Origin: Dietzia psychralcaliphila
Lineage (GTDB): Bacteria > Actinomycetota > Actinomycetes > Mycobacteriales > Mycobacteriaceae
DNA length: 64,000 bases
Assembly: GCF_003096095.1 (NCBI RefSeq)
Contig: NZ_CP015453.1
Span: forward strand, 3,782,001 to 3,846,000
Direction of reading: 5' to 3'
Positions 1 through 64,000 of the stretch are shown piece after piece. The translations under genes and the position numbers were made by a program. Each line of letters opens with the position of its first letter. Positions within the stretch are counted from its first letter, which is position 1. The notes under the pieces were generated by a model, which did not search any database, was not told the origin of the DNA, and was given only the letters and a program-made list of their open reading frames with translations.

Positions 1-361
1 GTCCGCCGCCCAGCGCGGCGCCGCCGATCGCCGCGACCACCGGCGTGCCCAGCGTCTCGAGCCGCCGCAGCGTCCCCTTCACGCGCTCGACGGTCTCGAC
101 GGCCAGGTCCGCGCCGTCGGAGGGGATGGAGAGGATGTCGCCGAGGTCGCCGCCGGCGAAGAAGGTCTTCTTGGCGGACATGAGGACGACGCCGGTGATG
201 TCGTTCTTTTCCTTCTCGAGCCGGTCGACGGCTCGCTCCATGGATGCGAGGTAGTCGGCGTTCATGGTGTTGGCGCTCTGGTTGGGGTCGTCCATGGTCA
301 GGACGACGACGCCGTCGGCATCGCTCTCGTAGGTGATGGTGTTGGTGAATTCGCTGCTCAT
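1..361 (-). CDS. fadB: Fatty-acid oxidation enzyme FadB, N-terminal part (cut by window edge)
   Basis: The reverse strand encodes an ATG-started protein, beginning MSSEFTNTITYES, that runs off the left edge of the window. The visible 120 residues are an enoyl-CoA hydratase (crotonase) fold start: VVVLTMDDPNQSANTMN, then VVLMSAKKTFFAGGDLGD, which is the oxyanion-hole segment typical of bifunctional FadB proteins. By family knowledge FadB hydrates enoyl-CoA and oxidises 3-hydroxyacyl-CoA in beta-oxidation. It starts 40 bases downstream of the thiolase gene fadA on the same strand, so the two are probably one operon. The 3-hydroxyacyl-CoA dehydrogenase half lies outside the window and cannot be confirmed. 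Confidence 0.85.
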   Translation of the reverse strand, partial: MSSEFTNTITYESDADGVVVLTMDDPNQSANTMNADYLASMERAVDRLEKEKNDITGVVLMSAKKTFFAGGDLGDILSIPSDGADLAVETVERVKGTLRRLETLGTPVVAAIGGAALGGG

Positions 362-401
362 TGGTGGTCTTCTCGTCTTTCGCAGGGTCCGGCCGGGCGC
401 T

Positions 402-1619
402 CTACAGGCGTTCGATGATGGTGGCGATGCCCATGCCGGCACCCACGCAGAGGGTCGCGAGGGCGTAGCGGGCGTCGCCGCGTTCCAGCTCGTCCAGGGC
501 GGTGCCGAGGATCATGGCGCCGGTGGCGCCAAGCGGATGGCCCATGGCGATCGCGCCGCCGTTGACGTTGATCTTCTCCATGGGGACCCCGAGGTCCTTG
601 GCGAACTTCATCGGGACGGCGGCGAACGCCTCGTTCACCTCGAACAGGTCGATGTCGTCGATCGTGAGCCCGGCCTTCGCCAACGCCTTTCGGGCGGCCG
701 GGGTGGGACCGGTGAGCATGATCGTGGGTTCCGAACCGACGACGGCCGCGGAGACGATGCGGGCGCGGGCCTTCAGACCGTTGCGCTCACCGGCCTCGGC
801 GTTGCCGACGAGCATCGCGGTGGCCCCGTCGACGATCCCGGAGGAGTTCCCGGCGTGGTGGACGTGGTCGATCTTCTCCACGGAGTGGTACTTCTGCAGC
901 GCAACGGCGTCGAATCCGGCCTGGTCGCCGAGCGCCGCGAAGGACGGGCGCAGGGCCGCGAGGTCGTCGGCGGAGGTACCCCGCCGGATGTGCTCGTCAT
1001 GGTCGAGTACGACCCGACCGGCGGAGTCGACCACCGGGATGACCGAGCCCGCGAAACGACCGTCGTCCCAGGACGCGGAGGCGAGTTCCTGCGACCGTGC
1101 GGCGAACTCGTCGACGTCCCCGCGGGAGAATCCCTCCATCGTGGCGATGAGGTCCGCGCCGATGCCCTGGGGCACGAACGAGGTCGTGTAGTTCACGCGC
1201 GGGTTCTGCGCCCATGCGCCGCCGTCGGAGCCCATCGGCACGCGCGACATCGACTCGACGCCTCCGGCGACGACGAGGTCCTCCCAGCCCGCGCGGACCT
1301 TCTGCGCGGCGAGGTTGACGGCCTCGAGCCCGGAGGCACAGAAGCGGTTCTGCTGCACCCCGGCCACCGTCTCGGGCAGACCCGCGGCGATGGCCGCGAT
1401 GCGGGGCAGCACGGCCCCCTGCTCGCCGACGGGGCCGACGATGCCCATGACGACGTCCTCGATCTGTGCGGGATCGAGGCTGTTATTGCGCTCGACCAGC
1501 GCGCGGAGGACGCCGACGGCGAGGTCGATCGGGGCGACGCTGTACAGCGATCCGCTGGACTTCCCCTTACCGCGGGGCGTGCGCACCGCGTCGTAGATAT
1601 AGGCCTCGGGCACTGACAT
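402..1619 (-). CDS. fadA: Acetyl-CoA acyltransferase (beta-oxidation thiolase) FadA
   Basis: A 405-residue thiolase of normal family length. The N-terminal nucleophile motif [12 protein letters not shown] carries the acyl-accepting cysteine near residue 92. The C-terminal [15 protein letters not shown] holds the catalytic histidine, and LCVGAGMG holds the second cysteine. It cleaves 3-ketoacyl-CoA to acetyl-CoA and a shortened acyl-CoA, acting with the FadB protein encoded just downstream. The ATG start follows an AAGGGA ribosome-binding site. Upstream lies a 162-bp divergent region shared with a tandem TetR gene, containing an inverted repeat that recurs at about 7.08 kb, so control by that regulator is likely (inference). 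Confidence 0.93.
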
Positions 1620-1685
1620 GGGTGGGTTGTCCCTTCCGTCCCGGGCCGGTCCGTGACGACGGACTCGAGACGCTCACGTGGATTC

Positions 1686-1707
1686 GATCACATATATCTG
1701 TGAATTC
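1686..1707. promoter_or_regulatory. Putative operator between fadA and the tandem TetR gene
   Basis: GATCACATATATCTGTGAATTC contains the inverted repeat TCACA-N6-TGTGA. The block GATCACATATAT(C/T)TG recurs at 7076-7090, also in a divergent intergenic region, and in both places GGCCAC(T/A)GTA follows about 34 bp later. The start codon of the rightward gene lies 60-63 bp beyond that second block in both cases. Two matching geometries suggest one regulator. The neighbouring TetR protein is the obvious candidate, but no binding data are visible here. Confidence 0.55.
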
Positions 1708-1781
1708 GGGTTTACTATGGCCACTGTATCCGCTGTTGTCAAGATCACACCCCGATCCGCCCTCACGAGATCCGAGAAGTC

Positions 1782-3206
1782 ATGACGTCGTCGCCAGCAC
1801 TCCCCACGTGGTTCCCGGACGCCCCTCCCCCGGGGTCACGACGTGCGGAGATCGCGCTGGTCGCGGCCGAGGAGTTCACGCGGCGCGGCTACCACGCGAC
1901 CCGTGTGGAGCACATCGCGGACCGACTCGCCGTGACCCCCGGTGCGCTGTACCGGTACGTCCCGGGCAAGTACGCGATGTTCCGCGACGCGGTCGCCACG
2001 CTCGTCGCGGAACTCGACGCCGCCACGTCCGGTTCCGACGACCTCGACCACCTGGTCGCGTCGGCCACCCGGGCGACGCTGACCCACCGTTCCCGCGCTG
2101 CGCTGTACCGCTGGCAGATCCGCTATCTCACACCGGAGGACCGGGCGGCGGTCGTGGCGGCCGACATCCGGATCCGACAGCGGTTCTCCGACGCGATTCG
2201 CGGCGACGGCTCGCCGTCGATATCCGGGTCCGGTACCGCAGCCGGAGCCGGTTCCGGAGCCCGGGCCGGGGCCGGGTCCGATTCCGGAGCCCGGGCCGGG
2301 ACCCGAGGCGCGGCGGGCGCCATCCTCGCCAGCATCGCCTCGCTCGGCCACCACCGCATCGAGGTCACCGACGAGGGGGCGGTGGCCCTGATGCGGTCGA
2401 TCGCGGCGGACCTGGCCGCATGCACCCCGGGGGTCCGGTCGATACCGCCTCCCCAGGCGGAGGACCCGTCATCACCCGGCTCCACCGCGTCCGACTCCAC
2501 TGCGCCGAGCTCACCCGCGCCGGGCTCTACCGCACCCGGGTCCGCCGCGCCGGGCTCACCCGGGTCCAGTGCGCCGGGCTCCACCGCGCCCGGCCGGCTC
2601 CGTGGCGGGGCCGCCACCCGGGAGGGTGCGATCACCGCCGCGATAGCCCGCTTCCACTCCTCCGGCTACGACGAGGTGACGATGGAGGCGATCGGCGCCG
2701 ATGTGGGCGTCGCCGCGTCCGCGTTGTACCGGCACTTCCCCGGGAAGTCCGCGTTGCTCACCGCTGCCGTCGATCGGACCGCGACCCTGGTCTCCGAGCT
2801 GCTCGACCGCCACGCCGCCCTCCACGGCTCCGAGGACGACCCCGCCGAGGCGCTGGTCGACCTGCTCGACCAGTACGTCTCCATCTCCTTCTCCCACGGA
2901 CCCGAGCTCATGCTCTACCACTCGGAACTCGGCACCCTGGGCCCCGACGACAGACGGCGGATCCGCCGGTCTCAACTGCGGCAGCTCGAGCGGTGGGCCG
3001 GACTGGTCCGCGCGGCGTCGCCGGCGGGGACGGCCGTGGACGACGCGACGGCTCGGATCCGGGTCCACGCCGCGCTCGCGGTGGTGCTGGACGGCGGGCA
3101 GGGCTCCGCCTTCCACCCCTCGGCGGCGGCGAGGTTCGGCGACCTCGCCCGGACGGTGCTCCTGCCCCCGGATCGCCTGACCGCCCTCCCGGGTCGGTCC
3201 AGCTAG
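1782..3206 (+). CDS. Tandem double-domain TetR-family regulator
   Basis: A 474-residue protein, about twice the usual TetR length, with two TetR DNA-binding domains. The first is near residues 20-66 (AAEEFTRRGYHATRVEHIAD then ALYRYVPGKYAMF). The second is near 280-330 (FHSSGYDEVTMEAIGAD then ALYRHFPGKSALL). Each is followed by its own helical ligand-type region. Low-complexity Gly/Ala/Ser and APGS repeats fill residues about 146-175 and 225-270, the second acting as a linker between halves. It is divergent from fadA-fadB and probably controls fatty-acid oxidation genes through the shared operator (inference). Its stop overlaps convergently by 3 bases with the stop of the MpaB-like gene on the other strand. 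Confidence 0.85.
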   Translation: MTSSPALPTWFPDAPPPGSRRAEIALVAAEEFTRRGYHATRVEHIADRLAVTPGALYRYVPGKYAMFRDAVATLVAELDAATSGSDDLDHLVASATRATLTHRSRAALYRWQIRYLTPEDRAAVVAADIRIRQRFSDAIRGDGSPSISGSGTAAGAGSGARAGAGSDSGARAGTRGAAGAILASIASLGHHRIEVTDEGAVALMRSIAADLAACTPGVRSIPPPQAEDPSSPGSTASDSTAPSSPAPGSTAPGSAAPGSPGSSAPGSTAPGRLRGGAATREGAITAAIARFHSSGYDEVTMEAIGADVGVAASALYRHFPGKSALLTAAVDRTATLVSELLDRHAALHGSEDDPAEALVDLLDQYVSISFSHGPELMLYHSELGTLGPDDRRRIRRSQLRQLERWAGLVRAASPAGTAVDDATARIRVHAALAVVLDGGQGSAFHPSAAARFGDLARTVLLPPDRLTALPGRSS

Positions 3207-4417
3207 GCCAGGGGTTCGACGGCTCCACGCGAGTAGCGGGCGATCTGCCGACGGATCCGTCGGTAGCCGCGGCGTTCGAGCGCGCTGCGCACCGTCGGGG
3301 ACACCGCGGCCGCTGAATGGGTCACGAGGTTCACCGGGATCAGCAGTGCGGGGTACCACGGCAGCGCGGGCCGTTGACCGAGCTCGCGCATCCCCGCCGG
3401 GCCGTTGAGGTAGGTCGCGATGCTGCGGTGCCTGGCCACGTCGAATCGGCGGCGCGCCGTGGCCAACCGTGGGAAGTCGGTCAGACCGTAGGACTCCAGA
3501 AGGGCCTGCGCCAGCACCGCCGAATTGGCGTCGGGGGGTGGGGAGGTGCGTAGGAAGTGGTACATGTCGCGCAGGGCCCGCCTCGGGTGGTCGTGGAGGA
3601 AGTCGCCGTCCACCCCCATCACGTGGCCCATCCACCGCCACAGGTACATGACGGCCCGCCCGTCCGCGGGCGGGTGCGGGATCCCCAGCACCGAGGTGCC
3701 CAGGAGGAACGTCGCCGAGAACAACCCGTTGGTGGCCGCCATGTCCGCCTGGTTGATCGGTAGTCCCTTCGCCCGGACGTCCCAGCCCCCGGCGAGCATC
3801 GCCCGGTTGACCCGCGCGTGCATGAGCCGCACATGGACGGTCATCTCCCAGCCCGCGCTACCCGGTCGCCAGCCGCCGGGGGCGGCGACCGCGTGCCACC
3901 AGGCCATGGTCTCGGCGACGCGGGTGGACGTCCCCTCCCCGGTCAGACGGCCGGTCGAGGTGAGGACCTCTGTGGTGGCCGCGGGCCGGTAGCCGCCGAG
4001 CAGAGCGAGATCGCCGAGCACGTCCTGCCCGGTGAGCCCGGCACGAAGGCACACCCGAGCGCCGTGGTCGGCGAGGTCGGGGTCCACCCACTCGGGGATC
4101 TCGGCGACGGACCGGACGAAGTCGACCACCTCGGCCGGCTCCCCAGGGGGCGGGGGCTCACCTGCCACCGCCGCCCCCAGCGCCTCCCGGACCCGCGCCA
4201 TCGAGGTCCCGCCCCTCTCGATCGCCCCCAGCACCGCGTCGGCAGGAGGGTCGCCGGACATCAACGCCTCGGAGATGCGCACGCGCTCGGCGGGCGTGGG
4301 GCCCGAGCGCACGTCCGCGAACGGCCGCAGCAGGCGTGCCGCCCGTCGCCCCCACCTCTCGTCGGCCGCGAAGCGGGCGGGCGCACCCGGAGGTCGGGGC
4401 GGGGCGGCGGCGGTCAT
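3203..4417 (-). CDS. MpaB/DUF2236-family oxygenase-like protein
   Basis: A 404-residue protein of the DUF2236 (mycophenolic acid synthesis protein B-like) family. The family pattern is seen in EVLTSTGRLTGEGTSTRVAE, in the histidine segment VHVRLMHARVNR near residues 200-212, and in INQADMAATNGLFSATFLLG. Members are proposed haem-dependent oxygenases; no substrate can be assigned from sequence. Its ATG overlaps the stop of the preceding DUF2236 gene by 4 bases (ATGA), so the two are translated together behind the aldehyde dehydrogenase gene. Oxidation of a lipid or isoprenoid-like chain would fit the context (inference). Confidence 0.75.
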   Translation of the reverse strand: MTAAAPPRPPGAPARFAADERWGRRAARLLRPFADVRSGPTPAERVRISEALMSGDPPADAVLGAIERGGTSMARVREALGAAVAGEPPPPGEPAEVVDFVRSVAEIPEWVDPDLADHGARVCLRAGLTGQDVLGDLALLGGYRPAATTEVLTSTGRLTGEGTSTRVAETMAWWHAVAAPGGWRPGSAGWEMTVHVRLMHARVNRAMLAGGWDVRAKGLPINQADMAATNGLFSATFLLGTSVLGIPHPPADGRAVMYLWRWMGHVMGVDGDFLHDHPRRALRDMYHFLRTSPPPDANSAVLAQALLESYGLTDFPRLATARRRFDVARHRSIATYLNGPAGMRELGQRPALPWYPALLIPVNLVTHSAAAVSPTVRSALERRGYRRIRRQIARYSRGAVEPLA

Positions 4418-5553
4418 GCCAGGGCCTCTCCTCGATCCGCTGCGTCAGCCGAAACCGATACAGCGGCCTCTCCCGATCCCTCCGCGCCCTGATGCGTCAC
4501 CGGGCAGCCACCCAGCCGGTCGCGCGGCTGGATGGGGCAGGCCCCCAGGTCGGCGGGACGGTACCCGGTCGGGTAACCCGGGTAGGTCCGGTTCTCGGTT
4601 GCACTGGACCCGAGTGCCCGTCGACGAACCGGGAGCCACCGTACGACGGCGGACCTGGCCCGCAATGCCGCGTGCGCGGCCTTGCGCCTCGACGACGGCT
4701 GCCACGGGAAGCCGAAGGCCCGGGTCATGTCGTCGTCCACGAGCGACAGGACCACCTTGCGGACCGCGGGGCGGACCGCCTCCGGATACCAGGAACACAT
4801 GAGATCGAGCGTGTACGTGCCGATGAGCTCGTTGTTCCGGTCGTAGCGGAAGGTGCGGGCCTCGTAGTCGTCACGCCACCTGCGGAACTCCCCGATGTCC
4901 TCCGGGATGCCGGTGATCTTCATCCGCTGCCCCACCCCGCGGTAGAAGTGGAACGCAGCCAGTCGCTCGTTGGGGTGCAGTCGCCGCCACCCGATCGCGT
5001 CGATCCACTCGAGCGGCTCATAGATGAACGTCGACAAGACGTACAGCATGTCGTCGTTGGTGATGTCGTACCGCGCGTGCTGGCGGTTGATCACCCGCAG
5101 CGCCTCCTTGCCCCGCGGCGAGTCGTACCCGTGCTCGACCAGTTCCACCATCAGCAGCGCGGTGTCGTCGTACCGCTTCTGGGGGGCGTCGCGGAACTGC
5201 CCGGCCTCCGCCAGGACCGCCGACACAGACGGGACACAGTACGTGCGGTACAGCGCCAGCTCGAGTGCCCGCTGGTAGTCCCACGGGAACTCGTAGGAGG
5301 TGGTGATGCGGTGGATCTCCTCCGCGTCGGCCACCGGGTCGAGGGTGGAGATGAGGTCCCGCCAGTACCACCGCCCGGGCTTGAGCGGGAGCGTGGCCGT
5401 GAGCGGGTGGTCGACGGCGGCGTCCGCCACCAGCTCGGACGGGATCGGTCCAAAGACCCCGGGTACGGTGTGCTGCCCGGCGGCCGCGGACCTCGTCGTC
5501 GTCGTGTCCCGGATCTCTTCCGGCGTACTCCTCCTTGAGGCGGTGGCGGTCAT
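4414..5553 (-). CDS. Second MpaB/DUF2236-family oxygenase-like protein
   Basis: A 379-residue paralogue-type member of the DUF2236 family. Recognisable segments are RWYWRDLISTLDPVADAEEI near residue 60, HARYDITNDDMLYVLSTF near residue 165 with the conserved histidine, and FHFYRGVGQRMKITGIP. It is more like the short MpaB group than its downstream partner. It starts 6 bases beyond the aldehyde dehydrogenase stop and overlaps the next gene by ATGA, giving a three-gene operon. Function is inferred only from family and context: oxidative cleavage or hydroxylation that yields an aldehyde would make the neighbouring aldehyde dehydrogenase a logical partner. Confidence 0.72.
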   Translation of the reverse strand: MTATASRRSTPEEIRDTTTTRSAAAGQHTVPGVFGPIPSELVADAAVDHPLTATLPLKPGRWYWRDLISTLDPVADAEEIHRITTSYEFPWDYQRALELALYRTYCVPSVSAVLAEAGQFRDAPQKRYDDTALLMVELVEHGYDSPRGKEALRVINRQHARYDITNDDMLYVLSTFIYEPLEWIDAIGWRRLHPNERLAAFHFYRGVGQRMKITGIPEDIGEFRRWRDDYEARTFRYDRNNELIGTYTLDLMCSWYPEAVRPAVRKVVLSLVDDDMTRAFGFPWQPSSRRKAAHAALRARSAVVRWLPVRRRALGSSATENRTYPGYPTGYRPADLGACPIQPRDRLGGCPVTHQGAEGSGEAAVSVSADAADRGEALA

Positions 5554-5559
5554 CTCAGC

Positions 5560-7056
5560 TCACAGCTTTCCCTGGACGTTGGCCAGCATCCACTTGACCA
5601 CCTTGATGTCCCTCGGCTTGCGGGTCATGGTCATGAGGTTGAGCGGGGCGGTGAACTTCTGGGCCGTGATGGCCTTGGGCCGGGCGAACTCGCGGAGCCC
5701 GTCGGCACCGTGGATGCGGCCGAAGCCGGAGTCGCCCGAACCACCGAACGGGAGCGACGGGATCCCGGCGAAGGCGAGGAACGCGTTGACCGACACCATG
5801 CCCACGTCGAGCTTCTCCGCGAGCTCAAGACCCCGCTTGCGGTTCTTGGTGAAGATCGCCCCACCGAGGCCGTAGCGGCTGGCGTTGGCCTTCTCGACCG
5901 CCTCCTCCAGGTCCACGACGGAGTTGATGACCACGGTCGGTCCGAAGGTCTCCTCGGTGATCGCCGTGGAGTCCTCGGGGACATCGACCAGGACGACGGG
6001 CTCGACGATCCTGTCCCCCACCGATCCCTCGCCCCCGATGACGGCCTTGCCGCCCCGGGCCAGCGCGTCCTGCACGTGCCGGCGGACGATGTCGATCTGG
6101 GCCGGCAGCGTCATGGGTCCGTAGCTGGAGGTCACGGCGGTGCCCGGGGTCAGCGCCCGGACCTTGGCCGTGAACTTGTGGACGAAGGCGTCCCGGACGT
6201 CCTGGTGGACGTAGATCCGTTCGACGCCCGCACAGGTCTGGCCCGCGTTGCCCATGGCGCCGAAGACCGCCTGGTCGGCCGCCGCGTCGAGGTCGGCGTC
6301 GGCGTCCACCAGGAACGCGTCCTTGCCGCCGCCCTCGATGACGACGGGGGTCAGCGTCTCCGCGCAGGCGGCCATGACCTTGCGTCCCGTGGCGGCCGAA
6401 CCGGTGAAGGCCAGCTTGTCGACGCCGGCCTTGCACAGCGCGGCGCCGGTCGAACCGTCACCTGTGATGGTCTGGAAGAGCGGATGCGAGGCTCCGAGGG
6501 AATCCCACACCTCGGCGAGCCAGACGCCGACACCGGGCGTGAGCTCACTGGGCTTGAAGACGACCGCGTTGCCGGCGGCCATGGCGTAGGAGAGGGTGCC
6601 CATCGGCGTGAAGGCCGGGTAGTTCCAGGGCCCGATCGCGCCGACGACGCCGTACGGCTGGTACTCGACGTAGGCCGCCTGGTTGCTCATCAGCAGTCCG
6701 GCGGACACGGAGCGGCGGCGCAGCACCTTGTCCGCGTTCTTGGCGGCCCACTCCAGGTGGCTCACCGTGAGCATGACCTCGAGGGTCGCGTCCTCGTCCG
6801 GCTTCCCGGTCTCCGCCGAGATGAGGGAGGCCAGCTCCTCGGCGCGGGAGGCGATGGCCCGCTTGTACTCGAGCAGCCACTCCCGGCGGCCGCGTGGTCC
6901 CTGGTTGGACCACCAGCGGGCGGCGGCCCGGGCACGTTCGACCGCGAGCGCCACCTCCTCGGGACCGGCGATCGGGTACTCCGCCAGGACGGTGCCGTCG
7001 CGGGGGTCCAGGCTCGCGAGGGTGGGGCCGGTCTTTCTGGGCTCGGTCGTCGTCAT
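5560..7056 (-). CDS. NAD(P)-dependent aldehyde dehydrogenase
   Basis: A 498-residue aldehyde dehydrogenase of normal length. Visible signatures are GPWNYPAFTPMGTLS (residues about 140-155), VVFKPSELTPGVG, the cofactor loop KLAFTGSAATGRKVM, the catalytic-glutamate region VVIEGGGKDAF, and the nucleophile NAGQTCAGVERIYV near residue 280. It oxidises an aldehyde to its carboxylic acid; subfamily resemblance is to succinate-semialdehyde-type enzymes, but the substrate is not fixed. It heads an operon with the two DUF2236 genes and is divergent from an acyl-CoA dehydrogenase, with the shared operator in between. Confidence 0.9.
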   Translation of the reverse strand: MTTTEPRKTGPTLASLDPRDGTVLAEYPIAGPEEVALAVERARAAARWWSNQGPRGRREWLLEYKRAIASRAEELASLISAETGKPDEDATLEVMLTVSHLEWAAKNADKVLRRRSVSAGLLMSNQAAYVEYQPYGVVGAIGPWNYPAFTPMGTLSYAMAAGNAVVFKPSELTPGVGVWLAEVWDSLGASHPLFQTITGDGSTGAALCKAGVDKLAFTGSAATGRKVMAACAETLTPVVIEGGGKDAFLVDADADLDAAADQAVFGAMGNAGQTCAGVERIYVHQDVRDAFVHKFTAKVRALTPGTAVTSSYGPMTLPAQIDIVRRHVQDALARGGKAVIGGEGSVGDRIVEPVVLVDVPEDSTAITEETFGPTVVINSVVDLEEAVEKANASRYGLGGAIFTKNRKRGLELAEKLDVGMVSVNAFLAFAGIPSLPFGGSGDSGFGRIHGADGLREFARPKAITAQKFTAPLNLMTMTRKPRDIKVVKWMLANVQGKL

Positions 7057-7075
7057 CCGGAGTCCTTCCGTTTTA

Positions 7076-7097
7076 GATCACATATATTTGATGTACC
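7076..7097. promoter_or_regulatory. Second copy of the fadA/TetR-type operator
   Basis: GATCACATATATTTG matches 14 of 15 bases of the site at 1686-1700. Here the second arm is altered, but ACAT-N7-ATGT still forms an imperfect dyad. GGCCACAGTA follows at 7111-7120. The site lies between the aldehyde dehydrogenase gene (leftward) and the acyl-CoA dehydrogenase gene (rightward). Confidence 0.5.
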
Positions 7098-7170
7098 GTA
7101 CGGTGATACGGGCCACAGTAGTCCACCCTGCCCGCTACCGTCACCCCCTGACAGAAAACCGAGGCCAGAC

Positions 7171-8313
7171 GTGTTCGACATCCTCACCGAAGAGCAGCGA
7201 GACTTCGCCAAATCCATCGATGATTTCTGCGCGCGCGAGGTCGGCAGCGTCGAGAAGAGAAGTGAACTCACCACCGAGGGGGGCACCCACTCTCCCGAGA
7301 TCTACTCCAAGATGGCCGAGCTCGGCTGGCTGGGCCTGACCATCCCCGAGGAGTACGGCGGCGCCGACGCCGGCGCCGTGGAGCTCTGCCTCCTGCTCGA
7401 GCACTCCCTGCGCGGCCTCGCCCCGATCGGCGGCATCGGCCCCACCCTCATCACCGCCGCGGCCTACCAGAAGTTCGGCACCGAGGAGCAGCGCAAGCGA
7501 GCCCTCGAGCTGGTCGTGGCCGGCGGCACGCTGTCCATCTCCATGTCCGAACCCGGCGCCGGGTCCGACGTCGCGGCGCTGCGCTGCAAGGCCGTCCGCG
7601 ACGGCGACGACTGGGTGATCACCGGCCAGAAGACCTGGTGCTCCAACGCCCACTTCGCCGACCGCATCCTGCTGGTGGCGCGGACCGACTCCTCGGGCGC
7701 CAAGCACGAGGGCATCACGATGTTCGACGTGCCCGCCGACGCCCCGGGCCTGCAGATGCGCGGCATCGAGACCATGGGTGGCAAGGAGGTCAACGACCTC
7801 TACTTCACCGACGTGCGCCTGCCCGCGGAGTCCGTGATCGGCGAGGTCGGTGGTGGCTGGAAGCAGCTCATGACCGGGCTCAACATCGAGCGGCTCATCC
7901 TGGCCGCCATGCAGCTCGGCGTGGCCCAGCGGGCCTTCGACGACTGCCTGACGTTCGTCCGCGAGCGCGAGCAGTTCGGCCGGCCCGTCGGCTCCTTCCA
8001 GGTGATCCGCCACCGCATGGCCGACCTGGCCACCGAGATCGAGGCCACCCGCCTGCTGGTCTACGCCGTGGCCAAGAAGGTCGACGAGTCCGATCCGGCG
8101 GCCCTGTTCCCGCGCGAGGCCTCCATGGCCAAGCTCAAGGCCAGCGAGCTGAGCAAGCGCGTCACGCTCGAATGCATGCAGTCGATGGGCGGCTACGGCT
8201 ACGCCACCGAGTACGGGATGGAGCGCCTGGTCCGCCAGGCCGTGGTGTCCACCATCTACGGCGGCACCAACGAGATCCAGCGCGACATCATCGGGAAGAC
8301 GTACGGGCTGTGA
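7171..8313 (+). CDS. Acyl-CoA dehydrogenase
   Basis: A 380-residue flavoprotein of standard acyl-CoA dehydrogenase length. A GTG start at 7171 is chosen because GAGG lies 8 bases upstream and the product begins FDILTEEQRDFAKSIDDF, the normal N terminus; a longer open frame upstream is antisense to the aldehyde dehydrogenase. FAD and substrate signatures are SISMSEPGAGSD (residues about 123-135), WVITGQKTWCSNA, and the C-terminal MQSMGGYGYATEYGMERLVR with YGGTNEIQRDIIGK. It introduces the alpha-beta double bond in acyl-CoA. It is overlapped by GTGA with the DUF4334 gene and likely co-regulated with the divergent aldehyde dehydrogenase operon. Confidence 0.92.
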   Translation: MFDILTEEQRDFAKSIDDFCAREVGSVEKRSELTTEGGTHSPEIYSKMAELGWLGLTIPEEYGGADAGAVELCLLLEHSLRGLAPIGGIGPTLITAAAYQKFGTEEQRKRALELVVAGGTLSISMSEPGAGSDVAALRCKAVRDGDDWVITGQKTWCSNAHFADRILLVARTDSSGAKHEGITMFDVPADAPGLQMRGIETMGGKEVNDLYFTDVRLPAESVIGEVGGGWKQLMTGLNIERLILAAMQLGVAQRAFDDCLTFVREREQFGRPVGSFQVIRHRMADLATEIEATRLLVYAVAKKVDESDPAALFPREASMAKLKASELSKRVTLECMQSMGGYGYATEYGMERLVRQAVVSTIYGGTNEIQRDIIGKTYGL

Positions 8314-8807
8314 GCGCCGCAGGCCCGGCCGACGCTCCGAGCCCCGCCGCCGTCACCGAGCTCGAGGCACTGCGCGCGCTCGACACGGTGCCGTCCGAGC
8401 GGGTGTCGGCGCTCTGGGATTCGCTGGAACCCGCCCGCGTCGACGACATCGCCGGAACCCGCTGGCGCGGAACCGGACTGGACACCGGGCACCCGATGTT
8501 CGGAATGCTCGGGCAGATGCGCTGGTGGGGGAAGGACTTCACCAACCCCCGCAAGGTGGACCCGATCCTGGTCACCGACGACTCGGGGGCGGTCGTACCG
8601 GACACCTCCGCCACCGGCGGAGGCGGGGCATCGCTCTGGGAGGTCTCGTTCCGCGGCCGCCCGTGCGCGTCCATGGTCTACGACCGGCTGCCGGTGATCG
8701 ACCACTTCGCCGTCGTCGACCCCGACACCCTCCTGGCCGTGATGAACGGTCGCGGCACCGTCCAGGAGGGCGAGCACTTCTGGTTTGTCCTCGAACGAGA
8801 GCGGTAG
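8310..8807 (+). CDS. DUF4334 (GXWXG) domain protein
   Basis: A 165-residue protein starting at GTG 8310, where GTGA overlaps the stop of the acyl-CoA dehydrogenase gene. The N-terminal GXWXG part is seen in RWRGTGLDTGHPMFGMLGQM, and the C-terminal DUF4334 part in PVIDHFAVVDPDTLLAVMNG and EGEHFWFVLER. The family is small, cytosolic and of unknown biochemical role. Tight coupling suggests it assists the upstream dehydrogenase or handles its product (inference). After the stop, a GC-rich stretch at 8808-8925 holds several degenerate GCGCCCGGG-type repeats before the next gene. Confidence 0.75.
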   Translation: MSAAGPADAPSPAAVTELEALRALDTVPSERVSALWDSLEPARVDDIAGTRWRGTGLDTGHPMFGMLGQMRWWGKDFTNPRKVDPILVTDDSGAVVPDTSATGGGGASLWEVSFRGRPCASMVYDRLPVIDHFAVVDPDTLLAVMNGRGTVQEGEHFWFVLERER

Positions 8808-8925
8808 CGGGAGCCGGGGCGCGCCCGGGCACGAGGGACGGGCATTGCGCCCGGGTATGCGACCTGGGCGCGCCCGGGAGCGCGACCCGGGTGCGCGGGA
8901 CGGCGATACGGACAACACTGGACGC

Positions 8926-9726
8926 ATGACCCAGAACACCGAACGCCCGGTCCGCATCGCCGTCCAACTCCAGCCCCAGCACGCACCCGACTACGGCCTC
9001 CTGCGCGACGCCGTCCGGCGGTCCGAGGACGCGGGCGTGGACGTGGTCTTCAACTGGGACCACTTCTTCCCGCTGTACGGCGACCCCGACGGCGCCCACT
9101 TCGAGTGTTGGACCATGCTCGCGGCCTGGGCCGAGCAGACCGAGCGCGTGGAGATCGGCGCCCTGGTCACCTGCAACACCTACCGCAACCCCGACCTGTT
9201 GGCCGACATGGCCCGCACCGTCGACCACATCTCGGGCGGCCGCCTGATCCTGGGCCTGGGCAGCGGCTGGTTCGAGCGGGACTACGTCGAGTACGGATAC
9301 GACTTTGGCACCAAGGGCTCGCGACTCGACGACCTCGGGGACTCCCTCGAGCGGATCGAGCAACGATTCGCCAAGCTCACCCCGCCCCCGACGCGGGACA
9401 TCCCCGTGTTGCTGGGCGGCGGTGGCGAGAAGAAGACCCTGCGCCACGTGGCCCGCCACGCGGACATCTGGCACTCGTTCGTGGACGTGGAGACCTACCG
9501 CCACAAGTCCGCGGTGCTGGCGCGGCACTGCGCTGATGTGGGGCGCGATCCCGCCCAGATCGAGCGCTCCACCGAGATCGGCGGCGCCAGCTCGCCCGAG
9601 GAAGCGAAGCGACTCGCGGAGGACCTGCACGCCGAGGGCGTCACGTTGTTCACGGTGGGCCTCAACGGCCCGGACTACCCCCTGGACCTGGTGGAGTCGC
9701 TGGTGGCCTGGCGCGACGGGCGCTGA
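8926..9726 (+). CDS. LLM-class (F420-dependent) oxidoreductase
   Basis: A 266-residue luciferase-like TIM-barrel protein. The ATG at 8926 is preferred because the longer in-frame extension overlaps the DUF4334 gene and is made of GC repeats. Family signatures are DVVFNWDHFFPLYGDPDG, EIGALVTCNTYRNPDLLA, DHISGGRLILGLGSGWFERDY and PVLLGGGGEKKTLRHVA. Such proteins usually use reduced coenzyme F420 to oxidise or reduce small molecules; the substrate here is unknown. The gene stands alone at the end of the rightward run, with GATACG about 15 bases before the start as a possible -10 element. Confidence 0.85.
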   Translation: MTQNTERPVRIAVQLQPQHAPDYGLLRDAVRRSEDAGVDVVFNWDHFFPLYGDPDGAHFECWTMLAAWAEQTERVEIGALVTCNTYRNPDLLADMARTVDHISGGRLILGLGSGWFERDYVEYGYDFGTKGSRLDDLGDSLERIEQRFAKLTPPPTRDIPVLLGGGGEKKTLRHVARHADIWHSFVDVETYRHKSAVLARHCADVGRDPAQIERSTEIGGASSPEEAKRLAEDLHAEGVTLFTVGLNGPDYPLDLVESLVAWRDGR

Positions 9727-9742
9727 CGGCCCGGCGCCGTGG

Positions 9743-9967
9743 TCAGCCGCGGTTGACGGCGCGGTCGGCCCGGCGCCACACGCGGAAGGTGTATCCGGAC
9801 GCCGCGAGCATCAACACCAGCACCAACGAGGCGAGGATCGACGGCCGCCCGGCGACGATCAGCCCCACGGCGTTGACCAGCGCGAGCACGGTGAAGAATC
9901 CGACGAACCCGCCGAGGACCTCCAGGCGCTGCCGGGTCCCGAGCGCGTCCCCGCCGCGTTGAGCCAC
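9743..9967 (-). CDS. musI: Small membrane protein of the Mus sugar importer (MusI-like)
   Basis: A 74-residue protein with two predicted membrane helices (LEVLGGFVGFFTVLALVNAV and SILASLVLVLMLAASGYTF) and a basic C terminus. It begins 7 bases after the second permease gene. In Corynebacterium glutamicum the maltose importer MusEFGK2I needs a small membrane protein, MusI, encoded just downstream of musG (established knowledge). Position and topology match; the sequence is too short for a firm family call. It closes the importer operon. Confidence 0.6.
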   Translation of the reverse strand: MAQRGGDALGTRQRLEVLGGFVGFFTVLALVNAVGLIVAGRPSILASLVLVLMLAASGYTFRVWRRADRAVNRG

Positions 9968-9974
9968 GTCCGGG

Positions 9975-10997
9975 TCAGCTCTTCAGGCCGCCGGCGGTGA
10001 GGCCGGAGATGATCCGCCGCTGGAAGATCAGCACCATGATCACGAGCGGGACGGTGACGAGCGCACCCGCCGCCATGATCGCCGCGTGCGGTGGGATGTA
10101 GGGGTTGACCCCCGAGAACCGGGCGATCGCCACGGTGACCGGCTCGGTCGAGGAGTTGGACAGCTGCTGCGACAGCAGGAATTCGTTCCACGTGATGATG
10201 AACGCCAGGATCGCGGTGGTGAACAACGCCGGGGCGGCGAGCGGCAGGATGATCTTGATGAACGCCTGACCGCGGGTGGCGCCGTCGACGCGCGCGGCCT
10301 CCTCCAACTCCCACGGTAGGTCGTTGAAGAACGAGGTCAGGGTGTAGATGGTCAGCGGCAGCGCGAACGAGATGTTGGGGATGATGAGCGCCTGATAGGT
10401 GCCGATCCAGCCGATGTCGGTGAACAACTGGAACAGTGGCGTGACCAGGGCGACGCCGGGGAACATCGACGCGGCCAGGATGACGCCGGTGACGAGGAAC
10501 TTCCCGCGGAAGTCCACCCTGGCGAGCGCGTAGGCGGTGAACACGCCGAAGAGCAGCGCCAGCCCGGTGGTGATCGAACTGATGATCACCGAGTTGATGA
10601 TCGCACCGAAGAAGTTGTTGCCCGCGTCCGTCGCCAACGCCTCACGGAAGTTGTCGAGGGTGAGGTGCGAGGGCACGGGACTGGAAGAGAACACGAACCG
10701 GTTGTCGCGGAACGCGGTGACGAGCATCCAGTAGAACGGTGCGAGCCCCCAGATCAGGATGAGCACGGCACCGATGTAGGTGCCGATCCTCGGGCCGAGC
10801 GGTGGGCGGGGCGGACGGAGATCGTCGTTGTTGTCCGGATCGTGCGAACCGGGGCGCGACGACGACGAGGTGGTCAGCGGCGTGGTGGTGGGCCGCGTGG
10901 TGGTGGGCCGCGTGGTGGTGGGCCGCGTGGTGGTGGGCCGCGTGGTGCTCGACCGCTTCTTGGGCGAGCTGGACGGTTCAGGCGCTCGGTGACTCAC
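9975..10997 (-). CDS. musG: Sugar ABC transporter permease (MusG/MalG type)
   Basis: A 340-residue inner-membrane permease with about six helices after an N-terminal cytoplasmic extension. The EAA loop that contacts the ATPase is ELEEAARVDGATRGQAFIKI, and the C terminus ISGLTAGGLKS is typical of MalG-type subunits. The start overlaps the musF stop by ATGA. The first ~65 residues are unusual: Thr/Arg/Pro repeats encoded by four exact 15-bp copies at 10882-10941, followed by Ser- and Asp-rich sequence. Typical homologues lack this. With MusF it forms the channel for an alpha-glucoside such as maltose or trehalose (inference from family). Confidence 0.85.
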   Translation of the reverse strand: MSHRAPEPSSSPKKRSSTTRPTTTRPTTTRPTTTRPTTTPLTTSSSSRPGSHDPDNNDDLRPPRPPLGPRIGTYIGAVLILIWGLAPFYWMLVTAFRDNRFVFSSSPVPSHLTLDNFREALATDAGNNFFGAIINSVIISSITTGLALLFGVFTAYALARVDFRGKFLVTGVILAASMFPGVALVTPLFQLFTDIGWIGTYQALIIPNISFALPLTIYTLTSFFNDLPWELEEAARVDGATRGQAFIKIILPLAAPALFTTAILAFIITWNEFLLSQQLSNSSTEPVTVAIARFSGVNPYIPPHAAIMAAGALVTVPLVIMVLIFQRRIISGLTAGGLKS

Positions 10998-11983
10998 CGG
11001 ATCTCCTCCTTCTTCCCGGTGCGGTCATCGACGACGTTGGCGCCGAGGAACTTCACCATGACAAACGCGACGGCGAAGATCAGCAGGAACACCAGTGTCG
11101 ATATGGCGGACGCACTGTTGAAATTGCCCATCCGCATCTCGTTGACCACCAGCATCGACACGGTCGCGGTGGGCGAACCGGAGTTGGCGGAGACGAGGAT
11201 CACGGGCAGGTCGTACATGCGCAGCGCGTCGAGGGTCCGGAACAGGATCGCCACCATCAACGCGGGCCGGACCAGCGGCAGGGTGATCCTGGTGAACTGT
11301 TGCCACCGTGAGGCACCGTCGACTCGCGCCGCCTCGTAGACGTCGCCGGGGATCATCTGCAGCCCGGCCAGGATGAGCAGCGCCATGAAGGGCGCGGTCT
11401 TCCACACGTCCGCCACGATGATGGCCATACGGGCGTAGAAGGGGTCGGTGGTCCAGGCGATGTCGGTGCCCAGCATGGTGTTGGCGATCCCGTTGGGGGC
11501 GAAGATGAACGCCCACAACTTGGCGGTGACCGCGGTGGGGATCGCCCACGGGACGAGGACCGCCGCCCGCAGGAGTGAGCGTCCCCAGATGCTCTTGCCC
11601 ATCACCACGGCCATGGCAAAGCCGAGCACGGTTTCGAGCGAGACGGTGGTGACGGTGAAGAACAGGGTGTTTCCCATGGCGGGCCAGAAGTCCACCGCCG
11701 AGACACCGGGCGGGCAGGGAATGGTGCCGTCGCCGCCCCTCGCCGGGCACGCCTGGGTGAGCCAGTAGAGGTAGTGCTGGAAGCCGGCGAAGCCGCCTTC
11801 GGAGAACATGCCGGTGGCCGGGTCGAGGCCGCGGTCGGCCCTGAAGGACAGGTACACCGCGCGGACGACCGGATAGCCGATCACCACCGCGAGGATGACG
11901 AGCGCGGGGCCCACCATCCACGCCGGACGCCAGTCGAACCTCTTCTCGACCAATGGCGCCGGGGACTTCTCACTCGTCGTCAT
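10994..11983 (-). CDS. musF: Sugar ABC transporter permease (MusF/MalF type)
   Basis: A 329-residue permease. The ATG at 11983 is chosen over an upstream GTG because GGGGAG lies at good spacing and the product begins MTTSEKSPAPL. Six to seven hydrophobic helices are visible. The EAA motif is DVYEAARVDGASRWQQFTRI near residue 220. The periplasmic loop after helix 1 contains two cysteines (QACPARGGDGTIPCPPG). It pairs with MusG and is coupled to it by an ATGA overlap. It lies 117 bases behind the binding-protein gene, separated by a strong hairpin that probably lowers permease expression relative to the binding protein. Confidence 0.88.
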   Translation of the reverse strand: MTTSEKSPAPLVEKRFDWRPAWMVGPALVILAVVIGYPVVRAVYLSFRADRGLDPATGMFSEGGFAGFQHYLYWLTQACPARGGDGTIPCPPGVSAVDFWPAMGNTLFFTVTTVSLETVLGFAMAVVMGKSIWGRSLLRAAVLVPWAIPTAVTAKLWAFIFAPNGIANTMLGTDIAWTTDPFYARMAIIVADVWKTAPFMALLILAGLQMIPGDVYEAARVDGASRWQQFTRITLPLVRPALMVAILFRTLDALRMYDLPVILVSANSGSPTATVSMLVVNEMRMGNFNSASAISTLVFLLIFAVAFVMVKFLGANVVDDRTGKKEEIR

Positions 11984-12032
11984 CGCTGCAGCTCCCCATC
12001 GGATCGCACCTGCCCTCACCACGACGGCCGAC

Positions 12033-12059
12033 GGGCCCCGGGAATGCTACCCGGGGCCC
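12033..12059 (-). terminator. Strong hairpin between musE and musF
   Basis: GGGCCCCGGG (12033-12042), a 7-base loop AATGCTA, and CCCGGGGCCC (12050-12059) form a perfect 10-bp GC stem. No U-run follows. It sits after the binding-protein gene and before the permeases on the transcribed strand. In binding-protein operons such stems stabilise the 5' message or act as partial terminators (established). Confidence 0.6.
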
Positions 12060-12100
12060 ATTAGCGCGGTGTCTTCAAACCTGCTGTCCAGGCTCTGGCG

Positions 12101-13375
12101 TCACTGAGCCGCCTGGTCGATCGCGGCGCTCATGTCGGTGAGAGCCTGCTCGACATTCTTCTCACCACGCAGCGCGGCGAACGTGTTGTCCTGGATCGCC
12201 TTGGACACGGCCGGGTAGTACGGCGTGACCGGGCGCGGCTCGGCGTTCTCGAGCGCCGCCTTGAGCGCCGGCATGTACGGGAACTCCTGCTGCAGCGCCT
12301 CGTCGTCGTAGATCGAGGACAGTACGGGCGGGAACGACTGCTCGGCGAAGCCCATCTGGACGTCCTCGGAGATGACGAACTCGAGGAACGCCTGGGCCGT
12401 CGCCTTGTTCTCGGAGAACACGTTGATCGCGTTGTTGTAGCCGCCGAGCGTGGACCGTCCGGCGCCGTCCTGGCCGACGATCGGTGCGACCTCGAAACGA
12501 CCCTGCACCTGGGAGGTGGGATCGGACTGGCCCGACTCGTACATGTACGGCCAGTTGTAGGAGTACATGGTCTCACCGGCGAGGAAGGCCTGCGCGGTCT
12601 CCTCCTCCGTGAAGGCGTCGGTCTGCGGCGGGATCACGCCGTTCTGATAGGCGTCGACCAGGGCGGTGAGGCCCGCGCGCGCCTGATCCGTGTCGAGCTC
12701 GGGCGTCTGGCCGTCCTCACCCACGACCTGACCGCCCCAGCTGTGGATGAACTGGGTGGCGGCGACGGTGAGGCCTTCGTACAGGCTGAGCTGCGTCTGC
12801 AGGCAGTCCACGTCGGCTCCCTCGGCCGCCTCGCAGGAGCCGACCAGTGCCTCCCAGTTGGCGGGCGCCTCCGGCTGGAGATCCGTGCGGTAGTACAGCA
12901 GCTGGGCGTTGGTGTTCTGCGGGATCCCGTAGAGCGTGCCGTTATAGGTCGCCGAGTCGACCGCGGCCTCGATCAGGCCGGAGGTGTCGACCTCGGTATC
13001 GCCCTCGATCGGCTGCAGCCAACCATTGGCCGCGAAGTACGCGGTGTCCGTCACGTCGAGCGCGAACACGTCGTACTCGCCGCTCTCGGTCTGGAGGGAC
13101 TGCGTGAGCGTGTCCCGCTGTCCGTCCTGCTCGGCGGGGAGCTCGCGGAGGGTGACCTCCTGGTCGGGGTTCTCCGCGTTCCACTGGTCGATGACGGGAC
13201 GGAGCTTGTCCGTGTCGTTGCTGCCCATCGCGAACGTGATCGGACCGACGCCCGAGGCGCCGGCATCCGCCTGCTCGTCGGATTCGTCACCGCCACCACT
13301 GGTACAGCCCGCGGATACCACCGCGACGATGGATGCGGCCGCCGCCGCCTTGAGGAACCTGCCGTGAACGGCCAT
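12101..13375 (-). CDS. musE: Extracellular sugar-binding lipoprotein (MusE type)
   Basis: A 424-residue family-1 solute-binding protein. The signal peptide ends in a lipobox (VVSAGC) with the lipidated cysteine at about residue 24, followed by a Gly/Ser/Asp-rich tether. The mature part shows the cluster-1 pattern: ITFAMGSNDTDKLRPVIDQWN, YDVFALDVTDTAYFAANGWL and the C-terminal EFPYMPALKAALENAEPRPVT. It captures a sugar outside the membrane and delivers it to MusF-MusG. It is first in the leftward transporter operon, and an exact 17-bp palindrome lies 213 bases upstream. Maltose or trehalose is the likely ligand by synteny with Corynebacterium, not proven. Confidence 0.88.
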   Translation of the reverse strand: MAVHGRFLKAAAAASIVAVVSAGCTSGGGDESDEQADAGASGVGPITFAMGSNDTDKLRPVIDQWNAENPDQEVTLRELPAEQDGQRDTLTQSLQTESGEYDVFALDVTDTAYFAANGWLQPIEGDTEVDTSGLIEAAVDSATYNGTLYGIPQNTNAQLLYYRTDLQPEAPANWEALVGSCEAAEGADVDCLQTQLSLYEGLTVAATQFIHSWGGQVVGEDGQTPELDTDQARAGLTALVDAYQNGVIPPQTDAFTEEETAQAFLAGETMYSYNWPYMYESGQSDPTSQVQGRFEVAPIVGQDGAGRSTLGGYNNAINVFSENKATAQAFLEFVISEDVQMGFAEQSFPPVLSSIYDDEALQQEFPYMPALKAALENAEPRPVTPYYPAVSKAIQDNTFAALRGEKNVEQALTDMSAAIDQAAQ

Positions 13376-13587
13376 GCGCTCTCTCCTACTGTCGTGTCTC
13401 GCCTACCGCCGACGTGTGCCGACGATCGGATGATCCCGGGTTACTGTGACGCGGGTCTCTCTGAGGTCCCGCTGAGCGTAACCCACACCGGGCCTGTGGC
13501 GTCGCACCACGAATGGTCTGATCGCCCACTCCCGGCCGTCCCGCCGCCAGTTCAGGCCGCGAGACTTGGATCACACGCGACACTCTA

Positions 13588-13604
13588 GCAACAACAGTTG
13601 TTGC
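13588..13604. promoter_or_regulatory. Perfect 17-bp palindrome upstream of musE
   Basis: GCAACAACAGTTGTTGC is an exact dyad of two 8-base arms about one central base, in an otherwise GC-rich gap between the end of musK and the start of musE. The single-base centre argues for a protein-binding operator rather than an RNA terminator. It could bind a sugar-responsive repressor of the importer. Confidence 0.5.
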
Positions 13605-13635
13605 GGCAGTCCGCCGCGCCCGTCGGCCGTCCTCC

Positions 13636-14691
13636 TCACCGCAGTCGCAGACCGGACTCCACGTCGAAGAAGCGGACCTCACCGTCGAGCGCGGCCAGGA
13701 ACATGGTCTCGCCCTTGCGCGGGTGGTCACCCGACTCGGCGCGATAGACCACTGGGTCTCCGTCTCCGGTGGAGCAGTGGAGGTAGCTGTCGGCCCCCAG
13801 CTCCTCGACGAGGTCCACGGTCACCTGCAGCCCGTGACCGTCCTCGGCGATCCGTAGGTGTTCCGGCCGCACGCCCACCGTGACCATCGCCCCGGTGCCG
13901 GGGGGGACCTCCTCACCGAACCCCTCCAGGTCGACCCTGCCGTCGGCCACGGGCGCGTCGAACAGGTTCATCGAGGGCGACCCGATGAAACCGGCGACGA
14001 AGGCGTTGACCGGGTTGTGATAGAGCTCGCGCGGGGTGTCGACCTGCTGCAGGATGCCGTCCTTGAGCACCGCCACCCGGTCTCCCATGGTCATGGCCTC
14101 CACCTGGTCGTGGGTCACGTAGATCATGGTGGTGCGCAGGTCACGCTGCAATTTGGCGATCTGGGCGCGGGTGGCCACCCGGAGCTTGGCGTCCAGGTTC
14201 GACAGCGGTTCGTCCATCAGGAACACCTGGGGACTGCGCACGATCGCCCGGCCCATGGCGACCCGCTGGCGCTGACCACCGGAGAGCTCCTTGGGCTTGC
14301 GGTCGAGGTAGTCCGAGAGGTCGAGCATCTCCGCCGCGCGGTCCACCCGCTCCGCGATCTCCTTCTTGGACGCCTTGGCCAGCTTGAGCGCGAAGCCCAT
14401 GTTCTCGCGCACCGTGTAGTGCGGGTAGAGAGCGTAGTTCTGGAACACCATCGCGATGTCCCGGTCCTTGGGCTCGGTCGCGGTGACGTCCTTGTCGCCG
14501 ATGAGGATGCGCCCGGCCGACACGTCCTCCAGTCCCGCGAGCGCGCGGAGAGTGGTGGACTTGCCGCAGCCCGACGGCCCGACCAGGACGAGGAACTCGC
14601 CGTCGGCGATCTCCAGATCGAGTCGGTCCACGCTGCGCCGTGCGGCACCCGGGTAGATGATGGACACGTTCTCGAAGGTCACCGAAGCCAT
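13636..14691 (-). CDS. musK: Sugar ABC transporter ATPase (MusK/MsiK/UgpC type)
   Basis: A 351-residue MalK-type ATPase. It has Walker A GPSGCGKSTT (residues about 38-47), Q-loop VFQNYALYPH, signature LSGGQRQRVAMGR, Walker B VFLMDEPLSNLD, and the H-loop YVTHDQVEAMTMGDR. The C-terminal OB/TOBE domain follows (VGVRPEHLRIAED). It energises MusF-MusG and, in actinobacteria, such ATPases often serve several sugar importers. It is encoded upstream of musE on the same strand but separated by 260 bases, so it may have its own promoter. Confidence 0.9.
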   Translation of the reverse strand: MASVTFENVSIIYPGAARRSVDRLDLEIADGEFLVLVGPSGCGKSTTLRALAGLEDVSAGRILIGDKDVTATEPKDRDIAMVFQNYALYPHYTVRENMGFALKLAKASKKEIAERVDRAAEMLDLSDYLDRKPKELSGGQRQRVAMGRAIVRSPQVFLMDEPLSNLDAKLRVATRAQIAKLQRDLRTTMIYVTHDQVEAMTMGDRVAVLKDGILQQVDTPRELYHNPVNAFVAGFIGSPSMNLFDAPVADGRVDLEGFGEEVPPGTGAMVTVGVRPEHLRIAEDGHGLQVTVDLVEELGADSYLHCSTGDGDPVVYRAESGDHPRKGETMFLAALDGEVRFFDVESGLRLR

Positions 14692-14907
14692 GCGAGATCT
14701 TTCCCTTCACCGGCAGGAACGTGCCGGACGATCCGAGATAGAGGGCGAACACGACGACTGTAGCGCCACCGCGCCGGAGTTCACCGGCACTGTGCCCACA
14801 GTTCATCCGCGCGTGTCCTCACCACGCCCGTGTCGTAGTCCGCGCTCCCTAGGGTCACAGCGTCCTCGTGCGCCCGTGCGGGGCGCACACGTCTTCAGGG
14901 AGAACCG

Positions 14908-17004
14908 TTGTCAGTCCGTCGTCTGCTTCCGATCGCCACCCCCGGCATCTCCAACCGTCAGCATCTGACATGTCTGTACAAGTGCGGTGACCAGTGCGCG
15001 GCACCGGTCCCCAACGGCAGCGGCAATCCGTACTTCGGGGACGTCGCCACCGAGATCAGCCGCCGCGGAGCGCTCAAGGCCGCCGGTGTGGTCGCCCTCG
15101 CCGTGGGGGCCACCCAGGTCCTGCCCGCGACCGTCGCCGCGCAGGGGTCGCTCGGCGCCGGCGCTCTCGGATCGACGGGCGGGGGGACGCTCGACACCGG
15201 CTTCATCCCGGTCGCGCCCAACACCGCTGACGCCGTGGTCGTTCCGGCCGGGTACTCGAGCCACGTGGTGATCCGCTGGGGCGACCCGGTGATCCCCGGC
15301 GCACCCGCCTTCGACTTCGAGAACCAGACCGCCGCCGCGCAGTCCCTGCAGTACGGCTACAACTGCGACCTCGCGGTGTTGTACCCCATGGACGACCGGG
15401 ACAACCGGTTCCTCCTGATCGTCAACCACGAGTACACCACCGAGCCCACGATGTTCCGCGGGTACGACTCCGCCGCTCCCACCCGCGAGCAGGTGGAGAC
15501 CGCGTGGGCCGCTCACGGGATGACCGTGGTCGAGCTCACCAGCCGCGCAGGCGACGGTGGTCTCGATCCCGTGATGGGCTCCTACAACCGCCGCATCACC
15601 GCGACGACGCCGTTCGAGCTCCGTGGCCCAGCCGTCGGCCCGCTCACCCGCACCACCGCCGACCCGACCGGGACCCGCGTGCTGGGAACGCTCAACAACT
15701 GCGCCGGCGGCCACACCCCCTGGGGGACCGTGCTCTCCGGCGAGGAGAACTTCAACCAGTACTTCGGCACCACCGGCTCCGTCACCGACCCGGCCCGGGT
15801 GGAGGCCCTCCGTCGCTACGGCGTGTCGGTCCGGGAGTCCGGACGCAAGTGGGAGCGCTTCGACTCCCGCTTCGACCTGGCCGCCGAGCCCAACGAGGTC
15901 AACCGCTTCGGCTACATCGTCGAGGTCGACCCCTGGAACCCGGACTCCACGCCGGTCAAGCACTCGGCGCTCGGCCGGTTCAAGCACGAGGGCGGTACCG
16001 TCCACGTGACCGCCGACGGAACCGTCGTCATCTATTCGGGCGACGACGAGCGGTTCGACTACATGTACAAGTTCGTCTCCAGCCGGAAGATGGTGCCCGG
16101 TCGGGACGCGGCGGCACGCGCCCAGAACATGAGGATCCTCGACGAGGGCACCCTCTACGTGGCCACCTTCACCGGCAACTCCCCCGAGTCCGAGATCGAC
16201 GGGACGGGCACGCTGCCCTCGGACGGCGCATTCGACGGAACCGGCGGCTGGATCCCGCTCATGACCGTCGACTCCGCCGGCAACGCCGTCTCCCACGTCA
16301 CCGGCATGACCGCGGAGCAGGTCGCCGTGTACACCCGCATGGCAGGCGACGCGGTCGGGGCCACCAAGATGGACCGCCCGGAGGACGTCGAGCCCAGCCC
16401 CACGACCGGCAAGGTCTACATGGCGCTGACCAACAACACCGCCCGCACCGTCGGTCAGGTCGACGAGGCCAACCCCAGGCACAACAACAAGCACGGGCAG
16501 GTCGTGGAGATCACCGACGACCACGCCGGCACGACCTTCGGCTGGAACCTGCTCCTGGTGTGCGGGGACCCGGCCGCCGCCGACACCTACTTCGGCGGCT
16601 TCGACAAGTCCAAGGTCAGCCCCATCTCGTGCCCGGACAACGTGGCCTTCGACCCCGCCGGCGGGCTGTGGGTGTCCACCGACGGCAACGCGCTCGGGTT
16701 CAACGACGGTCTGTACTCGGTGGCCACCGAGGGCCCGAACCGGGGTGAGACCAAGCTCTTCCTCACCGTGCCTATCGGTGCCGAGACGTGTGGCCCGCTC
16801 CTCTTCGCCGACCGCGCCATCGTGAACGTCCAGCACCCGGGCGAGAAGGACGGCGCGTCCATCGAGAACCCCGCCTCCCACTGGCCGGACGGCGGGACGT
16901 CGCAGCCGCGTCCGTCGACGGTGGTGGCGTGGCGGGACGGGTTCACCGGCGGGACCGGGTCGCTGTCCGGGGGTTCGCTCCCGATGGGGTCCCTGGGTTC
17001 CTGA
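14908..17004 (+). CDS. phoX: PhoX-family secreted alkaline phosphatase
   Basis: A 698-residue PhoX (DUF839) protein. The TTG at 14908 is chosen because AGGGAG lies 6 bases upstream and the N terminus has the family pattern LTCLYKCGDQCAAPVPN then NPYFGDV. A twin-arginine export signal ISRRGALKAAGVVALAVG is at about residues 49-66, so the protein is folded before export. Metal-binding and active-site segments include NHEYTTEPTMF, NNCAGGHTPWGTVLSGEEN and KMDRPEDVEPSPTTGKVYMA. PhoX enzymes are calcium/iron phosphomonoesterases that release phosphate outside the cell. It is divergent from musK. A strong stem at 17014-17065 follows. Confidence 0.88.
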   Translation: MSVRRLLPIATPGISNRQHLTCLYKCGDQCAAPVPNGSGNPYFGDVATEISRRGALKAAGVVALAVGATQVLPATVAAQGSLGAGALGSTGGGTLDTGFIPVAPNTADAVVVPAGYSSHVVIRWGDPVIPGAPAFDFENQTAAAQSLQYGYNCDLAVLYPMDDRDNRFLLIVNHEYTTEPTMFRGYDSAAPTREQVETAWAAHGMTVVELTSRAGDGGLDPVMGSYNRRITATTPFELRGPAVGPLTRTTADPTGTRVLGTLNNCAGGHTPWGTVLSGEENFNQYFGTTGSVTDPARVEALRRYGVSVRESGRKWERFDSRFDLAAEPNEVNRFGYIVEVDPWNPDSTPVKHSALGRFKHEGGTVHVTADGTVVIYSGDDERFDYMYKFVSSRKMVPGRDAAARAQNMRILDEGTLYVATFTGNSPESEIDGTGTLPSDGAFDGTGGWIPLMTVDSAGNAVSHVTGMTAEQVAVYTRMAGDAVGATKMDRPEDVEPSPTTGKVYMALTNNTARTVGQVDEANPRHNNKHGQVVEITDDHAGTTFGWNLLLVCGDPAAADTYFGGFDKSKVSPISCPDNVAFDPAGGLWVSTDGNALGFNDGLYSVATEGPNRGETKLFLTVPIGAETCGPLLFADRAIVNVQHPGEKDGASIENPASHWPDGGTSQPRPSTVVAWRDGFTGGTGSLSGGSLPMGSLGS

Positions 17005-17013
17005 CCGTTCGTG

Positions 17014-17065
17014 TGCGGGGCCGGGGATCCGTCCGGGCCGTCAGACCCGGATCCCCTGCCCCGCA
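17014..17065. terminator. Convergent stem between phoX and the alpha/beta hydrolase
   Basis: TGCGGGGCCGGGGATCCG (17014-17031) pairs, with a small internal bulge, with CGGATCCCCTGCCCCGCA (17048-17065). The right arm is inside the last codons of the leftward hydrolase gene (stop at 17041-17043). The stem reads the same on both strands and could end phoX transcription. No clear U-tract is present. Confidence 0.5.
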
Positions 17066-17853
17066 TACGCCAACCCGCGCTCGACGGTCGCGGCGATCGA
17101 GGCGGCGACGCCTTCCGGATCGTCCGACATCGGGACATGCCCGTCGGCCGTGATCTCCACCCGGGCCTGCGGGAAGAGCCTCGAGGCCAGCTTGACCTGA
17201 CGGACCGGCAGCACCAGGTCGAACCGACCCCACCGGATGGTGATCGGCAGTTCCTCGTCGACCGGGGCGGAGAAGAGGAAGGTGCCGCGGTCCGCCCGGT
17301 CCAGCACCGTGTTGCTGACGATCGCCTCACCGTCGATCGCCGCCGCCTCGGCCGGGTACCGCCACGGCCGCGCGCAGAACACGCCCATCATCACCGCGCG
17401 GCCCGCCGCCCTCTCCGTCAGCACGGGGATGTGCCGGCCCAGCTTGCCGGCCACGCGACGGAGACCGTGGAACACGGTCATGGTGTAGCGCCACTCGGCG
17501 TACGAACGGAAGAACCCGGCCGGCGAGAGCGCGGTGACACTGGCCGCCAGTCCGCGGGCCCCCAACTCCAGCGCCAGGAAACCGCCGAGCGAGTTCCCGA
17601 CGATATGGGCCCGCTCCCCGTCCGGCACGACCGCCTCGAGGAGGTCGACCAGCTGGCCGACCATGTAGTCCAGCACATCGCCGGCGTCGGGGAGATCCGC
17701 CGACTCCCCGTGCCCGGGCAGGTCCACCACCACCACGCGGAACCGGTCCGCGAGCAGTGGTACGACCGCGTCCCATGCGTGGGCTCGGTGACAGACGCCG
17801 TGGAGGAGGACGACGGTGGGGCCGGAACCGGTGATCTGGTGATACAAATCCAT
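17041..17853 (-). CDS. Alpha/beta-fold hydrolase
   Basis: A 270-residue hydrolase. The ATG at 17853 gives the canonical beginning MDLYHQITGSGPTVVLLHG; a longer frame reaches into the promoter of the divergent MarR gene. Oxyanion segment HGVCHRAHAW, nucleophile elbow GNSLGGF near residue 104 and catalytic histidine in ADGHVPMSD near residue 245 form the expected triad. The substrate is unknown. It is divergent from a MarR regulator 106 bases away, which may control it (inference from arrangement). Confidence 0.85.
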   Translation of the reverse strand: MDLYHQITGSGPTVVLLHGVCHRAHAWDAVVPLLADRFRVVVVDLPGHGESADLPDAGDVLDYMVGQLVDLLEAVVPDGERAHIVGNSLGGFLALELGARGLAASVTALSPAGFFRSYAEWRYTMTVFHGLRRVAGKLGRHIPVLTERAAGRAVMMGVFCARPWRYPAEAAAIDGEAIVSNTVLDRADRGTFLFSAPVDEELPITIRWGRFDLVLPVRQVKLASRLFPQARVEITADGHVPMSDDPEGVAASIAATVERGLAYAGQGIRV

Positions 17854-17959
17854 GCCGAGAGTATCCCCCACGGCCCGGGATGACGCCCCACGACCGTCAA
17901 AGAACGTGCTTACATCTCCCATGCGACTGTGGGGGCCGCACTGTTCAGGGGGGCATGGG

Positions 17960-18433
17960 ATGGACACTGTGGGGAGCGGGCTGGCGACGAGCGGGCTGGC
18001 GACGGAGTTCCGTCCCATCCTGCTCCGGCTGGACCTGCTGGTCCGGCGACAGAACACCCAGTACGCCCTCAGCCGCGCGCAGACCTCGATCCTCTACACC
18101 CTCGCCTGCCACGGGCGGTTGCGGATGAGCGACCTGGCCCGGTTGGAGAACGTCCGGGTCCCCACGACGAGCAATTCGGTGACAGTCGTGGAGAGCATGG
18201 GTTACGTGGAACGCGTGCGGGACGAATCCGATGGCAGGGGTGTCTGCGTGGAACTCACCGACCTCGGGCGGGCGCGGATCGACCAGGTGCTCGAGGAGCG
18301 CGACCAGGACTTCGCCGACCACCTGTCGCGCCTGTCCCCGGAACACCGGGAGTCGCTGTCGGCCGCGGTCCCCGCCCTCAACGCGCTGCTGGACGCCTTC
18401 GACGGGCCCGGCGTCCAGCCTCAACGGACATGA
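17960..18433 (+). CDS. MarR-family transcriptional regulator
   Basis: A 157-residue winged-helix regulator. The ATG at 17960 has AGGGGGG upstream and gives MDTVGSGLATSG; earlier starts are possible but run through the divergent promoter. The DNA-binding part is SRAQTSILYTLACHGRLRMS then RVPTTSNSVTVVESMGYVER, with the wing RDESDGRGVCVELTDLG near residues 88-104. MarR proteins usually repress adjacent genes until a small aromatic or phenolic ligand binds. The divergent hydrolase and the downstream SDR are the probable targets. Confidence 0.85.
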   Translation: MDTVGSGLATSGLATEFRPILLRLDLLVRRQNTQYALSRAQTSILYTLACHGRLRMSDLARLENVRVPTTSNSVTVVESMGYVERVRDESDGRGVCVELTDLGRARIDQVLEERDQDFADHLSRLSPEHRESLSAAVPALNALLDAFDGPGVQPQRT

Positions 18434-18473
18434 GCCTCCCGCTGAACCGGCCCGGCGTCTAGCCTCAGCGGGC

Positions 18474-18479
<6 letters not shown>
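18407..18479. repeat. Direct duplication at the MarR stop / SDR start
   Basis: Two 29-bp copies, 18407-18435 and 18451-18479, differ at only 3 positions. The first contains the MarR stop codon and the second the ATG of the SDR gene, so the start region of the SDR looks like a copy of the MarR gene end. Confidence 0.75.
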
Positions 18480-19148
<669 letters not shown>

Positions 19149-19221
19149 GATCCCCTCGACCCGGTGGGCACCTGCGCGATCCCACCGCCGGACCGGTGCG
19201 CATGTCGTAACGTCCAGCACC

Positions 19222-20292
19222 ATGACCGGCCCGGACACACCAATTCGCATCACCGTGATCGGTGCGGGCGTGGTCGGGTGCTACCTGGGCGGACGGCTCG
19301 CCCGGCATGCCGACGTGACCCTGGTCGGGCGTCCTCACGTACTCGACCCGATCCGCGCGGTCGGGCTCACCGTGGAGTCCGGGCAGGGTGTGGAGGACCG
19401 CCTCCACGTGCCGGCCGACGCGCTCACCCTGGCCGGGTCACCGGAGTCCGTCCGACGCTCGGACGTGGTCCTGGTGTGTACGAAGGCGGGCTCCACGGCC
19501 GCGGCCACCGCCGAGTTCGTCCCGTTCCTGCGGCCCGGATCCCTGGTGGTGGGCCTGCAGAACGGACTGCACTCGGCCGACCTGATCCGCGAGGGTGTGG
19601 ACCACACACCGGTGATCGCCGGGGTCATCCCCTTCAACGTCGCCCGGACCGGCCCCGCCACCTACCGCCGGACCAGCACCGGCGAGATCCGGATCGCGGA
19701 ACATCCCCTGGCCGGCCCCCTTGTCCGTGTGATGGAGGAGGCCGACCTCCCGGTGCGTGCGACTGACGACATCCAGGCGGTGCTGCACGGCAAGGTCCTG
19801 CTGAACCTCAACAACGCCGTCCAGGCACTGTCCGGTCTGCCGCTGCGCTCCGAACTCCTCGACCGGGACCTGAGGAGATGCGTCGCGCTCTGCCAGGCCG
19901 AGGGCAACCGGGTCTTCACCGCCGCCGGAGTTGTCTCACGGGTGCCCATCGCGGTGCCCGCAGGCCTGCTGCCGTACGTCATGCGGCTACCCACGCCGGT
20001 GTTCCGCAGGCTCGCCAGGGCGGTCATGCGGGTGGACGCCGACGGGACGTCGTCGATGAACGACGACCTGGTCCGCGGTCGGCCGACCGAGATCGACGTC
20101 CTCCAGGGTGAGGTGGTGCGGATGGGCCGGTATCTCGGAGTCGAGACGCCGGCCTGCGCGCACATGGTCGAGTTGGTGCACGAAGCCGAACGGGCCGGGC
20201 CCGACCGCCGCCAGTGGACCGGCAGGGCACTGCTCGCTGAACTGCAGAGAGCGCGGGGGCGGGCACGAAGGCTCGCTAGGCGGCAGGCTTGA
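19222..20292 (+). CDS. Ketopantoate reductase family protein (PanE/ApbA-like)
   Basis: A 356-residue protein with N-terminal Rossmann motif VIGAGVVGCYLGGRLA (residues about 13-28) and the family segments VLVCTKAGSTAAA, VVGLQNGLHS, and the C-terminal helical-domain lysine region GKVLLNLNNAVQALSG near residue 190. The end contains SSMNDDLVRGRPTEIDVLQGE, a strong PanE/ApbA hallmark. It would reduce 2-dehydropantoate to pantoate with NADPH for coenzyme A synthesis, but several paralogues of this family have other 2-oxo-acid substrates. It is followed at once by a tandem repeat array. Confidence 0.82.
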   Translation: MTGPDTPIRITVIGAGVVGCYLGGRLARHADVTLVGRPHVLDPIRAVGLTVESGQGVEDRLHVPADALTLAGSPESVRRSDVVLVCTKAGSTAAATAEFVPFLRPGSLVVGLQNGLHSADLIREGVDHTPVIAGVIPFNVARTGPATYRRTSTGEIRIAEHPLAGPLVRVMEEADLPVRATDDIQAVLHGKVLLNLNNAVQALSGLPLRSELLDRDLRRCVALCQAEGNRVFTAAGVVSRVPIAVPAGLLPYVMRLPTPVFRRLARAVMRVDADGTSSMNDDLVRGRPTEIDVLQGEVVRMGRYLGVETPACAHMVELVHEAERAGPDRRQWTGRALLAELQRARGRARRLARRQA

Positions 20293-20293
20293 G

Positions 20294-20428
20294 AGTGTGG
20301 TCGGCCCCGGACCGGCAGCGCTAGGGAGTGTTGTGGGCCCCCGGACCGGCAGCGCTAGGGAGTGTGGTCGGCCCCTGAAGCGGCACCGATAGGAACTGCG
20401 GCCGGCCCCGCGGGGCGGCACGTCAGGA
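20294..20428. repeat. Four 33-34 bp imperfect tandem repeats between convergent genes
   Basis: Copies start at 20294, 20327, 20361 and 20395. The first three share GGCAGCGCTAGGG-like ends and AGTGT(G/T)GT(C/G)GG beginnings; the fourth is more diverged. The array runs from just after the ketopantoate-reductase-family stop into the stop codon of the leftward FhuF-like gene (20423-20425). Confidence 0.8.
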
Positions 20429-21238
20429 TGACGTGCGCCGCACAAGCTCGGCGTGGCGATCCGCCGGAGTGCGGCGCGGACAGCTGACGCACTTGTCCCC
20501 GTCGGTCGCCACGTAGATCAGACAGCAGGAACCACGGCGCACGAACCGCCGGGTGAGCCCGGACGCTGTCACATCGGAGTAGCGCACCGGCAGCAGCGGG
20601 GGACGGGAGACGGCCCGGGCCAGGTCGCAGCCCCGCCCGGGGTCCCCGACAGCGCGGCCCGCCTCCAGCGCCCGGTTGGCGATCGAGTCGGAGGCGATCG
20701 CCCACAGCGCGCGCGGTGCCGCGCCCGAGACCTCCGCGAGTGAGGCGATCACCGCCTCGTGGGCCTCACGCAGTTCCTCCGAGAACGCGGTCGCCGACGT
20801 CGACAACCGGTCCGAACGCGCGGCCCGGAGATACCCGTTGGCCTGCAGGGACACGGTGAGCCGCTCCGGCCGGGGATCGGGTGCGACGCCCGCGGAGAGC
20901 AGCATCGTCAGTGGCGCGGCGACCAGGGTGGAGCTGGCCGAGTACCACCAGAGCGTGGCGTTGACCCGCGGATCATCGTGTGACCAGCGGCGGCCGGTGT
21001 CGGCGACGCGCGCCGCGAGCCACCGGGGATCGGTGAGCAGGGTCCCGGGGAGAACCTCGGGGCCGTGCTCGATGGTCCGGGCGAACTCGCCGAGCGGTGC
21101 CGCGATGTCCGCGTACGCGGTAGCGGTAGCGGTAGCGGCGGTGGTGGTGGCGGTAGCGGCGGTGGTGGTGGCGGTAGCGGCGGTGGTGGCGGCAGCGGGA
21201 GCGGCAGCGGGAGCGGCAGCGGCGTTGGGCTCAGCCAT
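20423..21238 (-). CDS. FhuF-like [2Fe-2S] protein in the cobalamin operon
   Basis: A 271-residue protein starting MAEPN at 21238, overlapping the end of the ATPase gene by 8 bases. The C terminus has RRGSCCLIYVATDGDKC then VSCPRR, the C-C-x10-C-x2-C iron-sulfur signature of FhuF-type ferric reductases (near residues 240-258). Residues about 5-40 are an Ala/Thr repeat encoded by 18-bp-type repeats at 21119-21195, not seen in typical homologues. FhuF reduces ferric siderophores. Here the gene lies last in a B12-riboswitch transport operon, so reduction of an imported corrinoid or a metal complex is a reasonable but unproven role. Confidence 0.72.
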   Translation of the reverse strand: MAEPNAAAAPAAAPAAATTAATATTTAATATTTAATATATAYADIAAPLGEFARTIEHGPEVLPGTLLTDPRWLAARVADTGRRWSHDDPRVNATLWWYSASSTLVAAPLTMLLSAGVAPDPRPERLTVSLQANGYLRAARSDRLSTSATAFSEELREAHEAVIASLAEVSGAAPRALWAIASDSIANRALEAGRAVGDPGRGCDLARAVSRPPLLPVRYSDVTASGLTRRFVRRGSCCLIYVATDGDKCVSCPRRTPADRHAELVRRTSS

Positions 21239-22013
21239 CGGCGAGCCCCCAGACGTCCAGGGTCCGGCCGCCGGCCGGCCCCGGTCGCACCTGCCCACGG
21301 ACCCCGAACACCCCGGCGAGGAGCGCGGGATCGAGCACCTCCTCGGGCGCACCGGTCGCCACCACGCGGCCCCCACTCAGCACCACCATGGCGTCGCAGT
21401 ACTCGGTGGCCATCCGCAGGTCGTGAAGCGTCAGCAGAACCGCCAGCCCACCCGCCGCCAGTTCCCGCAGCAGTATCAGAACGGACAGTTGCTGGTGCAG
21501 GTCGAGGTGATTGGTGGGCTCGTCCAACAGGAGCACCTCGGGCTGCTGGGCCAGTGCCCGGGCGATCGACACCCGCTGCCGTTCGCCCCCCGACAGGGCC
21601 AGGACGTCGCGCTCCGCCAGCCCGGCCAACCCCACGCGGTCGAGCACGGTGTCCACCACGTCGGCGTCGTCGGTCCCGAACGACTCGAATAGCCCGCGCT
21701 TGACCGTCCGACCCAGGCGCACCGACTCACGGACCGTGATGCCGCCCAGCGAGACCGGCTCCTGCGTACTCACGCCCACCGTGCGCGCCAGGGTCCGGCG
21801 GCGAAGGGAGGTGATGTCGTCGCCGTCCAGGCGGACCATCCCGGTCGTGGTGGGCAATGCCCGGTAACAGGTCCGCAGCAGCGTGGTCTTGCCGCTGCCG
21901 TTGGGGCCCACCAGCGCGGTGACCCGGCCGGGCGCGATGGTCAGGTCCACCCCGTCGAGGATCCGGCGTCCCCCCAGGGCGGCGGAGACGTCGGACGCGG
22001 TCAGCGTGGTCAT
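21231..22013 (-). CDS. btuD: ABC transporter ATPase, corrinoid/iron-siderophore type (BtuD-like)
   Basis: A 260-residue ATPase. The ATG at 22013 overlaps the permease stop by ATGA. Walker A GPNGSGKTT is near residue 34, followed by Q-loop STQEPVSL, signature LSGGERQRVS, Walker B VLLLDEPTNHLD and H-loop LLTLHDLRMA. The family (FecE/FhuC/BtuD) powers uptake of cobalamin, haem or ferric siderophores. The cobalamin riboswitch upstream of the operon points to a corrinoid substrate. Confidence 0.82.
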   Translation of the reverse strand: MTTLTASDVSAALGGRRILDGVDLTIAPGRVTALVGPNGSGKTTLLRTCYRALPTTTGMVRLDGDDITSLRRRTLARTVGVSTQEPVSLGGITVRESVRLGRTVKRGLFESFGTDDADVVDTVLDRVGLAGLAERDVLALSGGERQRVSIARALAQQPEVLLLDEPTNHLDLHQQLSVLILLRELAAGGLAVLLTLHDLRMATEYCDAMVVLSGGRVVATGAPEEVLDPALLAGVFGVRGQVRPGPAGGRTLDVWGLADG

Positions 22014-23176
22014 CGCGCGGCCCTTCCGTAGCGCCGCCACAACATGATCAGGAAAACCGGACCGCCCACGACGCCAGTGACCACACCCACCGGGAGCTCG
22101 GCACCGTCGCTCACGGACCGGGCCGCGATGTCCGCCAGCACCAGGGCGACCGCACCGAGCACGGCGGCCGTCGGGAGCAGTCGCGCCGAGGTGCGGCCCG
22201 TGACGTACCCGGCGAGATGCGGGATGAGCAGACCGATGAACCCGATGGTCCCGGACACGGCCACCGCCCCCGCGGTGAGCATCGACACCAGCAGCAGCAT
22301 GAGAAGTCGGAACCGCGGGACGTTCATGCCCATCGCCGTGGCGCCGTCGTCACCGGTGAGGAGTAGATCCAGATGTCGGCTGGACAGCAGCACGAGGATC
22401 CCGGCGACGGTGAGGATCGTGACCGGGGCGAGCAACATGGTCCACCCGGCGTCACCGAACCCGCCGGCGAGCCAGCGCATCACGGTGCCCAGTTGGTGGT
22501 CGTCGCCCAGCACGAGCAGCGTGAACGTGTTGAGCGCCGAGAACACCATCGTCAGGGCCGCCCCCACCAGCACGATCGCCGTGGTGTCGTGCGCGCGTCT
22601 CGCCACCAGGATCACCCCGGCGAGTGGCAGGAGTGCGCCGAGGAAGGCGGCCATCGGGAGGGTGAAGACTCCCGACACCCCGGCACCCACGCCCAGCACG
22701 GTCAGGACCACCACGCCGAATCCCGCCCCGGACGACACTCCCAGCAGGTACGGGTCGGCCAGCGGGTTGCGCGTGACCGCCTGCGCCACGCCCCCCGCCA
22801 CCGCGAGGGATGCACCCACCGCGGCCGCCATCAGCGCGCGCGGCAGCCGGGACTCGATCACGATCGCCTCGCGAGCCTCGGACCACCACGGGGTGAACGA
22901 CCCCGGGGCCAGGCGGTGGGCGACGATCGCCCAGACATCCCCGAGCGGGATGGAGACCGACCCCAGTGAGACCCCCAGCGCCACCGAGAGGGCGAGCAGC
23001 CCCAGCAGCGGGGCGAGGACCAGCCCCAGCGGGCGCCTGTCGCGGCGCGGCACCGAGCGGCGGGACAGCGAGTGGCGGGACCGTGACGGGGGGCGGGACG
23101 CTGCCGGGGGGCGGTTCGGATCCGGCACCCCCGTGCCGCGTGCGCCACGGCCACCGTCGTGGACGACCGTCGCCAT
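22010..23176 (-). CDS. btuC: FecCD-type ABC permease (BtuC-like)
   Basis: A 388-residue permease with about ten helices after a basic, Arg/Ser/Pro-rich N-terminal tail of ~50 residues that is longer than usual. FecCD signatures are RLPRALMAAAVGASLAVAGGVAQAVTRNPLADPYLLG near residues 112-148 (read as two adjacent segments), and the C-terminal GFIGLLIPHLAGYVTGRTSA. It forms the homodimeric membrane channel of the importer. It begins 1 base after the binding-protein stop and overlaps the ATPase gene. Confidence 0.84.
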   Translation of the reverse strand: MATVVHDGGRGARGTGVPDPNRPPAASRPPSRSRHSLSRRSVPRRDRRPLGLVLAPLLGLLALSVALGVSLGSVSIPLGDVWAIVAHRLAPGSFTPWWSEAREAIVIESRLPRALMAAAVGASLAVAGGVAQAVTRNPLADPYLLGVSSGAGFGVVVLTVLGVGAGVSGVFTLPMAAFLGALLPLAGVILVARRAHDTTAIVLVGAALTMVFSALNTFTLLVLGDDHQLGTVMRWLAGGFGDAGWTMLLAPVTILTVAGILVLLSSRHLDLLLTGDDGATAMGMNVPRFRLLMLLLVSMLTAGAVAVSGTIGFIGLLIPHLAGYVTGRTSARLLPTAAVLGAVALVLADIAARSVSDGAELPVGVVTGVVGGPVFLIMLWRRYGRAAR

Positions 23177-23177
23177 G

Positions 23178-24182
23178 TCAGCGCCCGAAGGCGTCGGGGT
23201 AGAGCTCGCGGGCGATCGTCTCGACCGAGGTCGCCATCCGGGAACTCTCGAAGAAGTCGGCGAGGGGGACCACCACGATTCGGTCGGAGCGGATCGCCGG
23301 CGTGGTGGACATGATGGGCTGTTCGCGCAGGTAGGCGATCTTGTCCTCCGCGCTGGTGGCCCCGTAGTCGAGCACTACGATCGCCTCCGGCCGGCGCTCA
23401 CCGAGGATCTCCCACGTGGTTGCGAGGTACGGGCGGTCGCCCTCGGTGAAGATGTTGTCCGCCCCCGCGTACTCGCCGATCAGCTGGCCGATGCCGACGC
23501 CTCCGATCGTCGTCGGCTCGGCCTCTCCTCCGTCGTAGAAGAAGGTGGGGGTACCCGTGACGCCGGCCTCGTCGAGCGTCGCCCGGACCGCCTCCACCCG
23601 GTCGACGATGCTGTCGGTGAGCTCCTGCGCGCCCTCCTCGACGCCGAGGACCCGGCCCAGCTGCGAGAAGTCGGTCTCGAGCATGGAGAAGTCCGGGAAC
23701 CCGTCGCCGCAGTACTCGGAGAACAGGAAGGTGTCGATGCCCGCGGCTTCCAGGGCGTCTCGGCTACGGCCCTCCTTCTCGTCGAACGCGCTGCGCATGC
23801 CGGCCACCACCAGATCCGGTTCCAGATCGACGATCTGCTCCCAGGTGGGATACTCCTCGGCCAGCCCGGGTATCGCCTCGAGCTCCTCGGCGACCTCCGG
23901 GAGGACGTCCTCACGGTCGTCGTATCCCCGGCCGACGATCCGGTCTCCCGCACCCATCTGGATGAGGGTCTCCGTGACGTGGGCGTTCATCGTGATGATG
24001 CGCTCGGGCGGGGCGTCGAACGTGGACTCCCGCCCACAGTTGGTGATGGTCACGGGATCGGAGAACGCCTGCTCGGAGGCGGTGCTCTCCTGCGCCTCGC
24101 CGCGGGAGCACCCCGCGACGGCGGCCCCCGCGACGAGGAGTGCGGCGAGCGCGATGGTGGACCTGGACTGGCGACGGAACAT
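23178..24182 (-). CDS. btuF: Cobalamin/siderophore-type substrate-binding lipoprotein (BtuF-like)
   Basis: A 334-residue class-III binding lipoprotein. The ATG at 24182 follows a GAGG ribosome site and gives a signal peptide with lipobox AVAGC (lipidated cysteine at residue 25). The fold is seen in FDAPPERIITMNAHVTETLI, YPTWEQIVDLEPDLVVAG, and the C-terminal LREQPIMSTTPAIRSDRIVV. It binds the substrate outside the membrane. The leader carries a cobalamin riboswitch aptamer and two hairpins before the ribosome site, so the operon should be shut down when cobalamin is plentiful. Siderophore or haem uptake is the alternative if the riboswitch is misjudged. Confidence 0.84.
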   Translation of the reverse strand: MFRRQSRSTIALAALLVAGAAVAGCSRGEAQESTASEQAFSDPVTITNCGRESTFDAPPERIITMNAHVTETLIQMGAGDRIVGRGYDDREDVLPEVAEELEAIPGLAEEYPTWEQIVDLEPDLVVAGMRSAFDEKEGRSRDALEAAGIDTFLFSEYCGDGFPDFSMLETDFSQLGRVLGVEEGAQELTDSIVDRVEAVRATLDEAGVTGTPTFFYDGGEAEPTTIGGVGIGQLIGEYAGADNIFTEGDRPYLATTWEILGERRPEAIVVLDYGATSAEDKIAYLREQPIMSTTPAIRSDRIVVVPLADFFESSRMATSVETIARELYPDAFGR

Positions 24183-24304
24183 GATCAGACCTCGGATCGT
24201 GTCGTGTGCCCACGAACACACGAGACCCGCAGGAGGGCAGTCGCAAGAGTCCGGCCGCCGACCGTGCAGGACTCCGGATCGCAGACCGCGGCGATGGGCA
24301 GAGT

Positions 24305-24475
24305 CGCGAACCTCCGGGCAGGTAATCGGGCTCGTCGTCACCGAGGTGACGGCATACCGTTGCGGGTCAGCGCCGGATTCTCACCGGTCTTCCCCTGCAT
24401 ATCCGGAAATCAGCAAGTCGTGGTGTCAGTATGCACATCCGTCGCGGAGACCGTGGCGGCACCTCCCGAGAACAC
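24305..24475 (-). ncRNA. Cobalamin (adenosylcobalamin-type) riboswitch
   Basis: On the minus strand the conserved aptamer segments occur in order: GGTGCC near 24456-24465, then GGGAAGACCGGTGAGAATCC, GCGCTGACCCGCAACGGTAT, and AGCCCGATTACCTGCC near 24316-24331. These match the cobalamin aptamer core (GGTGNNAATCC, CCCCGCAACTGT, ACCTGCC). Downstream, before the btuF start, two hairpins may form the expression platform: GAGTCC/GGACTC (24247-24274) and TCGTGTG/CACACGA (24202-24223), the latter just ahead of the ribosome site. Outer boundaries are approximate. Confidence 0.9.
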
Positions 24476-24539
24476 CGGCGCACGGGGTAACACCCTCGTG
24501 GTGGCGGGGCGCAGCGCGCGGTGCGAAGCGGGCCTGCGT

Positions 24540-24821
24540 CTACTCGTCGTACCCCAGGGAGAACGCCGCCTCGAGGTCGTGCTTGGACAGCGCGCGGAAC
24601 GCGATGTGCGTCTCGGTGTTCACCACACCCGGCACCTTGTTCAGGCGGTCGGAGACGATATCGGCCACCTCCTCGTTGCGGCGGGCCCGCACCAGCACGA
24701 TGAGGTCGATGGTGCCGGTGACCGAGTACACCTCGGAGACCCCGTCGATCTCGGCGATCGCCTCGGCGACCTCGGGGATGCGCGCCGTCTCGGCGTGGAC
24801 GAAGACGATGGCGGTGATCAT
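24540..24821 (-). CDS. Stand-alone Lrp/AsnC ligand-binding (RAM) domain protein
   Basis: A 93-residue protein starting MITAIVFVHAE at 24821; a TTG three codons earlier is less likely. It consists only of the AsnC effector domain: EIDGVSEVYSVTGTIDLIVL and VPGVVNTETHIAFRAL. There is no DNA-binding helix-turn-helix, so it is not a complete Lrp regulator. Such short RAM proteins are common and conserved in Mycobacteriales, and form oligomers that bind amino acids or pair with full-length Lrp proteins. No operon partner is close: the riboswitch leader lies downstream. Confidence 0.85.
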   Translation of the reverse strand: MITAIVFVHAETARIPEVAEAIAEIDGVSEVYSVTGTIDLIVLVRARRNEEVADIVSDRLNKVPGVVNTETHIAFRALSKHDLEAAFSLGYDE

Positions 24822-24943
24822 GGAATCCAAGGCTAGTCCAGCAGGCGTAGCCCGCGCCTTCGTCCGGGATGCGCGGCCCGGCTCGATCGAGCGCGTTCTG
24901 TGGATTCCCGCCGCGTTCTCGGCGACTCCCTCTCGACCGATGC

Positions 24944-25053
24944 GTCCCAGAACGCGCCGGATCGGGCGTCCGGACGCGCACCGGCCCAGAACGCGCCGGA
25001 CCGGGAATGAGAACGCGCACCGGCCCCGAATGCAGCCGGATCGGGCGGCCCCG
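24944..25053. repeat. Three ~39-bp imperfect tandem repeats
   Basis: Copies at 24944-24983, 24984-25022 and a shortened 25023-25053. Each contains a CCCAGAACGCGCCGGA(T/C)CGGG-like core, and copies 1-2 end in ACGCGCACCG. The array stops 2 bases before the stop codon of the leftward SnoaL gene at 25056. Confidence 0.75.
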
Positions 25054-25055
25054 GT

Positions 25056-25430
25056 TCAGCTCATGTTCTCCGGGGTCCAGTACGCGCGCATCGAGGCGAT
25101 CTTGCCCTGCTCGTCGTGGGTCATCAGGTCCCACACGTTGATGGTGGCCTTGGAGTCGGCGTCGAAGTGGGTGGTGATCTCGAAGTTGAACAGCAGGTCG
25201 TCACCGCACACCCGCGCCTCGATCACCTCGCCGTCGATCTTCATCGCCACCACGGACGAGTAGAACTCGCGGATGGCCGCCTTGCCCTCGTGGACGGTCC
25301 CGTTGCCGACCGGGTCCTCGACCGTGGCGTTCTCGGCGTAGAGGTCCAGGATCGCCTCGAGGTCGCCGGCGACCAGCGCGGCGATGTAGGAGTCTGCGGT
25401 GGCACGGATCTGCTCGGGGGAGGCACTCAC
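25056..25430 (-). CDS. SnoaL/steroid delta-isomerase-like NTF2-fold protein
   Basis: A 124-residue NTF2-fold protein starting at GTG 25430 with AAAGGG upstream. The sequence pattern ADSYIAALVAGDLEAILDLY, VEDPVGNGTVHEGKAAIREF and the C-terminal VWDLMTHDEQGKIASMRAYW matches ketosteroid isomerase-type proteins; the aspartate in VEDP is at the usual catalytic-base position. A near-perfect KstR operator lies 43 bases upstream, which supports a role in steroid catabolism, such as 5-ene to 4-ene isomerisation (inference). It is monocistronic and followed by a tandem repeat. Confidence 0.8.
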   Translation of the reverse strand: MSASPEQIRATADSYIAALVAGDLEAILDLYAENATVEDPVGNGTVHEGKAAIREFYSSVVAMKIDGEVIEARVCGDDLLFNFEITTHFDADSKATINVWDLMTHDEQGKIASMRAYWTPENMS

Positions 25431-25472
25431 GGCGATGGCCCTTTCGGTATGACGACGAGACGGTTCAGAGCC

Positions 25473-25486
25473 TAGAACGTGTTCTC
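25473..25486. promoter_or_regulatory. KstR-type operator upstream of the SnoaL gene
   Basis: TAGAACGTGTTCTC contains the dyad AGAAC-GT-GTTCT and fits the mycobacterial/rhodococcal KstR consensus TNNAACNNGTTNNA except for the last base. The same core occurs at 45044-45059. KstR represses cholesterol catabolism genes (established). Confidence 0.7.
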
Positions 25487-25609
25487 GTCCCGTGGGTTCG
25501 TACTCCGCAAACCACGCTTCGATCTTGTGACTTGCGCCACATTCATCCCGGGCCTACGCTCCCTTCACCAGTGATAGGACGTCCGACCGGCCCGGGAGCG
25601 GGGTACGCC

Positions 25610-27046
25610 ATGTCCACAAAGAACGTCTCGGCCAGGGGCTCAGACGAGGAGGAGTCGTTCCACACCGGCCGGGTGGTGATCATCTCCCTGGTGGCGGCGC
25701 TCGGCGGGTTCCTGTTCGGCTTCGACACCGCGGTCATCAACGGCGCCGTGGACGCCGTCCAGGAGAGCTTCGGGATGAGCGCCGGCCTCACCGGGTTCGT
25801 CGTCTCCTCGGCTCTGCTCGGTTGCATCGCCGGCGCCTACCTCGCCGGTCGTCTCGCAGACCGTTGGGGGCGCACCCGCGTCATGGTCCTGGCGTCGGCG
25901 CTGTTCACCCTCAGCGCGGTCGGGTCCGGGTTCGCCTTCGGCCCCTGGGACCTGATCCTGTGGCGCGTGATCGGCGGCCTGGGCGTCGGAGCGGCGTCCG
26001 TCATCGCACCGGCGTACATCGCGGAAGTCGCGCCTCCCTCGATCCGCGGCCGTCTCGGTTCGCTCCAGCAGCTCGCGATCGTCTCCGGCATCTTCGTGGC
26101 CCTGCTCTCCGACGCCTGGCTGGCGGCCGTGGCCGGTGGCGCGATCGAGGAGCTGTGGCTGGGCATCCAGGCCTGGCGCTGGATGTTCCTCACCGAGGTG
26201 GTCCCCGCCATCACCTATGGCGTGCTGGCGCTCATGATCCCGGAGTCCCCTCGATATCTGCTGGCCAAGGGGTTGGTAGGCGAGGCGAGGGACGTCCTGC
26301 GCACCATCCAGTCCAGCGGCGTCGACAACCGGATCAAGGAGATCCGGGCGACCGTCCGCGAGGACAGAAAGCGGTCGTGGCAGGACATGCTCGCCCCGAG
26401 CGGCAGGAACCTCTTGCCGATCGTGTGGATCGGCATCGTGCTGTCGGTCTTCCAGCAGGCCGTGGGCATCAACGTGATCTTCTACTACTCCACTTCCCTC
26501 TGGCAGTCCGTCGGCTTTACCGAGGAGGACGCGCTCACCCAGACCGTCATCACCTCGGTCACCAACATCGTGGTGACGATCGTGGCCATCGCGCTCATCG
26601 ACAAGATCGGCCGCCGCAGGCTGCTCATCACCGGATCGGTGGGCATGACCGTCTCGCTCGCCGTGATGTCCCTGATGTTCAGCACCGCCACCATGGGGGC
26701 CGGTGTCGATGGCGAACTCTCTCCCCAGCTCGGCGACACCCAGGGTCTGGTCGCGCTGATCGCGGCCAACGGGTTCGTCGTGTTCTTCGGCATGTCGTGG
26801 GGCCCAGCCGTGTGGGTCCTGCTGGGCGAGATGTTCAACAACCGCATCCGCACGGCGGCTCTCGGCCTGGCCGCGGCCGCCCAGTGGCTGGCGAACTTCG
26901 CCATCTCCACCGCTTTCCCGCCGATGGCCGAGTTCAGTCTGACGTTCACCTACGGCTTCTACGCCGTGTCGGCCGTGCTGTCGTTGCTGTTCGTGGCGAA
27001 GTTCGTCCCCGAGACCACCGGTCGTTCGCTCGAGGACATGGAGTAG
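25610..27046 (+). CDS. Sugar porter family MFS transporter
   Basis: A 478-residue, 12-helix major facilitator. The ATG at 25610 gives MSTKNVSARGSDEEES before helix 1. Sugar-porter signatures are all present: GFLFGFDTAVINGA, GRLADRWGRTRV, the mid-loop PESPRYLLAKG near residue 223, QQAVGINVIFYYS near residue 285, and the C-terminal PETTGRSLEDME. It is a proton-driven or facilitative sugar importer in the plasma membrane; substrate (glucose, galactose, inositol or similar) cannot be fixed. It is separated from neighbours and probably has its own promoter. Confidence 0.9.
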   Translation: MSTKNVSARGSDEEESFHTGRVVIISLVAALGGFLFGFDTAVINGAVDAVQESFGMSAGLTGFVVSSALLGCIAGAYLAGRLADRWGRTRVMVLASALFTLSAVGSGFAFGPWDLILWRVIGGLGVGAASVIAPAYIAEVAPPSIRGRLGSLQQLAIVSGIFVALLSDAWLAAVAGGAIEELWLGIQAWRWMFLTEVVPAITYGVLALMIPESPRYLLAKGLVGEARDVLRTIQSSGVDNRIKEIRATVREDRKRSWQDMLAPSGRNLLPIVWIGIVLSVFQQAVGINVIFYYSTSLWQSVGFTEEDALTQTVITSVTNIVVTIVAIALIDKIGRRRLLITGSVGMTVSLAVMSLMFSTATMGAGVDGELSPQLGDTQGLVALIAANGFVVFFGMSWGPAVWVLLGEMFNNRIRTAALGLAAAAQWLANFAISTAFPPMAEFSLTFTYGFYAVSAVLSLLFVAKFVPETTGRSLEDME

Positions 27047-27084
27047 CCCAGCGCCCACGCCCCTCCCGGGCCGCCCGCGGCCCA

Positions 27085-27166
27085 GCCGGCTCACCGCCCG
27101 GCTGGCTCACCGCCCGCCGCCCGCGGACTGGTCAAATCACAGCCCAACTGGCTCACCGCCCGGCCC
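27085..27166. repeat. Degenerate GGCTCACCGCCCGG repeats
   Basis: Three or four copies of a (T/C)GGCTCACCGCCCG unit occur at about 27088, 27104 and 27150, spaced irregularly. They fill the gap between the convergent sugar porter and CGNR genes and end beside the CGNR stop at 27175. Confidence 0.55.
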
Positions 27167-27174
27167 ACGGGTTG

Positions 27175-27693
27175 TCAGCGGTGACGGGCGCGGTGGCGGC
27201 GAACGGAGTCCCTGCTGCCACAACGCGGGGAGCAGTACCGCTGAGTGCCGTTGCGAGACACGTCCACGATGGCATTCGTGCACGGGGTTGCCGCGCATCG
27301 ACCAACCCGTGTCATCCCGCGGGTCGTGAGGTGCAAGGCGGTCCCGACGCTGAATACAGCGTGCAGGACGCGGGGCAGGTCATCGTCGGCGTCGCGGTAG
27401 TGCAGGTGCCAGCCCTCCCCATCGTGGTCGGTCAGGCGCGGAAACGCCGAGGCCGCGGCCATCTGGGCGTTGAGGACTGCCGCACGCGCGTCGGGCGTGG
27501 GCGCATCGACCACCTGAAGCCATGCATCGATGGCTTCGCGGCACCGCTCGTGATCGCCTGGCTTCTCAGGGAAGGGCATGGTCATCCCGAACTCTCGAGT
27601 GCGGGCGACCACGCCGTCGCGCTCGTCGGGCCAGTTGTTGGCCAGTGATGCCGCGAGCAGGACGGCGTACTCGCCGTAGGGGTTGAGATGCAT
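27175..27693 (-). CDS. CGNR zinc-finger (ABATE domain) regulator
   Basis: A 172-residue protein with an N-terminal ABATE-type helical domain and a C-terminal CGNR zinc finger: CAATPCTNAIVDVSRNG then QRYCSPRCGSRDSVRRHRAR. The four cysteines are present; the third residue of the CGNR signature is serine (CGSR). These are putative stress-linked DNA-binding regulators in actinobacteria. It is divergent from the LysE-type exporter with only 26 bases between starts, so it very likely controls that exporter and itself. Confidence 0.85.
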   Translation of the reverse strand: MHLNPYGEYAVLLAASLANNWPDERDGVVARTREFGMTMPFPEKPGDHERCREAIDAWLQVVDAPTPDARAAVLNAQMAAASAFPRLTDHDGEGWHLHYRDADDDLPRVLHAVFSVGTALHLTTRGMTRVGRCAATPCTNAIVDVSRNGTQRYCSPRCGSRDSVRRHRARHR

Positions 27694-27719
27694 AAGGTCA
27701 TTACATCAGGATCGAAGTC

Positions 27720-28388
27720 ATGACACTCGTCGATACGTTGTGGCCCGTCTCCCTGGGCGCTGCCGGTGCGATGGCTCTGGCGTCGCTGGCGATGGTCCTC
27801 ACCCCGGGGCCGAACATGGTGTACCTGACCTCGCGCAGCATCAGCCAGGGGCGGCGCGCCGGCCTGGTGTCGTTGGCCGGGACCGGCGTGGGGTTCGGCA
27901 TCTACATGCTCGTGGCCAACCTCGGGCTCGCAGTCGTGTTCATCGCCGTGCCGTGGTTGTTCATCGGCCTCAAGACCGGAGGCGTGGTCTACCTCGCGTA
28001 CTTGGCATGGCAGGCGCTGCGCCCTGGTGGACATGGCGTCTTCGAGGTGCAGTCCCTGCCGCGCGACAGCGACGTCCGCCTGTTCCGGATGGGATTGCTC
28101 ACGAACCTGCTCAACCCCAAGACCGCGATCATGTACTTGACTCTGATCCCACAGTTCATCGATCCGCAACGCGGCCACCAGGTGGCACAGGGACTCACAC
28201 TGGGGTCGGTTCAGATCGCGGTGAGTCTGATCGTCAACGCCACCATCGTCCTGGCGGCCGGAATGATCGCTACAGCCTTGGCACGACGCCCCGGCTGGGC
28301 CACATGGCAGCGGCGGATAACTGGAACGCTGCTGGGCTCCGTGGCGCTTCTGCTCGCGCGAGATGTCCCGTCGAGGGTTCACGCATGA
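27720..28388 (+). CDS. LysE/RhtB-family exporter
   Basis: A 222-residue membrane protein with about six helices. The family signature is at the N terminus, LAMVLTPGPNMVYLTSRSIS followed by GRRAGLVSLAGTGVGF, and LLTNLLNPKTAIMYLTLIPQF near residue 125. LysE/RhtB proteins export amino acids such as lysine, homoserine or threonine; the substrate here is not known. It is transcribed divergently from the CGNR regulator. The C terminus after VALLLARDVPSRVHA is short. Confidence 0.88.
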   Translation: MTLVDTLWPVSLGAAGAMALASLAMVLTPGPNMVYLTSRSISQGRRAGLVSLAGTGVGFGIYMLVANLGLAVVFIAVPWLFIGLKTGGVVYLAYLAWQALRPGGHGVFEVQSLPRDSDVRLFRMGLLTNLLNPKTAIMYLTLIPQFIDPQRGHQVAQGLTLGSVQIAVSLIVNATIVLAAGMIATALARRPGWATWQRRITGTLLGSVALLLARDVPSRVHA

Positions 28389-28546
28389 ACGGCCGCGGTC
28401 ACCCGAACCACCACGTCGATGGCGAACTGTGGAGCCGCTCCCGGTGCACCCCTTACGGTGGGGCCCCACCGACCTCGGGCGAGCTGCCTGTCCGGAGGCT
28501 GAAGAGTTCGGCGACCTCGGTGCGAGCCGAGGTGGTCCGCCGCGCC

Positions 28547-28616
28547 GGTCAGGCTGCGCCGGTCAGGCCGCGCCGGTCAGGCTGCGCCGGTCAGGCCGCG
28601 TCGATCAGGCCGCGTC
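28547..28616. repeat. Five 14-bp tandem repeats carrying the stop codon of a minus-strand gene
   Basis: Units start at 28547, 28561, 28575, 28589 and 28603, with consensus G(G/A)TCAGGC(C/T)GCG(C/T)C; a degenerate 13-bp unit precedes them. In the last unit TCA at 28605-28607 is the stop codon of the leftward GyrI-like gene, so TGA recurs every 14 bases beyond the gene end, cycling through all three frames. The 13-mer GATCAGGCCGCGT is also a unit of the array at 55117. Confidence 0.85.
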
Positions 28617-29204
28617 GTCGGGGCTCCGCACCGGACAGAACAGGTCGGTGCGCAGGGTGGCGGGATCGATGTCCGGGGAGGGTTCCGTCACGTACGACTC
28701 CCAGAACGGTATCGCCGGAGCACGCCCCAGAGAACTGATCTCCTCCATGAATCTTCCCCACGCCTCGCCCAGTCCGTCGTAGGAACCCAGGTAGCTCGTC
28801 ACGGCGACCTCGCCGGCCGGCAGCTCGGACGGCACCACGAGCAGCCCGTCGACCTCCTCCGGCTCCCCCTGGATCTGCTCGAGCAGCGGCGTGGACAGCG
28901 GGAAGCCGATCTCCAGGTCCGCCTCCGCATCAGGACCGTCGGCTATCCGGGTGTAGAGCGCCATCGCGGGAGCAGCCGGCGTTATTCCCGAGGCGAACAG
29001 CGCGGGGAACGCCTTTCCGAACGCCGAGTCGAAGAACCCCTCGATCGTGGCCATGGGTACGGCCGTCGCCCGGACGACAGCAGTGGGTACTGCGGGAACC
29101 GTGAACACACGGACACCCTCGACAGGCTCCGGACCGAGGTCCGGGTAACCGGGGGGCGGACCCTGCGGCTGGTCCCGGGGCGGGACCGGGGACGACGACG
29201 ACAT
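28605..29204 (-). CDS. GyrI-like small-molecule-binding domain protein
   Basis: A 199-residue protein starting at ATG 29204 behind GAGGAGG. After a Pro/Ser-rich N terminus, it has a GyrI-like effector-binding fold: FTVPAVPTAVVRATAVPM, FPALFASGITPAAPAMALY, DLEIGFPLSTPL, and GEVAVTSYLGSYDGLGEAW. No DNA-binding domain is present, so it is a stand-alone GyrI-like protein, probably binding or hydrolysing a cyclic or hydrophobic small molecule. Its last codons and stop belong to a tandem repeat. It is divergent from the 60-residue ORF upstream of the MBL-fold gene. Confidence 0.78.
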   Translation of the reverse strand: MSSSSPVPPRDQPQGPPPGYPDLGPEPVEGVRVFTVPAVPTAVVRATAVPMATIEGFFDSAFGKAFPALFASGITPAAPAMALYTRIADGPDAEADLEIGFPLSTPLLEQIQGEPEEVDGLLVVPSELPAGEVAVTSYLGSYDGLGEAWGRFMEEISSLGRAPAIPFWESYVTEPSPDIDPATLRTDLFCPVRSPDDAA

Positions 29205-29390
29205 GATGAGTCCTCCTCGAGCGGCGATGCTGGTGCACATTGTGCTCCTGTCTCCGGCGCCCGGGAAGGGCTTCCGGTCAGCCATGGTGTCGGGGTGGAT
29301 TGGCAGGGCGGGGCGGGTTGACGGGGCGGGGTGGGTTGACGGGGGTCACGACGGATGCGACCGCGGAACCGGACGGGGACACTGGCAGGT

Positions 29391-29573
29391 ATGTCGACAT
29401 TCCGCCTCCGCACCCCGGACCGCACCATCGATCTAGGCGAGTTCGACAACGCCCAGGAGGCGCTCGAGCACGCCGTCGCGCTCCAGCCCGACGCCCGGCC
29501 GGTCGACGGCGACCTCGAGGTCAGGGTGGGAGACGGGTGGCATCCGGTGGCCACAGAGGGGGACATGCCGTGA
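29391..29573 (+). CDS. Small conserved-looking protein upstream of the MBL-fold gene
   Basis: A 60-residue cytosolic protein, MSTFRLRTPDRTIDLGEF and onward, with no transmembrane segment or recognised domain. Its stop overlaps the GTG start of the MBL-fold gene (GTGA at 29570-29573), so it is translated with that gene and is probably real. GCAGGT directly precedes the ATG. Function unknown; a small partner or specificity subunit of the MBL protein is possible. Confidence 0.6.
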   Translation: MSTFRLRTPDRTIDLGEFDNAQEALEHAVALQPDARPVDGDLEVRVGDGWHPVATEGDMP

Positions 29574-30418
29574 CCTCCGCCGCCCCGGGGTCGGTCACCC
29601 AGTGCGCCACCTGCGGGGTCGAGCGTGCCGAGCCGTTGCCCGAGGTGTGCCCGATCTGCGCCGATGACCGCCAGTATGTCCCCGCGGGCGGCCAGCGGTG
29701 GACCCACCCGGAGGCGTCGGCGGCGCACGGCGCGCGCATCGAGTTCCTCGAACGCGAGGCGGACGTGATCAATCTGGTCCACCGGGAGTGTCCCGGGATC
29801 GGGCAGAAGCCGGCGCTCATCCGCACCGACCACGGGAACGTCTTGGTCGAGGCGCCCAACCACATCAGCGAGGAGGCCGTCGCGGCGGTGCGCGGGTGGG
29901 GTGGAATCTCCGCCCTCATCGCCTCCCACCCGCACATGTACGGGGTCCAGTCGCTGTGGTCCGCCGCGTTCGACGACGCCCCGGTCTACGTCTCCGCACC
30001 GGACGAGCACTGGCTCGGTCTGCGGCCCCGCAACACCGTGGTCTGGGGCGGCGGTCACCAGGGCGAGGAGATCGAGATCGTGCCCGGGGTCCGTGCCTCG
30101 CAGCCCGGCGGCCACTTCCCCGGCAGCGCGGTGGTGCACTGGACCGCGCGCGACGGCCGGGGTGTGCTGTTCACGGGCGACACCATCGGCACCGTCGCCG
30201 ATCCGCGCTGGGTCACGTTCATGCGCTCGTTCCCCAACTGGATGCCCCTGTCCGGGGCGGTGGTCCGGCGCATCGCCGACCACGTCGCGCGGTACGAGGT
30301 GGACCGGATCTACGCGAACTTCGGCGGCTGCGTCCCGCACGACGCCGGCGCAGCCGTCCACCGGTCGGCCGAGCGGTACGCCAGGTGGGTCGACGGCGAG
30401 TACGACGATCTCACCTGA
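29570..30418 (+). CDS. MBL-fold protein with N-terminal zinc-ribbon
   Basis: A 282-residue protein starting at GTG 29570. The first 35 residues hold CATCGVERAEPLPEVCPICAD, two CxxC pairs that form a rubredoxin- or zinc-ribbon-like knuckle. A metallo-beta-lactamase fold follows: VLVEAPNHISEEAVAAV, IASHPHMYGVQSLW, and GVLFTGDTIGTVADPRWV. The canonical HxHxDH motif is altered (SHPHMYG), so the metal centre may be partial and hydrolase activity is uncertain. It is coupled to the 60-residue protein upstream. The family is often annotated only as MBL-fold metallo-hydrolase. Confidence 0.78.
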   Translation: MTSAAPGSVTQCATCGVERAEPLPEVCPICADDRQYVPAGGQRWTHPEASAAHGARIEFLEREADVINLVHRECPGIGQKPALIRTDHGNVLVEAPNHISEEAVAAVRGWGGISALIASHPHMYGVQSLWSAAFDDAPVYVSAPDEHWLGLRPRNTVVWGGGHQGEEIEIVPGVRASQPGGHFPGSAVVHWTARDGRGVLFTGDTIGTVADPRWVTFMRSFPNWMPLSGAVVRRIADHVARYEVDRIYANFGGCVPHDAGAAVHRSAERYARWVDGEYDDLT

Positions 30419-30668
30419 GAGCTCGGTGCGGACTCTCCGCCGTCTGCGCCTGTGATCGGCGCGAGCGCTCCGACGCCCAGCCCAACGACGGCTCCCGGGG
30501 ACTGCGGTACCGGCATTGACGGGCGACTACCCTGATCGGACCGGTAGACCTCGTTCGAACCATGCTGGTCGGACTCGGCCTCGACCGCTACGGCGCACGA
30601 CGGACCGATGAGGTCGGATACGACAGGACCCGCACCCGCAGGTCCGGAGGGTCATGAGGTGGGCACCC

Positions 30669-31559
30669 ATGGACGAGTACAGGACTATTCAGATCGCGGG
30701 ACGCCACGTCGACTTTGTCGCGCTCTCCTGGGGTCCCGACAGCGCTCCCCTCGCGGTCCTGGTACACGGGTACCCCGATTCGCCTCATTCGTGGCGGGGG
30801 GTAGCCCCGGGTCTCGTCGATGCGGGCTACCGGGTGGTCGCCCCGTTCACCCGGGGTTATGCGCCTTCTAGCGTTCCCACCGACGGGTCGTACCACATCG
30901 GCAGCCTGGCCCATGATGCGATCGAACTGCACGCGTTGCTCGGCGGTGACGACCGAGCGGTCCTCATCGGTCACGACTGGGGTGCGATCGCCGCGCACGC
31001 CGTGGCCGGGCTCGTCGACCAGCCCTACCGGCGCGTCGTGACCATGGCCGTACCACCAGCAGCCGCGTTCACCTCTCGGGACGGGGGGGCCCGCGCCTAC
31101 ATCTCCAGACTTGTCAGGCAGGCGCGGTTGAGTTGGTACTTCGCATTCCAACAGCTACCCGTACTCGCGGAAAGGTCACTGCCCAGGTTGGTGCCCCACC
31201 TGTGGCGCCGGTGGTCTCCCGGCTACGAGGCCGGCTCCCACCTCGACGCCGCGTGGAGTGCGATCGAGACCCGGCGCACCGAGGTTCTCCGCTACTACCG
31301 CCACGCTGCGCGTCCATGGACGGTCCCCCCGGAACACGCCGCCGCCCAACGAGCGGTGCTGTGCCCCACCACCGTTCCGATGCTCTACCTCCACGGAAGC
31401 GACGACGGGTGTGCGCTCGCGGAGTGGACCGCGCTCGCGGCGTCGACCCTTCCGGCCGGAAGCAGGGCGGAGTCCGTGCGGGACGCCGGTCACTTCCTGC
31501 AAGTGGAACAACCCGACCTGGTCACACGGCTCATCGTGGACTTCTTCGACGCCCGGTGA
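30669..31559 (+). CDS. Alpha/beta hydrolase, epoxide-hydrolase-like
   Basis: A 296-residue hydrolase. The ATG at 30669 follows GAGGTGGG; an ATG at 30654 overlaps by ATGA the stop of a possible 31-codon leader frame from 30562 and is an alternative. The triad is HGYPDSPHSW (oxyanion), GHDWGA with an aspartate nucleophile near residue 100, and DAGHFLQVEQ near residue 276. An aspartate nucleophile indicates epoxide hydrolase or dehalogenase chemistry rather than ester cleavage. No neighbour defines the substrate. The 250 bases upstream (30419-30668) contain no convincing gene. Confidence 0.83.
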   Translation: MDEYRTIQIAGRHVDFVALSWGPDSAPLAVLVHGYPDSPHSWRGVAPGLVDAGYRVVAPFTRGYAPSSVPTDGSYHIGSLAHDAIELHALLGGDDRAVLIGHDWGAIAAHAVAGLVDQPYRRVVTMAVPPAAAFTSRDGGARAYISRLVRQARLSWYFAFQQLPVLAERSLPRLVPHLWRRWSPGYEAGSHLDAAWSAIETRRTEVLRYYRHAARPWTVPPEHAAAQRAVLCPTTVPMLYLHGSDDGCALAEWTALAASTLPAGSRAESVRDAGHFLQVEQPDLVTRLIVDFFDAR

Positions 31560-31699
31560 CGGGGTTGTCGACCGTCACGAGAGGATGGCCCACTCCTCAG
31601 ACCCACCAGGTCTCGGCCTGAGCGACTTTGGCGGAGGCGGTCGACGGTCGGCGAGCCGGTCACCAGTGGGTTCGGGGCCGGCGCGGCTAACATTTCGGC

Positions 31700-32152
31700 G
31701 TGGAGTTCCACCTGGCGGGCCTGGGCGTGAGCCTCGCCGTGCTCGCCCCCGGTCTACTGCTGTGGTGTTTCCCGCCGCGGGAACCCTTTCCGACAGCGGT
31801 GGCGCCGGCGCCCGCGCGATGGGCCGAACGAGCGGGACAGGCGCTGTGCCTGACACTGCCGGCGGTGACCGCCTCGGGGGCGTTCACCTGGTCGTGGAGT
31901 GTGCCGATGGCCGGTGGCCTGCTGCTCTACTACGCGTTGTGGGTCCGATATCTGAAGACCGGTCGACGGGTGGCCGCCCTGTACTGGTGGCGGGGCATCC
32001 CGGTCCCGATGGCGATCCTGCCAGTGGTGGTGTTTCTCTCCGCCGCGGGCTGGCTGGGCAGTCCTTGGATCGCGGTGGCCGCACTGGTGCTCGCCGCGGG
32101 GCATATCCCGGTGTCCTGGGTGATCGCGCGCACGATGAGGGAATCGGCGTGA
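31700..32152 (+). CDS. Four-helix membrane protein of unknown function
   Basis: A 150-residue protein with about four membrane helices: VSLAVLAPGLLLWCF, LCLTLPAVTASGAFTW, LLLYYALWVRYL, and the C-terminal pair ending AALVLAAGHIPVSWVIAR. It starts at GTG 31700; TAACAT at 31688-31693 would place the transcription start on or beside the GTG, suggesting a leaderless message. No family recognised. The next gene starts 24 bases later on the same strand. Confidence 0.68.
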   Translation: MEFHLAGLGVSLAVLAPGLLLWCFPPREPFPTAVAPAPARWAERAGQALCLTLPAVTASGAFTWSWSVPMAGGLLLYYALWVRYLKTGRRVAALYWWRGIPVPMAILPVVVFLSAAGWLGSPWIAVAALVLAAGHIPVSWVIARTMRESA

Positions 32153-32176
32153 GTGAGGCAGCGTGAGGGGGGCGAT

Positions 32177-32779
32177 GTGAGAGAAACAGGCGCGGCTCTG
32201 TGGTGGTTGCCGGTCGGAGCCGGTGGCCACGTGGCGATTCACACCAGCCGCTGGTGGGAGGCGTATGGCGCGCGTCGCGAACACCGCCCCAGCCGGCCGC
32301 TGTTCCATGCCGCGCTGGAGGTCTTCACCGACCACGGCCGCCATGTCATCGAGATGGCGCCGGCCTGGGGGCCGCTCAGTGGATCAAGCGGGGTCGTGGC
32401 GACCGGTCCGGTAGGCCTGCCCTGGCTAGGGCGGTCCCGCCTGTTCCGCTACGAGGTCCGCTGCCTGCCCGAGGGCGAGATCCCCGATCGCGCGTGGGCG
32501 CCCGCACCGCCCACCCTGATCGCGCTTTCCGCGGCCGAGGCCGACGCGGTGGTGGGCCGGGTCGCGACGATCCCGCGCCATACCTGGGGGCGGGACGCGG
32601 TGGGCGTCGGCGAGATGTGGAATTCAAACTCGCTGGTCTCCTGGCTACTCCAGACGACCGGGATCGACGCGGCCGCGTTGTGCCCTCCGGACCACGGCTT
32701 GGCACCCGGGTGGGCTGCCGGCATCGCGGCCGCGCGGCCCGCGGGATCGGGGTCCGCGCAGGAACCCCACGTCGACTGA
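32177..32779 (+). CDS. Hypothetical protein with a possible papain-like/NlpC pattern
   Basis: A 200-residue protein. GTG 32177 is chosen because GAGGGGGG lies 4 bases upstream; a GTG at 32153 is possible. Segments include HVAIHTSRWWEAYGARR, HAALEVFTDHGRHVIEMAP, and a C-terminal EMWNSNSLVSWLLQTTGIDA followed by CPPDHGLAPGWAAGI. The NSNSLVSWLL pattern and the flanking residues recall the NlpC/P60-like and lipocalin-side permuted papain fold groups, but no catalytic cysteine is in the usual place, so this is only a resemblance. Likely co-transcribed with the upstream membrane protein. Confidence 0.6.
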   Translation: MRETGAALWWLPVGAGGHVAIHTSRWWEAYGARREHRPSRPLFHAALEVFTDHGRHVIEMAPAWGPLSGSSGVVATGPVGLPWLGRSRLFRYEVRCLPEGEIPDRAWAPAPPTLIALSAAEADAVVGRVATIPRHTWGRDAVGVGEMWNSNSLVSWLLQTTGIDAAALCPPDHGLAPGWAAGIAAARPAGSGSAQEPHVD

Positions 32780-32839
32780 ATGCCCGCGCGGTACCGGGGG
32801 CCGACGAGCGCGAGGTGTCCGGAGGTCAGTCGTCCGCGG

Positions 32840-33739
32840 TCAGGCTCCCGCCGTCTCGGCCTCAGCGAACCCCCATAGCCGTTCGGCGATCTCCGGATCC
32901 GAGGCCTCGGCGGTCCTTCCGATGAGCGTGGGAATCCCCCTGAGGTTCCGCAGCCCGTCCGGCCCGGTGTAGCTGCACGGCGGTAGCGGCCGGGTGGCGG
33001 CGAACATCGTGGTGAGCGCCGCCTGCGAGGCAGGCTGGGCGAACACCGAGCAGACGCGGGTGATCACCGTGTCGACCACGGCGTTCCCGCTTGCGTTGGT
33101 AATCCCGGTCGCCGCCCACCCGGGGTGCGTGAGCTGCACGTCGACCCCCGCCACCGCGGCCTCGGCCCGTCCGTCCCGCAACCGCTGGTCCAGCGCGAGC
33201 CCCCACAGCATGTCGCCGAGTTTGGACTGGGCGTAGGCCGCCGCGGGGGTCCACCGATGTCGGCGGAAGTGGGGGTCGTCGAAATCGAAGGTCGCGGCCT
33301 TGTGCGCGTTGGACCCGACGATCACCACGCGGCGGCGCACACCCGAGAGAACGAGGTTCGTGAAGAGGAACGGTCCGAGCACGTTGACGCCGAGCAGCAT
33401 CTCGACTCCGTCGGCGGTCTCGCGGCGTCGCGGCGTGATGGCACCGGCGTTGTTGACCAGTACGTCGATAGGCTCGGCCTCCCCGCCACGCAGCTCGTCG
33501 GCGGCGCGTCGCACACTCTCGAGCGAGGCCAGGTCCAGCTCGACGACCCGCGACGGGCCCGGGAGCGCGTCCGCGACCTCTCGCCCCCGGGCGGTGTCGC
33601 GCACCGCGAGGACGACCCGGGCTCCGCGGTCCGAGGCGGAGCGGGCGGTCTCCAGACCGACGCCGCTGGTCGCCCCCGTGATGAGCCACGTCTGGCCGGT
33701 TAGGTCCGGGGTCCCGATGCTCTTGAGTGCCACGGGCAC
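32840..33739 (-). CDS. SDR-family oxidoreductase, retinol-dehydrogenase-like
   Basis: A 299-residue SDR with TGATSGVGLETA (cofactor loop, residues about 20-31), the mononucleotide site DLASLESV, the structural motif NNAG near 95, and catalytic YAQSKLGDMLWGLALDQRL near 170. The long C-terminal part with VQLTHPGWAATGI fits the extended retinol-dehydrogenase/WWOX-like group. Start is GTG 33739 or GTG 33733. It begins 3 bases after the stop of an unknown 153-residue gene on the same strand, which suggests a two-gene unit. Substrate unknown. Confidence 0.85.
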   Translation of the reverse strand: MPVALKSIGTPDLTGQTWLITGATSGVGLETARSASDRGARVVLAVRDTARGREVADALPGPSRVVELDLASLESVRRAADELRGGEAEPIDVLVNNAGAITPRRRETADGVEMLLGVNVLGPFLFTNLVLSGVRRRVVIVGSNAHKAATFDFDDPHFRRHRWTPAAAYAQSKLGDMLWGLALDQRLRDGRAEAAVAGVDVQLTHPGWAATGITNASGNAVVDTVITRVCSVFAQPASQAALTTMFAATRPLPPCSYTGPDGLRNLRGIPTLIGRTAEASDPEIAERLWGFAEAETAGA

Positions 33740-33742
33740 AGG

Positions 33743-34204
33743 CTACTGAAGCCGTGAAGTGCTGAGCCATCCCCTCAGCACCCCTACCATGCTCGAGCGA
33801 GTGCTCGACCGCTGCTGCGCGACAAGTTCCTCAATCCGCGCCCAAGGAACAACCTTCCGAATTGCCCCACACTGCGACGTGAAGTTGGGCCCCGCTGCGT
33901 CCGCCGCAGCAACGGCCCGGTCAACCGTTGCTGAGTCCTCACCGAGCGCCTCGGCCATCCAGATGAGTGCTGGCGCGCATCGAAGGCTGTTGTATGCAGA
34001 TTTCGCGTCACGACCGCGGGACTTCCTGCCGTACGCGCCGGGACCTTCCATCTCGGACATCCACCGAACCATGTGTTCACGCTGGTCGCGATAGCTGGTC
34101 CTCGGGTCCGAAGATCCTTGACGATGTCTCTGCTCGTACGCAGTAGTGATTGGCGGCCCCGGCTGCAAGGTCGCTAGCACTCTGGCGAACTGAGGTCCTC
34201 TCAT
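33743..34204 (-). CDS. Hypothetical protein beside the restriction island
   Basis: A 153-residue charged cytosolic protein with no recognised family. Visible features are SSDPRTSYRDQREHMVRWMS, an Arg/Lys-rich YGRKSRGRDAKSAYNSLR, and a C-terminal KVVPWARIEELVAQQRS. Base composition is lower in GC than neighbouring genes, like parts of the restriction operon to its right. It may be an island-edge gene. Its stop lies 3 bases before the SDR start. Confidence 0.55.
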   Translation of the reverse strand: MRGPQFARVLATLQPGPPITTAYEQRHRQGSSDPRTSYRDQREHMVRWMSEMEGPGAYGRKSRGRDAKSAYNSLRCAPALIWMAEALGEDSATVDRAVAAADAAGPNFTSQCGAIRKVVPWARIEELVAQQRSSTRSSMVGVLRGWLSTSRLQ

Positions 34205-34328
34205 GGGGCGAATCTATCCCTCAACAGCCCACGTGGGACTTGATCGAGCTGCGCCCAGGTGTGACGTAGTGGAATCGTGGCGGCGCTTGGGCACGTCCAC
34301 CGAATCGGCATAGGCCACTCTGACTACC

Positions 34329-35795
34329 ATGACCCGCGTGATCACCGGTGAACTCAAGAGCAAGATCGACGGAGTCTGGACCGCCTTCTGGTCGGGCGGC
34401 ATCAGCAACCCACTCGAGGTGATCGAGCAGATCACGTACCTGCTCTTCATCCGACGACTCGACGATCTGCAGACGCTGCAGGAGAACAAGGCTCGGCGAC
34501 TGGGCGAGCCACTCACCGACCCGACGTTCAAGCCGGGCCAGGACCAGCTCCGCTGGTCGCGCTTCAAGAACGCGGAGCCGGGAGCGATGTTCAGGATCGT
34601 CGACGACGAGGTGTTCCCGTTCTTGAGGCAACTCGGAGGCGAGGAGTCCACTTACGCCGATCACATGAAGGATGCCCGCTTCACCGTGCCCACCCCGGCG
34701 CTGCTGAGCAAAGTCGTCGACATGCTCGACGGCGTGCCCATGCACGACCGCGATACCAATGGCGATCTCTACGAGTACATGCTCGGCAAACTCGCCTCGG
34801 CCGGCCAGAACGGCCAGTTCAGGACCCCGCGCCACATCATCCAGCTAATGGTGTCCATGACGGACCCCGAGCCGCGCGACGAGATCTGCGATCCCGCCTG
34901 CGGCACTGCTGGCTTTCTGGTGTCCGCGGCCGAGCATATGCGCGAGCACCATCCGACCGTTCTCACTGACGCTGTCCAGCGAAAGCACTTCGCGACGTCA
35001 ATGTTCCACGGGTACGACTTCGACTCCACCATGCTGCGCATCGGCAGCATGAACATGCTCATGCACGGCGTCGAGTCGCCGGACATTCGCTATCGCGACT
35101 CACTTTCCGAAGTGGCGGCGGACACCGAGGGGCGCTACACCCTCATCCTCGCCAACCCGCCGTTCGCGGGAAGTCTGGACTACGAATCTACGTCCAAGGC
35201 GCTGCTCAAGGACGTCAAGACCAAGAAGACGGAGCTACTCTTCCTGGCCCTGTTCTTGCGGCTGCTCAAACCGGGCGGTCGCGCGGCAGTAATCGTCCCC
35301 GACGGTGTCCTGTTCGGCTCGACCACTGCCCACAAGGCGCTTCGCAAGAGACTGGTCGAGGAGCAGAAGCTCGACGCGGTGGTCAAACTCCCCTCGGGCG
35401 TGTTCAAGCCGTACGCCGGGGTGTCCACCGCCATCTTGTTCTTCACCAAGACTGACTCCGGCGGCACCGATGACGTCTGGTTCTACGACATCCGCGCTGA
35501 CGGCTTCTCCCTCGACGACAAGCGCAATCCTATCGAAGCCAATGACCTGCCGGATGTGCTCGCCCGCTGGCAGAACCGCGACGCCGAGGCCGCCCGTGCC
35601 CGAACCGAGCAGTCCTTTCTGGTGCCCAAGGCCGAAATCGTGGCCGAGGGATACGACCTGTCGATCAACCGCTACAAGGAGCTCATCTTCGAGGAGGTCG
35701 AGACCCGCGACCCGCTGGATATCATCGCCGAGCTCGAAGACCTCGAGGGTGAGATCCAGCAGGGACTCGCGGAGTTGAAAGCGATGTTGTCGTGA
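34329..35795 (+). CDS. hsdM: Type I restriction-modification DNA methyltransferase HsdM
   Basis: A 488-residue N6-adenine methyltransferase. The N-terminal helical HsdM domain (SKIDGVWTAFWSGGISNPLEVIEQITYLLF, split here by its helices) precedes the SAM-binding motif DPACGTAGFL near residues 187-196 and the catalytic NPPF in ILANPPFAGS near residue 275. It acts with HsdS, which selects the DNA target, to modify host DNA and protect it from HsdR. It is the first gene of a seven-gene operon; its stop overlaps the hsdS GTG start by 4 bases. The 124 bases upstream hold no gene and should contain the operon promoter. Confidence 0.96.
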   Translation: MTRVITGELKSKIDGVWTAFWSGGISNPLEVIEQITYLLFIRRLDDLQTLQENKARRLGEPLTDPTFKPGQDQLRWSRFKNAEPGAMFRIVDDEVFPFLRQLGGEESTYADHMKDARFTVPTPALLSKVVDMLDGVPMHDRDTNGDLYEYMLGKLASAGQNGQFRTPRHIIQLMVSMTDPEPRDEICDPACGTAGFLVSAAEHMREHHPTVLTDAVQRKHFATSMFHGYDFDSTMLRIGSMNMLMHGVESPDIRYRDSLSEVAADTEGRYTLILANPPFAGSLDYESTSKALLKDVKTKKTELLFLALFLRLLKPGGRAAVIVPDGVLFGSTTAHKALRKRLVEEQKLDAVVKLPSGVFKPYAGVSTAILFFTKTDSGGTDDVWFYDIRADGFSLDDKRNPIEANDLPDVLARWQNRDAEAARARTEQSFLVPKAEIVAEGYDLSINRYKELIFEEVETRDPLDIIAELEDLEGEIQQGLAELKAMLS

Positions 35796-36955
35796 GCAGG
35801 TGGCCGATGGTGGCGCTCGGCGAACTAATCAGCCCCTCAGGCCGGCGAGCAGGTTCCAATGTGGAGGCTCCCGTCTATTCCGTTACGAAGCATGCGGGAT
35901 TCGTCCCCAGTCTCGAGTACTTTAGAAAACAGGTTTTCAGCAGGGACATTTCGAAATATAAAGTCGTTGAACACGGCGAGTTCGCATATGCAACTATTCA
36001 CCTCGACGAAGGATCGATCGGAATAGCGCCCGAACAAGCTCTCATAAGCCCCATGTACACAATTTTCAAAGTTAGACAGGAGAAAATAGACTCTCACTAC
36101 TTGTTGCGCTATCTAAAAAGCCCACGCGCGCTTCAAACTTACCCGCAGCTTGGACAAGGCGCCGTCCACCGCAGAAAATCCATTGCCCTATCCTCGCTCG
36201 GCAAGCTGCTCGTTCCCGTCCCTCCGCTTGACGAGCAGCGACGTATTGCCAAGACCCTTGATCGCAGTGCAGGTATTAGGAGTTCGCGAAAACGCTCATT
36301 CGAACTAGCGCGTGAACTGCAAACCGCGTCTTTCATTGACCTTTTTGGCAGCCCCGCCACCTGGATAGACCGGTGGCCGATGGGCACGATTGGCGACATC
36401 ACGGAATCGACTCAGTACGGCACCTCTGAGAAATCTGGGCCAGATGGGACGACTCCCGTTCTCCGAATGGGAAACATCACTACTGACGGCCGATTGGACA
36501 CCAGCGATCTGAAGTATATGAATTTATCCGAAGCCGATCGAGAGAAATTCACGACTAGACGCGGCGACATCCTATTCAACCGAACTAACAGCCCTGACCT
36601 TGTCGGGAAAACTGCGGCAGTCCGGAACGACGAACATTTTGCCTTCGCCGGGTACTTGATAAGGCTCCGGCTAGTAGATGAGTTCGAGCCCGACTTCGTA
36701 TCCGGATACCTGAATAGCGCATATGGAAAAGTGCTGCTGCGGTCGATGTGCAAGTCGATTGTGGGTCAGGCCAACATCAACGCTAAAGAGCTACGGCGTA
36801 TACCGATCGCGCTCCCGCCGGCCGCAGTCCAGCGTGAGTACCGCGACGTCGTTTCGCAGGTGGAGCGCCACGCTGCGCTGCTGGCCACCAGCGATAGCGC
36901 TGTGAACGCTACGCTCGCATCTCTTCAAACCCGCGCATTCCGAGGCGAACTCTGA
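35792..36955 (+). CDS. hsdS: Type I restriction-modification specificity subunit HsdS
   Basis: A 387-residue specificity protein with two target-recognition domains. The first ends in PVPPLDEQRRIAKTLDR (residues about 142-158) and a conserved helix. The second spans residues about 185-350 (GDITESTQYGTSEKSG, RGDILFNRTNSPDLVGK, GQANINAKELRRIPIALPPA) and ends with a second helix. The arrangement dictates a bipartite DNA target. Most of the gene is clearly richer in A and T than its operon partners, as expected for exchanged recognition domains. It starts inside the hsdM stop and its own stop overlaps the next ATG (TGATG). Confidence 0.93.
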   Translation: MSRWPMVALGELISPSGRRAGSNVEAPVYSVTKHAGFVPSLEYFRKQVFSRDISKYKVVEHGEFAYATIHLDEGSIGIAPEQALISPMYTIFKVRQEKIDSHYLLRYLKSPRALQTYPQLGQGAVHRRKSIALSSLGKLLVPVPPLDEQRRIAKTLDRSAGIRSSRKRSFELARELQTASFIDLFGSPATWIDRWPMGTIGDITESTQYGTSEKSGPDGTTPVLRMGNITTDGRLDTSDLKYMNLSEADREKFTTRRGDILFNRTNSPDLVGKTAAVRNDEHFAFAGYLIRLRLVDEFEPDFVSGYLNSAYGKVLLRSMCKSIVGQANINAKELRRIPIALPPAAVQREYRDVVSQVERHAALLATSDSAVNATLASLQTRAFRGEL

Positions 36956-38070
36956 TGCCCGTCGAAATGGGGATCTGGCGGATCGACGGCAGGGCTCCGC
37001 GACGGCTCAGTGCGAGCCAGTTGCCCACCGAGTCCATGTTGGAAGAGTTCTTGGAGCAAGACCCGACGCTCCTGGGTGAACGCCTCCTCGTCGTCGGACG
37101 TCAGATTCGAACGCCGTACGGGAAATACATCGACCTCTTGGCCATGGACATCGAGGGCAACCTGCACGTCCTAGAGCTCAAACGGGACAAGACACCCCGC
37201 GACGTGGTGGCGCAGGTCCTCGACTACGGCTCGTGGGTCTCGACGTTGGACCGCGAGACCGTAATCGAACTCGCCAATACGCAGCTGGACGCTGCGTTCG
37301 AGACCGCGTTCGAAGAGGTCTTCGGCGTCTCCGCTCCCGACGAGATCAACGGATCGATCAATCTCGTCGTGGTGGCGACCGACATCGATTCGTCGTCGGA
37401 GCGGATCGTCACCTACCTCCGGGAGTTCGGCGTACCGGTCAACGTCGTCTTCTTTACCCACCTCGAGGATGAAGGACGTCGCTACCTAGCGCGATCGTGG
37501 CTGGCCGGCGACGACGAGGGAGCGCACCGATCGGTGTCGGGACCCCGGGGCGCGAAGGGCAAGAAGGCGGAGTGGAACGGGATCGACTGGTTTGTCTCCT
37601 TCGGCGAGGAGGGCAGTAGATCCTGGGAGGACGGCCGCCGGTACGGATTCGTCTCCGCTGGCGGCGGGCGCTGGTACTCCGACTCACTCCATAACCTGCC
37701 AGTAGGCGCCCGTGTCAACGTCCACATCCCCAAGCGCGGATACGTGGCCGTCGGCACCGTGCTGCGGGAGGCGACACGGTTCGATGACGCAATGGTCGAG
37801 GTTGACGGGCAGTGGGTGCGGCTGCGGGATCAGGAGTTGAACGCCCCGTACCGGCATTCGCCCGAGGGCGTGAATGAGAACGGCAACGATAGCGACGACG
37901 ACGAGTACGTCGTCCCCGTGAAGTGGACAAATGCCGTTCCGCAGTCCGATGCACTCTGGGTCAAGGGGATGTTCGCCAACCAGAACAGTGCCTGCAAGCT
38001 GCGGCAGGAGTTCACCCTGGACCGGCTCGGCGAGCACTTCGCGCTGGACCAGATCGAGGAGACACTATGA
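36955..38070 (+). CDS. DUF91/NucS-like PD-(D/E)XK nuclease
   Basis: A 371-residue protein. The N-terminal nuclease fold carries the catalytic set D60 in KYIDLLAMD and E74-L-K76 in LHVLELKRDK, preceded by MLEEFLEQDPTLLGERLLVV, the pattern of DUF91/NucS endonucleases. The C-terminal ~180 residues contain a GKKAEWNGIDWFVSFGEEGS region and a WVKGMFANQNSACKLR end that I do not recognise. It is not a standard type I subunit. Location between hsdS and mrr, with TGATG and ATGA overlaps, makes it an integral part of the operon. It may restrict DNA of a different modification state. Confidence 0.8.
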   Translation: MPVEMGIWRIDGRAPRRLSASQLPTESMLEEFLEQDPTLLGERLLVVGRQIRTPYGKYIDLLAMDIEGNLHVLELKRDKTPRDVVAQVLDYGSWVSTLDRETVIELANTQLDAAFETAFEEVFGVSAPDEINGSINLVVVATDIDSSSERIVTYLREFGVPVNVVFFTHLEDEGRRYLARSWLAGDDEGAHRSVSGPRGAKGKKAEWNGIDWFVSFGEEGSRSWEDGRRYGFVSAGGGRWYSDSLHNLPVGARVNVHIPKRGYVAVGTVLREATRFDDAMVEVDGQWVRLRDQELNAPYRHSPEGVNENGNDSDDDEYVVPVKWTNAVPQSDALWVKGMFANQNSACKLRQEFTLDRLGEHFALDQIEETL

Positions 38071-38951
38071 CCGTCGATCCCACCTGGGACCAGTACATGG
38101 CCCCCGCGCTGCCGGTGCTCCTGGACGGTGAGGTCCACCGCGCCCGCGACATCTGCACTTCCGCTGCCGATCTGCTCGGCGTCAGCGCAGAGAAGCGACT
38201 GGAGACAATCCCCTCCGGCCAGCAGCGGTACCGCAACCGTGCTAATTGGGCTCTGTCGTACCTCTACCGCGCCGGTGCCGCTGAACGGCCAGTACGTGGG
38301 CACTACCGCATTACGGATGCGGGACGGAAGCTGTGCGCTGACCATCCGGACGGAATCAAGGAGAAGGATCTCGCGTCGCTTGATGGCCCAGTTCCAAACC
38401 CTCCGGTGGTCGACCCTCCCGACGAGCCAACGGAGTTGGACCCGGTGGAGCAGGTGTCGCTCGGAGTCGAACGCCTGCATTCTGCTGTCGCGACCGACCT
38501 GCTCAATCGGCTCCACGCGAACGAGCCCGTCTTCTTCGAACAAGCGGTCCTCGACCTCATCATGGCAATGGGATACGGCGGCGCCGAAGGAACGGCCAGC
38601 CGCACCCAACTCTCCAACGATGGCGGGATCGACGGAATCGTCGACCAGGATGCCCTCGGGTTAAGCCGCATCTACGTACAGGCCAAGCGCTTCGCCCTCG
38701 ACGCGACCATCCACCGGCCCACGATCCAGGCCTTCGTCGGAGCCCTCCACGGAAATCAAGCCAACCAGGGCGTCTTCATCACCACAGCGCGCTTCAGCAG
38801 CGGCGCCCGGGCCTACGCCGACTCCGTCCCGACGCGAGTCGTGCTCATCGACGGCCCGCGGCTGGCCTCGCTGATGATCCGCTACAGCGTGGGTGTGCAG
38901 GTCAACCAGACCGTCCACATCGTCGAGGTGGACGAGGACTTCTTCGAGTGA
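38067..38951 (+). CDS. mrr: Mrr-type (type IV) restriction endonuclease
   Basis: A 294-residue protein starting at ATG 38067 inside the preceding stop (ATGA). Residues 1-95 form an Mrr N-terminal winged helix (ANWALSYLYRAGAAERPVRG, YRITDAGRKL). The catalytic domain has NDGGIDGIVDQDALGLSRIY then VQAKRF near residues 188-215, the D...QxK variant of the PD-(D/E)XK core used by Mrr enzymes. Mrr cuts DNA that carries foreign methylation (established for the family). Together with HsdRMS it would attack both unmodified and wrongly modified DNA. An 81-base gap follows, with a possible internal promoter. Confidence 0.92.
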   Translation: MTVDPTWDQYMAPALPVLLDGEVHRARDICTSAADLLGVSAEKRLETIPSGQQRYRNRANWALSYLYRAGAAERPVRGHYRITDAGRKLCADHPDGIKEKDLASLDGPVPNPPVVDPPDEPTELDPVEQVSLGVERLHSAVATDLLNRLHANEPVFFEQAVLDLIMAMGYGGAEGTASRTQLSNDGGIDGIVDQDALGLSRIYVQAKRFALDATIHRPTIQAFVGALHGNQANQGVFITTARFSSGARAYADSVPTRVVLIDGPRLASLMIRYSVGVQVNQTVHIVEVDEDFFE

Positions 38952-38980
38952 TCCGCTGAAAGCTGGCCACACGACAAGCC

Positions 38981-39008
38981 TTGCGAAAGATTCGAAACCG
39001 GCTTACGC
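38981..39008 (+). promoter_or_regulatory. Possible internal promoter for the antitoxin-toxin-hsdR genes
   Basis: TTGCGA (38981-38986) and TTACGC (39003-39008) are separated by 16 bases, and a strong AAGGAGAAG ribosome site and ATG follow at 39033. This is the only gap of note within the operon. Weak prediction from sequence alone. Confidence 0.35.
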
Positions 39009-39032
39009 TTCTTGCAGATCCAAGGAGAAGCG

Positions 39033-39527
39033 ATGACCACACTGCTCGAGCCCAAGACCTACCCTCCCAGCGAGAACGCCGGCGTCGCGGAGATCGACGA
39101 CCTGCTTCACTCCGGCGATACACCGACATTCGCCCTGGTCAACGGCTCTCACTCTGTCGCGCTACCGGCCGAGATCAACGCCATCCTCACTCAGGTCGTC
39201 GCCGCGATGCGGGCCGGCAAGGCGATCACCGTGACCCCGCAGTCCCAGAGCCTCACCACCCAGCAGGCGGCCGACCTGCTGGGAATGAGTCGTCCGACAC
39301 TGGTCAAGTTGATCGACGCAGGTGAGATACCGTGCACTCGAACCAGCAACCGGCGGATGCTGCTGCTCGATGACGTACTCGAGTATCGCCGCAAACGCCG
39401 CGACCGTCAGCTCGCTGCGATCGCGGCCACGCAAGCTGACCTAGTCGAGGACCTCGAGCCCGAAGAAATGCTCGGCATACTCGCCGAAGCACGGGCGGCG
39501 CGACGGAAGCGAATCGACCGAGGTTGA
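39033..39527 (+). CDS. Excisionase-type HTH antitoxin-like protein
   Basis: A 164-residue protein starting at ATG 39033 after AAGGAGAAG. The N-terminal half is divergent. Residues about 78-128 form a MerR/excisionase-type DNA-binding domain: LTTQQAADLLGMSRPTLVKL then IPCTRTSNRRMLLLDDVLEY. The C-terminal helix DLEPEEMLGILAEARAARRK is the probable toxin-binding part. Excisionase-fold proteins directly upstream of PIN genes are typical antitoxins that also repress their own promoter. The PIN gene starts 35 bases later. Confidence 0.82.
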   Translation: MTTLLEPKTYPPSENAGVAEIDDLLHSGDTPTFALVNGSHSVALPAEINAILTQVVAAMRAGKAITVTPQSQSLTTQQAADLLGMSRPTLVKLIDAGEIPCTRTSNRRMLLLDDVLEYRRKRRDRQLAAIAATQADLVEDLEPEEMLGILAEARAARRKRIDRG

Positions 39528-39562
39528 ACACGGGATCGAGGACGGCTGCCACAATGTGACAT

Positions 39563-40159
39563 GTGCTTGCAGCCGTACTCGACACCTGTGTGTTGTTCAA
39601 CGGCCTAACCCGAGACTTATTGCTGTCATTGGTCGCCTTCGACTCATACCGTCTGGTCCTGACCGAGGCCAATATCGAGGAGATCGAGGACGTAGAGACT
39701 CGCAAACTCATGAAGCAGGGGCACGACCGCGAACTGGCCGAGAGAAGGGCAGCGTTCCTCGCCTCGCAACTCAGGGAAAACTTCGAGGTCGTCTGCCGGT
39801 CCCGCTCCACTCTCGTCGCCCCTGTCGGTCTGCCTGATCCCGACGACGAGCACCTCGTGGCCGCAGCCGTCGCAGGAGGAGCCGAGGTCATAGTCACCGC
39901 GAACTTCAAAGACCTTCCTGACCATCTCCTGCCCTCTGGAGTACGTACCCAGGATGCGCCGTCATTCCTTCACGACATGATCTGCGCCGACCCCGGCAAG
40001 GCTGCATCGGCTCTGCTCGCGATGAGCGAACGTCGCCGCACACCACCACAGTCCGAACTCGACATCCTCGGTCTATTAGTACTGAAGGGGCAGTTGCGCC
40101 CGTCCACAGCCGAAATTGTTCGGTCAGCCCTGTCCCGCATGAGAGAAGACCATAGATGA
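39563..40159 (+). CDS. PIN-domain toxin-like ribonuclease
   Basis: A 198-residue protein starting at GTG 39563. PIN acidic residues are present: D7 in VLDTCVLFNG, E40 region in TEANIEEIEDVE, D94-D95 in DPDDEHLVAAA, and D117 in TANFKDLPDHLL. PIN toxins of VapC type cleave RNA, often tRNA or rRNA. The C-terminal 60 residues (SERRRTPPQSELDILGLLVL) extend beyond a minimal PIN fold and may bind a partner. Its stop overlaps the hsdR ATG by 4 bases, an unusual place for a toxin gene. This suggests co-expression with the restriction subunit. Confidence 0.85.
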   Translation: MLAAVLDTCVLFNGLTRDLLLSLVAFDSYRLVLTEANIEEIEDVETRKLMKQGHDRELAERRAAFLASQLRENFEVVCRSRSTLVAPVGLPDPDDEHLVAAAVAGGAEVIVTANFKDLPDHLLPSGVRTQDAPSFLHDMICADPGKAASALLAMSERRRTPPQSELDILGLLVLKGQLRPSTAEIVRSALSRMREDHR

Positions 40160-43100
40160 CCTCCAACTTCGACTTTGTCCCCGCCGAGTGGGGCAGCGTC
40201 CGCGCCGACGCGATCCAGGCGGAGTCGAATGGTCGGACCGACCCCCGCGTGAGTGTGTTCTACGCCCGTCGCGTGCTGGAGCAGGTCGTCGTCCTGATCT
40301 TCGATCTCGAGCGGCTCCCGCTGCCATACAACTCCGACCTCAGTGGACGGCTCGGCGATCCCGGGTTCATCGCCTCCGTGGGCCCGGAGATCGTCTCGAA
40401 AGCGACCATCATCCGCAAGGCCGGAAACCGCGCGGTCCACGACAAGAAGGAGATCCAGGAAACGTCCGCCCTCGAGATACTGCGGCAGCTCCACGACCTG
40501 CTCAAATGGGCCGCCTACAGCTATTCGTCCACGCCTGATGACGTGCCCACCTCGTCGTCGTACGATCCTTTGCTCATTCCGGCACCCGCCGCCACGGGCG
40601 GCCAACCCCCACTCACCGCGGCGGAACTCGCCCAGCTCAACAACGTCCTAGAGGCCAAGGACGCCGCGCTCGCGGCGGAGAAGGCCACCAGTTCCGCGCT
40701 GCAGGCGCAGATCGACGAGCTAATCGCCAAGGTCCAGCAGGCTCAGAAGACCAAGGACGCCCCCGAGCCGACCTTCGACGTGAGTGAGGCCGAGACCCGG
40801 CGCCAGTTCATCGACGCGGACCTGCGCGAGGCCGGGTGGGACCTGACCGACGCGCGGGACCGCGAGTTCCCCGTCACCGGGATGCCCAACGACACCGGGC
40901 AGGGATTCGTCGACTACGTGCTCTGGGGAGAGGACGGCTTGCCCCTGGCACTGGTCGAGGCCAAGAGATCGCTCGCCGACGCCACGATCGGCCAGCAACA
41001 GGCCAAGCTCTACGCGGACTGTCTGGGAGCGAAGTTCGGCCGTCGCCCCGTCATCTTCTTCACCAACGGGTTCGAGCGCTGGCTCTGGGACGACGCGATG
41101 TACCCGGCGCGCCGCGTCAGCGGCTTTTTGACCCGGGGCGAGCTGGAGCTCACCGTGCAGCGCCGGCATTCACGAGCGCCGCTCGAGGCGACGCCCGTCG
41201 ACAAGACCATCGTGGAGCGGCATTACCAGCAGCATGCAATCCGCTCGGTCGACGACGTCTTCACGCGAGGGCAGCGTGAGGCGCTCCTAGTCATGGCCAC
41301 CGGATCCGGCAAGACCCGCGTCGCAATCGCATTGGTGGACCAGCTCATGAAGGCCGGCTGGGTCAAGCGCGTGCTCTTCCTGGCCGACCGCGTGGCCCTG
41401 GTCAACCAGGCCGTGTCCGCGTTCAAGGCGCACCTACCGTCGGCCACCACCGTCAACTTGGTCACGGAGAAGAATCAGGAGGGGCGCGTCTACGTCTCCA
41501 CGTATCCCACGATGATGGGGCTGATCAACCAGACCGACGACGGCCGCCGCACCTTCGGCCCCGGGCACTTCGACCTCGTGGTTATAGACGAGGCCCACCG
41601 GTCGGTGTATCAGAAGTACGGGGCGATCTTCGAGTGGTTTGACTCATTGCTCGTGGGCCTCACCGCCACGCCCAAGGACGAGGTCGACCGCAACACCTAC
41701 AGCCTGTTCCACCTCGAGGACGGCGTCCCGACCGACGCGTACAGCCTCGACGACGCCGTGGCCGAGGGCTACCTGGTGCCGCCCGTGGGAGTGTCCGTGC
41801 CGACCCGGTTCCTGCGCGAGGGCATCCACTACGACCAGCTGTCGGAGGCCGAGAAAGACGAGTGGGACCTCCAGGACTGGGGTGACGACGAAGCGCCCAC
41901 CGACATCGACCCCGAGGAACTCAACCGCTGGCTCTTCAACGCCGACACCGTGGACAAGGTGCTGGCAACCCTCATGGAGAACGGCCACAAGGTGGCTGGT
42001 GGCGACCGACTGGGCAAGACGATCATCTTTGCCAAGAACTACGCCCACGCCAAGTTCATCTGGGAGCGCTTCGACCTGGCCTACCCGGAATACAAGGGCG
42101 AGTTCGCCAAAATCATCACCTACAAGTCCGAGTATGCGCAGAGCCTCATCGACGACTTCTCCGAGACGGACAAATTCCCGCATATCGCGATAAGTGTTGA
42201 CATGCTCGACACGGGGATCGACGTCCCCGAGGTGGTCAACCTCGTGTTCTTCAAGATGGTCCGGTCGGCGTCCAAGTTCTGGCAGATGATCGGAAGGGGG
42301 ACACGCCTGGCGCCGGATCTCTACGGACCCGGGGAGGACAAGAAGAACTTCTATGTTTTCGATTTCTGCATGAACCTCGAATACTTCAACCAACCCGGTG
42401 CCGGCAGCGAGGGTTCGGTGCAGAAGTCTCTCGGTCAGCGACTGTTCGAGGCGCGGCTCGGACTAGTCTCCGCCCTGGACCAGTCTGCCCCGGGCCAGGG
42501 GGGCAGCCCGGTCGACCCCGAGCTCCGCGATGCCACCGCCCGGCACCTCCACGAGATCGTCGCCGGCATGAACCTCGACAACTTCTTGGTCCGGCCCAAG
42601 CGCGAGTGGGTCCTGAAGTACCAGGACTGGGCGCGTTGGGACCGCCTCACCCCCCAGCGCGCGGGAGAGGTCGCCGAGCACCTCGCGGGCGTGCCCTCGA
42701 CCGTGAAGGACGACGACGAACAAGCCAAGCGGTTCGATCTACTGCTCCTCCGGACCCAGCTGGCGGTCCTCGAAGGCGATCACGTGACCGCCGAGAGGAC
42801 GCGGGGGCAGATCCAGGAGATCGCCGGAAGTCTCCTGTCCCAGACCGCCATCCCGGCGGTCGCCGCGCAGCAGCAGCTCCTCGCTGAAGTCTCGGAGGAC
42901 GAATGGTGGCAGGACGTGACGCTGTCCATGCTCGAGCTGGCGCGACTCCGGATCCGCGGGCTCGTGCGCTTCCTGGAGAAGTCGGCGCGCGCTGTCGTCT
43001 ACACCAACTTCAAGGACGAGCTTGGCGAGGGATCAATAGTTGAGCTGCCCGGGATGGCAGTCGGCACCAACTGGGAGCGCTTCAAGGCCAAGTCCCGGGC

Positions 43101-43554
43101 GTACCTCCTTGAGCACGAGGACCATATCGCCCTACAGAAGTTGCGACGAAACAAGCAGCTCACCGCGGCCGACCTGGCGTCGCTAGAAGAGATGCTGGCC
43201 AACTCCGGCGCGGGCGGCCCCGAGGACGTCGCTCGGGCTCGGGAGGAGGCCAACGGCCTGGGCCTCTTCGTCCGCTCCCTCGTGGGGCTCGACCGCCAAG
43301 CGGCCACAGAGGCGTTCTCTGAGTTTCTGTCCGACTCCACGCACTCCGCCACGGAAATCCGGTTCATCCAGCTCATCGTGGAGGAACTCACCGCGAACGG
43401 GGTGGTCCCCGCTGCCCGACTCTACGAATCACCGTTCACCGACCACTCACCTACCGGGCCGGACGTGCTGTTTCCCGGGGCCGCCGGCGACCGCATCTTC
43501 GTGATCCTCGACGAAGTGCGGGGCCGAGCGCTGCCTGACATGGGAGTCGCATAG
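40156..43554 (+). CDS. hsdR: Type I restriction endonuclease/translocase HsdR
   Basis: A 1132-residue motor-nuclease. Residues about 20-115 are a DUF4145 domain, and 155-195 form a coiled coil. The HsdR nuclease core follows at about 250-270 (DYVLWGEDGLPLALVEAKRS, with D and ExK). The SF2 motor then shows Walker A ATGSGKTRVAI near 380, DEAH-box VVIDEAHRSVYQ near 476, and helicase C-terminal DMLDTGIDVPEVVNLVFFKM then IGRGTRLAP near 690-720. It pumps and cuts unmodified DNA with HsdM-HsdS. Separation from hsdM-hsdS by four accessory genes is unusual. It begins inside the PIN gene stop and is the last gene of the operon. Confidence 0.95.
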   Translation: MTSNFDFVPAEWGSVRADAIQAESNGRTDPRVSVFYARRVLEQVVVLIFDLERLPLPYNSDLSGRLGDPGFIASVGPEIVSKATIIRKAGNRAVHDKKEIQETSALEILRQLHDLLKWAAYSYSSTPDDVPTSSSYDPLLIPAPAATGGQPPLTAAELAQLNNVLEAKDAALAAEKATSSALQAQIDELIAKVQQAQKTKDAPEPTFDVSEAETRRQFIDADLREAGWDLTDARDREFPVTGMPNDTGQGFVDYVLWGEDGLPLALVEAKRSLADATIGQQQAKLYADCLGAKFGRRPVIFFTNGFERWLWDDAMYPARRVSGFLTRGELELTVQRRHSRAPLEATPVDKTIVERHYQQHAIRSVDDVFTRGQREALLVMATGSGKTRVAIALVDQLMKAGWVKRVLFLADRVALVNQAVSAFKAHLPSATTVNLVTEKNQEGRVYVSTYPTMMGLINQTDDGRRTFGPGHFDLVVIDEAHRSVYQKYGAIFEWFDSLLVGLTATPKDEVDRNTYSLFHLEDGVPTDAYSLDDAVAEGYLVPPVGVSVPTRFLREGIHYDQLSEAEKDEWDLQDWGDDEAPTDIDPEELNRWLFNADTVDKVLATLMENGHKVAGGDRLGKTIIFAKNYAHAKFIWERFDLAYPEYKGEFAKIITYKSEYAQSLIDDFSETDKFPHIAISVDMLDTGIDVPEVVNLVFFKMVRSASKFWQMIGRGTRLAPDLYGPGEDKKNFYVFDFCMNLEYFNQPGAGSEGSVQKSLGQRLFEARLGLVSALDQSAPGQGGSPVDPELRDATARHLHEIVAGMNLDNFLVRPKREWVLKYQDWARWDRLTPQRAGEVAEHLAGVPSTVKDDDEQAKRFDLLLLRTQLAVLEGDHVTAERTRGQIQEIAGSLLSQTAIPAVAAQQQLLAEVSEDEWWQDVTLSMLELARLRIRGLVRFLEKSARAVVYTNFKDELGEGSIVELPGMAVGTNWERFKAKSRAYLLEHEDHIALQKLRRNKQLTAADLASLEEMLANSGAGGPEDVARAREEANGLGLFVRSLVGLDRQAATEAFSEFLSDSTHSATEIRFIQLIVEELTANGVVPAARLYESPFTDHSPTGPDVLFPGAAGDRIFVILDEVRGRALPDMGVA

Positions 43555-43592
43555 CGGCCGGTATCAATGCTCTTCCGGTTTATCCTCCGCTC

Positions 43593-44813
43593 ATGCGCTT
43601 TCCCGCCACCTGCTCCCGCCGTCCGCTGGCCTCGGCGGTCGCCGCCCTCGTCGTCGTCGTAACGGGGGTCGTCTCCTCCGCAATCCTCGTACCGGCCACG
43701 GCGTCAGCCCAGCCCGCGCCACGGTGGTCCGGACTGGACACCCGCCACTGGGACCGGCCGGTCCCGGCGCCAGGCGTTCCGGCGACCTCCGTTCCACTGG
43801 ATCCCTCACTCTCACTGCCGGAGGCCGGGCGGGCGGTGCGCTCGGCATACGGGACGATCGATCAACACGGGCGCTCCGCGATCGCCACCTCGGCTGTGTT
43901 CCTGCCGCACGGCACTCCCCCGCCGGGCGGGTGGCCCGTGGTGGCCTGGGCGCACGGGACCACCGGGCTGGGAGACGACTGCGCGCCGTCGACTCAGCCG
44001 CGCTCCGAACGGGACAGCGAGTACCTGGGCCACTGGCTGCGCCAGGGGTATGCCGTGGTGGCGGCGGACTACGTTGGCCTCGGCACGCCGGGCCTGCTCA
44101 GCTACCTGAACGGGCAGGTCGCCGCACGCGGGATCATCGACGCTGTCAGTGCCGCACGGGCCGACGGGCTCCCGCTCTCCCCGACATGGGCGTTGGTGGG
44201 CCAGTCGCAGGGCGCGGGGGCTGCTCTGGTCACCGCCACGCGGGCAACCGAACTGGGCGCCCCCGCGGGGCTGGACTACCGCGGAGTCGTGGCCACCGGT
44301 GCCCCCGCCAACCTCGAGCACCTCTTCCAGTGGGGCGGACCGGGCTTCCCGCCGGTGTCGCTCCCCACCGGCCTCAACCTCTACGCCTTCTACATCCTCG
44401 CGGGACTCCGAGACCAGCACCCCGAGTTCGAGCTAGACCGGTTCCTCACCGCGCGAGGCCGCGAGATGGTCGATACCGCCGAACACCTCTGCTACGACGA
44501 CATGCGCGAGGCGGTGGGCGACTTCCAGATCTCCCAGGCGCTGACCAGGCCGGTCAAGGACATCCCGGACGTCTACGGTCACCTGGCCCGATACATGGGC
44601 ACCCCGGCAGCCGGTTACGACCGACCCGTCTTCCTGGGGCAGGGCCTGCTCGACCTGGACGTGCCCGCTCCCTCCGCTCTCTCGCTCGCCGCGCAGATGA
44701 CCCTGAACAAGCAACCGCTCGAACTGCACGTCTATCCGGACAGGGACCACAGCGGAACGGTCTACGCGGCGACGCCGGACGCCACGGCGTTCCTGGACCG
44801 GGTGATGGGCTGA
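43593..44813 (+). CDS. Secreted LIP-family lipase/esterase
   Basis: A 406-residue secreted protein. The signal peptide LASAVAALVVVVTGVVSSAI precedes a cleavage region TASAQPAP near residues 38-40. The secretory-lipase (LIP) fold shows VVAWAHGTTGLGDDCAPS, AVVAADYVGLGTPG, the nucleophile elbow GQSQGAG near residue 206, and the C-terminal PVFLGQGLLDLDVP with HVYPDRDHSG for acid and histidine. It likely hydrolyses triacylglycerols or wax-type esters outside the cell. A second member lies at 48072. It begins 38 bases after hsdR but is unrelated to it in role. Confidence 0.87.
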   Translation: MRFPATCSRRPLASAVAALVVVVTGVVSSAILVPATASAQPAPRWSGLDTRHWDRPVPAPGVPATSVPLDPSLSLPEAGRAVRSAYGTIDQHGRSAIATSAVFLPHGTPPPGGWPVVAWAHGTTGLGDDCAPSTQPRSERDSEYLGHWLRQGYAVVAADYVGLGTPGLLSYLNGQVAARGIIDAVSAARADGLPLSPTWALVGQSQGAGAALVTATRATELGAPAGLDYRGVVATGAPANLEHLFQWGGPGFPPVSLPTGLNLYAFYILAGLRDQHPEFELDRFLTARGREMVDTAEHLCYDDMREAVGDFQISQALTRPVKDIPDVYGHLARYMGTPAAGYDRPVFLGQGLLDLDVPAPSALSLAAQMTLNKQPLELHVYPDRDHSGTVYAATPDATAFLDRVMG

Positions 44814-45043
44814 GAGGAACACCCACAGTTGGACACACCGTCAACATTCGGGGGGACATCGCACGCGGCAGCAGCCGGTCGAAGCCATATCAACGATGTG
44901 ACGGAACCCACAATCGTTACCGACTTGTCACCTGAGATTTTTCCCGTATCGTTCTCGCCATCGCCGCGCGGGGATGTTCTGGGACTCCCCGCGCGGCTGA
45001 CTTAATTTCGCGGCCGGCCGCATTTCCGCCGACGTCGCAAGAT

Positions 45044-45059
45044 CTAGAACGTGTTCTAG
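45044..45059. promoter_or_regulatory. Perfect KstR-type operator upstream of the meta-cleavage hydrolase
   Basis: CTAGAACGTGTTCTAG is a near-complete dyad and matches the KstR consensus TNNAACNNGTTNNA exactly. TAGTAT (45057-45062), overlapping its right edge, would be a -10 element placing the transcript start only a few bases before the ATG at 45073, so a repressor on this site would block the promoter. Confidence 0.8.
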
Positions 45060-45072
45060 TATCGTGGCTCCC

Positions 45073-45942
45073 ATGAGCGCCCTCGACTTCGAGTCCACCA
45101 GCAAGACCATCACCGCCGGCCGCTTCGAGCTGCATTTCCACGAGGCGGGAGAGCAGAGCGTCACCGAGCCGGAGAACGCGGTCCCCGTCCTCTTCCTGCA
45201 CGGCTCCGGCCCCGGCGTCACCGCGTGGTCCAACTTCTCCGGCAACTTCCCCGTCTTCGCCGAGCAGTTCCACACCATCCTGTTGGATATGCCGGGCTTC
45301 GGCAAGAGCTCCGACCTCGAGTGGGAGAAGGCCTACCCGCTGATCGCCGCCGAGGCGATCGACGCGTTCTGCGAGGCCAAGGGCATCGAGAAGGTCGACA
45401 TCATCGGCAACTCGATGGGCGGCAACGTCGCCTGCGAGACCGCCCTGGCCTACCCGGGCCGCGTCCGCAAGATGGCGCTCATGGGACCCGGCGGCCTGGC
45501 GGCCCCGCTGTTCACCCCCGAGCCGAGCGAGGGCTCGCGGCGCCTGTTCGATTTCCTCGCCAAGCCCTCCGACGAGTCCATGGCCGCCTGGGTCGACACG
45601 ATGGTGGGCAACAAGAAGGTCGTCTCCGACGAGCTGATCCGCGCGCGGACCGAGGCCGCCACCGCGCCGGGCGCCGTCGAGCGGATGTACGCCATCTTCG
45701 GCTCCATCCTCAAGCCCGAGAACGCCTACACGCCGCTCTACGCCCGGGCCTCCCAGATCCGCCAGGAGACGCTGCTGATCTGGGGTCGCGACGACCGCAT
45801 GCTCCCCTACGAGCAGGCGCACTTCGCGTTCCGGCAGCTCCCCCGTGCCGAACTGCACGCCTTCTCGCGCTGTGGCCACTGGGCGATGATCGAACAGAAG
45901 GACAAGTTCGAGCGCCTGGTGATCGACTTCCTGCTCAACTGA
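45073..45942 (+). CDS. Meta-cleavage-product hydrolase (HsaD/BphD-like)
   Basis: A 289-residue alpha/beta hydrolase with the C-C bond hydrolase pattern: LHGSGPGVTAWSNFSGN (oxyanion), nucleophile GNSMGGNVA near residue 118, LMGPGGLAAPLFTPEPSEG (lid), LLIWGRDDRMLP with the acid, and RCGHWAMIEQ with the histidine. Enzymes of this type open ring-cleavage products in aromatic or steroid degradation. The perfect KstR box at the promoter favours a steroid role such as HsaD. The ATG at 45073 is chosen; the promoter geometry suggests a leaderless transcript. No other hsa or kst gene lies nearby in the window. Confidence 0.85.
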   Translation: MSALDFESTSKTITAGRFELHFHEAGEQSVTEPENAVPVLFLHGSGPGVTAWSNFSGNFPVFAEQFHTILLDMPGFGKSSDLEWEKAYPLIAAEAIDAFCEAKGIEKVDIIGNSMGGNVACETALAYPGRVRKMALMGPGGLAAPLFTPEPSEGSRRLFDFLAKPSDESMAAWVDTMVGNKKVVSDELIRARTEAATAPGAVERMYAIFGSILKPENAYTPLYARASQIRQETLLIWGRDDRMLPYEQAHFAFRQLPRAELHAFSRCGHWAMIEQKDKFERLVIDFLLN

Positions 45943-45970
45943 GGCGAGTGGGCTCCGCTAGCCTCGGCCC

Positions 45971-46918
45971 ATGAGCGAGACGCCCCAGCCCCACCAGGAC
46001 AAGCCCGACCGGGTCACGCCAGACCACCCCGAGCCCGACCAGCACGGGTCCGACCAGCACGGGTCTGAGGCGCCCGGGTCCGTGGCGCCCGCGTCCGTGG
46101 ACCCGCGCACCGGCGAGGACCTGTCCTGGAAGAGCACCCCGGTCGCGATAGTGCTGCTCGACCGCCCCGCACCCGGTCACCGCGAGGTCAGCGAACTGCT
46201 CGCCGAGATCTTCGAGGGCTCCTACGAGGTCGACCCGGGCACGGACGACGACCCCGCGACCGGCGTGTACATCGAGGACGCCACGGTCGTCGTCACCCCG
46301 CTCGACGGGCCCGTGGCCGACGGTGAGGCGTCCCGATACACCGAGAACCTGGCCATCTGGAACGGCGGGGAAGGCGTCGTAGACACGCATCGGTCTCAGA
46401 TCGTCGTGGCCGCCTTCCGGCTCGGCCCGGTGGGGGACGACGGCGAGCCGGGCGAACCCGAGTACCTGGACCCCCGGCTCGACACGCTCCGGTGCGAACT
46501 CGCGGTGACCACGGTGACCGCCGCGTTGACCGCCCTGCCCGGTGCGATCGCCGTGAGCGTCGGCGGCGCAGCGACCACCCTGCCGGCCGGCCCCTACCGC
46601 GATCTCGTCACCGGTAACCCGCTCCCGGTACCGGCGCTCGTGGGGGTCCGGGCGGGCATGCAGTCCGAGACCACCTCGTGCGTCTACACCAGTGGGCTCG
46701 GGCGCTTCGGACGCCTGGACCTGGAGCGGCTCGATGTCGCCGGGCCGCCTGGCGCCGCCTTCGGGCAGATGTGCGACCTCGTCGCGTACTCGCTGGGTTC
46801 GGGCACCGTGTTTCAGCCCGGTCAGGCCCTCGAGGTGGGTGGGCCGCAACCGCTGCTCACCAGCGTCGAGACGTCCCCGTTCACCGGCCAGCAGGTCCTA
46901 CGCCTCACGCCCGGCTGA
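45971..46918 (+). CDS. DUF4261-type hypothetical protein
   Basis: A 315-residue protein. The first ~50 residues are acidic and repetitive (DQHGSDQHGSEAPGS) and probably disordered. The remainder is globular: VAIVLLDRPAPGHREVSELL, TVVVTPLDGPVADGEASRYT, and the segment NLAIWNGGEGVVDTHRSQIV then TVTAALTALPGAIAVSVGG, resembling DUF4261. No catalytic motif can be named. It follows the hydrolase by 28 bases on the same strand and may be co-transcribed from the KstR-controlled promoter, though a role in steroid breakdown is not evident. Confidence 0.6.
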   Translation: MSETPQPHQDKPDRVTPDHPEPDQHGSDQHGSEAPGSVAPASVDPRTGEDLSWKSTPVAIVLLDRPAPGHREVSELLAEIFEGSYEVDPGTDDDPATGVYIEDATVVVTPLDGPVADGEASRYTENLAIWNGGEGVVDTHRSQIVVAAFRLGPVGDDGEPGEPEYLDPRLDTLRCELAVTTVTAALTALPGAIAVSVGGAATTLPAGPYRDLVTGNPLPVPALVGVRAGMQSETTSCVYTSGLGRFGRLDLERLDVAGPPGAAFGQMCDLVAYSLGSGTVFQPGQALEVGGPQPLLTSVETSPFTGQQVLRLTPG

Positions 46919-46930
46919 GCCCGACCCCCG

Positions 46931-47653
46931 TCACGGTCGCCGGCGGGTGGTCCGCTCCACCACCAGCCGCGTGGTGGCGGCCAGCTGGAACGGCCGGACG
47001 ACGGGCTCGATCCGGCTGGTCAGCCGTTCCTTCTTGAGCTTGGCGATCACGCTGCGCACCAGTTCGGGCAGGGGTGTGCCCGAATGGTCGACCAGTGGGT
47101 AGACACGGACCTCCGGGGCCACCCGCGCCATCTCGACGATCGCGTCGACGTGGTCTTCCGGGCTCATCCGGTCCGCGTAGGTGAACAGCAGGTGGGAGCA
47201 CAGGACCAGGTCCGCCGAGTCGGAGGCCAGCGGCAGATCCGGCAGGGCCCCGGCGACGTAGCGACCGGGGGCGGCGTCGAGATCGGCGAGCATCAGCTCG
47301 GCCGCGGTCCGGCGGACTGATTCGTGACCGACCACTCCGCCCCGGACGTCCCAGTCGTAGTCGAGATCTCGAGCATGCGAGTGGGCGATCGACCTGTCCA
47401 GGTCCGCGAGCACACGGGTGCGCAGGTCGTAGCCGCCGAGCGCGTACTGCGGGTCCACCGCGATCGCGTCTCCGCCGTTGGCGCAGATCTCCGCGACGGC
47501 GCTCGCCGCCCCACCCGGGCAGTCGACGATCCGGCCGCCGAGATCCGCGTCATCAAGGTCGAACATGTCGGTGTACTCGCCCAGCGAGCGAGCGCTCACC
47601 AGGACGTCCGACTCCGTCAGCGGGAGGTGGATGGTGCGGGGACTTGCGGTCAC
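46931..47653 (-). CDS. Methyltransferase-like protein (degenerate SAM fold)
   Basis: A 240-residue protein. GTG 47653 is chosen because GAGGAG lies 9 bases upstream; the longer open frame is not supported. The fold resembles class I SAM methyltransferases: GGRIVDCPGGAASAVAEICANGG in place of the glycine-rich loop, DAIAVDPQYALG for the acidic strand, and DSADLVLCSHLLFTYADRM for motif IV/post-I. The glycine motif is altered, so SAM binding is plausible but not certain. It is convergent with the DUF4261 gene, 12 bases apart. Confidence 0.7.
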   Translation of the reverse strand: MTASPRTIHLPLTESDVLVSARSLGEYTDMFDLDDADLGGRIVDCPGGAASAVAEICANGGDAIAVDPQYALGGYDLRTRVLADLDRSIAHSHARDLDYDWDVRGGVVGHESVRRTAAELMLADLDAAPGRYVAGALPDLPLASDSADLVLCSHLLFTYADRMSPEDHVDAIVEMARVAPEVRVYPLVDHSGTPLPELVRSVIAKLKKERLTSRIEPVVRPFQLAATTRLVVERTTRRRP

Positions 47654-48071
47654 CTGGACGTTCTCCTCGATCAGGGTGGGCTCGGTCTGTCTGAGCCGCA
47701 GGGGTCTTCGATGCCGACCCGTGGTCCGGTGTGGACCGTCCTTCCGACGAATGATCGGCCCACCCATTCCCGATGGGCCCGTGCCATGCGTACTACGCCA
47801 GAGCGGCGTGGGCGGCGCGGATCCACTCGGGGTCGCGTCGCCAACACATGAGCACGTCGTTCTGCACGGCGCCACCGTAACAGCGCCCTCCGACACCGGC
47901 CACCGATTCACTCCCCGTGAATCGAACCCGCAGTTCCTGTGTGCTGAGTGACCCAGATCCTGACCACCAAGTGACCTGGACCACCCACAGAACGGACACA
48001 CGTTATAGTTTTGTCAAGCACGGTAAGCAGGCAGAGTCGTTCCCGCAGCATCGAAAACCACTGGAGAACAC
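47654..48071. other. Intergenic region between divergent methyltransferase-like and lipase genes
   Basis: A 418-base region with no convincing gene. It holds the exact 7-bp stem GATTCAC/GTGAATC with loop TCCCC (47905-47923), next to a CGAACCCGCAG stretch that recalls a tRNA T-arm, but no tRNA folds here. TATAGT (48004-48009) about 60 bases before the lipase start is a plausible -10 element. The rest is featureless. Confidence 0.5.
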
Positions 48072-49505
48072 GTGAGATCACCGTTATCCGACCGGGCCAC
48101 CACCCGCGGCCTGCCCACCCTCGCCGGGGCTCTCGCGTTGGGTCTGGTCGTGGCCCTGGCACCGGCTCTCACGACCGGCGCGGCTCCGGAGGCCGCCGCG
48201 CAGGGTTCATCCGACCAGGGTTCATCGGCACAGGGTTCACCGGCACAGGGTTCATCCGACCAGGGTGCGTCCGCGAATGGTTCGTCCAACGCGCCGGACC
48301 GGACCGCGTTCTACACCCCACCGGCGGAGTTGCCCGCGGACCCCGGAACAGTGATCCGCAGCGAGCCCATGACCATCACGCCGAGCGTGCCGGACCTCGT
48401 CGCCGGCGGAGCGCTGCCCGCCGACGCACAGCGGATCATGTACCGCTCTACGGGCGCGGCGGGCGGACCCGTCGCCGTCACCGGCACCTACCTGCAGCCC
48501 AAGTCCCCCTGGGCCGGCCCGGGCCCGCGACCGCTCGCCGTGGTCACACCCGGCACGCAGGGCCAGGGCGACCAGTGCGCGCCCTCCAAGTCCATGGAGG
48601 TCGGGCTCAGCACCCAGACGACCCCGCTCTCGATGGCGGCGGGGTACTCGCTGATCGACGCGTACGCGATGCTCGCCGAGGGCTTCGCCGTCGTCGTCAC
48701 CGACTACGAGGGGCTGGGCACGCCCGGGCACCACCCCTACGTCAACCGTGACTCCCAGGGCCGCTCGGCCCTGGACGCCGCACGCGCCGCGGTCCGGCTG
48801 GCCGGCACCGACCTCGCCCCCGACTCCCCCACCGTGGTGAGCGGGTACTCCCAGGGTGGCGGCGCGGCCGCCGCCGCCGGCGAGATGCAGCCGGAGTACG
48901 CGCCGGACCTCAACCTGGTGGGCATCGCCGCGGGCGCCCCACCGTCGGACATGCTCGGCACCCTCGACCGCGTCGACGGCGGCGTGCTCACCGGTGCCGT
49001 CGGGTACGCGATCAACGGGATCCTGCAGGTCCACCCCGAGCTGCGAGCTGCGTTCGACCGCCAGCTCAACGACGAGGGCCGGCGCATGCTCGAGGTGACC
49101 TCGACCCAGTGCGTCGCCGAGACCGCGTTCGCCTACGGCCTGCGCCGCACCAACGAGTTCACCGTGCACGGCAACTCACTGGCCGACGCCGCCCGGTCCG
49201 AACCCGAGATCCTGCGGGTCCTTGAGAGCTACAACCTCGGCGCGGTGGCCCCCACGGTCCCCTCGCTGGTCCTGATCGGCCGCAACGACGACGTGGTCCC
49301 GCACTACACCGCGGTGGACCTGGTCCGCGACTGGTGCGCCCAGGGCACCACCGTCGAGCTGCGCACCGCGGAGCTACCCGCTCTCGCCCCGGGCCTGGTG
49401 ATCGACCACGCCCTGCCGATGCTGTCCGAGGTCTCCACCAACGCCCGCTACCTCATGGACCGCGTGCACGACCGACCCGCGCCGAACTCCTGCGGCACGG
49501 TCTGA
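48072..49505 (+). CDS. Secreted LIP-family lipase with repeat linker
   Basis: A 477-residue secreted hydrolase. A signal peptide (TLAGALALGLVVALAPALTT, cleavage near AAAQ at residues about 40-42) is followed by a linker of QGSSD-type repeats encoded by five 15-bp units at 48201-48275. The LIP-family core shows PLAVVTPGTQGQGDQCAPS, VVVTDYEGLGTPGHHPY, nucleophile GYSQGGG near residue 258, and VLIGRNDDVVPHYT with the acid, IDHALPM with the histidine. It is a paralogue-type partner of the lipase at 43593. It ends at a strong bidirectional terminator. Confidence 0.88.
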   Translation: MRSPLSDRATTRGLPTLAGALALGLVVALAPALTTGAAPEAAAQGSSDQGSSAQGSPAQGSSDQGASANGSSNAPDRTAFYTPPAELPADPGTVIRSEPMTITPSVPDLVAGGALPADAQRIMYRSTGAAGGPVAVTGTYLQPKSPWAGPGPRPLAVVTPGTQGQGDQCAPSKSMEVGLSTQTTPLSMAAGYSLIDAYAMLAEGFAVVVTDYEGLGTPGHHPYVNRDSQGRSALDAARAAVRLAGTDLAPDSPTVVSGYSQGGGAAAAAGEMQPEYAPDLNLVGIAAGAPPSDMLGTLDRVDGGVLTGAVGYAINGILQVHPELRAAFDRQLNDEGRRMLEVTSTQCVAETAFAYGLRRTNEFTVHGNSLADAARSEPEILRVLESYNLGAVAPTVPSLVLIGRNDDVVPHYTAVDLVRDWCAQGTTVELRTAELPALAPGLVIDHALPMLSEVSTNARYLMDRVHDRPAPNSCGTV

Positions 49506-49513
49506 CACCGGTC

Positions 49514-49549
49514 GACGGAGGGGCCCGCCGGGTGGCGGGCCCCTCCGTC
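49514..49549. terminator. Strong bidirectional hairpin terminator
   Basis: GACGGAGGGGCCCGCC (49514-49529), loop GGGT, and GGCGGGCCCCTCCGTC (49534-49549) form a perfect 16-bp stem between the convergent lipase and SnoaL genes. It is the clearest terminator in the window and can serve both strands. Confidence 0.88.
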
Positions 49550-49554
49550 GTCCG

Positions 49555-49989
49555 TCAGGGCAGATTGTGGTGGAACGCCTGCTGCTGGGACAGTCGGGCG
49601 ATCCGCCAGCCCTCGCCGGTCCGGACGAACTCGAGCAGGTACCAGAGCCCGTAGAAGAACACCTGCTGGTCCTTCTCCTCCACAGGTTTCAGCGCCATCG
49701 GGTTGAAGCACATGCAGCGCCCGGTCGCGGCGTCGCCGTCCAGCGTCACCTCGAGGTTGCCCATGAGGTGCTGGGTGGCCGCGAAGATCGGCAGCATCTC
49801 GGCCAACCACGCCCGCACGGCCGGATAGTCGTCCGCCGGGCCGCCCGAGGCCTCGAAACTGACCCGCGCGTCCGGGGTGAACACCCGGTCCAGCCCGTCG
49901 AAGTCCTTCGAATCGATGCAGGTCGCGTACCTGGTCATCAGGTCCTGCAGATCCCAGCGATCGGATAGTTCGACCAGTGTTCGCGTCAT
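49555..49989 (-). CDS. SnoaL-like NTF2-fold protein
   Basis: A 144-residue protein starting MTRTLVELSDRWDLQDLM at 49989. The SnoaL/NTF2 pattern is clear: MTRYATCIDSKDFDGLDRVF, PDARVSFEASGGPADDYPAV, and the C-terminal YLLEFVRTGEGWRIARLS. The group includes steroid isomerases, scytalone dehydratase-like and limonene-epoxide-hydrolase-like enzymes, and also non-enzymatic proteins. It is divergent from a second SnoaL gene; only 24 bases separate the two ATG codons, so both may be leaderless and controlled together. Confidence 0.83.
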   Translation of the reverse strand: MTRTLVELSDRWDLQDLMTRYATCIDSKDFDGLDRVFTPDARVSFEASGGPADDYPAVRAWLAEMLPIFAATQHLMGNLEVTLDGDAATGRCMCFNPMALKPVEEKDQQVFFYGLWYLLEFVRTGEGWRIARLSQQQAFHHNLP

Positions 49990-50013
49990 GGCTCCTAGGC
50001 TAACGTTGCCGGT

Positions 50014-50556
50014 ATGGAGTACGAGGTGGAAAGCCGAGCCCGCGACGCGATCGAGCAGTTGAAGTACCGGTACTGGCGGGCCTGCGACGCCAAGGACCCG
50101 GAGGGGTTCCGGTCGTGCTTCGTCACCGCCGGTGGCGTGCTGGACTTCGGCCCCCTCGGGCGTACCGACCCGGACACGATGGTCGGCATCTTCCGCCAGA
50201 TCGCGTTGGCGACGGCCTCCGACGGTGGCCCCCGGATCCTCGACATGCACCACGGCTTCATGCCCTCTATCTCCGTCGAGGACCCGGCCGACAGTGGCGC
50301 GCCGCAGTTCGCGACCGGCACCTGGACCCTGCAGTTCCGTCAGGTGGACCGCGAGAAGGGGACCGAGACCGTCTCCACGGGCGAGTACACGGATCGCTAC
50401 GTGACGCAGGACGGCCACTGGGTGATGGCCGAGTGCCTGTTCACCCCGGGTTGGTCGGTCACGCGAACGCTCGACGACGCGACCGTGACGCACCCCGAGT
50501 TCGCCACCGTCCACCGCGACGACGCGGCTGCCGCGACCGCCGGGGCCGACTCGTGA
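50014..50556 (+). CDS. SnoaL-like NTF2-fold protein, divergent partner
   Basis: A 180-residue SnoaL-type protein: IEQLKYRYWRACDAKDPEGF, VLDFGPLGRTDPDTMVGIF, MHHGFMPSISVEDP and DRYVTQDGHWVMAECLFTP. It is longer than its divergent neighbour at the C terminus. TAACGT at 50001-50006 could be a -10 element that starts the transcript at or next to the ATG. Its stop overlaps the SDR start (GTGA). The pair of SnoaL genes and the SDR suggests a small pathway on a cyclic ketone or terpenoid (inference). Confidence 0.8.
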   Translation: MEYEVESRARDAIEQLKYRYWRACDAKDPEGFRSCFVTAGGVLDFGPLGRTDPDTMVGIFRQIALATASDGGPRILDMHHGFMPSISVEDPADSGAPQFATGTWTLQFRQVDREKGTETVSTGEYTDRYVTQDGHWVMAECLFTPGWSVTRTLDDATVTHPEFATVHRDDAAAATAGADS

Positions 50557-51449
50557 TCGCGCGCGTCGCCCTGGTCACCGGTGGGAGTCGCGGCGTGGGC
50601 AGGGGTGTGGCCACCGCGCTCGCCGAAGCGGGCTGGACGGTCTACGTCACCGGACGCTCGGCCGGGAGACTGCAGGCCACGCTCGACGCGGCGGCGGGAG
50701 CGCCCGGCGAGGTGCGCCCGCTCGAGTGTGATCACGCCGACGACGAGCAGATCGTCGCCACGGTCGCCCGCGTCGCCACCGAGGCAGGGCGTCTGGACCT
50801 GCTGGTCAACAACGTGTGGACCAACCCCAAGGGCTTCATGGGCTTCAACGGGAAGTTCTGGGAGCGGCCCGCCGGTGACTGGGACGCGCTCATGGGGATC
50901 GGGCTGCGCGCGCACTACGTCGCCAGCTGTGAGGCCGCCAAGGTGATGGTCCCGCAGGGGTCGGGCCTCATGGTCAACATCTCGTCCTTCGGGTCGCGCT
51001 CGCCGTTCCACACCGTGCTCTACGGGATGAGCAAGACCGCCCTGGACAAGATGGCCTCGGACATGGCCCACGAGCTCGCGGGCACCGGGGTGTCCACCCT
51101 GTCGCTGTGGCTCGGCCTCATCCGCACCGAGCTCATCCTGTCGTTGGGGATGGACGACTTCAACGGCTTCCCCCTGGATCGAGCCGAGGACCCGACCTTC
51201 GTCGGCCGCGTGATCGCGGCCCTGGCCGAGGACCCGGCGCTGCCGGAGCTGAGCGGGTCCACGGTCATCACCGCCGAGTACGGCCGCGAGCACGGGGTGA
51301 CGAACGACGACGGCGCGGTGCCGCTGTCGCACCGCGGCGCCTTCGGCGGGGGTCCGCTCTTCCCACCCGTGACCGACGAGCAGCTGGGGATCACAACGGT
51401 CGACGAGGTGGCCGCGGCCGGTGGCCACAACGGGTTCGTGGGGCAGTAG
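50553..51449 (+). CDS. SDR-family oxidoreductase
   Basis: A 298-residue SDR starting at GTG 50553. TGGSRGVGRGVA gives the cofactor loop, LLVNNVWTNPKGF replaces the usual NNAG motif, and SSFGSRSPFHTVLYGMSKTALDK carries the Ser-Tyr-Lys catalytic set near residues 148-170 (two adjacent segments). NNVW in place of NNAG is a recognised variant of DHRS1-type SDRs. It is coupled with the upstream SnoaL protein. The next gene follows 2 bases later. Confidence 0.87.
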   Translation: MIARVALVTGGSRGVGRGVATALAEAGWTVYVTGRSAGRLQATLDAAAGAPGEVRPLECDHADDEQIVATVARVATEAGRLDLLVNNVWTNPKGFMGFNGKFWERPAGDWDALMGIGLRAHYVASCEAAKVMVPQGSGLMVNISSFGSRSPFHTVLYGMSKTALDKMASDMAHELAGTGVSTLSLWLGLIRTELILSLGMDDFNGFPLDRAEDPTFVGRVIAALAEDPALPELSGSTVITAEYGREHGVTNDDGAVPLSHRGAFGGGPLFPPVTDEQLGITTVDEVAAAGGHNGFVGQ

Positions 51450-51451
51450 CC

Positions 51452-51841
51452 GTGTCTCCGCAGGGGATCGGGGAGTTCGACGACCCGCTGGAGCGCCTCG
51501 AACGCAATGAGCGCCAAGCCAGCCAGGCGATCCGCTACGTCCTGCTCTCCGCCTCGGCGGTCGTCGCCTTTGCGGTGGTTCTGGTCGCTCTGGGCGGCGG
51601 TATCGGTGAGGAGTGCACGGAACCCGGCGGCACGTGTCTGACCGCCGACCGGGTCGAGGTGGTGCTCCTGCCGCTGCTGCTGTCGGTGGGCCTGTCCGTG
51701 ACGGCGGGCGTCAAGACGTACCGGCGGTGGAAGCAGCACATCCGGTGGCGGCCGTGGCTGTTCGCCAGCTACGCCATGTGGATGATCACCACCACCTACC
51801 TGATCGGCTCGTCCTCGGCGGTGTTCGTGCAGGTGGGCTGA
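51452..51841 (+). CDS. Small membrane protein after the SDR
   Basis: A 129-residue protein starting at GTG 51452. After a charged N terminus (DDPLERLERNERQASQA) it has about three helices: YVLLSASAVVAFAVVLVALG, VVLLPLLLSVGLSVTAGV and LFASYAMWMITTTYLIGSS. Two cysteines (EECTEPGGTCL) lie in the first extracellular loop. No family recognised; close spacing suggests co-transcription with the SDR. Confidence 0.65.
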   Translation: MSPQGIGEFDDPLERLERNERQASQAIRYVLLSASAVVAFAVVLVALGGGIGEECTEPGGTCLTADRVEVVLLPLLLSVGLSVTAGVKTYRRWKQHIRWRPWLFASYAMWMITTTYLIGSSSAVFVQVG

Positions 51842-51900
51842 CCGGGGTCGCGCTGGCGGAGTGGTCCCGACACGCATCGCACGTCGGGGAGGAAGCCGAG

Positions 51901-54900
51901 TCAGGGGACGACGTTGACCATCTTGCCGGGCACCACGATGACCTTCTTGGGCGTCGCGCCGCCGAGGTTGGCCTGCACCTTCTCGTCGGCCAGGGCAGCG
52001 GCCTCCACATCCGCCGGCGAGGCGTCCGCGGGGACGGTGATGCGCGAGCGCACCTTGCCCTTGATCTGCACCGGGTACTCCACGGAGTCCTCGACCAGGT
52101 AGGACTCGTCGTGCTCGGGGAACGGGCCGTGGGCCAGCGACCCGGTGTGCCCGAGCCGGGACCACAGTTCCTCCGCCAGGTGCGGGGCGACCGGTGCCAC
52201 CATGAGCACCAGCGGCTCGACCACCGAGCGCGGCGCTCCCGGCCCCTCCGTCGGGTAGGCCTTGGTCAGGAAGTTCACGTACTCGATGAGCTTGGCGATC
52301 GCGGTGTTGTCGCGCAGTCCCGCGTAGTCGTCGCGGACACCGGCGATCGCCTTGTGCAGCGCCTTGAGCACCTCCTGAGGCGGCTCCTCGCCGGTCACCC
52401 GGGCCTGCCCGGTGGACTCCTCGATCACCACGCGCCACAACCGCTGCAGGAAGCGGTGCGCCCCCACCACGTCCTTGGTGGCCCAGGGCCGTGAGGTGTC
52501 GAGCGGACCCATGGACATCTCGTACACGCGCAGGGTGTCGGCGCCGTACTCGTCGCAGATCTCGTCCGGCGAGACGGAGTTCTTGAGCGACTTGCCCATC
52601 TTCCCGTACTCCTGGAACACCTCGGGCGCGTCAGGGGATCCGTTCAGATAGAACTTTCCGTCCCGCTCCTCTACATCCGCAGCGGGCACGTAGACACCAC
52701 GCGAATCGGTGTAGGCGAACGCCTGGATGTAGCCCTGGTTGAACAGGCGCCGGTACGGCTCTTCGCTGGTCACGTGGCCGAGGTCGAAGAGGACCTTGTG
52801 CCAGAATCGCGAGTAGAGCAGGTGCAGCACGGCGTGTTCGACTCCACCGACGTAGAGGTCCACCCCACCGGGGTCGCCCTCGCCGTGGATCTCGGGCCGC
52901 GGTCCGGTCCAGTAGCGCTCGTTCTCCAACGCGCACATCTCGTCGGAGTTCGTGGGGTCGATGTAGCGCAACTGATACCAGCTGGAGCCGGCCCAGTTGG
53001 GCATCACGTTGGCGTCGCGGGTGAATGTGCGGGTGCCCAGTCCGTCGCCGAGATCAAGCTCGACGGTCATCCACTCGGTGGCCTTGGCCAACGGCGGGGA
53101 GGGCATCGAGTCGGCGTCGTCGGGGTCGAACGAGACGGGCTTGTAGTCCTCGACCTCGGGCAACTCCACCGGCAACATCTCGTCGGGCAGCGCGTGCGGG
53201 ACGCCGTCGGAGTCGTAGACCACCGGGAACGGCTCGCCCCAGTAGCGCTGGCGGGCGAAGAGCCAGTCCCGCAGCTTGTACTGGACGGTCCCCTCGCCGG
53301 TGCCCTCGCCCTCGAGCCAGGCGATGGTCGCGGCCTTGGCCTCGTCGACGCCCATGCCGTCGAGCGACAGCCCGCGCTCGTTGACCGAGTTCACGGCTAC
53401 GCCGTCTCCCGCGTAGGACTCGGCCTGCACGTCCAGCTCGCGCCCGTCGGCCGGGGCCACGACCTGCACGATCGGCAGGCCGAAGGCGGTGGCGAACTCG
53501 TGGTCGCGGGAGTCGTGGGCGGGCACGGCCATGATCGCGCCGGTGCCGTAGCCCATGAGTACGTAGTCGGCCACGAACACCGGTACCTGCGCGCCGTTGA
53601 CCGGGTTGACGGCGTAGGCGCCGGTGAAGACGCCGGTCTTGTCCTTGTTCTCCTGGCGCTCCAGATCGGACTTGGTGGCGGCCCGGCGCCGGTACTCCTG
53701 CACGGCCTCGGCCGGCGAGGAGTGCCCGCCGGTCCAGCGCTCGTCCAGCTCGGCGGCAGCGCCGCCCGCAGCATCACCCTCTCGGTCTCCCCCACCGCCG
53801 ACCGCCCCGGCCTCCGGCCAGAACGGCCCGGCCAGCTCGTCGACGAGCGGGTGCTCCGGAGAGAGCACCATGTAGGTGGCGCCGAACAGGGTGTCGGGGC
53901 GGGTGGTGAACACCTCGATGGACCGGTCCGCCACGGCGAAGCGCACGCGCGCGCCCTGTGAGCGTCCGATCCAGTTGCGCTGCATCGACTTGACCTTGTC
54001 GGTCCAGTCCAGCCGGTCCAGGTCGTCGACCAGCCGGTCGGAGTACGCGGTGATGCGCATCATCCACTGGGAGAGGTTCTTGCGGAAGACGGGGAAGTTG
54101 CCCCGCTCGGAGCGCCCCTCGGCGGTGACCTCCTCGTTGGCCAGCACGGTGCCCAGCCCGGGGCACCAGTTGACGGTCGAGTCCGACAGGTACACCAGGC
54201 GGTGCGCGTCGAGGACCTTCTCCTGCTCCCCCGCGGTCAGATCGGCCCAGGATCGGCCGGCGAACTCACCCGGAAGCGAGCGGGAGCCGTCCGCGAACTG
54301 CTCGCGCAGTTCGGAGATGGGGCGGGCCCGACCGGTGCGCCTGGCGTTCTCGCGGTGGTCGGTGGTGCGGGCGGGGGCGTCGGGGTCGTACCAGGAACCG
54401 TGGATCTGCAGGAAGATCCACTGCGTCCAGCGGTAGAAGTCGGTGTCGGTGGTGGCGAACACGCGGCGGCGGTCGTGGCCCAGGCCCAGGCGACCGAGCT
54501 GGCGCTCCATGTTGGCGATGTTGGCCTCGGTGGTCACGCGCGGGTGCTGGCCGGTCTGCACCGCGTACTGCTCGGCGGGCAGGCCGAACGCGTCGTAGCC
54601 CAGCGTGTGCAGGACGTTGGCGCCGAGCATGCGGTTGTAGCGGGCGAAGACGTCGGTGGCGATGTACCCGAGCGGGTGGCCGACGTGGAGGCCGGCGCCC
54701 GAGGGATACGGGAACATGTCCTGCACGAAGAGCTTGTCCTCCGGCAGCGGCGCACCGTCCTCGGCCGCGAGCGGGCCGACGGGGTTGGGGGCCTCGAAAG
54801 TTCCGCGCTCGGACCACTCCCGCCGCCAGCGGTCCTCGATCTGGCCGGCGAGGGCGGCGCCGTACCGGTGGGCCGGGCCGGCCTGCTCGGTCTGCGCCCC

Positions 54901-54999
54901 GGTGTCCGACTGCGCACCGCTGCTGGACTGCGCGCCGGTGTCGAGATGCGCTCCGGCGTCGAAGTGCCCTGCGGTGACGGTCTCGTCGCTGCTGCTCAC
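51901..54999 (-). CDS. leuS: Leucyl-tRNA synthetase
   Basis: A 1032-residue class I synthetase. It charges tRNA-Leu in the cytosol. The GTG at 54999 gives an unusual ~45-residue N-terminal tail with [17 protein letters not shown]-type repeats. The catalytic HIGH motif is within [15 protein letters not shown] near residue 100, the editing domain contains [20 protein letters not shown], and the second catalytic loop is [15 protein letters not shown] near residue 735 (MGKS form of KMSKS). The C-terminal anticodon-binding part ends [20 protein letters not shown]. Length and organisation are normal apart from the tail. Confidence 0.96.
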
Positions 55000-55103
55000 G
55001 GTTGTCTGCTCTCCCTGGTCCTCGCCGGTGCCCACACGCAGGCTTCGGACAAGCCTAAACCCTGGACGGGATCGGGCCACGTCAGCGTGTGGGCACCGTG
55101 GGC

Positions 55104-55197
55104 GTTCAGGCCGGGTGATCAGGCCGCGTGTTCGGTCCGGGCGATCGGTCCGGGCGATCAGGCCCGGGCGATCAGGCCCGGGCGATCAGGCCCGGGC
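55104..55197. repeat. Seven 13-14 bp tandem repeats carrying the DoxX stop codon
   Basis: Units start at 55104, 55117, 55130, 55143, 55156, 55170 and 55184. The last three are identical GATCAGGCCCGGGC. TCA of the last unit (55186-55188) is the DoxX stop codon, and the same TCA recurs at 55172 and 55158. The unit GATCAGGCCGCGT at 55117 equals a unit in the array at 28603. Confidence 0.88.
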
Positions 55198-55668
55198 GGC
55201 GCGACGCCCGGCGATCAGCGCGTCGAGACTGTATCGCCCGGCGCCGATCAGCCCGAAGACCGTCGCGGCCAGGGCGATGACGGCGACGAGCTCCCAGCCA
55301 CCGTTGGTGGCGAAGATCCCGGCGCCCTGGTGGACGAAGAAGTAGGCGCCGACCATGACCACGACGACGAGGGCCGCGACCACCGGCGTGAGCAGCCCCA
55401 GGATCAGCAGGATCCCACCGATCAGCTCGACACCGCCCGCGAACACCGCGGCCGCCTGGGCTGCCGGGACACCGACGGAGTCGAAGAACTCGCCGGTGGC
55501 TCCTGCGCCGTTGGTGACGAGCTTCTCCCAGCCGTGGGCGATCAGGACGACACCGAGCAGCGCGCGGGTGAGGAGCAGTCCGATGTCGCGGACGACCCGC
55601 GGGACGGGCACGAGGCGGGTCTCGCTCTCGGTGGCGCGGTGGGCGGGGGTGGTTGCCGTGGTGGTCAC
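55186..55668 (-). CDS. DoxX-family membrane protein
   Basis: A 160-residue membrane protein with four helices; the DoxX pattern is LLTRALLGVVLIAHGWEKLV, VGVPAAQAAAVFAGGVELIG and GILLILGLLTPVVAALVV. DoxX-like proteins are linked to redox balance and, in mycobacteria, to membrane complexes that resist oxidative stress. It is divergent from a MarR regulator (100 bases between starts), which probably represses it. Its final codons lie in a tandem repeat array. Confidence 0.85.
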   Translation of the reverse strand: MTTTATTPAHRATESETRLVPVPRVVRDIGLLLTRALLGVVLIAHGWEKLVTNGAGATGEFFDSVGVPAAQAAAVFAGGVELIGGILLILGLLTPVVAALVVVVMVGAYFFVHQGAGIFATNGGWELVAVIALAATVFGLIGAGRYSLDALIAGRRAARA

Positions 55669-55768
55669 GTCAGTGGTCCTCTCGAATTACCCATCCCTGT
55701 GGATGATGCGTCACACACTTCTACCGCCGCCCTAGGTGTCGTGTCAACTAAGACGGTAGGGTGGGGTC

Positions 55769-56344
55769 ATGGCTGAAAAGGTGACCAGTAACCACGTGCG
55801 ATGGCTGACCGACGAGGAGAAGGCGCTCTGGCGCGACTACCTCGCGATCCAGGGTCGCCTGCACCTGGAGATCCAGCGTGATCTCAAGGCCACATCGAGC
55901 CTGACGGAGCCCGAGTTCGAGGTGCTCGCGATCCTCAGCGAGGCCGACGGACCACTACGGATGACGGCGCTGTCCGACGTCCTGCAATGGGAACGCAGCC
56001 GGCTCTCCCACCAGGTCACCCGGATGGTCAAACGCGGACTGGTCCAGCGGACCAGTTGCCCCACCGACGGCCGGGGCGCGTTCGTCTCCGTCACCGAGGA
56101 GGGGATGCGCGAGATCGAGAAGGCCGCACCCGATCACGTCGCCACCGTGCGCCGGGAGTTCCTGGACCGGCTCAGCGAGCAGGACAAGCGCGAACTCGCC
56201 CGACTCCTCGCGCTGGTCGAAGGTTCGGCAGGTGCTGGTCCGGCGGGCACCGGTTCGGCGGGGATTGTCTCCGCGGGCGATGGTTGCGCGGGGGATGAGG
56301 CGAATCGGAATTACCCCGCCGCGGGCGTACCCTCAGGGGCGTGA
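55769..56344 (+). CDS. MarR-family regulator
   Basis: A 191-residue winged-helix regulator: LTEPEFEVLAILSEADGPLR, ALSDVLQWERSRLSHQVTRM, and the wing RTSCPTDGRGAFVSVTEEG near residues 92-110. The C-terminal ~40 residues (GSAGAGPAGTGSAGIVSAGD) are a Gly/Ala repeat not needed for the fold. It is divergent from doxX and its stop overlaps the SdpI gene start (GTGA). CTACCG/CGGTAG at 55721-55759 may be part of its operator (weak). Confidence 0.85.
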   Translation: MAEKVTSNHVRWLTDEEKALWRDYLAIQGRLHLEIQRDLKATSSLTEPEFEVLAILSEADGPLRMTALSDVLQWERSRLSHQVTRMVKRGLVQRTSCPTDGRGAFVSVTEEGMREIEKAAPDHVATVRREFLDRLSEQDKRELARLLALVEGSAGAGPAGTGSAGIVSAGDGCAGDEANRNYPAAGVPSGA

Positions 56345-56901
56345 ACGCAGTGCTCGTGGTGGTCGTGGTGCTCCTGGTGGGCTTGGCTCTGGTGGTCGGG
56401 GTCACCGGCCTGCTCGGGTTGCTCGGCCGACTGCCGGGCAACGGCGTCCTGGGTGTCCGCACCCCGGAGACCCGTCGCTCCCCCGAGGCCTGGACGCTGG
56501 CCAACCGGGCCGCCGGACCCGCGTTCCTCGGCTCGAGCCTCATGCTCCTGCTCGGTGCGCTGGGCGTGGGGCTGATCGGCGGCTGGGTCGGTGGGCTCGT
56601 CGTCGTCGTCGCTCTTCTCGGTTCGCTCGCCCTGCTCAGCGTTGCCGGCCTCGCCGGATCCCGCGCCGCGGCCGTCTGGGAGGCCGCGCAGGACGAGGAT
56701 CAGGGTGGCTGCGGCTGCGGCTCCGAGGGCGGCTGTGGCGGCCACTCCGCCGGCGACCCCTCCGAGGCGCCCGGCGGGGACTCCTGTTCGGGCTCCCCCA
56801 CCGACTCCGCGGATCCGGCCGCCGACTGCGGCGTGACCGGCGGCTGCGGATCGTGCGCCCTGCAGGGAATGTGCGAATCGGAGAACACCGCCACCCGGTG
56901 A
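56341..56901 (+). CDS. SdpI-family protein with cysteine-rich tail
   Basis: A 186-residue protein starting at GTG 56341. Residues 1-110 are an SdpI-like membrane region with about three helices and the family signature LGRLPGNGVLGVRTPETRRS followed by PEAWTLANRAAG. In Bacillus, SdpI is an immunity protein and signal receptor for the SdpC toxin (established). The last ~60 residues contain eight cysteines in Gly/Ser-rich sequence (GGCGCGSEGGCGG, DCGVTGGCGSCALQGMC), which is not part of SdpI. This tail could bind metal or form an iron-sulfur or disulfide cluster. It is coupled to a MarR regulator. Confidence 0.75.
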   Translation: MNAVLVVVVVLLVGLALVVGVTGLLGLLGRLPGNGVLGVRTPETRRSPEAWTLANRAAGPAFLGSSLMLLLGALGVGLIGGWVGGLVVVVALLGSLALLSVAGLAGSRAAAVWEAAQDEDQGGCGCGSEGGCGGHSAGDPSEAPGGDSCSGSPTDSADPAADCGVTGGCGSCALQGMCESENTATR

Positions 56902-57028
56902 GGGGCTGCGTGAGGGCTCGCGTGGGGGCCCGTGCGGGGGCCCGTGTCCCGGCCCGACCGGTGGCCGGCTCCCACCGTGCTGCCTACGGTCAGAGGTTCA
57001 CCCGACCCACACCGTGAAGGAGCTCGCC

Positions 57029-57607
57029 ATGGCCCAGAAGTCCACGACAGAGTCCAACCAGGACGTCGTCGACATCCTCACCGCCGACCATCGCGAGATG
57101 ATCGGGCTCATCGAGATGATCGAGGAGACCTCCGACCCCAAGGAGCGCCGCGCGCTGGCCGACTCCGTGATCGCCGAGGTGATGCGCCACTCCGTGGCCG
57201 AGGAGCTGTTCGTCTACCCCGAGTACGAGCGCAGCATCCCGGACGGCAAGGACGAGGTGGAGCACGACAAGGAGGAGCACCAGGAGATCGAAGAGGTGAT
57301 GAAGGAGCTCGAGGGCCTGGACTCCGAGAGCGCCGAGTTCATCGCCACCGTGAAGCGCTTCAAGGAACTCCTCGACCACCATGCGGACGACGAGGAGTCC
57401 GACCAGTTCCCCAAGATGCGTGAGCACCTCACCGCCGACACCCTGGTCGACATGGGCCGGAAGGTCGAGGCGGCCAAGAAGATCGCCCCCACCCGTCCGC
57501 ACCCCGGCTCCCCGCACTCCGAGCTGTTCCACATGACCCTCGGCCCCGGCGTCGGAATGGTCGACCGCCTCCGCGACGCGCTCAGCGGCCGCATCAAGAA
57601 CACCTGA
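57029..57607 (+). CDS. Hemerythrin-domain protein
   Basis: A 192-residue protein; the ATG at 57029 lies 6 bases after AAGGAG. The hemerythrin helices carry the metal ligands: ILTADHREMIGLIEMIEE, MRHSVAEELFVYPEYERSI, HDKEEHQEIEEVMKELEG, and FKELLDHHADDEESDQFP. It would bind a di-iron centre and sense or store oxygen or respond to oxidative or nitrosative stress. The C-terminal tail (PTRPHPGSPHSELFHMTLGP) is shared by many actinobacterial members. Single-gene transcript. Confidence 0.88.
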   Translation: MAQKSTTESNQDVVDILTADHREMIGLIEMIEETSDPKERRALADSVIAEVMRHSVAEELFVYPEYERSIPDGKDEVEHDKEEHQEIEEVMKELEGLDSESAEFIATVKRFKELLDHHADDEESDQFPKMREHLTADTLVDMGRKVEAAKKIAPTRPHPGSPHSELFHMTLGPGVGMVDRLRDALSGRIKNT

Positions 57608-57671
57608 CGGTTCGGGTCGGCGTCGACGGCCGAGCCGCTGGGTGTGTTGGACAGCAGGGTGTGTCGGATAG

Positions 57672-58040
57672 CTAGGTCAGAACCCGGATCACGACGGCCG
57701 CGAGCCCGCACGCGGCCATGACCAGCACCATCACGACCAGACCCACGTTGTACAGCGTCTGGGTCTGCTGGACCTGACCGGCCCGGACGAAGCGCCCCAC
57801 CCGTCGTTCGTGGTTGCGCTGCACCCTGAGCAGCGCCAGGAGCGGGATCACCAACAGCATCGAGAAGACCGCCGCCCACAGCCACGAGGTCTCGGCGACG
57901 AGCTTGGCCACCAGGATGATGTTGACGGTCACCACGGCCCAGGTCCGGGCCCACGACAGGCTCGTGCGCTCGGACTGCAGCCCGGCGTCGGGCGGCGTCG
58001 CCTCGGGACGCACCCCGATCCGGCGCCGCGGGGCGCTCAT
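57672..58040 (-). CDS. DUF202-family membrane protein
   Basis: A 122-residue protein starting at ATG 58040, overlapping the preceding gene by ATGA. DUF202 signature LQSERTSLSWARTWAVVTVN is followed by three helices ending VLVMAACGLAAVVIRVLT. Function unknown. Together with the upstream gene it forms a two-gene DUF202 unit, an arrangement common in Mycobacteriales. Confidence 0.8.
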   Translation of the reverse strand: MSAPRRRIGVRPEATPPDAGLQSERTSLSWARTWAVVTVNIILVAKLVAETSWLWAAVFSMLLVIPLLALLRVQRNHERRVGRFVRAGQVQQTQTLYNVGLVVMVLVMAACGLAAVVIRVLT

Positions 58041-58420
58041 GCGAAGGTGCCGCCGAGGATCGCGACCACGAGCAGAACCGCACCGATCGCGATGCCCAGC
58101 ACCAGCAGGATCGATGCCTGCGGAACCGGTAGCGGCTCGTTGTGGCGCATGGAGGCCTCGATCCGGATCCAGCGTCGGAACGACACGGTCGCGAGCAGTG
58201 CCGCCATCACGAGGAGTAGGCACGCCAGCGGGGTGCGGATGATCTCCGGAATCTCGTCGCCGGCAAAGGCCTCCATCGCCACCGCGCCGGCCATCAGTCC
58301 CAGGCTCGTCCGGATCCACGCCAGGAAGGTCCGCTCGTTCGCGAGCGTGAACCGTGGGTCCGGTTCCTCACCGTCCCGCAGCGACTTGGGCCGCCACCCC
58401 TGTCCGACTTGCTCCGTCAT
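58037..58420 (-). CDS. YidH/DUF202-family membrane protein
   Basis: A 127-residue protein with the DUF202 motif RFTLANERTFLAWIRTSLGL near residues 22-41 and three hydrophobic helices. YidH-like proteins are inner-membrane proteins of unknown role. It is first in the pair with the gene at 57672 and is divergent from the SBF-type transporter. Confidence 0.85.
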   Translation of the reverse strand: MTEQVGQGWRPKSLRDGEEPDPRFTLANERTFLAWIRTSLGLMAGAVAMEAFAGDEIPEIIRTPLACLLLVMAALLATVSFRRWIRIEASMRHNEPLPVPQASILLVLGIAIGAVLLVVAILGGTFA

Positions 58421-58492
58421 CCCCCGAGCCTATCGGCCGCCCCTCTGGGCCTCGTGCGGACCTCCCGCGGACCAGGGTGATCAAATGGGTCG

Positions 58493-59473
58493 ATGAACTT
58501 CCTGCGTCGCCTCCGGGTCGAGCCGTTCATCCTGGCGATCCTGGCCGCTGTCGTGGTGGCGGCGGTGCTGCCGGCCACCGGGGACGCGGCGACCGCGCTG
58601 GGCTGGGTCACGACCGTGGGGATCGCCGTCCTGTTCTTCCTCTACGGCGCGCGGTTGGAACCCCGTGAACTGCTGGCCGGCGTGAAGCACTGGCGGCTGC
58701 ACTCGGTGGTGCTGACCGCGACCTTCCTGCTGTTCCCGGCGCTCGGGCTACTGGGGCGATGGGCCCTCACCCCTGTTCTGGGCGAACCGTTGGCCGCCGG
58801 CTTCCTGTTCCTCACGCTGGTGCCGTCGACCGTGCAGTCGTCCATCACCTTCGTGGCCATCGCCCGCGGCCACGTGAGTGCGGCCGTGGTCTCGGCGTCC
58901 GTGTCGAACCTGCTCGGGGTGGTCATCACTCCCCTGCTCGTCTTCGCGCTGATGACCACGAACGGATCGGTGGTCATCACGTGGGACTCGGTCGGGAAGA
59001 TCGCCCTGCAGCTACTCCTGCCGTTCGTCCTGGGTCAGCTGCTGCGCCGGTGGGTTCTGCCGATCACCAGGAAGATCAAGCGACTGGCGTTGTTCGACAA
59101 GTCCGTGATCGTCCTGATCGTCTACGCCGCGTTCTCCGAGGGCGTGGCCGACGGTATCTGGTCGATGGTCGGGCCGGCCCAGCTGGCGTGGCTGATCGGC
59201 GCATGCTGCGTCCTGCTCGCGGTGGTGCTGGGACTCACCGAGCTGATCGCCCGCGCGCTGGGATTCGAGGAACGCGACAAGCGGGTCGTGCAATTCTGCG
59301 GATCAAAGAAGTCGCTGGCCACAGGGCTGCCGATGGCCGCCGTCCTGTTCATCGGCCAACCCGTGGGACTCCTGGTGCTCCCCCTGATGCTGTTCCACCA
59401 GATCCAGCTGATCGTGTGCGCGTGGTTGGCCGGCCGGTACGGGCGGGCGGAGGGTGCGCCGCGGGTGGAGTGA
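58493..59473 (+). CDS. Bile acid:sodium symporter-like (SBF/DUF4137) transporter
   Basis: A 326-residue membrane protein with about ten helices. The pattern matches the SBF-like group: FFLYGARLEPRELLAGVKHW near residue 50, TLVPSTVQSSITFVAIARGH near 115, NLLGVVITPLLVFALM, and FCGSKKSLATGLPMAAVLFI near 265. The family (ASBT/ACR3-like) couples sodium to uptake of organic anions; the substrate is not known. The ATG at 58493 is preceded by a purine-poor region, so initiation may be weak or leaderless. Confidence 0.85.
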   Translation: MNFLRRLRVEPFILAILAAVVVAAVLPATGDAATALGWVTTVGIAVLFFLYGARLEPRELLAGVKHWRLHSVVLTATFLLFPALGLLGRWALTPVLGEPLAAGFLFLTLVPSTVQSSITFVAIARGHVSAAVVSASVSNLLGVVITPLLVFALMTTNGSVVITWDSVGKIALQLLLPFVLGQLLRRWVLPITRKIKRLALFDKSVIVLIVYAAFSEGVADGIWSMVGPAQLAWLIGACCVLLAVVLGLTELIARALGFEERDKRVVQFCGSKKSLATGLPMAAVLFIGQPVGLLVLPLMLFHQIQLIVCAWLAGRYGRAEGAPRVE

Positions 59474-59798
59474 GGCGCACGGCGGCGCCCATCAGCCATG
59501 CCTGCTGTCTCACGGGTTGCCGGTGCAGGACTCCCCGATCCCGACTGCGAGCTCTGCCGGGGGTTCTTTGGGCGCGAAGGGATCGCACTTGGTCATAAAC
59601 CCTGTTTGCATAGGGTTGGCGCTCCGACTCCAACACAAGCACAGTCGACTTGATGCGTTTGGGGGCACTCTAACCGCACCAATGCAGGCAGAACCGGATA
59701 GAAACAGCCCCTAACGGGGGGTAGCACTCCGCAGCATCAGAAAGCTATGCTTTCTGCACCTGCCAACCCGTCGAAACAGTACCGAAACGAGAGCGGTG
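59474..59798. other. Intergenic region at the left edge of an AT-rich insert
   Basis: A 325-base region without a convincing gene. Composition changes from GC-rich to visibly AT-richer between about 59570 and 59700, marking the edge of the insert. No tRNA, integrase or att-like direct repeat was found by eye. Small open frames here are short and unsupported. Confidence 0.5.
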
Positions 59799-60542
59799 AT
59801 GGACTCGACTACCGCGCGTTGGAAGATCCGCACTGCTCTCCATTCGCAGAATTTCCGGGCGGTTGATTTAGCGACGTTAGTCTCACCTTCGACAATAGAT
59901 TTCGCTTCGGTCCCCCGCCAATTGACCGAAGCGATAAATGGAGCCTTGCGGACGTCTACCAACTGGGGCGGCATTCAAGACCAGTTATCCATCTTGCGTG
60001 ACCAATTAGACTCTCAAGGAAGATATATCTGGGATGTGTACGTTGGCGCTAGCCATCAAACACTGAAGCTGGTGGTCGTAGTCGGTTTTGGAGGGCCGGT
60101 TCACGACACCCACTTTAAGACCAGATTTGATGCAACGTGGGTTGTTATGCAATCGCTTGAAGCGCATATTCGGCAGTTCAAACTCGATCCACAGCTGATG
60201 GCGCTTCTCGATACAGCGCGTAAACCTCTACTCGCCCAAGCATCACCTCCAGTGAAAGCCGCCCTTGATCTTTCATGGACTTTGCTCAACTCCAGTCGCG
60301 CCAGTGGTGGTCCATCAAGCGTCTTGTTTGCCGCATGCGGGCATGGTTTGTCGCCAGACCTCGGAACCAAGTTGAGGCAATTGTCTTACAGTAGGGCGAG
60401 AACTGGCTTAGGCGCGCAACCAATGCTCCAAGGCATCGCATGGGATTTCTCGCAGCCCAAGTTCTCAGACGACCAACTCTACTTCGGCATACTAAATACG
60501 TTCAGTTCTGCTGACTTTAAGGCAACAATGCGCCTAAGCTGA
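59799..60542 (+). CDS. Unrecognised AT-rich island gene
   Basis: A 247-residue protein (ATG at 59799, one codon after a GTG). No domain recognised. Segments are IRTALHSQNFRAVDLATLVS, LTEAINGALRTSTNWGGIQD, TLKLVVVVGFGGPVHDTHFK and LDLSWTLLNSSRASGGPSSV. No signal peptide or membrane helix. Codon use and base composition differ strongly from neighbours (many A- and T-ending codons), indicating recent acquisition. It is convergent with the small gene at 60548, 5 bases apart. Confidence 0.6.
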   Translation: MDSTTARWKIRTALHSQNFRAVDLATLVSPSTIDFASVPRQLTEAINGALRTSTNWGGIQDQLSILRDQLDSQGRYIWDVYVGASHQTLKLVVVVGFGGPVHDTHFKTRFDATWVVMQSLEAHIRQFKLDPQLMALLDTARKPLLAQASPPVKAALDLSWTLLNSSRASGGPSSVLFAACGHGLSPDLGTKLRQLSYSRARTGLGAQPMLQGIAWDFSQPKFSDDQLYFGILNTFSSADFKATMRLS

Positions 60543-60547
60543 AGGGT

Positions 60548-60835
60548 CTATAACGCGATGGGGCCGTCGACCAACTCATACTTGCCGCTGGAAAGTAATC
60601 TGAACGAACGGCCCGAACTTGGATCGTAGATCCTCGAAGGTCGCTCAAAATTAGTTATCGGTTCGCGTGTTGCCGCGTCAAATACCCGAGAAATGACCCA
60701 CACTGCACCGTCAACGGCGAGTTCAATAGCGACCCTTCCAATAATGACAGTAATTTGGCTCCGCCTTGACATTTCAAGCACCCCCCTGATTTGCGCAGAA
60801 TCATCTGCGTGCCCGGTTCTGAGCTTACTGGTCAC
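60548..60835 (-). CDS. Small hypothetical protein of the AT-rich insert
   Basis: A 95-residue frame, or a shorter one starting at the internal ATG with MSRRSQITVIIGRVAIELAV. It shows a beta-rich pattern (DGAVWVISRVFDAATREPIT and IYDPSSGRSFRLLSSGKYEL) and no known domain. It shares the AT-rich composition of the convergent 247-residue gene. Existence is plausible but unproven. Confidence 0.42.
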   Translation of the reverse strand: MTSKLRTGHADDSAQIRGVLEMSRRSQITVIIGRVAIELAVDGAVWVISRVFDAATREPITNFERPSRIYDPSSGRSFRLLSSGKYELVDGPIAL

Positions 60836-60946
60836 ATTGTCGAGAGCGGAAGTCTTTGCTTATTTTTGGGTCCCCAACGTGGGTCGGCTCGGATCGGAGC
60901 CGCTCAATAATTGCGGTGGGGCGCAGTTTGCACGCCTCATGCGCGA

Positions 60947-61792
60947 TCAGTGTTGGGCGATGAAACGACAAATCCCCGCGGCCACCTCCGCGGGGCGTTC
61001 CTCAGGCGCGAAGTGACCGCAGTCGTCGATCACGTGGAGGGCACTGCCCGGGATCGCCCGGCGCAGCCGGTGGGCGTGGTCGATGACCTGCCAGGTGTCG
61101 TCCGCACCCCAGATCAGTTGGACCGGGACCTGCCCCAGGGTGTGCAGCCTGTCGCTGATCTCCATGGTGTGCGCGGGGTCGTAGTGCGCCACCTGGTGCT
61201 GGAACAGGCTCGGCTGGCCGATCGGTCCGCTGATGAGGTCCACATACACCCGCAGCGCCTCGGGGTCGAAGTTCGCCGGCTCACTGTGGGTCGACAGCAG
61301 CCACTCCCGGAAGTGCTCCCGGTGCTCGTCGTCGGGCCTCTTGGCCAGCACTTCCAGGCCGTCGGCCATCTGCTGCCGGGTCCGCTCGGAGGGGTAGGTA
61401 TCAAAGCTCACCACGTCGATCAGCGTCAGCGTGCGCAGGCGCTCTATCGAGCGCACCCCGAATCGCTGGGCGACGCCGCCGCCGATGTCGTGTGCCACCA
61501 GGTGGAACGAGTCCAGTCCCCACAGGTCGAGCAACCCGTCCAGGATCGCGACGTTGCCGGTGATCGACGTGTCCACGGCCGTGTCCCACGGCCGCTCCGA
61601 CAGGCCGTACCCCAGCAGGTCGAACACGTGCGCCCGGTACCCGGCGTCGACGAGCCGTGGTACGACGTTCCGCCAGATGTACGACGACGAGGGGGTGCCG
61701 TGCACCAGCACTACAGGCTCTCCGGCCCCGTGAACGCCATAGGCGATGCGGTAGCCGTCGATGAGGGCGTGGCGATCGACGACGTGCGTCAT
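60947..61792 (-). CDS. Haloalkane-dehalogenase/epoxide-hydrolase-like alpha/beta hydrolase
   Basis: A 281-residue hydrolase of normal length. HGTPSSSYIWRNVVPRLVD (oxyanion), FDLLGYGLSERP, nucleophile HDIGGGVAQRF with an aspartate near residue 102, IWGADDTWQV with the acid, and DDCGHFAPEERP with the histidine. An aspartate nucleophile and the tryptophan-bearing lid fit the dehalogenase/epoxide hydrolase branch. Substrate unknown. It is in original GC-rich background just right of the AT-rich insert. It precedes no obvious partner; the DJ-1 gene upstream on the same strand ends 55 bases before it. Confidence 0.85.
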   Translation of the reverse strand: MTHVVDRHALIDGYRIAYGVHGAGEPVVLVHGTPSSSYIWRNVVPRLVDAGYRAHVFDLLGYGLSERPWDTAVDTSITGNVAILDGLLDLWGLDSFHLVAHDIGGGVAQRFGVRSIERLRTLTLIDVVSFDTYPSERTRQQMADGLEVLAKRPDDEHREHFREWLLSTHSEPANFDPEALRVYVDLISGPIGQPSLFQHQVAHYDPAHTMEISDRLHTLGQVPVQLIWGADDTWQVIDHAHRLRRAIPGSALHVIDDCGHFAPEERPAEVAAGICRFIAQH

Positions 61793-61846
61793 CCCGGGGC
61801 TCCTTCACGGTTGTTCCCGGTCACGAGAGGCGTACCCGCCTCTTGC

Positions 61847-62548
61847 TCAGACTGCGAGGTCCGCGACGAGCCGCTCGGCCAGTTCCGCGGACGACTGCGG
61901 GTTCTGGCCGGTGTAGACGTTCCGGTCCACCACGACGTACGAGCCCCACGGCTCGGCGGCCGACGAGTAGTCCGCGCCGAGTTCGACGAGCTTGTCCTCG
62001 AGGAGCCAGGGGGCGTTGGCGGCCAGACCGACCTGCTCTTCCTCGACGTTGGAGAACCCGGTCATGCGGTATCCGGCGAACGGTGACGAGGTCGGGTCCT
62101 CGGACGCGGCCAGGACAGCGGCCGGGGCGTGGCAGAGCAGAGCGACGGGCTTCCCGGCGCTCACCCGCTCGGAGAGGATCGTCCCGGAGGTCCGGTCCAC
62201 GGCGAGGTCCTCGAGCGGACCGTGGCCGCCGGGGTAGAAGACCAGGTCGAAGGCCGAGTGGTCCACGGTCGCGAGGTCGACCGGCGAGTCCAGGACGGGC
62301 GCAAGCTCGTCGAGCGAGGCCTTGACCTTCTCGAGGGCCTGCGGATCCCCGGCCCCCTCACCGAGGCTGGCCTGATCCACCGTGGGGGCGCGGCCACCGG
62401 GCGTGGCCACCGTGACGGCCCATCCGGCCCCGGTGAAGACTTCGTAGGGGGTCACGAACTCCTCGGCCCAGAATCCGGTGGGGTGCGCGGAGCCGTCCTT
62501 GAGGGTCCAGTGGTCGGCGGCGGACATGATCATGAGAACGCTTGTCAT
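61847..62548 (-). CDS. DJ-1/PfpI (Hsp31/glyoxalase III-like) protein
   Basis: A 233-residue class I glutamine-amidotransferase-like protein. The N-terminal VLMIMSAADHWTLKDGSAHP and FWAEEFVTPYEVF hold the conserved acidic residue, DLVFYPGGHGPLEDLA the glycine turn, and VALLCHAPAAVLAA the reactive cysteine with its adjacent histidine near residue 146. The type is close to Hsp31/YajL-like glyoxalases, which detoxify methylglyoxal or act as chaperones. The ATG at 62548 has good context. It is divergent from the small-protein cluster at the window end. Confidence 0.88.
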   Translation of the reverse strand: MTSVLMIMSAADHWTLKDGSAHPTGFWAEEFVTPYEVFTGAGWAVTVATPGGRAPTVDQASLGEGAGDPQALEKVKASLDELAPVLDSPVDLATVDHSAFDLVFYPGGHGPLEDLAVDRTSGTILSERVSAGKPVALLCHAPAAVLAASEDPTSSPFAGYRMTGFSNVEEEQVGLAANAPWLLEDKLVELGADYSSAAEPWGSYVVVDRNVYTGQNPQSSAELAERLVADLAV

Positions 62549-62857
62549 GGCACAACCCTACGGAGGTCCTGCTGAAGCGGGACTGAGCGACTTTCGGGTG
62601 TTCCGGGTCACAATTCGTGTTTCATAAAGAAATATTCTTTAGTGCTCCCGGTCGACTCTCGAGTGGCCATCCCGGGCCCTACCTGCGAGAACCTATTCGT
62701 CTCGATGTTGACGATGTATCAGCAGGTCAGAACCCTCTGTTCTCGGCTGGCTGATTAGCCCGGGAAGCAATTGAGAGCCGCTCATCGTTTGCTTAACCTC
62801 TGGTGCGCATTGATTGCGACCAACTGGAACCCGACCATCCCCACACACGGAGTCACC
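62549..62857. other. Intergenic region upstream of the small-protein cluster, with AT-rich dyad
   Basis: 309 bases without a convincing gene. The exact dyad AAAGAA-ATA-TTCTTT lies at 62626-62640 in otherwise GC-rich flank. The remainder is of intermediate composition, ending in ACGGAG before the ATG at 62858. It could hold the promoter and operator for either divergent unit. Confidence 0.5.
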
Positions 62858-63064
62858 ATGGACCTCTACTTCGGAAGCATCTCAAGCCCACTCTGGGTAA
62901 TGGCCAACGCAGCACTAGCCGGGGTCATCAACATGATTCCGGGAGCGCAAGCGGCGTCGACCGATCTCTACCGCACTCAGCACGCACTGGGTGTCGAGGC
63001 TGGCCTCCCCGCGTACCAGCTGGACATCCTCAAGAACAATGCCATGGCCTACGGCTGGTGGTGA
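62858..63064 (+). CDS. Small hydrophobic protein, first of a three-gene cluster
   Basis: A 68-residue protein, MDLYFGSISSPLWVMANA and onward, with ACGGAG 5 bases before the ATG. It has one hydrophobic stretch (LWVMANAALAGVINMIPG) and no classical signal peptide. The end is NNAMAYGWW. Size and character recall small cell-wall channel or peptide proteins of mycolic-acid bacteria, but no family match can be claimed. The next gene starts 1 base after its stop. Confidence 0.55.
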   Translation: MDLYFGSISSPLWVMANAALAGVINMIPGAQAASTDLYRTQHALGVEAGLPAYQLDILKNNAMAYGWW

Positions 63065-63065
63065 G

Positions 63066-63572
63066 ATGAAGGCCCGCTGGCGGCGAACCGGGGCGTTCTG
63101 GCTCGCGGGCGGTGCGTTTTCCCTCACTGGCATCTCATGCGGAGTGATAGTTGGAGTCCTGACTCACGCTCCCGCAAAAGCCGACAGCTCGACGGTCGCT
63201 AGCGGCGAGTTCGCACAGGGTGGCCTCAACTCGCAGCGACCCCCAGCGGAACCACTGGGGACAGCGGCGGTCACGTCGGTCACGACGTCGCTTGCAGCGA
63301 TGCCCGCTACTCCCCCAGATGTGAGGCCACCCGGCGCTGAGCCGCCTGATTCACCCAGTGTGCCCGTTCCCCCGTTGGCGCCTGTACCAGCGGTTCAGCT
63401 TCCTGCTCCGCAACCCCCGGCTCGAACGGTTCCGCCGGTACTACCTGCGCCTGCACCAATCCCGGCCCCCACTGTGGCGCCCTCGTCCGCGCCCCCAGCT
63501 CGAGTTGAGCTCCCACTGATTCCGCTCAAGCCCCAAGAACCAGTTCGACCTGGACAACTCCAAGTCGGTTGA
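63066..63572 (+). CDS. Secreted or anchored proline-rich protein
   Basis: A 168-residue protein. The basic N terminus MKARWRRTGAFWLAGGAF and hydrophobic GISCGVIVGVL act as a signal peptide or anchor, ending near APAKADS. From residue ~85 onward it is an extended Pro/Ala/Val-rich chain (PDVRPPGAEPPDSPSVPVPP and PAPAPIPAPTVAPSSAPPAR), typical of a cell-wall-spanning spacer. No enzymatic domain. It is joined to the 68-residue gene by a 1-base gap, so the two are co-translated. Confidence 0.65.
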   Translation: MKARWRRTGAFWLAGGAFSLTGISCGVIVGVLTHAPAKADSSTVASGEFAQGGLNSQRPPAEPLGTAAVTSVTTSLAAMPATPPDVRPPGAEPPDSPSVPVPPLAPVPAVQLPAPQPPARTVPPVLPAPAPIPAPTVAPSSAPPARVELPLIPLKPQEPVRPGQLQVG

Positions 63573-63606
63573 CCACAGGCCACACCTGAAGAATGGAGAC
63601 AAAACA

Positions 63607-63897
63607 ATGGGAATCATCGAAGGTCTCGCTTTCATCGGCGCAGTCCTCCTAGGTCCGGCGGCGGCCGCCGCTGCGGCAATCGGCTTGACGCCGCCCTTGG
63701 TCGGAGGAATCGCAGTGGGAGCCGGAACCGCCGCAGTAGTAGGCGGAGCCGGAGCCGCTGCTTCTGTGTCAAACCCGTTTGTGATGGATGGTGTTGAGAA
63801 CGCCGCGTTCAAAGGCCACAACGATCTCGTCGCAGGATCAGCCAACTTACTCAATGGTCTCCAGCTCCCCGGCATACCGGAGTTCCACGTCAACTGA
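63607..63897 (+). CDS. Glycine/alanine-rich hydrophobic protein
   Basis: A 96-residue protein with a long hydrophobic run: LAFIGAVLLGPAAAAAAAIG, PPLVGGIAVGAGTAAVVGGA. Glycine-zipper spacing suggests membrane insertion or oligomerisation. The hydrophilic end is NPFVMDGVENAAFKGHNDLV then GLQLPGIPEFHVN. GGAG precedes the ATG. It follows the proline-rich gene by 34 bases. A pore, peptide or bacteriocin-like protein is conceivable; nothing proves it. Confidence 0.58.
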   Translation: MGIIEGLAFIGAVLLGPAAAAAAAIGLTPPLVGGIAVGAGTAAVVGGAGAAASVSNPFVMDGVENAAFKGHNDLVAGSANLLNGLQLPGIPEFHVN

Positions 63898-63946
63898 ACT
63901 TCGGCCGCTCCTCATTGCTAGTTTTTGCTAGCTCATTCAGCCGCAC

Positions 63947-63984
63947 CCCTGCACTAGCCCGATACCAGTTGGGCCGGTGCAGGG
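63947..63984 (+). terminator. Hairpin after the small-protein cluster
   Basis: CCCTGCAC (63947-63954) pairs with GTGCAGGG (63977-63984), and GCCC/GGGC extend the stem inside, with loop GATACCAGTT. It lies 50 bases after the last gene and may end its transcript. Confidence 0.5.
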
Positions 63985-64000
63985 TTCCGGTGCTTGAATG

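Follow-up and report, generated by a model that had tools for sequence, protein, structure and literature searches.

Defences embedded within other defences are reportedly the topic of a 2024 preprint by Payne et al. In the EPEC type I restriction–modification (RM) island, DarTG2 sits between hsdS and hsdR, a site that the authors of the RptR paper call, in the part of it available to us, a potential recombination hotspot (PMC12255303). In Vibrio cholerae, TgvAB is embedded in the type I RM cluster of VPI-2, and there it is proposed that modified and unmodified phages are covered in complementary fashion (PMC11411939, available text). PrrC, whose gene lies within the EcoprrI type I RM locus, is an anticodon nuclease activated by inhibition of RM (PMC12707154, available text), and VcaM4I (EVE–HNH) and the YTH-like/PD(D/E)XK fusions join a PUA-superfamily modification reader to a nuclease (PMC7897488 and PMC7641849, available text).

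How does the locus described here, found in a 64,000-nucleotide window of the Dietzia psychralcaliphila chromosome, compare? Like the EPEC island, it has seven ORFs and a toxin–antitoxin in the same type I slot, but the toxin is of another family, the EPEC island begins with a dedicated repressor (RptR), and the available part of that paper mentions neither Mrr nor DUF91 (PMC12255303). Like the TgvAB cluster, it would place modification-dependent restriction within a type I operon, although TgvAB is a GmrSD-related pair, not Mrr or NucS–EVE, and the text available on it mentions no toxin–antitoxin (PMC11411939). With EcoprrI it shares the gene of a putative RNA-cutting protein within the RM locus; unlike PrrC, that protein, of the PIN_3 family, comes with an HTH partner of its own. 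Its DUF91 protein resembles VcaM4I and the YTH-like fusions in pairing a predicted reader with a nuclease, but the nuclease is of the NucS/EndoMS type and would lie N-terminal to the reader. Stacked defences in type I operons are, in other words, already known; it is the present combination and its predicted sensor that are worth testing. We think it probable that the locus is a mobile, EcoAI/EcoEI-like type I RM operon whose hsdS–hsdR interval serves as an embedding slot, now holding three stacked modules.

The operon and its type I core

All seven ORFs, as given by the ORF list with its translations, lie on the + strand between 34329 and 43554. The first, hsdM (34329..35795), encodes a 488-aa N6-adenine DNA methyltransferase subunit that matches Pfam N6_Mtase (221 bits) and HsdM_N (65 bits) and PADLOC MTase_I (656 bits); hsdS (35792..36955) encodes 387 aa with two Methylase_S stretches; and hsdR (40156..43554) closes the operon with a 1132-aa, EcoAI/EcoEI-like restriction/translocase subunit, which matches Pfam ResIII and EcoEI_R_C (85 bits) and PADLOC REase_I (544 bits) and scores 256 bits against the NCBIfam EcoAI family, under that model's cut-off of 550. 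HsdM contains the strings DPACGT and NPPF, and HsdR contains VDY, ExK, GSGKT and DEAH; here and in the other operon proteins, we take such string matches to be the catalytic motifs. Co-oriented hsdM, hsdS and hsdR with their catalytic motifs identify a type I RM system, which would be expected to methylate a bipartite site and to restrict DNA lacking that methylation. Membership in the methylation-associated defence system (MADS) is out: on the NCBIfam equivalog models for MAD proteins, HsdM reached 109 of 720 bits and HsdS 33 of 400, and PADLOC mad2 gave HsdM only 156 bits against its score for MTase_I.

Four of the six junctions are overlaps, namely hsdM/hsdS (4 nt, 35792-35795), hsdS/DUF91 (1 nt, 36955), DUF91/mrr (4 nt, 38067-38070) and PIN/hsdR (4 nt, ATGA, 40156-40159), and two are gaps, of 81 nt between mrr and HTH (38952-39032) and of 35 nt between HTH and PIN (39528-39562). 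The preliminary description was thus right about the single strand, the 81-base gap and the placing of accessory genes, whose reading frames are intact, inside the hsdS–hsdR interval; it had counted that gap as the only one and missed the second. Compared with Dietzia sp. UBA5065, the genes hsdM, DUF91, mrr, HTH, PIN and hsdR are under purifying selection (dN/dS ~0.05-0.13), which, in six of seven genes, makes them more than a product of chance. The seventh, hsdS, was not comparable; at that position UBA5065 has a different, half-length HsdS (172 aa).

A nuclease with a predicted modification reader

The DUF91/PDC-S11 gene (36955..38070, +) encodes 371 aa that we have read from Pfam, PADLOC and a structure model with its fold matches. 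A NucS-type nuclease domain occupies residues ~21-171, followed by a predicted EVE/YTH-like C-terminal domain at ~207-371, so that, if the model is right, this fold and a nuclease are united in one protein. The match to Pfam NucS_C is 25.9 bits (cut-off 24), that to PADLOC PDC-S11 is 493 bits over residues 1-364, near full length, and the strings D60-E74xK76-Q87xxxY are those of a NucS-type PD-(D/E)XK nuclease. Residues 24-107 align to 125-207 of the 251 positions of the NucS profile, leaving only ~20 residues ahead of the nuclease domain; the protein is therefore no NucS orthologue, for the N-terminal DNA-binding domain of NucS/EndoMS (2vld, 5gke) is missing and the EVE/YTH-like C-terminal domain would be there instead. 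In that domain W207 and W324 are invariant and W212, W240 and W335 almost so. Its fold is not announced by sequence: the Pfam listing for 67 members (E up to 1) names 19 families, none of them EVE, YTH or ASCH, and the C-terminal profile had no PDB sequence match.

What might such a protein do? PDC-S11 is a PADLOC candidate family with no function given in the library, and the EVE/YTH-like domain is our own reading. The ligand of that domain would be a modified base, and most likely, to judge from the predicted fold, the enzyme cuts DNA with particular modified bases, which lends plausibility to the earlier suggestion that DUF91 acts on a third DNA state. The modelled architecture offers a concrete hypothesis for an uncharacterised family; among the matches listed from the open PMC literature, no paper brings together "EVE domain" and "NucS". 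Neither DUF91 nor PIN has a match in PHROGs. Relatives of PDC-S11 also turn up in 96 plasmid records, with haloarchaea, Deinococcus and a wide range of bacteria as hosts.

Mrr, the HTH–PIN pair and the gap before it

The mrr gene (38067..38951, +) encodes 294 aa with an Mrr_N winged helix and Mrr_cat (Pfam), a 256-bit match to PADLOC mREase_IV and the strings GGID and QxK, which together make it an Mrr-type (type IV) enzyme with D-QxK, a motif named here as in PMC12707154 (available text). Going by its family, it probably cleaves wrongly modified DNA.

The HTH_17 (excisionase-family) protein (39033..39527, +; 164 aa), a putative antitoxin and autoregulator, matches Pfam HTH_17 (47 bits) and the NCBIfam excise domain. 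The PIN_3 protein (39563..40159, +; 198 aa; GTG start at 39563), a putative RNase toxin presumed from its family to cleave RNA, matches Pfam PIN_3 (55 bits) and, under that model's cut-off of 170, the NCBIfam RSP_2648 PIN family (79.7 bits); its acidic patches were found as strings. An HTH homologue stands just 5' of PIN in 29/29 loci read (a subset of 52 match rows outside the window), a conserved gene pair of the type II (VapBC-like) kind, mostly with no RM nearby; PIN would then be expected to arrest growth and the HTH protein to neutralize it. The available text of PMC7157771 gives the PIN_3 partner as RHH_6, not HTH_17. Searches of Pfam, NCBIfam and PADLOC found no PrrC-family anticodon nuclease among the operon proteins, which on this count sets the locus apart from the PrrC/EcoprrI type.

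The 81-nt gap (38952..39032), 88% identical in a related locus, L046, holds a promoter-like TTGCGA-17-TACGCT (38981-39009, +) and a palindrome CGAA-N3-TTCG (38984-38994, +), both read by eye. One might imagine, then, that the HTH protein is mainly a switch for hsdR, repressing a promoter in this gap, with translation of PIN and hsdR coupled and restriction therefore late after transfer. Retention of both elements in L046, the ATGA overlap and the published small repressor RptR, from a type I island with an embedded toxin–antitoxin (PMC12255303, available text), would suit this account. We nevertheless hold it to be unlikely: the promoter is absent from the list of a promoter/terminator consensus scan that itself gave no excess over shuffles, the 16-mer bearing the palindrome occurs once in the window, a match that is given by construction, and is not repeated elsewhere, such as ahead of hsdM, and hsdR lacks an HTH gene in most relatives.

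Turnover in the slot

The preliminary description saw one composite defence system here and allowed that an order found only at this locus, with variable accessory genes, would tell against it. That is largely what emerged: among the loci examined, hsdM-hsdS-DUF91-mrr-HTH-PIN-hsdR is complete in one other genome and on a truncated, near-identical contig, and the accessory genes assort independently of each other, so a single composite system is unsupported. Within one RM lineage, the content forms an ordered series, DUF91+AlbA_2, DUF91+Mrr+AlbA_2 and DUF91+Mrr+HTH-PIN. Differing layers of defence can thus be compared, and the benefit of each tested, among near relatives.

In the mobile operon that we favour, HsdR would restrict unmodified DNA, while DUF91, co-inherited with HsdR and apparently a long-standing partner of the lineage, and Mrr, a second modification-dependent nuclease that type I operons would have acquired repeatedly, would keep phage DNA from escaping by way of its modifications. 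The HTH–PIN pair, a stand-alone cassette directly 5' of hsdR, would penalize loss or disturbance of the operon.

Could all seven parts instead act jointly, the nucleases sharing DNA captured by the RM complex and PIN serving as a PrrC-like guard freed when RM is inhibited or lost? The co-orientation, the overlaps, the selection on six of the seven genes and the precedent of PrrC inside EcoprrI (PMC12707154, available text) point that way, as do HTH–PIN pairs directly 5' of hsdR in two phyla and a further type I operon, which contains Mrr together with a PIN protein from another Pfam family. Yet accessory parts are absent or swapped in close relatives, one locus (L196) at this chromosomal position retains nothing but DUF91, HTH–PIN pairs occur mostly without RM, and PrrC-family matches are lacking, and we consider joint action distinctly doubtful. 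A graded immune circuit seems to us slightly less credible again: the HTH protein would hold down an internal promoter of PIN and hsdR, the NucS–EVE/YTH protein (a new class of modification-dependent enzyme) would join Mrr in destroying DNA unseen by the type I enzyme, PIN would be set free to arrest the cell once the RM complex is inhibited or lost, and the HTH–PIN–hsdR layout would have arisen independently in Bacteroidota. That the accessory genes are passengers in a tolerant spot, contributing little to defence, is very improbable, for despite the turnover and the broken copies of DUF91 (one such operon) and Mrr (two), all four are under purifying selection, DUF91 travels with HsdR, and those slot genes that match a family are for the most part nucleases or toxin-like.

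Chromosomal site

The operon is flanked by a short-chain-dehydrogenase-like (SDR) gene on the left (32840..33739, -) and a secreted lipase-like gene on the right (43593..44813, +), both named from their translations; the latter has a DNA match in 22/23 genomes of the genus, one of which (G404) matches over just 43 bases. In module-free relatives, the two flanks adjoin closely. We surveyed this interval in 15 stretches, 2 of them too short and 13 read. Their content is mixed, and they do not show the interval to be a hotspot for defence genes across the genus: three contain other genes that span 5-6.5 kb and read as ordinary, and two have no SDR match. The flanks lie 222-592 bases apart in four stretches; in a fifth, which bears a DUF91 scar, their distance is 219 bases. 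L196, with DUF91 alone, is a further one. Of the remaining two, one holds the whole module, and the other holds the D. aerolata module but no SDR match.

The Module and Its Families

What can a type I restriction operon hold between hsdS and hsdR, and how does it come to hold it? The preliminary description had read seven genes here in the order hsdM-hsdS-DUF91-mrr-HTH-PIN-hsdR (34329–43554, plus strand), and the seven open reading frames (ORFs) do exist in that order; its account of the junctions stood for four overlaps of 1–4 nt and for the 81-nt gap ahead of the HTH gene, and missed a second gap, of 35 nt, which separates HTH from PIN. By family search the ORFs are assigned to HsdM, HsdS, NucS_C (DUF91), Mrr, HTH_17, PIN_3 and an EcoAI/EcoEI-like HsdR. 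The DUF91 family is already listed in PADLOC as candidate PDC-S11 (493 bits), the HTH protein has a weak mad1 match there (23 bits), and the PIN protein has no PADLOC match. The genome is 3.9 Mb long and its nearest matches bear Dietzia names; GC is 55–66% in the module genes and 70–71% in the flanking stretches. A 153-aa gene without a Pfam match lies at 33743–34204 on the minus strand, and its 73% homologue in D. aerolata lies on the opposite side of the module (L210, 11797–12219).

Embedding in type I operons is already known. As stated in excerpts of the respective papers, DarTG2 is embedded between hsdS and hsdR, the same slot as here, which its authors call a potential recombination hotspot (PMC12255303); TgvAB sits within a type I cluster (PMC11411939) and PrrC within a type IC locus (PMC12707154). 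The combination is another matter: our literature search met no report of DUF91, Mrr and HTH-PIN together in a type I operon, no description of the cross-phylum HTH-PIN-hsdR layout reported below, and no reading of PDC-S11 as a NucS-type nuclease with an EVE/YTH-like domain.

Where the Accessory Genes Occur

DUF91 matches occur in 30 of 397 genomes of the order, seven of them full-length at at least 50% identity, the window included; of the other six neighbourhoods, one (L039) adjoins a different type I system and five have no Hsd match. Of 104 DUF91 relatives detected in the GTDB contig collection, the 80 best were retained, and the seven window proteins served as queries to annotate them. 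Among these 80, the full seven-gene order was found in Dietzia sp. UBA5065 (L046), and hsdM-hsdS-DUF91 stands ahead of hsdR in five further loci (L047, L049, L050, L053 and L123). A locus labelled Dehalococcoidia (L045), its contig cut inside the HTH gene, is probably misbinned, because its HsdM, DUF91 and Mrr scores equal those of UBA5065. HsdS of L045 and L046 was detected only with a broader query set (threshold 60 bits), which includes ORFs from the DUF91 loci themselves; with it, both HsdM and HsdR were seen in 8 of the 80 loci, part only in 12 and none in 60, with flanks often below 10 kb. The UBA5065 HsdS is half-length (L046, 9483–10001; 172 aa, against 387 aa in the window).

Mrr matches at 1e-20 occur in 17 of 298 genomes of the order. 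Mrr lies within a type I operon in 7 of 18 neighbourhoods (L281, L282, L286, L289, L290, L295 and L296), none of the seven with DUF91; in L288 the hsdM/hsdS-like genes stop 2.3 kb from Mrr, and ten have no Hsd match. The layouts vary: in L281, hsdM-hsdS-Mrr is followed by a HipA_C match that scores below its cut-off, then by an ORF, Fic and hsdR; L282 reads hsdM-Mrr-hsdS-hsdR, with an EcoR124-type HsdR; and L290 (4175–11999) reads hsdR-hsdS-Mrr-318 aa-PIN-hsdM, its PIN being from a different Pfam family than the window's, so that Mrr and PIN in this operon are a case of convergent stacking.

PIN matches at 1e-10 occur in 48 of 298 genomes of the order, and each of the 29 loci read, from 52 rows outside the window, has an HTH homologue directly upstream. 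None of the 20 larger PIN neighbourhoods, several of which end at contig edges, has an Hsd match. On plasmids, both Chryseobacterium oryzae and C. balustinum have HTH_17-PIN_3 ahead of hsdR, with hsdS and one small ORF on the other side of the pair. Identity of the C. oryzae pair to the window's is 36% and 30%, and the two Chryseobacterium PIN proteins are 96% identical. Besides Chryseobacterium, four of 300 plasmid records were read, and in these the pair lies upstream of a type I operon (Flavobacterium) or has no adjoining one (Myroides and Hymenobacter).

History of the Module

In a tree of 34 HsdR rows, the window and UBA5065 (DUF91, Mrr and HTH-PIN) nest with D. aerolata (DUF91, Mrr and AlbA_2) and then with L049 (DUF91 and AlbA_2), each fork at 100/100, and the Chryseobacterium rows are distant. 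The simplest reading, we infer from this nesting, would be that Mrr was gained and AlbA_2 swapped for HTH-PIN. DUF91 and HsdR identities correlate over 11 loci (r 0.80; 0 of 5000 permutations reach it), an open piece of DUF91 being used for L053.

Between the window and UBA5065, dS is 0.55 for hsdM, 0.46 for DUF91, 0.28 for mrr, 0.30 for HTH, 0.35 for PIN and 0.34 for hsdR; the two genes that flank the module stand at 0.65 and 0.68. Together with the GC values, these comparisons suggest that the module was transferred after the species split; hsdS was replaced between the two.

The Dietzia copies sit ahead of the same lipase-like gene (in the window 43593–44813, plus strand; the SDR-like gene on the left is at 32840–33739, minus strand). 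The SDR-lipase interval of a further genome of the genus is filled by DUF91 alone, no type I genes accompanying it (L196, 12756–14003); the extreme C-terminus of this DUF91 is frameshifted relative to the window. The module-free interval of another relative (L197) retains, by eye, some 43 bases (13925–13968) matching the 3' end of that DUF91, apparently a deletion scar.

Contents of the Slot

Strong HsdR orthologues are present in 3 of 23 genomes of the genus (window, UBA5065 and D. aerolata), and 19 of 394 genomes of the class pass E 1e-100, the window included. Among the 18 non-window HsdR loci, the slot is empty in L155, L156, L159, L163, L164, L165 and L167, and holds DUF91 alone in L158, L160, L161 and L162. 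In L153 it has DUF91 and a 147-aa ORF that matches RusA marginally, in L154 a DEDDh exonuclease (PADLOC PDC-S48), in L157 and L166 Fic, with neither hsdM nor hsdS matched upstream in L157, and in L168 and L169 ORFs without family assignment. The HsdR-like protein of L170 is divergent (45%); a weaker HTH-PIN pair lies some 2.2 kb upstream of it, beyond an intervening Replic_Relax gene. The contigs of L158 and L123 are both 157,042 bases long, and only L158 entered the tree.

In D. aerolata a SLFN_AlbA_2 protein lies between Mrr and hsdR, and AlbA_2 proteins follow DUF91 in L049 and L053. Two Hoyosella loci have HsdR proteins 96% identical and slots that differ: in L050 hsdR follows DUF91 with no gene between, and in L053 AlbA_2 is in the slot and DUF91 is interrupted by a stop. 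A 2096-aa ORF of D. aerolata, helicase-like by reading, stops 14 bases before hsdM (L047, 1037–7327).

On plasmids, where 9 of 38 HsdR records were read, the slot is empty in two (L301 and L307), holds HTH-PIN in two (L308 and L309), and otherwise holds a DUF262/DUF1524 (GmrSD-like) protein with an ORF (Ruegeria), XisH/XisI-like and Uma2 ORFs (Leptolyngbya, L306), a 169-aa ORF (Thioclava), two ORFs on the opposite strand (Arthrobacter ERGS1:01) or, read by eye, Mrr in pieces (Arthrobacter pA58H3). On the Leptolyngbya plasmid, hsdM is also separated from hsdS by a gene for a PIN protein (L306, 4604–4996), and 0.8 kb downstream of hsdR the Shewanella plasmid has a gene annotated as a cyclic GMP-AMP synthase DncV-like nucleotidyltransferase (L307, 5650–6999).
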